DNA of 64,000 bases from Dryococelus australis (lineage: Eukaryota; Arthropoda; Insecta; Phasmatodea; Phasmatidae): contig CM057006.1 of NCBI GenBank assembly GCA_029891345.1, forward strand, positions 40,771,056 to 40,835,055, in the 5' to 3' direction. A program made the translations under genes and the position numbers. Shown here one piece after another: positions 1 to 64,000 of this stretch; within the stretch, counting starts at the first letter, position 1; every line of letters begins with the position of its first letter. A model generated the notes under the pieces. That model ran no database searches. It was not told where the DNA came from and saw only the letters and a list, made by a program, of their open reading frames with translations.

Positions 1-233
1 AATGTTGTCAAAAATGTGTTATGAAGGATTGCAATTATTTTGAAGGCCAGTAAATGAAGTTTTTTTGTATCTTCTGTTTTGTTTGTTTCCTGATATCATT
101 CACTGAAATTTTTACACACACCTCCTATAATAGAGCTGCAGTTAAACTATGGTACAAAAGTAAGGTTCAGGCCATTCTTCAATGACTGATTGAGAGGCAA
201 AGGTTACAAGAAATGTACACATGTAATTTTTAC

Positions 234-35252
<35,019 letters not shown>

Positions 35253-35825
35253 CGCCTCACCCCCTCCCCCAGCTCTCTACCTGCCGGAGCGAACCGCGTG
35301 CTCCGACATCGTCGTCCCGGCCGACTGACGTCGGTGCGTGCCACTCCCAACCTCCCCTGGGGGTAATTTCCCACGCGGTATCACGCGCCGACGTGACCCG
35401 AATAAACTCTCCCCCCCCCCCTTCACATTTCCCCTGAGGAGTAAGAAAATCAATATCCCCTCTCTCCCCGGACCAGTCGTTGACGTACCGCTCGCCATCA
35501 CGAGACACTGTCGCCGCCGCGCCTGAGGCAAGAAACTTAAGCCGGGTTCACGATCGGAAAATTCATGAATCAAAGAACTATTCAACAACCAAGCATTTCT
35601 CGCACGCGGAACTACGTCTTCTGGACTTACCGATTCACAGTTCGCGTGATAATTCTTCTAAATCCAGGCAGTGAAAACTCGCTACAAGCTTGTCCGGCTT
35701 CTTTTGGATGATAACTATTCCTAAGCTAACGCCACCTCGTATTAAACATCCGTATACATTTCTTCAAAGCTGACATTTTCTCTCGGAGAAATATTTTCGA
35801 TGCTTACGTTACTGTCGTAATTGAA

Positions 35826-36030
35826 AACAAAGGCGCGTTTACACGGCGATAGTAATTCGCGATAGTTGCTATCGCGAGAACAACTCTCGTATTTCTATCG
35901 CCGTGTAAACGGCACGATAGTTACTGTCGCATCGTCGTCGCGATATCAGGCTTGAGCTAGATAGTTGATAGCAACTGCCGTGACAGAACATGCAACTATC
36001 GTAGTGTAAACCGTGTAGCATCACTATCCT
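35826..36030. repeat. Nested inverted repeat upstream of gene B
   Basis: GCGTTTACACGGCGATAG at about 35832 pairs with CTATCGCCGTGTAAACG at about 35894. A third, diverged form (TATCGTAGTGTAAACCG) lies near 35997-36017. CGATAG/CTATCG motifs recur between. It resembles a small foldback element. Confidence 0.6.
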
Positions 36031-36929
36031 GATAGAGCGGGTCAAAAATCTGTACATGTGTTCACTTTGACTGTGCCATTGCAGAATTATTTTGATTCTC
36101 TTAATATATGTCGCGGTTCTTACACTACTTGGCGGTATGACACGACAGTATTGACAGCATATTTATTGTCATATTATAATAAACCACGGGGACAATATAT
36201 GTTTATATATTAATATCCTGTCACGATATTTAACTACCCCAACAAATATCACCCTCTTTACAAAAGGATATAAATGTAGGGCTTATCAATATATTTACAC
36301 AATGTTGCTGTCGGACAAGTCCCATTTGAGGTTAACTATCACAGCATGTCTCGATCGTGTGCGTGAACAGGACCTATCGCGGCAGTTACTTCCACACAAT
36401 TTTGTGATTATGCGAAGCACAACACACACTATCAGCTAATTTCTATTGTGAAAAACCACGTTAAACACCACACACCGAGTTCTTCTGTGCACGTCATAAC
36501 TCTCAAGTCAACACTTAATTTGTCAATCGTGAACCCAGCTTGAGGAAGGAAAGGCCGTTGTTTGGAGAAATTTAAGCGTCGTTAACGTGCTGTTTCACGT
36601 TCTATTGGCCCTCCTTCTCGTATTCCTTCCCCTCCGTCTTTATCAACCATCACTTGTTCGCGGAAACTTTTCATTCTCGACCCTCCTCTCCCTCCAGGCC
36701 AGGTCAGAGGGCGTGTTCCGTTCTAATTGCGGTGTAGCGAAATTAGTAGCGCACGCGACGTATCCAGACGTAACTGTTACAGTATTATCCGGCGTAGCGT
36801 TGTTTGCCGTGTCTATTTCTGTGGCACGCTGTCCGGCCAGTTCGATAAAGAGTGCCAGGGCGCACTAAAGGGGATCGAGCTACCCTGCGGTGATCCGCCT
36901 TAAGGATGTCGCACCCCAAGATATTAAAA
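36031..36929. other. Upstream region of gene B, unassigned
   Basis: Mixed-composition DNA. The plus-strand open frame at 36587-36868 starts with a hydrophobic stretch but shows no family similarity or splice context, so I do not call a gene. Confidence 0.35.
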
Positions 36930-37235
36930 GCCGTTCACGATAAAGTGAGCCCTTTCGAAACCAACCTTAGAAATAAGTCACTGCTCCGATCTGCACATAT
37001 TTTAACGGGCTCACTGAGTGACATGTGCCCTCAGTTGGTAACGATGCAAAGAAATTAGTTCCGTGTTTTAACGTCGCATAAAAAGTGTTAGTTAACCATT
37101 TGTAATAAAATTATTTATTTCCCTTTCTGTTTTTTTTTATGCAGCTAAGAGAAAAGTGAGCGGATTTGTAGGGTATTATTTATCTAATAATTTCACAGTT
37201 TCACGTGACCGACGCATGAATAAAGTGATGAGTCC
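36930..37235. mobile_element. 419-bp MITE, 5' two-thirds
   Basis: GCCGTTCACGATAAAGTGAG onward matches copy 37793-38211 through to ACCGACGCATGAATAAAG, then similarity stops. The right end is missing. Confidence 0.65.
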
Positions 37236-37397
37236 GGTGGTGTGATAAAGGAGGGGGAGGGGGCAATTTTGAGTTCGTTTCGCCGCGACTCGTAACTTAC
37301 GCGTAGTATATATTTTGACTAGGAGAAGCTACGACGTTCGTTTAAGTTTTAATCGACAATTCTCGTCAAGATGAATCGATTGCGTGTATAAAAACAT

Positions 37398-37676
37398 TTG
37401 TGTGGCGTGGTTCTGGTGAAATTGTATGCGTTTAGTGTAAGAAAATTAAGAAAACTTAACACGATTTCAGCCTATACTCGTCAAAAAGCCAAGTCGAAAC
37501 ACAGAAATCGTATACGGTTGGAAAGAGCATCTCAAAAGCAATCCAGTGATACCCATAAAACCTTATATGATCGAGTGAAGCGGTGCCGGGAACGTGAAAT
37601 AAACATTAAGGCATCCGAGCTCGTAAACGTAGACGTATTCACGCAAAACAAACAGCCGTGTCCCCAACACAGCTAA
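37398..37676 (+). CDS. Unsupported basic open frame
   Basis: A 92-codon plus-strand frame with a lysine/arginine-rich middle (KAKSKHRNRIRLERASQK, then YDRVKRCREREI). It sits between two copies of the same MITE. I recognise no family. It could be a chance frame, or a remnant of an element that also carried the flanking MITE ends. Confidence 0.15.
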   Translation: MCGVVLVKLYAFSVRKLRKLNTISAYTRQKAKSKHRNRIRLERASQKQSSDTHKTLYDRVKRCREREINIKASELVNVDVFTQNKQPCPQHS

Positions 37677-37792
37677 CCCAATTGTTTTTTTCTTCGAATA
37701 ATTTGATGTCAAATACAGAATTATTTTGTTTTGTCGGGCCGTAATAACAAATACGAACTAAGTTGTACAGATGAAAATATTTATATAGTAAC

Positions 37793-38211
37793 GGTCGTTC
37801 ACGATAAAGCGAGCACTTTTGCAATCGACCTTAGATAAAAGTCACTGCTCCTACCTGCACATATTTTAACGGGCGCACTGCGTGAAATGCGCCCAGTAAA
37901 GCTGGTAACGATGGAGCGGAAAGTAGTTCCATATCTTAACATCGAATAAAAAGTGTTAGGTAACTATTTGTGATAACTTAAATTATTTCAATCGCTTTAC
38001 TTTTTTTTAATGCGCCAAAGTGCAAAAATTAGCAGATTTTTAAAATACTTACTTTTCTAATAATTTTACAGTTTCACTTGACCGACGCATGAAGAAAACG
38101 GTGATGCCCATGGAATTGATAATCTTACATAAGGCTGAAGAACACATAACGTGCATACAAATAGATCTTAAGCAGGGTTTTTTAAAAATGCTCATTTTAC
38201 CGTGAACAGCC
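37793..38211. mobile_element. 419-bp MITE, complete copy 2
   Basis: It runs from GGTCGTTCACGATAAAGCGA to TGCTCATTTTACCGTGAACA plus GC. Length and ends equal those of the copy at 17632-18050. Confidence 0.75.
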
Positions 38212-38584
38212 TATAAACTAATACCATGGGCCACTACGCGACACACATGTAATAACCAAATAACAAACCATAAATATGAAAATATTTTTAAATATTATTA
38301 ATATTTTGCAGTTTTTAATACGTTTTAAATGTGTGAACTGTTATTTGGCGATGACATATATGTCAAGCAGAAGTCCACGGCACAATTTAGTACTTGTTAT
38401 TGCGGCTGCAATAAAAGAGAATAATTTTGTATTTGACATAAAATTATTCAAAAAATATAAAGAGTAGAAATTTGTTATTCGAATAAAATGTAATCTCAAT
38501 CAATGTATAAGAGTTGAACAATGCTTAGTACAAATATGAAATAATTAATTTTTTTTGGGGTCCAATACCTTTCAGCAGGCCCAC

Positions 38585-38860
38585 CATGAAAAAAAAGGGG
38601 GGGGGGGGAGGGACTGCAAGGGGCTCAGGGGCTCGGGGCTCCGGGTCGGGCCCGACTAGTAAAAATGTTTAACGAAGTGTTAAGTAAAAATCTACGGCAC
38701 TCAAAACTTATTAACTTTCTTGCGTCGATGACGATTATTTATGTTGTTGTAAATGGTCGAATTCTGGGGGAGAGTGGAAAAGGAGGGGAGGGGGGCCACA
38801 GCATGCCTTGCTCAGGGGCCTGGAATTCATCTTGGTGGACTTGCCCTTAATAGCTTTGGG
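38585..38860. repeat. G-rich low-complexity segment
   Basis: A long G run (38600-38611), then GGGGCTCAGGGGCTCGGGGC, and again GGAGGGGAGGGGGGCC at about 38783. G-quadruplex potential is obvious; there is no gene. Confidence 0.7.
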
Positions 38861-39161
38861 AACGGAAAAATGTGTTATTTTATATTTTTACCATACCCTG
38901 TTCAACTTGTAGACATTATATGTGACTACCCTTTCCTCAGATAACATCTTTCTAAATACCAAGGTTTCTGCAAAAATACATGTCTGTATAGAAATTTCAC
39001 TGTTTTTTTAATGTACAATTAAAATAAACCAAACTATTTGCAGAAACTTTAAAATGGGCAACTGAAAGTTCTGGTTTTGATTAATTTTAAGGTGTGCTTA
39101 GCTAAAATTATTTCCTATAAATTTAGAGACAGCCACAAATAAAAAAATATGCAAGAATTGT

Positions 39162-39743
39162 TTATTTCCTGCGATTTTTTTTAAGTGCATGAACTTTTTC
39201 TTGTGCAATTATATAAACGTCTTGAGCTAGCTCTGGGAATCTTCTTTCAGTCTGAATGATCTCATTTCTGTACGTAAGATGATCTTCAATATCTGTACAT
39301 ATCTGAAACAGTAAAATTTTGATTAAGTCGTGTATTTATGCGAAAAATTTACTCTCATTTTTTTTTTTTTTTTTTTTTTTTCTAGGAAAGCTTATTCACT
39401 GATAAAATATCTAAAAGTTGAACAGTAGGATGTGGTAATATAAACTAACACATTTTTTAGTGGTGAATGCGTTTAAGGCCATGTCACACTCAAATTTTTT
39501 TCCTTCGAACTCATTAAAATAAAGTTTATCAAGCGAAATTGGATGTTCGAACATCTCCCAAACGTCATTATTGTTGCTATTATTGTCTGAAAAAGTTGGA
39601 CGAGGCTCTTGTTTCCAACAAACATTTTCAATATTGGACTTTTTTTTTATGTACGACAGGTTCAGGAGTTCAGAATCGTGCATTGCGAAAAAGGTCGTTC
39701 CCGACATCACGAAACTCCAAAACGGTGAACAATATTCTGGAAA
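39162..39743 (-). CDS. Small unrecognised two-exon gene
   Basis: Two minus-strand segments join in frame. The first is 39743-39450, acceptor CTTATTTAG or internal start ATGTCGGGA at about 39707, donor TGT|GTTAGT. The second is 39302-39162, acceptor TTACTGTTTCAG, ending in a stop. If translation begins at the ATG the product is about 130 residues: MSGTTFFAMHDSELLNL, an Asn-rich patch, then HPISLDKLYFNEFEGKKF, and a charged helical C-terminus with DIEDHLTYRNEIIQTERRF. An AATAAA overlaps the stop codon region. I do not recognise the family. It lies 3.9 kb upstream of the gene B promoter in the same orientation. Codon use and clean splice signals support a real gene, but no homologue was recalled. 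Confidence 0.45.
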
Positions 39744-40189
39744 CTAAATAAGATTATGGAAACAATTAGTTTATAAAAAATTTCTCTAAGCTTGAATGCT
39801 ATTTGAAGTGATTTTTCTCGAAATAATAATATTAAGAACTCAGAGGTATTATATTTCTTTGTGCACGATGCATGGGAATACAACAGCAGTGTCCCACTTT
39901 AAATATAACTTTCTAATTAAAAATTCAGACTATATATCCCTAGTAAAAACATTTGACAACGTGCCGCATTTTATAACAAATTTTGTCGAATGGAAAATTT
40001 GATAGTCGTATTTCGTTATCAAATTTTATTGAAAAATGTTTTAAGGTGAAAATTTGACAGACAGATAAGTGCTTCAACGACCACCTAGCTCCTAACTGCG
40101 AGCGTCTCGCAAACATAGGCTGCTACCACGTAGAGCTGTTCGGTTTCATAAATATTTAATATCGATTTTTTCAAACAATTGTTATTTTC

Positions 40190-40470
40190 AACATAGCGAT
40201 AATATCGAAATTGTCGATAATATCGAAATTATCGACAAGACCAAAACTATCGATAATATCTTAAGTATCAGATAATACCGAAATAATTGATAGTACTGAA
40301 ATAATTGATAATACCGAAATCGTCAATAATATCAAAATCATTTATATTATCGTAAATATCGTTATCGTCAGTATCAGTATAATATAAATTCCAGTATCGT
40401 AGAAAATATTAGTATCTTTTGACTTATGATATTACTGAAAACATTTATGTTATTATGTATCGATAGGCTA
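40190..40470. repeat. Degenerate TATCGAAATTATCGATA repeats
   Basis: About ten imperfect 20-25-bp units (AATATCGAAATTGTCGATAA and variants) containing TATCGATA-like palindromes. Confidence 0.7.
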
Positions 40471-40567
40471 TCAACAATTGTAAACTGCCAGGGACATCGG
40501 TATCACATAATGTAACACCAAATTATGCCGATACAGTGTTAGCCCGTATCCCCAAAATTATTAATAT

Positions 40568-40589
40568 TATTATCAGTGGGACAATTATA

Positions 40590-40648
<59 letters not shown>
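40568..40648. repeat. (AT)n microsatellite
   Basis: A pure alternating AT run with a single GT interruption near its start. Confidence 0.95.
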
Positions 40649-40749
40649 TTATAACATACACATCATTCAGCAGCGCCCACTCCACCTGCGAAAATCAACG
40701 AGACGCAACTGCACTGCACAGTGGATCTGTGACTCAAAATAACATTTAA

Positions 40750-42297
40750 AATAAGTGAGTGAGAAGTACAGGTAGTATCTACGTATGCACATATGAACCT
40801 TTCAAGGAGTATGCACGTTTATACACGGGACCACGTCTATCTGCATTTATTTGTTCTTGAAGACAAAACTCTCACTGTTATATGTACTTTCACTGTATCG
40901 CTGGATTGAATCGGAATCGGAGTAAAAAAAATTATAACTAGTCAACATTTCAGTCCATAAGAATAAAATTGTTATTTTTAATAATTTCTCAGATGAACAC
41001 ACATACTGTTAAACATGCCACATCTGTCGCAACACATTAACTGGCGCACAGTCAACGCGCGACTTCATTGGCCGACGACCAGCCAATGATAAACGTGGCA
41101 GAGTAGACTAAGTGTGCGCGGTGTAGCCAGGACCAATAGTACGATGGTAAGCGGAAATGAAGAAACCAACACAACAGAAACTGCTGTAGTGAAGGATATA
41201 GGCAGCTAACTTCAACCTTGTCTTCAGTGCCATTTAAGTTTTGCCGTCCTCAGAGGGTTAAAACAAGGAGAATTACATTGCAATATGTGTGTATGTAGGC
41301 CTATATGTTTGTGCACGTGTTAAGACTGTTGCTAATATACATTTGCTGAAAATAGTGAGAGTTAATTTTATCACATAGCATTATGCAGTGAAGTGTAAAA
41401 ATCATAAATTCAGTTTCACAGAAAATATTGATATTTTTCAAAATATAATTTAATATTACCGTAGTTATTTTCAACAAAATATTAAACAAAGTTTTGTACT
41501 AGCCCAAGTTATTTTCCTTGGCTGAAAACAAATTAATCGCTAATTCATTAAAATATGCAACTCATTTGTTTTTTTTTGCCTACTTTCTAATGAAAAGGAA
41601 GGCTTCTTCTTTCTGTCTACATGTTCGTCTGTAACGTTTGCCTGCATACGTTACGCCACTTCCCTAAAAACTTGCGATCCCATTTACCGACACAGGAAAC
41701 TTGCTATTTTGCAGACGTCCAGGCCTGGAATCGAAGTTGCCACAGTGTGAGGCCATAAACAGTAACTACACCTGATTTGTTTTAAAGTTTTCCACCATGC
41801 TGTGTATTTATTTTAAAAAAATCGCTAACTTCCAAAGAAAATTAGACGAAGTATCAAAATCGGTACTTCAAAACGACACGTCAGCATCGAATTCAGAAAT
41901 TCACATATTCGTTAGCCCACCATTTTTGTAAGATAACGCCACATGAAAATTATAGCTGATAGAAAGCTGTGTGTGTGGGGGGGGGGGGAGGGAATAAACC
42001 TTAAGAACTGCACCATCGATTTCACCCAAATTGATACTTTGATGATTACTTCCACACATCGTATTTTCAGAGCTAACGTCAGTGACACGATAAACACTTG
42101 CGAGTTTGTTCCTGCAGAAAACAAAGAATATTTTCAGGGAATCTCAACTGAATGCTGATTTCTGATACAGTGCTTACATCGTTTCTTGCCAGTGTACCTA
42201 TTGATTTTTGGGTAAATTCTGCTGATTCTGGTTGTTTTAACTCATATATACAAAATATTTGTATACATTTCAAATGTATTATTACGAAACTAGAAAC

Positions 42298-42300
<3 letters not shown>
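40750..42300. other. Intergenic, unassigned
   Basis: AT-rich DNA with no recognisable exon. A G run lies at 41978-41987. Confidence 0.4.

Positions 42301-42301
<1 letters not shown>

Positions 42302-42334
<33 letters not shown>
42302..42334. repeat. (AT)n microsatellite
   Basis: About 16 AT repeats immediately before the transposase-like remnant. Confidence 0.95.
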
Positions 42335-42337
<3 letters not shown>

Positions 42338-42344
42338 CACGACA

Positions 42345-42785
42345 CACCACGCCACGATACCTAGAACAGTACGAACTGAACAGGAATTTGTTACACGTGT
42401 ATTGAAGCTTATCGTCAGCACTAAAGGAAATGTTCAAAATTCCGTCTATCAGCACTAACACATGCATCAACCCGCCGTTGCATGGACTCCCGGATACGTT
42501 GATGAATCCCTGGAGTATTCCTGCTTGTTTCGCAGCACGCCACGATACGGTTACTGGTGTCCGAATCGTCCGCTCTGGTTGCATACACAAGTGCCTTTAA
42601 ACGTCCCTACAAATATAAGCCTAGTGGATTCAGATCAGGGCTCCTCGGGGGGCTGGTATGGGGCTGCCAATTATAGCTGTGATGATATTCCACAGTACCA
42701 TGATCCAGCCCGCGGGCCATACGCTGCACGTTATGTATTGCGAGCAGTAGTAAAGAAACGAAGCGTTTGCGGACCTATGTTCATA
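42345..42785 (-). mobile_element. Possible mariner-like transposase 3' remnant
   Basis: One minus-strand frame reads CNGGLMHVLVLIDGILNISF; its neighbour frame reads close to 'QRRVDACVSADRRNFEHFL', the C-terminal signature of some arthropod DDE transposases. Stops abound. Ends were not found. Confidence 0.35.
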
Positions 42786-42789
42786 TAAC

Positions 42790-44925
42790 AAATTTTCATC
42801 CTTCAGAAGCGAAGGATTATAAAATGCTTGGAAATATTTGGCCTATCACTACACATTTCAGTTTTAATTACATTACTTCAGCAGTCATCTCAATGTAATT
42901 TTTTATATGTGATGCAAATGTATTAACATACAACTTATTTTGCAGAAGAAAGATCACAGACATTTCATCAGAGAAATTAACAGCGTGATTATTATAAGGT
43001 ACATATTTTCTGGCACAACATTTATACAAAAATAAGCACTAGTAAGGTAGAATTAATTTTTTAATACTTGATACACGGCAATGACTTTCAAAGTTTTGTT
43101 GAATTTGTCATACACCCAAAGTATGCTTGTTGCTGAAGGGCAATGAAGACTTAATATGTACAGCTAAATTAACTTCAACCATGAAATATGATCTTTAAAG
43201 TCAAGATTACATGGTGAATATCGATAAAACCGAAATAACACATAAAAACATGTTAATACACTACGTAACACTGAAATTAAATTTAAGATACAAATAAAAC
43301 AATTAGAAAAGTACCATATTTTATAAGTAAAACTTTATTTATTATTTCTAATAATTAATATTAGAATTATTTTTGTAGGATGTTTACCAAAGGGAATACA
43401 TGTTGTGTAGAAACTTCAACATTTGTGCCGGAAAGTAGTTTAATAACAAATGTAATTACTGTATGGCTTTTTTGTTTTATTTTAAATAAAATGCATACAC
43501 TGGAAAAAATATTTTGTGGCTGCCACAAAATATTTTTTTCAGTGTGCTCTTGGATATTTAGTTCTTTAAATGCTACGTATTACAAATTTTATGCAACTTA
43601 CGCTTAAATAGTGAATAGTACAAATAGTTTCCAAAATAAAAAAAATTATTCCAAAGTATAAATTTTTTAAAAACAAAATTGAGCTTTAAATAAAACCATA
43701 AAATCTTGTCTTTAATAATGTTTAGTTTTAGTGGGTTCAATATAAGTTGCAGTTTCTTAAGTTATGCATCTAGAATCAGGATCTGCAGATCTCCAAAATT
43801 TAGCTGATGCAATGCATTTTTTTGATAAGTGGTAGTGCAAATTAATTCATGAAAATTAGATTTCCATATGCACATTTAAAACTAGAAAATAACATTTGAG
43901 TTGCACATTCAGGAAACATGTTGTGCTTAATGTTTAGGTGGGATAAGTTATGTTTGCACAGTAGTTAAACTCACTTTAAATGAACTATTGGGAACTAAGT
44001 TCAAGTATTGTACCGCAAAAGGCTCAGCAAGTTGAATGCAGCTAGAATGCATTTGTTTTGGTAGGAATGAGATTTTTTTTCTGGGGAATTGTCTTCAAGT
44101 GCCTCACGTAGTTTGGTTAGAGAATATAGCGCATAGCATCAGTAATACAACATTCATTAAAAATCAATACTATAGTTTATATATGTTCATTATATTTTTG
44201 ATTTTTTACGCACGCCTAGTATAAGTCAAGAATTGCCATATTTTTACATACTAAAAATATTGCGATCAGTAGTTTTGCTTGAGTAGTAGCAAGGGATAAC
44301 TGCTGTTTTTTTTATTACATGCATGTTTGTTCCATTACAGTAAAAGCGACAGTAAAATAACACACACTTCTTTATAACTAGAAAAAAATAGGTAGCCCTA
44401 TAAAGTGTGACTTACTCAAATATTCATACATTTTTGGCATAGTACACTATATTTATCAGTGTTGATGTTGTTAATTGAATACAATTAGGCCACATATTTT
44501 TTTTAACACTTGGTTACAGTTTCATCGTAAAGCTTTTACATTGCGTTAATACAATTACTTTTTAAGTTTTATTTCAGAAATCAACGATATATTTAATTTT
44601 TATTCAAGTGCTAGGGTAAAAATCCAGCTAAATTACACGTCCAAATAATTTGTGAAGAAATTGATTTGTTTCGTGTGCACCACAGTAAAAATGTGAGAGG
44701 GAGAAGGGTTGTATTATCTTTGAGGTTGTCTTGTGGCGTAAATCTTGGCAGAAATAGAATGAAAGAAATATTTCATGTCAGACTGCTGAGTTAAATTTTT
44801 TAACCTTGCTCTAAATTGTATTGTTTTGAACTTGAAATTATCTAATGCAGGATAAATTCATGCTGAATAGATTTAAACTATTCTGCAGACATGGAGGACA
44901 CTTCTACCAATATTACGGAGTCATT
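42790..44925. other. Intergenic, unassigned
   Basis: Strongly AT-rich. It contains the perfect hairpin at 43497-43545 but no coding signal that I can support. Confidence 0.4.
43497..43545. repeat. Near-perfect 24-bp hairpin
   Basis: ACACTGGAAAAAATATTTTG continuing GTGGC is followed, after one base, by its complement ending TTTTTTTCAGTGT. The loop is essentially absent. Confidence 0.8.
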
Positions 44926-45071
44926 ATATTACAACTAGGGGACCCAGCCCGTGACTTTTTTTTTTGGTACTGTCATGGGGCTAAAACAGTTACAATGTTA
45001 AAAAATTTGGTTGTGATACAAAGACTGAAAAAAAATGCATAGATATATGTAGGTAATAATGGAATTATGTG

Positions 45072-45205
45072 AAATTAACTCAACATTGAAGCGACTGCGG
45101 TCCCATTTAAAATTTCTCTATCCACTGAGCCACTAAGGCCCCACTTGATATAGTTCTATCCACTGAGCCACTGCGGCCCCACTTGGAATCTCTTTATCCA
45201 ATGAG

Positions 45206-45255
<50 letters not shown>

Positions 45256-45407
45256 AGTTACTGCGGCCCCATTTAACATAGTTCTATACACTAAGTCACT
45301 GCGGCCCCACTTAACACAGTTCTATCCACTGAACCACTAAGGCCCCTCTTGGAATCGCTCTATCCACTGAGTCACTGTGGCCCCTCTAAATTAACTCAAC
45401 ATTGAAG
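45072..45407. mobile_element. Tandem tRNA-head SINE-like insertion with 20-bp target duplications
   Basis: Perfect 20-bp direct repeats AAATTAACTCAACATTGAAG lie at 45072-45091 and 45388-45407. Between them are about seven ~38-bp units of the type CACTGCGGCCCCACTTGGAA plus TCTCTATCCACTGAGC, with a (TA)n(CA)n tract after unit three. The complement, GTGGCTCAGTGGATAGA, is a tRNA A-box-like head similar to the SINE heads elsewhere in the window. No SINE body is present. Confidence 0.8.
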
Positions 45408-46262
45408 GGAGACATTTAAAGTAAACAAAAATGATATTCCATTACCTTCATATCTCTATGCATTATTCTCTATGCAGTAATACGAAACTTTTCATAGAGA
45501 AAAAGTAATCAAAAAATGAGTTTTTGGGGTAAAAGGTAATGATTGCGTAATCTGATCTTGTTGAAATTCGAACTTGACCTGTATTTTACCCTGAGGATTC
45601 GCTCTGCAAAATTCGTAGAACTTCTGTTGAGTTTCAAGGGACTTAGAGGTATTAAAGACAGGCAGAGACAGACAGATATCGTCTACTTATTACATAGGAT
45701 TGTGTCCTTAAAAGTAATTTTATTTGGATCTTGCCTATAGAGACAATGTATTACTTGTTTTCGCAAGGTTTGCAGGTTCAGTCTCAACTACACACGTTAG
45801 GGATGGCCATCCTCAAAAGATTTCCCCTCCATTTTCACTGAGTGTTATCATTCTTTATGATGTGCCTTCTACATTCTACACTCTGTATTTTGAGAACCTA
45901 ATTAACCACTGTTCTAGACGGATAAATATGGCTTTCGTCCCAATATAGTCGTGTAACATTTATGCATGTTAAAATGTCACCTGCACTATTGTCTCTCTGA
46001 TCTTCACATATCTAGACTGGTTAGCAAAGTTCTTGCGAGATTTTTATACTGCTGCATTATGTTACGGTCTCTTACATGTAGGCACATATTGTAGACAATT
46101 CAGAATTATCGCACCAAACGTAATCTTGTTGCTTGTAGCCCAGGCACTTTAGAGTACAAAATAAGCAAGTTATGAAAAAAAAATTCAGTTATGATTTTTG
46201 ATGTAGGCCTTCATTTTGATGTAAGAAATAATATCTCGAAAGTCATACTGGATCTGAGCTAT
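45408..46262. other. Intergenic, unassigned
   Basis: AT-rich. GACAGGCAGAGACAGACAGA at about 45657 resembles the degenerate tails of some retroposons. No gene is recognised. Confidence 0.35.
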
Positions 46263-46799
46263 ACTCACTGCACTATAGTAGTGGGGAAAAGTTCCCTGAT
46301 ATCCAAGGGCATAATGGCATAGAGCTCGGAGTCCTGGAGCCGCCACGTTATTACATCATGTGACCGCCATATTGGATGTCATTGACTATTTACCCCTGAC
46401 CTTTGACCCCAAAACTCTAAAAAAAACCCGCAAAAACACAGATAAATAAAAAAATCTCTCAAAAAATCCTAAAAATTGTAAAAAAAAAAAAAAAAAATCT
46501 TTAAAAATTCCGAAAAAAATTATTTTAAAAATTCCTTAATTTACCAGAGGTCACCCCCTAGCCCATACCCATTCCGCCATCATGTTAGGCGACCACCATC
46601 TTGATATAAATCACCCATCCGCCATATTAGATGCACACTACCTGGACCTTGATCCCACGATCTTGAATGACCATGAAAACAAAATCTCGAGAAAAAACAT
46701 CAAAGTCAAACATACGACATTACAGACTACTACTGCCATATTAGATGCAAAACACCTTGACCTTGACCCCATGACCTTGATGTAACACCTTAAAATGTA

Positions 46800-48630
46800 C
46801 GTCGTTTTGGCTATATCATTTACATATAAGTTTATTGTTTATTTTCCACACTTTTAGATTTGTGTACTATTTTCTGTACGAACGTATGTAAATACTGTCA
46901 CACATATAACCCAAGTAATTTCAATTTATGTATTTATTAATTTTCTTGCATATTTCGTTTCTATTCTTATTCTCAGATTTAGGGCTTTTGCTTTATTTGT
47001 ACTGTGGCAATCATATATTGTTTAACTTCAGTAGGGTAGCTGGTTTACGTTTTTATATTTTTCTTATGTGCAATCAATTCAATTTTTTTTGGTCTTGTTT
47101 TGTGAATATTTCTGATTTTATTAAATTTTTGTATCCATTTCGAAACCCTATATTCTAGGATATTCAAGAAGTTAGGCCGTTGAAAGTGGTTCATGAGGTG
47201 GGTTTGAATGCTTTTAGCTTATTATTGGCCCACAGGTTTAAACCCCGACTTGTGATTGGCTGGAATGGCAGACCTCTTAATTTAGCTCCAGTCAATCTTG
47301 CTTAACGCTCTCTCTTCCATCAGCAGCCATACCAGATAGGCGTAGGAGAGTACTACCTTCGCCTGTAAGTGGGCGAAGGGCAGGGGTTTTGATTAGCTTT
47401 TAGGGCGTTTCTATACTTCCCTCGACTCCAGATTTATATATTGTTTGATACCAGCACATAAAGAGTGCTTTAATTGCTCTTCCGCTAGGTTAATGAGTTA
47501 GGAGGTAGAGAAGTAGCATAGTACGACGTAGCGTATCTTTTTTCATATTGTAATTTTACGTCGTAAAGCACTCTAATCGACCCTGCAATGCATCGAGAGC
47601 CATCTACGAGCCCTGTCCTACATAATAAAGATGAATCCAGCTGCGAGAGCGACGAGATTACCCTGAAAATCAGGTTGACAAATTAGTATTAATTTCGCGG
47701 AGCAGAATCGACGATCATTACGGCAAGTGTAGTCCGCCATATTGAATGCTATAAGTACTGTTTGACCCATCATTAAAGTTTGCTCACGGGAGACCAGAGA
47801 CAGATTCCCAGTGCCCTACCGAGCTAGATACAGTAATTTAAAACATTTAATCAAGTGCCTCATATTATTTTAGTAATCTGAGAAACAGTACATTTTGATT
47901 AAATTTAATTTTTGCGAATGAACATGGACTTTGACCCTGGCAAATCAAAACGTTAACTTGGGGATAATTTATTCTAGGCATGGCCACTTTTCAACTGCAA
48001 ATAGGAGTGTAATGTTTTCCATAAGTTCTTTGCTAATTGCCACCAGGATTTTTCAAACCCCAGTTTTAGAAAAGTTGAAAGAATTCTAATAAATATCAAC
48101 AGTTAAAGCAGTTATGCCAGGTGTCCGTTGTTTCTCAGTAGCGTTGCATTTTCCCATGTTCCTCGTATCAGTGATTTCATGTTAGTTTTTCATTATCTCG
48201 GGACTTGTGCCAAGGGATCTTGTATACACACGTGTGTCTATGTAAAGTGTGTTTAGCTTTGACGGAGTATTCCCTGCTCGGCCCAGACTAGCGCTGGGCG
48301 CACAAGTGATTACTAACATGGTGGTTGGTAATGGTATGTTCCAGAGTGAATGCGAATACCATAGGTAGTTTGGTCCGGGCTGGTGTCGAAGAAGCGAGCC
48401 AGCATAAATATCTGTTTACTTATCAGCGAGAGTGAGTCTGGCAAGAACTTTTTTACAATTATAAGTTTATGCGCCAAAGAACCCAGCTAACTAACCAACT
48501 TGGGTAACCGCTGCAATCTACATACACACAGTCTCCTGTTCCGCGTGTGATATACTCTACATAATGTATGCACACTGTGAGACGTACACACAACATATAA
48601 TATTCTACAGAATTCTGCATACTTTACATT
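46800..48630. other. Insertion in the left arm of the foldback element
   Basis: About 1.8 kb that interrupts the ~115-bp tandem units of the left arm and is absent from the right arm. It includes a block at 47170-47700 with different composition and ACATAATAAAGATGAATCCA near 47620, which could be part of an LTR. I could not assign it. Confidence 0.4.
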
Positions 48631-48639
48631 GAATGACGT

Positions 48640-49360
48640 TAGAAACGAAAGTTCGAGAAAAAGCCCACAAAAGTCAGTAAGCAGAATACTACCGCCATAT
48701 TACTATATTATTATACTACCGCAGACTACCTCAACCTTAACTCCACGACCTCAAATGACCTTGAAAAACAAAAACCAGGAAAAATAAATCAAAGTAACAG
48801 CATATTACATTACAGACCATTACCGCCATATTGTATGCAGACTACCTTGAAATTGACCTCATGATCTAGAAAAAACTCGAGTAAAAAACATAAAGGTCAA
48901 CAAGCATATTACAATACAGACGAATGCCCCCATATTAGATTCAGACTAACTCGAGATTGATCCCATGACCTTGAATGATCTAGAAAACAAAAATTCTAGA
49001 AAAAATATATATCAAATTCAACAAGCATATTACATTACACATTACTACCAACATATTAGATGAAGACTACCTCGACCTTGACCCCATGACCTTGAAAACA
49101 AAAACTCGAAAAAAATTATGAAACAGTCAACAAGCATATTGCATTACAGAATATTGCCACCATATTAGATGCAGACTAACTCGACCTTGAATCTATGACC
49201 TTGAATGACCATGAAAACGAAACCCGAGAAAAAGTACATAATAATCAGCAAACATAATACATTAAAGACTACTACCACCATATTAGATGCAGGTTACCTC
49301 GACCTTTTACCCCGTGAAATTGAATGACCTTGAAAACAAAAACTCGAGAAAAAATCTATG
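48640..49360. repeat. ~115-bp tandem units, left arm
   Basis: About six units, each with CCACCATATTAGATGCAGAC, then TACCTCGACCTTGACCCCAT, GACCTTGAATGACCTTGAAA and ACTCGAGAAAAA. Two more units lie at 46575-46790. Confidence 0.85.
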
Positions 49361-50175
49361 CGAAGAGGCAGAAGCTAGCCGAGACAATGCATCTTTCACA
49401 GCATCCGTTGTCAAACTAAACCTCTCAGCCGACCTCCCAAACTGCTTATTACATACGAATATGGAAGCCCTATGACATCATATTGACATTGAACCAACCA
49501 TACTGCGCTATTAATACGTTGTGCAGACACCAATCCCCCCAAACATTCACAAGCTTTACACCAATTCACCCAATTATCCACAATTTTCACACAAATCAAC
49601 CCAATCAATCACAATCTTTACACCAATCCACCACAGTCATTCACAATCTTTATGCCAATCCACCCAATTTTTCACAATCCAGTGGTGGTGCTGGAGGTTT
49701 GCAAAAGTTTGATGGAAATATTTCTAAAGATTGATCAAAGGATTGGGATTGGGAATGCAGTGCTGATTGCGGTGCTGGTTGTGATTGTGGTGCTAAGTGC
49801 GGTGCTGATTGCGATTGTGGTGCTAATTTATGTGTGTGTGTGTGTGTGTGAAGCGGGGGGGGGGGGGGCAGAGATCCGCAAGTTAAAATAAATTCCCTAT
49901 ATTTTAAAATAAAATTATGTAGTCCTACCTCCAAAAGCTGAATGGCGAACATTTTATTTAATAATCTTGCTTTCAAAAAGTATATATCCAGGTCCCTCGG
50001 CATATTTTATTGCTTCCTGGGTAAACTGTAATTACACTTCGCAATAAAAGTGCCCAGAACTACAGCAGGCTTCCACTACGCTTCGCCATTGGTCGATGTG
50101 CAACATGGACTTTGAACTGAACAATGTATAACCACGACAAGACACCACCATGCTCCCCAATAACATTCATCGTCG

Positions 50176-51380
50176 CGTGAAAATAACCTTCTCATGCCGA
50201 CATGCATTTTTAACATAGGTAAAAACTCGATCGCAGAATCGGCACTGACGGCAACCAGTTAGCGATTATGCAGCTTGTAGTTCCGTGATCGTCGAGGTCA
50301 AAAGGCAGCCCTCCATATTCGCAATTCATCTTCGCGGTATGGGAGCACTCTAAAATAAAACCCACAGAAGAAAACACACAGATACTTATGTAACAACATG
50401 TTATTTAAATATGCTTGTAGGCATATGTATATATAAGTACAGAAATTTGAATTAATTTGATATGTACATATTTATATACTTATACATAATTATAAATAAA
50501 TTAAATTTGAAAACAATTTTATATTTACATACCTATATCTACATAACTGTTGTAACACCTGGTTTTTCTTCCTAATTTGATGAATGGTGTTAGCGTAATT
50601 TGAATATCACAAGTGGTACATAATATGTAAAGTTTTATCTAGTTCAACAGGGAAAAATTGTTGTATAAATGCTAAACAGATCCCTTAGTTGTAAATTTGT
50701 GATATTTGACCCTGTATTGATCTATGATGTTTTCTTTTGCCAACTGTTTTTTAATGCAATGTTAGGAACGTTTTAAGGTTGTTCTAAAAAGTATTAGTTT
50801 ATGAATTCAAATAAGTAAGAGGTTCCGATTTAATGAGTTTTTACTGAAGTTAAATTAATATTTATGATTAATTTCTAGAAGTGTTCTTTTTATCATTAAA
50901 TGTTGTCAATTACAAGATACAGAAGTATGTAAAACAACAAAGTAACTATATAATATTGAGTCGTCAGTAGCAAACGTGTCGACGACGAACTTTCAAAGAG
51001 ATTGAGAACTTCGTCATTTGGTTTTCCGAATAGCTTCTGGTCAGACACTATCATCCATTTTCTGAAGAAGGTACGTCACGAGGAATAGTTCCACCTTCGG
51101 GAAACACGGTCACCGGTCGACTCCAGGACCGTGAATGAAGGAAGGATGTCGGACTACCTATGCCGTCATGGAATCGCAGTCGACAGGCAGTTGTGATGTA
51201 CCAGATTCGAACCCAGAAGGAGAACCGCAGATCTAGCTGTGGACTACTTTTTTTTCTCATCAACAGATAAGTCCAGCGTACACCATATTAATTATGAACC
51301 TTTCGCGAATGCTAATTAGTAGTCAGTTTTCGAAGGGTGTTCCCGAAAGTTAATTGGAGTTCATTTCTTATCTATGACTG

Positions 51381-51455
<75 letters not shown>

Positions 51456-51863
51456 TTGTACATTCCGTAATATTATTCTGTTATGGTAGAAAGTTAAATG
51501 TTGTGCACTTTGATTTGTCGGAGATTGTGCCATATTAATTTTTTTATTTTAACAGTTCAGGGTAGTAGCACTGAATTTTACACTGTATATAAATAAATTA
51601 AATTGAAAATAATTTTGTATTGCATCAATATTACTTTAAATGCATATAATAATAATAATAATTAGTAAACATAATATTAATTTTATACATATATACACCT
51701 ATATGTAAGCAATAAATTTAAAATAATTTTATATTCGCAAATTTATATACTTATACATATTTATTTACCTATTCATAATTCTGTAGAAAATAAATTGAAA
51801 TTAATTTTGTAATAACATATTTACATGTACGTATATATATATATGTATGTGTGTATATATATA

Positions 51864-51952
<89 letters not shown>
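50176..51952. other. Loop of the foldback element
   Basis: AT-rich, with a long (TA)n run at 51384-51451 and another mixed TA/TG run from 51834. The 51051-51263 frame on the minus strand has no recognised family. No transposase is visible. Confidence 0.5.
51384..51451. repeat. (TA)n microsatellite
   Basis: About 34 pure TA repeats. Confidence 0.95.

Positions 51953-51954
<2 letters not shown>
51834..51954. repeat. (TA)n/(TG)n microsatellite
   Basis: TA repeats interrupted by two TGTGTG blocks, ending in ACACAC. Confidence 0.95.
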
Positions 51955-51955
<1 letters not shown>

Positions 51956-52789
51956 ATGAACAATTGGCAAGCATGGTGGTGGCCTGTCGTGGTATGCATT
52001 GTTCAGTACAAAGTCCATGTTGCGCATCGACCAATGGCGAAGTGTAGTGGGAGCCTGCTGTAGTTCTGGGCACTTTTATTGCGAAGTGTAAATACAGTTT
52101 ACCCAGGAAGCGATGAAATGTACTGAGGGACCTGGATATATACTTTTTTTACGAGTGGTATTATTGAATAAAGTGTTCGCCTTTCATCTTTTTGAAGTAT
52201 ATAATATTTTTAAATAGAGAGAATTAATTTTAACTTGCGACCCACACACACACACACACACACACACATACCGCACTTAACACCACAATCGAAATCAGCA
52301 CCACACTTAGCACCACAATCACAATCAGAACAGCAATCAGCACTGCAATCCCAATCCCAATCCCCATCTTTCGAACAATCTTTAGAAAGATTTCCATCAA
52401 TCTTCAGCAATCCTACACCACTACCACCACCACCACCACTGGATTGTGAAAGATTGTGAAATATTGTGAAATATTGGGTGGATTGGCATAAAGATTGTGA
52501 ATTATTGTGGCAGATTGGTGTAAAGGTTATGAATGATTGGGTGGATTGGTGAAACATTGTGCATGGTTGGGTGAATTGGTGTAAATGTAGTGAATGTTTG
52601 GAGGATTTGTGTCTGCACAATGTATTAATAGTGCAGTATTGTTGGTTCAATGTCATTATGCCATCATAGGGCTTGCACACTGGTATATTATAAGTAGTTG
52701 GGAGGTCGGCAGAGAGGCTTAGTTTGACAACGGATGCTGTGAAAGATACATAGTCTTAGCTAGCTTCTGCCTCTACACATAGATTTCTC

Positions 52790-53765
52790 TGCTTTCTATG
52801 CTTGCTGACTATTATATATTCTTTCTCGAGTTTTCGTTTTCAAGGTCATTCAATCATGGTTAAGATATTCTGCATCTTATATGGTAGCAGTAGTGTGTAA
52901 TGTAATATTCTTGTTGAATTTTATGTATTTTCCTCAAATTTTTATTTTCAAGTACATTCAAGGTCATGGTGTAAATTCAAGTTGTTATACATCCAATCAG
53001 GTGGCCGTAGTCTGTAATATAATATACTTGTTGCTTTTCATGAATTTCTACCCTGGTTTGTTTTCAAGTTCATTCAAGGTCGTGAGGTCAAAGTCGAGGT
53101 AGTCTGCATCTAATATGGCGGTAGTAGTCACTAATGTAATAATATGTTTGTTGACTTTTATGAATTCTTCTCTGGTTTTTGTTTTAAGGTCACCCAAGTC
53201 GTGGAGTCAAGGTCGATGTAATCTGCATTTACTATGGCTGCAGTAGTCTGTAATGTATTATGCTTGCTGACTTTTATGGATTTTTCTCAAGTTTTTGTTT
53301 TCAAGGTCATTCAAGGTCATGGGGTCAAGGAAAAGGTAGTCTGCATCTAACATGGCGGCAGTAGTTTTTAATGTATTATGCTTGCTGACTTTCATGAATT
53401 TTTCGTGTTTTTTCAAGGTCATTCAAGGCTATGGGGTCAAGGTCAATGTTGTCCCTATCTAATATGGCGGTATTAGTCTGTAATGTATTATGCTTGCTGA
53501 TGTTTATGTAGTTTTCTCGAGATTTTGTATTGAAGGTCATTCAAGTTCATTGGGTCAAGGTCATGGTAGTCTGCATCTAATATGACAGGAGTAGACCGTA
53601 ATATCATATGCTTGTTGACTTTTGTTTTTTTCTCGAGTTTTTGTTTTCCAAGTCATTCAAGGTCATGGGCTCATGGTAGAGGTAGTGAGCATCTAATATG
53701 GTGGATGAATGATGGTGGTCGCTTACCAAAATGGTGGAATGGGTATGGGGTAGTAGTGATCAGTG
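52790..53765. repeat. ~115-bp tandem units, right arm
   Basis: About eight units in the opposite orientation to the left arm, with TTCAAGGTCATTCAAGGTCA, TGGGGTCAAGGTCGAGGTAG and TCTGCATCTAATATGGCGGT. Spacing between successive ATGGCGG cores is about 113-118 bp. Confidence 0.85.
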
Positions 53766-54758
53766 GTAAATTTAGCTATTTTAAAATACTTTTCAATAAT
53801 TTTTAAGAATACATTTTTAATATTATTTTATTAATTTTTAATTATAGATTTTTTGGAATTTTTGAAATTTTCATGTTTTTTTATTTTTATTTTTTATTTT
53901 AGGGTTCAAGCTCAAAGTCAAAGGTCATGCTCTTCTGGCTCGGTGTACTTAATTATTCTAGCCAGAGACGCTAATCTCTTTCACTTACTCCAGGAAAAAT
54001 TGGAATTTTTGTGGATCCTTTTGAATATTTATTTTCTAATTTTTAATATTTTTTTTCGGAATTTTCGAATTTTTTTTTTTTACAATTGTTTGGATTTATT
54101 CAGGATTTTTTAAAAGGCTTTTCACAATTTTTTAGGTTTTCTGAGGTCAAAGGTCAAGTGTCAAGGTCAGTGGTAATGGGTCAGGGTTAAATGATCAATT
54201 ACAGACAAGATGGCGGTTGGGTTACAAAACAACATGGCAGCTACCCGGCTCTGAGCTCCGTGTCTTGATGGCATTGGCTACTAAGGAACTTTTCCCTTCT
54301 ACTCGCTATACTATAGAAAAGTTCTAGGAACTCATTTTGTAATTTTTCTAAATTAATATTACTTTTATAATAAAATGTGAAGTTTACTATAAACTTGTTA
54401 TAGACATGATAGTGATAGATTTGTAAAGCAGTAGAAGTTTGAAGGTGTAAGATGTTTTGAGCCCAATATGCTTTTGTCCATATTACCAACAGGTAGTATC
54501 TAAAAAGTGTAATGGTTCTACTTGTAAACAATAAAATTTAGGAAAATGAAAACAATACATTATGCAAAAAAAAAAAAACAATTAGTTGCCTAGGCAATAA
54601 ATACACAAATTATAGACTTCTTCCAACTTCACTGGCTACCATGAAACCTGCAAATGGATATACCTGCTTTAGGGACTCCACTAAAAATTTAAAAGAAGAA
54701 TTTATACCGCTGTTTGTAAATTGTTAGAACATTTTCTAAGAAACGAGAGTAAGCACAA

Positions 54759-54906
<148 letters not shown>

Positions 54907-55365
54907 TTACACAAATCCCACATTCCTGGTCCCAAATACTCAAGCAATGAAGATGTCGTAATCTGCCCAAACAGCAATTCTATGAAACTACTATACAGTT
55001 ATTTGTTGGCCTGGAATGTGTAAATGGTTTTTAGATAGTTTCCTGTTCATGTATTCATCTTGTTTGGTTGGTTCCTCATATAATGGCCAGAAGCTGTTCA
55101 AACACACTATCATATACTTAGCACAAATTTTTAGTGTTGACAGTAATGGGTTTCTCAATTTTGTTGTGAAACTTGCAATAACTTTTGAGCTTACTCTGGC
55201 GTAATTGAAACAGAAAATAATTTAATTCACAAAATAAATTAGTCATGTAAAATATTTTTACTAACATATCTGTAATTCTAAAGCCATGTAAACTGGTTGA
55301 AATATGTTTTCTAGATATTGACAGATGTTTTAAAGTAGTCCCCTGTAAATTAACAACAGTCTTAT

Positions 55366-55700
55366 ACACTGAAGTGCCAGAAAAACTGGGATTCCACTCT
55401 AATACCATGTAGGTTTAAGTCTCAAACTTAGAGTTGCATAAACACAACGAAGCATGGACATCGTAAGCATTGTGTGGACAGTTGAACACCATGCCTCCCC
55501 GAGAACAAGCTACAATCAATAGGGTAATAGATTTTTCCTTTCAGTGGCTCGTTGAAGAGCATCACAGATATGCTTGATAATGTTCAAATCAGGCGACCAA
55601 TACGGCCATCACGTGTCCCTAAATTCAGATAAAGCATTTCTCCAACCAAACATGTGTTGGTACATTTTACTGTTGGGAGAGTACAGTCCCAATCTGAATG
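55366..55700 (-). mobile_element. Tc1-like fragment
   Basis: It begins ACACTGAAGTGCCAGAAAAA, a Tc1-type inverted end. Reading leftward on the minus strand gives YWSPDLNIIKHICDALQRAT, the transposase C-terminal signature, followed by stops. The other end was not located; 55700-56330 has open frames without recognisable similarity. Confidence 0.65.
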
Positions 55701-56329
55701 AACGCAAGACATGAATGGGTGTAACACATGTGAAAGGAGTGCATATCAAGCACAGTCATTTGTAGACGTACAAAGGTTCCTAATGTGGCTCAGGTGAATG
55801 ACCTCCATACCATTTCAGAGCCAACACTAGCCAGTACGGTGCTGTGTTCATGTGCATCATCCAAAGGCTTTTCTCCGTGTGTGGAGTCTTCCATATACCT
55901 ATTGGTTGGAAATATGACTTGTCAGATCTCTAGTTGTCACGTTTGCAGTGGTAGTGTTCCCAGCTTAGTGATATGCAGTTGGAAATGGTACTCTGGTAGG
56001 ATGTTCACTCCTAAAGCCCATATGCGAAGTACATTACACAGTGCTCACACTGCTGTTTAATATAGGTCTTGATATTAAACGTTACGTGCTCTACAGTTGT
56101 ATGAGAGTTACTTGAAATGAGACTTGACATCCAACATCGGTCACAATCAGTCATAAAAATTCAAACTTTGCCTAGCTTAATGAAAAGATGTGACTTGTCT
56201 TATGTCTTACAATTGCCACGTAGAAAGTCACTTAATCATGACAACCTACCATCCTTGCCATGCAAGCAGTTCCATGAGAGCTTTCGTTTTGGTTATGTAG
56301 ATGTTGGGTTCATCACTTGATGTGCAAGA

Positions 56330-57035
56330 GGACACTGCTGTGTAGTTCACATGATCTTGTCTATTTCAGTTTTTTAGCACATCAGTGAATTCTTTTCAGT
56401 TATCATTTCCAAACAGATTTGTTGACAAAACGGTGGTTGGTTTAACAAAAGTAAGTTTGTGTGATATGGTAGTAATAAATATCTCATCGCCATTCCTGGG
56501 TAACAAATATCATTTAGTTTAATGATAATGTGTAAATAATGGATTTGTTAAGCTCCATTTTTAATTTTATTTTATTATTAAAACTTTCTCCCATTTCAGA
56601 TCTATTTGTATTATTGACTTATGAGGTAATAAAAATAGGGGAGGTGGGGACAGTTTAGGGGTAGAAAACGCGTCGTCAATGCGATATTTGGTTTTAAATT
56701 GTTGGTCTTCCAAATATTTAAGGCAATATTTCATACATTGTGTAACATAGTATGTATGGAATTCATATTAACCGTTGAACTGCGTTTATTGTAAAATACT
56801 GTAATCCTAATCTATGTGATTGCTTCACAAAGGCATGGCATTAACTTAAAAATTATTTATCAGAATGCAAATTTGTTTTATCTTTTAATACTGGTATTCA
56901 CATGCGGTGTACACTCCAGCTTTTTACAGTACTCCTTGTGGTGATTGTAAGTCTATAAAGTCAATCATGGTGCATAATTTATGCATCACCTTTATTGTAA
57001 CTTGTGTCAGGAGAACTGAGAAGTGCACATGATTT
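56330..57035. other. Intergenic, unassigned
   Basis: AT-rich DNA downstream of gene A, with no recognised gene or named repeat. Confidence 0.4.
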
Positions 57036-57291
57036 AGAGTGGAGTGGAGAGATTTTGGCCTCTCTTAACAACGATGTCTTGAGAGCCTAGGGTGATTGAG
57101 GTGAGTATGAAGCAGCGCCGGAATGAAAGGGTGGGAGAAACGGGAGATCCCCGAGAAAACCCGCTGATAGCCGGCATCGTCCTGCACGATTCCCACGTGC
57201 GAAAATGCGGAGTGAACCAGCCGGAGATTGAGCCCGGATCGCCTTGGTGGCAGGCGAGCAGGGTAACCGCTAAACCATTGCGGCCCCACCT
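57036..57291 (-). repeat. tRNA-derived SINE copy 6
   Basis: Well-preserved minus-strand copy: tail GAGAGATTTTGGCCTCTCTT, head GGTAACCGCTAAACCATTGC plus GGCCCC. It lies 160 bp beyond the stop codon of gene A and may fall in its 3' UTR. Confidence 0.8.
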
Positions 57292-57451
57292 CATTTAGAC
57301 ACAGAAAGGGTTTACCAATGCAAAGTTTACTTTAGAATGTACCAGAAAAGAATTTTTGAATGAAAATATAATTTTTTCTCAAAAATATAGTAAAGTATAA
57401 AAAACTATTGCTGAAGGAATGTTCTTACGATTCACGCTGTGATTGGTAAAA

Positions 57452-59286
57452 TCAAGACATACTGTTCACATGTGGAATCAAACTTTTAACTTCAGAACAG
57501 TGTTCAGAACCTAATGGAAGAATTATATTTTCTGTAATGCCACTTTGGAGAGCTTTCAAGCTCATTCCAATGGCATAAAATTCATTGACTGGTTCTGCAA
57601 TAGCATTTGAATCATCTGGGGACATTTCTATTTTCTGTTTGATCTGTGGCAACATTAGCCTTGAAGGATGATTACTGTTTCTATACAAATTGCTGTATTG
57701 AGGGGCAAATCTAAATTTCTTGGTGGTAAAGGAGATATTGCAGTTTTCAGTAGGTCTTGATTTTAACACAGCATTTTCTTGTAACATGCTGAGGTATGAA
57801 ATGCTTGTATTCCACAGACTTTTAGGTTGATCACCTGAACATATGTCCTCTGTTGAGACTTGGGATCCCCTCAGTTCAAAGTCTGGTAATTCTTGATCTG
57901 TATGATATCTCTTGAGAATGTTCTTGATTACTTGTCTATGTGATAGACCATTATTCCAGGTGAATGGAAGCTTCTCAGAAGAAGAGTTTTTGGTATTTTT
58001 TGTTGTGTTTTCACTTTCTTTAAATATTTGCAATGTGTTTAATAGTTTTTCGTAACTAAGTTTTGTCTGTGCAAGTTTCTGTATCCACTGATTGTAAACC
58101 TCAGTTGCTCTCAGTGCAGAACCACTGTTTTTCCAGGTATTTGAATTGTGTTTTTTTATTTGGGAATCCTCATCACTTAAATGTCTGTCTTCTTTTTCAA
58201 CATCACGTACCCACAGTTTATCCATGCTATTTTCTTCTGTATTTTCTGATATTGTGTACAATTGTAATTTTGTCTGCATTGTAGTAGTATTTTCAGCCTG
58301 TTTGTGATATTGTGTAGGTAAGTTTGCTGCACCTCCAACAGAAGTATTTTTTTCCAAAATGTTTTTCCCTACAAAATTTGTATTGGACAAATGCTTAACT
58401 TTTTTGTCCATAATTTTTTCATTTTTTCTTGCAACCTCTTGTAAAACTTTACGAACTGGCATGGCTTCCCTTGTCTCCGTGATTACATTTGCTTGTTCTT
58501 GACTTCTCCACATAATTTTTTCTTTTATAACTTCAGCATGCTTGATTTCTTTGTCTTCGCCATACTTTTTGTGTATTGGTGATCTTCCATCTTTATTATT
58601 GTATGTTGGTGGTGATGATCCAGTTTCCTTAGTGTGTATAGGTGATATTTCAGTTTTATTGAAGACTTCTGGTGATGTTTCATTTTCATTGAAGTGTGTA
58701 TGTGATGTTTCATTTTTATTGAAGTGTGTTGGTGATGTTCCAATTTCGTTGAAGCGAGTTAGTGATGTTCCATTTTTATTGAGTTGTGTTGATAATGTTC
58801 CATTATTATTAATGCGTGTTGCTGATGTTTCATTTTTATTCATGTGTGTTGGCAATATTTTAGTTTTATTGCCATGTTTTGGTGATGCTCCAATTGTATT
58901 AAAGTAAGTTGGTGATATACCCTTATTTATCAGTTTTTCTGGAGAGGATAGCTGCTTTGTGATCACAAATTTAGTTTCCACATTGGAATTTAAATTAATT
59001 TTTTGGCAGTGTTGAAAATAATGTCTTGGTTTCTGAGCCAGCTGTAATGGTGATGTTGCAGTTCTATTCTGGTCATCAAAGATTCTATTTGACGTACTAC
59101 CATTTGTATGCCTAACTGTATTACATTTGTTGTCAGTATTTTTCAAAATTTTTTGTGTTGTGACGTGAGCTGCATTTTTCTCAGAAGTAACCTTTGATGT
59201 TTGTTCATTTTCAGCTGCCTCTTCAGATTTATTTTCATGACTTGCATCGTCACAGGAAAATATGGCTGTGCTGCATAGAAAGCTTT
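57452..59286 (-). CDS. TTLL3: TTLL3-like gene A, long low-complexity last exon
   Basis: This is an open frame of about 611 codons entered through the acceptor CTTTTTACAG, with a stop at 57452. The sequence is Asn/Thr/Lys/Ser-rich with no recognised domain. At about 58565-58915 it holds roughly eleven degenerate 10-residue repeats of the type SPTHFNKNET. Vertebrate TTLL3 also has a long divergent C-terminal tail, but no residue-level similarity is evident. The length of the open frame in AT-rich DNA argues that it is translated. It could alternatively be a separate gene, but no promoter or good start is visible. Confidence 0.7.
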
Positions 59287-61065
59287 CTGTAAAAAGATTC
59301 AAAACACCATCAGCTATATTTTTAATAATAGGTTTTACAATGACAGATTATGTTGCATAATTTGTTTAACATAATTGAAGGACACATTTTCGTCCTCACA
59401 GTTACCCATCTCCAAGGAAGGATTTGTTTCTATTCGTGGAGTGACATTTACAGTATCTGGTGCAGGACACATGTTTTCATATGGTTCTGCAACTTCACTA
59501 CCTGGACTAAAAATACAGTCTGGGAAAGGTGTATCCATCTCACTGTCTTTTAGCCTAACCTTATTTGTGCGTTTAACACTGCCGCGATACAAACCTAACT
59601 TTGTTATGTCTTCTTTGCACATCTTCTGCCCTCGAACTGACAGCGACACACTGTGGTAAGGAGGAGCGGGCGGGATATGTTGTTTGAAGATAAGTTCAAA
59701 CATCCCAGTGTCTGCCTTCCTATCTGTTCGTCTATCTATTACCACTGCAACACACAAACATAAGTGACTGTGATGCAAAGTAAATTATCTACATCCAAAG
59801 TTTTTCCCTCTCCATATCATCACTCGGATAAAACACCTATAATACCATAAACAACTTCTAAATGGTATAGCTATATTGCTAGTTTAGCTGTACTTTGTAT
59901 GGATTTCCCGTACAGACCTACTGTGCTGCAATGGAAAATGTTATTTCACAAATCATAAAATTCATTGGGTACTTTTAAACTTCATAATACTGCAATATTT
60001 TTATCCCCTAATTACCTCGATTATCTTATCAAGGTATACAATCCATACAAAATGTAATACAGAGATTTATAGTTACATGTTTGAACATCACATAATGATC
60101 ACATTTTTTCTGCAAGCATCCTTATACCTTTATAATTGGTTAGGTGATGTAGTTAATCTTAAAAAAAAAAAATAAGTACAATGCATGGAGCAATGTACAC
60201 AAAATATAATTGTTATGGGTAAAACTGTACGTCTGGCAACATTATTGTCATTTGGCAATGCAGAATTGATAAAAAAAAAATAACTCGAATCCCTTTGTGA
60301 GAATTGAGTGAATTTTGTGTGCACTCATTCTCTACACAAACTTGGTTAATTTCGTGTCCAGTGCACATTATGAGACTTTCATTAAGATTGCAGTGTCAGC
60401 ACAATTCCTCACATTACTCTTAAAGTAGGGGCATGGAACACAACTCGGACAGCGACAATTTGTGTGAAAGGTTTTATCACAATGCCACCAAATGACCAAA
60501 CTATCAGCATGCATAAAGTTATTGTTTGTAGTTTGGGAGGTGAAAATAAATATCAGTGAATTAAGTAAATAGTTCTACCTCTTTTATAAATTAAGTTCTA
60601 TTATTTACTTTTCAATAAGTAATAGAGTTTGGTAATATTTTCTTCTGAATGTAAGAAATATATAAAAAATTGTGTAATTTGCATATTTTGTAATGGCGTG
60701 GTCATTTCTGAAAAATTACCTGTATATATTTATACAGGCAAAACATATACTTACATAAATTGAAGACTACTATGCCGGTTAACTCACAACCTAGGATATT
60801 AACTGACTAACCTTTGATGACATCTTCCAGGCACTGTGCAGTCATGCGTGCTGTGACACTAGTTGTTCCAATCGTGCTGGGACAAGAGTTGATCTCAATA
60901 AGCCACGGTTTGAATGCTTCATCCAAAATGAAATCTGCCCCGAATAGCTCAAAACAGTTGTTATTGCGGTCTATGTTTTCCTGAGAAGCCAGTAGTGATC
61001 CTATTATGCTCTGACGCATACCAGGGTATATACGCTGGCTCCACATTTCTGCTTTACCCAGTGTT
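57452..61065 (-). CDS. TTLL3: TTLL3-like tubulin glycylase, gene A (C-terminal exons; 5' part off the right edge)
   Basis: This is the C-terminal half of a TTLL3-type tubulin glycylase. Three minus-strand exons are visible: 61065-60812, 59744-59406 and 59286-57452. Exon one of the visible set carries FELFGADFILDEAFKPWLIEI, with the metal-binding Asp and the E-x-N of the ATP-grasp active site, and TTSVTARM. Exon two begins VVIDRRTDRKADTG...FELIFKQ, the end of the catalytic domain. The last exon is a long low-complexity tail. Junction phases agree (2, 1, 1). N-terminal exons must lie right of the window. The catalytic remnant is intact, without stops. Whether it is a tandem paralogue of gene B or the displaced second half of the same gene cannot be decided here. 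Glycylation of ciliary tubulin is the family function. Confidence 0.85.
59406..59744 (-). CDS. TTLL3: TTLL3-like gene A, end of catalytic domain
   Basis: The acceptor ends TGTGTTGCAG. The residues VVIDRRTDRKADTGMFELIF close the TTL domain as in other TTLL3 proteins, followed by a poorly conserved region. I placed the donor at ATGG|GTAACT because it is the only nearby GT in phase with the long final exon. If it is not used, the frame reads on to a stop at 59335, giving a shorter isoform. The intron to the last exon would be 119 nt. Confidence 0.7.
59780..60780. other. Gene A intron, unassigned
   Basis: AT-rich intron between the catalytic exon and the exon at 59744. No exon or named repeat is visible. 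Confidence 0.5.
60812..61065 (-). CDS. TTLL3: TTLL3-like gene A, catalytic exon
   Basis: The acceptor ends GTCTTACAG and the donor is AAAG|GTTAGT. Length 254 nt, phase 2 in and 1 out. It encodes TLGKAEMWSQRIYPGMRQ, SLLASQENIDR, FELFGADF, PWLIEINSCPS, TTSVTARM and QCLEDVI. These are the second half of the ATP-grasp fold. No upstream exon could be recognised between here and 64 kb. Confidence 0.92.
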
Positions 61066-61154
61066 CTGTAAGACAAAACGTACTGTAGATAGCATTTTTA
61101 AAGTGAATATGTAATAAACTACCTGAAAAAAACTTCCAGATCATCAAGCAAGCA

Positions 61155-61396
61155 GGGGTCGCAGTGGGGTAGTGGTTAGACTACTCACCTTCCACCTAAA
61201 TGAACTGTGTTCAATTCCTTGAACTTTCGTATGTGGGAATTGTGCCTCAAGGGGCTGCTAGTCAGTGGGTATTCTCTAAGATATCCCATTTCCTCAACCC
61301 CCGCATTCTGGCACTGCTCAATACTCACATTATTTCACCTCCTTCAGCTCTCAATACCTCAGTGTTAAGAATCGTCCAAATCTCTCCACTCTCTAC
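61155..61396 (+). repeat. tRNA-derived SINE copy 7 with target duplication
   Basis: Plus-strand copy starting GGGGTCGCAGTGGGGTAGTG. It is flanked by a 10-bp direct repeat CAAGCAAGCA (61145-61154 and 61397-61406), which defines both ends. It lies just upstream of the gene A catalytic exon. Confidence 0.85.
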
Positions 61397-61834
61397 CAAG
61401 CAAGCATAGTAATACACAGTGATCGATGTTTTATTTCTTTCATAATTGTTACAGTAAAAAGTTATTTATTTAAAATTTTTGGTTGCAATATGTTTTATTT
61501 TTTTGTTAAGTTACATGACATAAGTTACAGGTAAAGATTATTTTTGGACCCAGGTTAGTTTGAGCAGTGTGTATAGGTGGTGATCTGAAAGGAGTAAGGT
61601 GTGTTGGCTTTGTGTTATCACGAGATTGATGCATGTCGGTGGTCGGCGGTACGGCCATTGCGCTAGCCTTCTATTCAATCATCCTGAAAGGGTGGATTTG
61701 CACACGTGGTTCTTTGATGAACGATTGAAAGGTGGTAGGTTGTGGCGCGATCTTCAGAGTGCGAGCAATAGGCACAGTGTGTCAACTACAGGTTAGTTAT
61801 ATGGTGTATTCACGAGTGATGTTGATTGGAGAAG

Positions 61835-62076
61835 ATAAGGCGGGTCTTAACATTGGGGTCTTGAAAGCCAACGAGGGTGAAGCGAGGTGAGTATGGAGCA
61901 GTGCTGGAGTACAAGGGTAAGGGAAATGGAATATCTCAGAGAAAGCCTGCTGACCAGCGGCATTATCCATCACGATTCCAAATGCGAAAATCCAGGATGA
62001 GCCCGGCCAGGAATTGAACCCAGGTCACCTTAGTGGGAGACTAATCCTCTAGCCGCTGAGCCACCACGGTACCCTG
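61835..62076 (-). repeat. tRNA-derived SINE copy 8
   Basis: Minus-strand copy: tail GGCGGGTCTTAACATTGGGG, head CCGCTGAGCCACCACGGTAC. Same family as the others. Confidence 0.75.
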
Positions 62077-63290
62077 GTGGGAGCGCGTTGAAAACAATTA
62101 AAGATGTAGCTCACATAGTATATGCTGATTCAGTAGTGTGAGTCTGGGCGCTGTGAAACAGTTTGGTGCAGATGACTTTTCTGTGAAGAACATCATAAGT
62201 CCAAGATTGAGGGTGCCAGAAGAGACATAGAGGTTTCAGAATATGCATAATAGATAAGTGCCATAGCCACTATCTCTAAATGTAGCATGGTTAACTGTCC
62301 TGTTTTACACGTTTTCTTTTCACCCCATTCTAGAAATCTTGTACTGTTTAAAAATTAGTCTGCTAGTTGCTTTCTTTGAAATCATACGTTGTTTAGAACT
62401 GGTCGCAGTAAACAATTTTTGCTGAATGTTTTTCAAGTAATTCGCCTACTCTTGGAATTACTTAAAATATGTAGGTGTATTTGAGTCCTGAAAAGCTTAA
62501 ATAACGTTGTGTGATGTGAACTGACATATTATAAAATGTATTATTTTAATAAAATTAGTATCCTACAACTGTTCTTTTTGTTTAGAGGAAAAATAAGGTA
62601 ATGGTGTTGTCCTTGATGCTGTTTTGTCCTAGAAGTTCCTTTCAAATAAGTTTTGATCTACCTCTTGCTCATTTTTGAAGTTTTATGAGGGCTGGTTAAT
62701 TAGTAATACTGTACTCGATTTGGAGGGATCAGTGTCTGCCCCTTAGCACATAAATTGTGATCTCGCTTACTCTATTAGCTAGGACAAAGTGATAAAGTGT
62801 TATGACATTTTAGGAATACAGTTATTTCATATTATTTTCATCCCCATCTCACTCCATTTCATCTCACATCTCATTTCATAACTTTACCCATGGTCATTTC
62901 ATTGCATTCTTATCCCCCTGAAAGTTTCTTGTTGCAGTTTGTTGTTGTAATTCTGCTAACAAGATGTATTTGTACACTTGTTATTTCATTTGGTTTATAA
63001 TTCTTTTGCTTGGCCAAAAGTGTTAAGGTTGGATGTGCAAGTGTTCTACAGTATAAACATGAAAGGTTATAATGATGCATTTAATACTAATTTAATTGGG
63101 ACATTAAATTAATTTTCTTTTGTTCTGAGAGTAATTGTAATTACTTATCAGTATTTCAGACGTTTTGGCCGCGTTTGTACATGCATTTGCTTTTTCTGAT
63201 GTCGCAGTTGATGTTGCATCAGCGACCGGATATAAGGCCTATTACAATATTTGTAGACATATTTCCTTTCGAGTACGTTCTTTAAATTTG
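62077..63290. other. Unassigned, probably gene A intron
   Basis: I searched the minus strand for the missing middle TTLL exons and found none. AT-rich without a recognised repeat. Confidence 0.4.
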
Positions 63291-63295
63291 ATTGT

Positions 63296-63790
63296 TTAAC
63301 TTCTACTCAGTTTGGCTGGCGTGGGAAAGTGGCTGTGACGGGGTTCACACGGCATACAAAGGGATTCTGTACCATCCCATACCCTTATTTGGTTAGTTTT
63401 TTGGCACCCAGGTGTTAGGAGTGGGGGTAGAGCGCCTGGCGACACTAACTGTGAGCGCCTACCGCCTGTTAACAGATTACAACCAGCCCGCAGAGAAGAC
63501 CATTCTTCTAGCGTGGCAAATTTCGCCCACACTGGCAAGCAACAGTGGCCCATTATTTATTTTAACTTCAACTTTCGATCGAATAATTTTTATCTACTAA
63601 ATTTTTTCCGCTGGTGTGGAAGGTCACTAGGGTGCCTGGATCCTGGCTCGTTGTATAGCTGACTATTTATGACTCAGAATTTTGAAGAATGTGAACTGCT
63701 TTAACTCGAATAATATTCAGAGAAAATTATCTAACACTTTAATTATTTTATTCAATTTTACTATGGCACCTTTATTTAAGTCTCACGCCT
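63296..63790 (+). repeat. LTR-like segment
   Basis: It has TTTTTTCCGCTGGTGTGGAA and TACTATGGCACCTTTATTTA, related to motifs in the LTR at 15.6-16.2 kb. The overall similarity is weak and no primer site follows. It may be a diverged solo LTR. Confidence 0.35.
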
Positions 63791-63792
63791 GA

Positions 63793-64000
63793 GTCTGTGT
63801 GTCTGCGTGTCTCTCTACAACTATATATTTTTCTCTATCTGTCTTCTGTCTGTCTGTCTGTCTCTGTCTCTCTCTCTGTCTCTCTGTCTCTCTCTCTATA
63901 TATATATATCACAATCTATCAGTTTTTCTATCTATCTCTCCCTCTCTATGTATCTCTATCTATCTCTTTATGTTTCTCTATATATCTATCTATCTATCTC
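63793..64000. repeat. Pyrimidine microsatellite at the right edge
   Basis: (CTGT)n, (CT)n, (TA)n and (CTAT)n tracts follow one another to the window end. Confidence 0.95.

What the first reader, a model, noticed from the sequence alone, without database searches (positions are those of the whole stretch)
46263..54312. An ~8-kb giant foldback element
Inverted blocks recur in mirrored order over 8 kb, with arms of about 3.9 and 2.4 kb around a 1.8-kb loop. The arms contain tandem short units, as in Drosophila FB elements, but the composition and outer ends (CTATAGTA...) match nothing I know. No transposase is visible, so mobility would depend on another element. This may be an undescribed family.
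Basis: partly seen in the sequence, partly recalled or inferred. Interest (0 to 1): 0.75.

Follow-up and report, generated by a model that had tools for sequence, protein, structure and literature searches.

The report
Foldback relic of a giant Polinton
The 8-kb mirrored structure is a decayed mobile element without working genes whose ends, 6-base target duplication and leftover gene pieces tie its family to the virus-like Polinton (Maverick) transposons found in the same genome.

Summary
The foldback is real: 46277-54303, inverted arms of 3.9 and 2.4 kb, 1.76-kb loop. About 1.85 kb of the left arm is a nested LTR-like repeat; with it left out, the arms align in one piece (2070 columns, 73%).

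It is an interspersed family. Ends begin AGTAGTAGG; a 6-bp target duplication fits 36 of 48 positions in eight two-ended copies (no other tested length above 36%), and one relative has an empty site inside this window. (AGT)2 ends and 6-bp duplications are published Maverick/Polinton traits.

The same 3.4-Gb genome (TTAGG telomeres) holds many Polinton genes, mostly broken. A 17,010-bp element with AGTAGTAG ends carries one, and a profile of such ends puts 11 of its 13 best hits on foldback termini. Remnants of the zinc-finger start of the Polinton polymerase gene lie in several foldback loci; in the window this match is weak (E 0.056) but sits at the arm/loop junction.

Best reading: a non-autonomous, foldback-type Polinton derivative, formerly copied and integrated by helper Polintons (inferred), now decayed. 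Snap-back copying as the origin of the arms is inferred.

The parts
46271..46276 (.). left target-site duplication CACTAT
   Evidence: pairs with CGCTAT at the other end, 5 of 6
54304..54309 (.). right target-site duplication CGCTAT
46277..50185 (+). left arm (contains the nested repeat 46781-48628)
51942..54303 (-). right arm
46277..46420 (+). left terminal tip, AGTAGTGGGGAAAAG...
   Evidence: profile hit 100.9 bits (this end is one of the 54 rows of the profile)
54160..54303 (-). right terminal tip, reads AGTAGAAGGGAAAAG... inward
   Evidence: profile hit 102.0 bits (also one of the 54 rows)
46781..48628 (+). nested LTR-like repeat (TGT...ACA) with TTGA duplication, not part of the original element
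   Evidence: leaving 46791-48628 out restores arm continuity
48721..49359 (+). array of ~118-bp units in left arm; related units also at 46619-46780
52839..53701 (-). array of ~118-bp units (7.4 copies) in right arm; the element as a whole is rich in TCAAGGTCA and CCGCCATNTT words
49527..49679 (+). 31-bp minisatellite, left arm (right-arm counterpart 52459-52579)
49740..49850 (-). 30-bp minisatellite whose minus strand reads APQSQSAPHLAPQSQ: probably the decayed coding linker of the Polinton polymerase gene
   Evidence: L037 has similar repeats in frame after zinc fingers
52253..52363 (+). inverted copy of the 30-bp minisatellite
49975..50130 (+). inner arm module, 93% complementary to 51993-52148; query 51950-52240 has 3377 candidates genome-wide
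50186..51941 (.). loop
50185..50329 (-). probable remnant of the 5' end of the Polinton zinc-finger/polymerase gene: ATG at 50329 (MNCEYGGLPF...) and, in another frame, CRFCDRVFTYVKNACRHEKV at 50244-50185
   Evidence: (E 0.056 in 8.6 kb); not reported at E<=1 in the search of all loci
39711..39873 (+). uninterrupted relative of the repeat into which the L019 foldback inserted (empty site, single CAGAGG)

Best explanation
It is a decayed, non-autonomous, foldback-type derivative of a Polinton (Maverick). Shown: Maverick-type ends and 6-bp target duplication, insertion into a precise site (for one relative), dispersal as a family, related ends on a Polinton-sized, gene-carrying element in the same genome, and remnants of the 5' part of the Polinton polymerase gene in several family members. 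Inferred: full-length Polintons supplied the protein-primed polymerase and the integrase that copied and inserted it. Also inferred: the long arms are not ordinary terminal repeats but an inverted duplication of the polymerase-side end, made when a displaced strand folded back and was copied, as in defective genomes of protein-primed viruses (recalled), followed by amplification of tandem units.
For: Ends: AGTAGTAGG kept at about 70-90% or more per position in the end alignment, flanks diverging at once. Target duplication: 36 of 48 positions at length 6 in 8 two-ended copies, other lengths 3-12 at 0.16-0.36; with the C6 element 41 of 54 against a shuffled mean of 17.2, 0 of 20000 shuffles reaching it. 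Empty site for the L019 copy. Published: (AGT)2//(ACT)2 ends and 6-bp duplications of vertebrate Mavericks (PMC8097293, passages). Polinton genes here: PF03175 54 matches, 0 of 14 control genomes. 5.2 kb from one of them an inward-facing end starts AGTACTAGG. Two such ends on C6 face each other 17,010 bp apart, AGTAGTAG, GCTGCT/GTTGCT, and enclose a gene matching P0001. P0001 matches lie inside 6 of 40 such end places within 20 kb and outside none, 0.035 expected (one of the 6 is the query element and two are the ends of the C6 element, so four elements are new). Profile of 15 such ends: 11 of 13 hits at E<=1 in 317 kb lie within 8 bp of foldback termini. Gene remnants: L052 (E 5e-6, then the next reading frame, E 0.001, colinear), L037 (E 2e-5).
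Against: No coding Polinton with a foldback-type tip was found: of 111 foldback-tip places none has a listed P0001 match inside within 20 kb and 1 has it outside; of 59 tips none lies within 25 kb of a listed polymerase match. All these lists are top-ranked samples. Tips are only distantly alike: the foldback profile hits 12 of 16 Polinton ends at E<=10 (7 below 0.1, best 3e-4; one of the 12 is not at the tip); the Polinton profile hits 20 of 57 foldback termini at E<=10, best 0.001. TCAAGGTCA, 16 times in the window element, occurs 0 times in the C1 Polinton end. The window's own zinc-finger match is weak, frame-shifted, and not reported at E<=1 when all loci are searched. C2H2 fingers are common in host genes (recalled); P0001 itself is below Pfam's cut-off. 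L016 shows 1 of 6 duplication matches, L019 and L030 4 of 6. The integrase was not looked for. One genome only.
Confidence: 0.82

Rival explanations
1. A Foldback element of the FB/Galileo/Tetris sort, moved by a MULE- or P-type transposase.
For: Long, internally repetitive inverted arms around a variable middle, with tandem units, as described for Galileo and Tetris (passages).
Against: Galileo copies are flanked by 7-bp duplications; FB by 9 bp (recalled). Here length 6 fits 36 of 48 positions, length 7 9 of 56, length 9 26 of 72. Ends begin AGTAGT as in Mavericks.
Confidence: 0.04
2. A separate cut-and-paste superfamily with 6-bp duplications (others are said to exist; recalled) that captured a piece of a Polinton, or of a host C2H2 gene, in its middle.
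For: Foldback tips and Polinton tips are only distantly alike; no coding Polinton with foldback tips found; the zinc-finger match in the window is weak.
Against: Two independent links: the ends (11 of 13 hits at termini) and the gene remnants, which in L052 include the stretch beyond the fingers and the start of the next frame. In the window the remnant reads toward the nearer (left) end, as in the C1 and C6 elements.
Confidence: 0.1
3. A local inverted duplication of host DNA, not mobile.
For: Arms only 73% alike; microsatellites and an LTR-like insert in it.
Against: Dispersed copies (all 40 scored places, its own included, of 672 candidates match the left end), fixed termini, 6-bp duplications, an empty site for a relative.
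Confidence: 0.02

Closest known systems
Polinton/Maverick (with protein-primed DNA polymerase)
   Same: AGT-repeat ends, 6-bp target duplication, terminal inverted repeats of hundreds of bases, remnants of the zinc-finger/polymerase gene reading toward the nearest end
   Different: 8.0 kb (6.2 kb without most of the nested repeat) instead of the 12.7-24.6 kb reported for intact vertebrate ones; no intact genes; arms of ~2 kb make up most of the element
Galileo and Tetris foldback elements of Drosophila
   Same: long arms with tandem units inside, variable middle (passages)
   Different: 7-bp duplications and P-superfamily transposase for Galileo; autonomous partner of Tetris not found; end sequences not compared here
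Tlr elements of Tetrahymena
   Same: Polinton relative; once suggested to be a non-autonomous derivative of Polintons, a view that paper disputes (passage)
   Different: Tlr share the integrase gene with Polintons and encode capsid proteins; here no intact gene. Tandem repeats in Tlr ends are recalled only
Defective genomes of protein-primed DNA viruses with inverted end duplications (recalled)
   Same: shape expected from fold-back copying of one end
   Different: I saw nothing of the kind for Polintons in the listings; one search was read as a listing only; here integrated and decayed

Membership tests
Polinton/Maverick | 6-bp target-site duplication | tested here: met
   36 of 48 in 8 copies; window copy 5 of 6; empty site of L019
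Polinton/Maverick | 5'-(AGT)2 ... (ACT)2-3' (or AG-type) ends | tested here: met
   (window left AGTAGT, right AGTAGA); definition from PMC8097293 passages
Polinton/Maverick | terminal inverted repeats of tens to over a thousand bases | tested here: met
   ~2-kb arms in the window; outermost inverted repeat 83-837 columns in L012, L016, L018, L019, L030, L042; L014 palindromic throughout
Polinton/Maverick | gene for protein-primed DNA polymerase B | tested here: not met
   only a probable 5' remnant at 50185-50329 and linker-like repeats
Polinton/Maverick | integrase, ATPase, protease and capsid genes | tested here: not met
   no intact gene: 13 ORFs of 80-181 codons in 46263-54312; they were not scanned for families, and decayed pieces of these genes were not looked for
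Polinton/Maverick | length about 13-25 kb | tested here: not met
   8027 bp; 6189 without 46791-48628
Foldback (FB/Galileo) | long internally repetitive inverted arms | tested here: met
Foldback (FB/Galileo) | target duplication of 7 bp (Galileo) or 9 bp (FB, recalled) | tested here: not met
   length 7 gives 9 of 56, length 9 gives 26 of 72
Foldback (FB/Galileo) | P- or MULE-type transposase in the autonomous partner | not tested
   no search for these transposases was made
Other superfamilies with 6-bp duplications (recalled) | their own transposase and terminus | not tested
   recalled only

The most novel reading that the evidence does not exclude
Polintons generate their own defective-interfering-like parasites: fold-back copying of the polymerase-side end makes elements without working genes and with kilobase arms (ends, subterminal region, and the linker of the polymerase gene in mirror image) that are replicated and integrated in trans, spread widely, and tax, or as hairpin-RNA sources silence, the parent Polintons.
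Probability: 0.35. Interest if true: 0.85.

Novelty: new variant of a known kind. Interest (0 to 1): 0.66.

Why it matters
Foldback elements have been tied to P- and MULE-type transposons; a foldback family built on a self-synthesising, virus-like Polinton would show that the shape can arise from a replicating DNA parasite too. It would give Polintons a short satellite and make the question of whether Polinton enzymes act in trans testable from genome data. It also suggests a practical rule (AGTAGT ends plus 6-bp duplication) for naming unclassified long inverted repeats in large genomes.

Tried and rejected
Rejected: local inverted duplication (copies, duplications and an empty site exist); FB/Galileo kinship (duplication length). 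The idea that the 118-bp unit is a copy of the tip: against six units the left tip scores 15-18 with shuffle maxima of 13-20, the right tip 10-13 with maxima 14-16, so suggestive on one side only and not claimed. Joined flanks of the eight two-ended copies were compared with the fetched DNA: apart from L019, alignments reaching across the junction were weak (L012 61%, L016 66%) and were not followed. Foldback tips beside listed polymerase or P0001 matches: none inside. Pfam on P0001, P0002, the C6 ORF piece and two window ORFs gave no match above a curated cut-off. The loop and 52600-52800 were never searched successfully.

Limits: one genome, not named; each search scores only its best 40-150 candidates, so copy numbers are unknown. 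The query for the nested repeat began ten bases inside it, so its boundaries rest on TGT...ACA and TTGA/TTGA alone.
Full report
What is there. Self-comparison of the window confirms the mirrored blocks. Family ends, found by profile, put the element at 46277-54303. The left arm is 46277-50185, the right arm 51942-54303, the loop 50186-51941. In the left arm a TGT...ACA repeat (46781-48628) is flanked by TTGA on both sides; its query matched at all 40 scored places, its own included, of 928 candidates. With 46791-48628 left out the element is 6189 bp and the arms align as one stretch, 121-2071 against 3828-5800, 2070 columns, 73% (ten bases of the repeat stayed in). Both arms carry ~118-bp, 31-bp and 30-bp tandem units.

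It is a dispersed family. The window lies in a 3.415-Gb genome of 646 contigs. Exact (TTAGG)8 occurs 79 times forward and 318 reverse, 0 for the reversed control; the places listed lie at both ends of C1 and C2, and in C4 and C5 about 1.5-2.2 Mb from a contig end. TTAGG telomeres are typical of arthropods (recalled). The left 188 bases match at all 40 scored places of 672 candidates, the right end at all 40 of 533, the tip of another copy (L027) at 40 of 3299, 72-85% away from its own place, the inner arm module at 40 of 3377, 79-88% away from its own place; each count includes the query's own place. None of the listed copies is near-identical to its query, so what was sampled looks old; within the window the arms differ at about a quarter of their positions.

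Ends and target sites. Aligned ends share AGTAGTAGG at the terminus and unrelated flanks beyond it. In eight elements with both ends in hand, length 6 is the only duplication length that fits: 36 of 48 positions (0.75), other lengths from 3 to 12 at 0.16-0.36. Individual values: L018 and L042 6 of 6; window, L012 and L014 5; L019 and L030 4; L016 1. The joined flanks of the L019 copy align across the junction with window 39711-39873 (72%, E 2e-22), followed by a second colinear piece (E 1e-8); the window has a single CAGAGG and no insert there: an empty site.

Link to Polintons, from the ends. Passages of PMC8097293 give 5'-(AGT)2//(ACT)2-3' as the commonest vertebrate Maverick end, with 6-bp duplications. 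The genome holds many polymerase genes of that kind (PF03175: 54 matches, 91 scored of 6288 candidates, 0 of 14 control genomes; 49 of the 54 with stops inside). Beside one on C1, an inward-facing end AGTACTAGG lies 5.2 kb away and matches the foldback profile at E 0.0011 in 15 kb. A search with that end scored 40 places, its own included, of 2976 candidates, two of them facing each other on C6; their termini read AGTAGTAGAG and AGTAGTAGGG, 17,010 bp apart, with GCTGCT/GTTGCT. The foldback profile hits 12 of the 16 ends so read at E<=10, best 3e-4, 7 below 0.1. The reciprocal test used a profile of 15 of them on 317 kb of foldback loci: 11 of 13 hits at E<=1 sit within 8 bp of one of 57 foldback-terminus rows (about 54 places), where a random hit would do so with probability 0.0015; at E<=10, 20 of the 57 are hit.

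Link to Polintons, from the genes. P0001 is a zinc-finger ORF directly 5' of the polymerase on C1 (P0002 follows it, then the PF03175 match). A piece 76% identical to it lies in the C6 element, which is also among the matches (150, all that were scored, of 10,456 candidates). Against the 40 end places P0001 falls inside within 20 kb 6 times and outside never, 0.035 expected; one is the query element itself and two are the two ends of the C6 element, so four elements are new. In five of the six it reads toward that end, the sixth being the far end of C6. In foldback loci, tblastn finds remnants: on the inner side of the tip in L037 (E 2e-5), L056 (0.003), L041 (0.007), L020 (0.01) and L011 (0.057); outside the tip in L014 (0.057) and in L052 (E 5e-6, followed colinearly by the start of P0002, E 0.001). 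In the window alone, E is 0.056 at 50244-50185, exactly where the left arm meets the loop; when all loci are searched together it is not reported at E<=1, and the window's only listed match is elsewhere (31308-31370, E 0.41). The block around it is shared by nine other loci, one of them (L039) the same place as L019; L052 has part of this block just before its P0001 match. In L037 the fingers run in one open frame of 202 codons into SAPQ-type repeats; L020 has the same order with stops; the window's 30-bp minisatellite reads alike. So the arms seem to include a piece of the polymerase gene in both orientations, and on the left it reads toward the nearest end.

How it probably worked. Shown: ends, insertion, dispersal, ancestry signals. 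Inferred: replication by protein priming and integration by enzymes supplied from full Polintons; origin of the arms by fold-back copying of the polymerase-side end. The asymmetry fits this: the gene start is present once, in the loop, while the linker is present twice, inverted.

Motifs. The element holds 16 TCAAGGTCA (0.1 expected in shuffles) and 8 CCGCCATNTT (0.1 expected). In L012, L014, L016, L018, L019, L030, L042 the counts are 1, 1, 5, 6, 8, 1, 3 and 1, 0, 6, 6, 3, 2, 1. The C1 Polinton end has 0 and 3; two 9-kb window controls have 0 of either. The words resemble FTZ-F1/ERR and YY1/Pho sites (recalled); whether any protein binds them is open.

Novelty. Three papers hold any of six terms for non-autonomous or derived Polintons/Mavericks, each only 'Polinton-derived' (listing). 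Listings and passages of PMC8504770 and PMC6035795 show fragmentary or abundant Mavericks but no foldback ones in what I saw. The founding Polinton papers (recalled) were not consulted and Repbase is not among the tools, so novelty there is not tested.

Noticed in passing
27029-29973: Satellite-like array of a 57-bp unit, about 52 copies, 88% matches; a similar unit again at 31420-31804.
   Followed up: no
45090-45384: 38-bp minisatellite (CACTGCGGCCCCACTT...) interrupted by (TA)18.
   Followed up: no
35020-35091: GC-rich 21-bp tandem repeat inside a 178-codon ORF on the minus strand; no Pfam match above cut-off.
   Followed up: partly
57452-59302: 616-codon minus-strand ORF with no Pfam match above cut-off, overlapping a 30-bp tandem array at 58571-58916.
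   Followed up: partly
17628-18051 and 36933-38208: Repeats also found in the fetched C1 piece outside its Polinton end (L059 248-1220) and in ten or more fetched loci.
   Followed up: no
L051 and L052, left of 1457: Foldback tips sit beside polymerase-gene remnants in sequence partly shared with foldback loops: nested or rearranged elements.
   Followed up: partly
46277-54303: Words TCAAGGTCA and CCGCCATNTT far above shuffles in this foldback and several others; possible binding-site arrays.
   Followed up: partly
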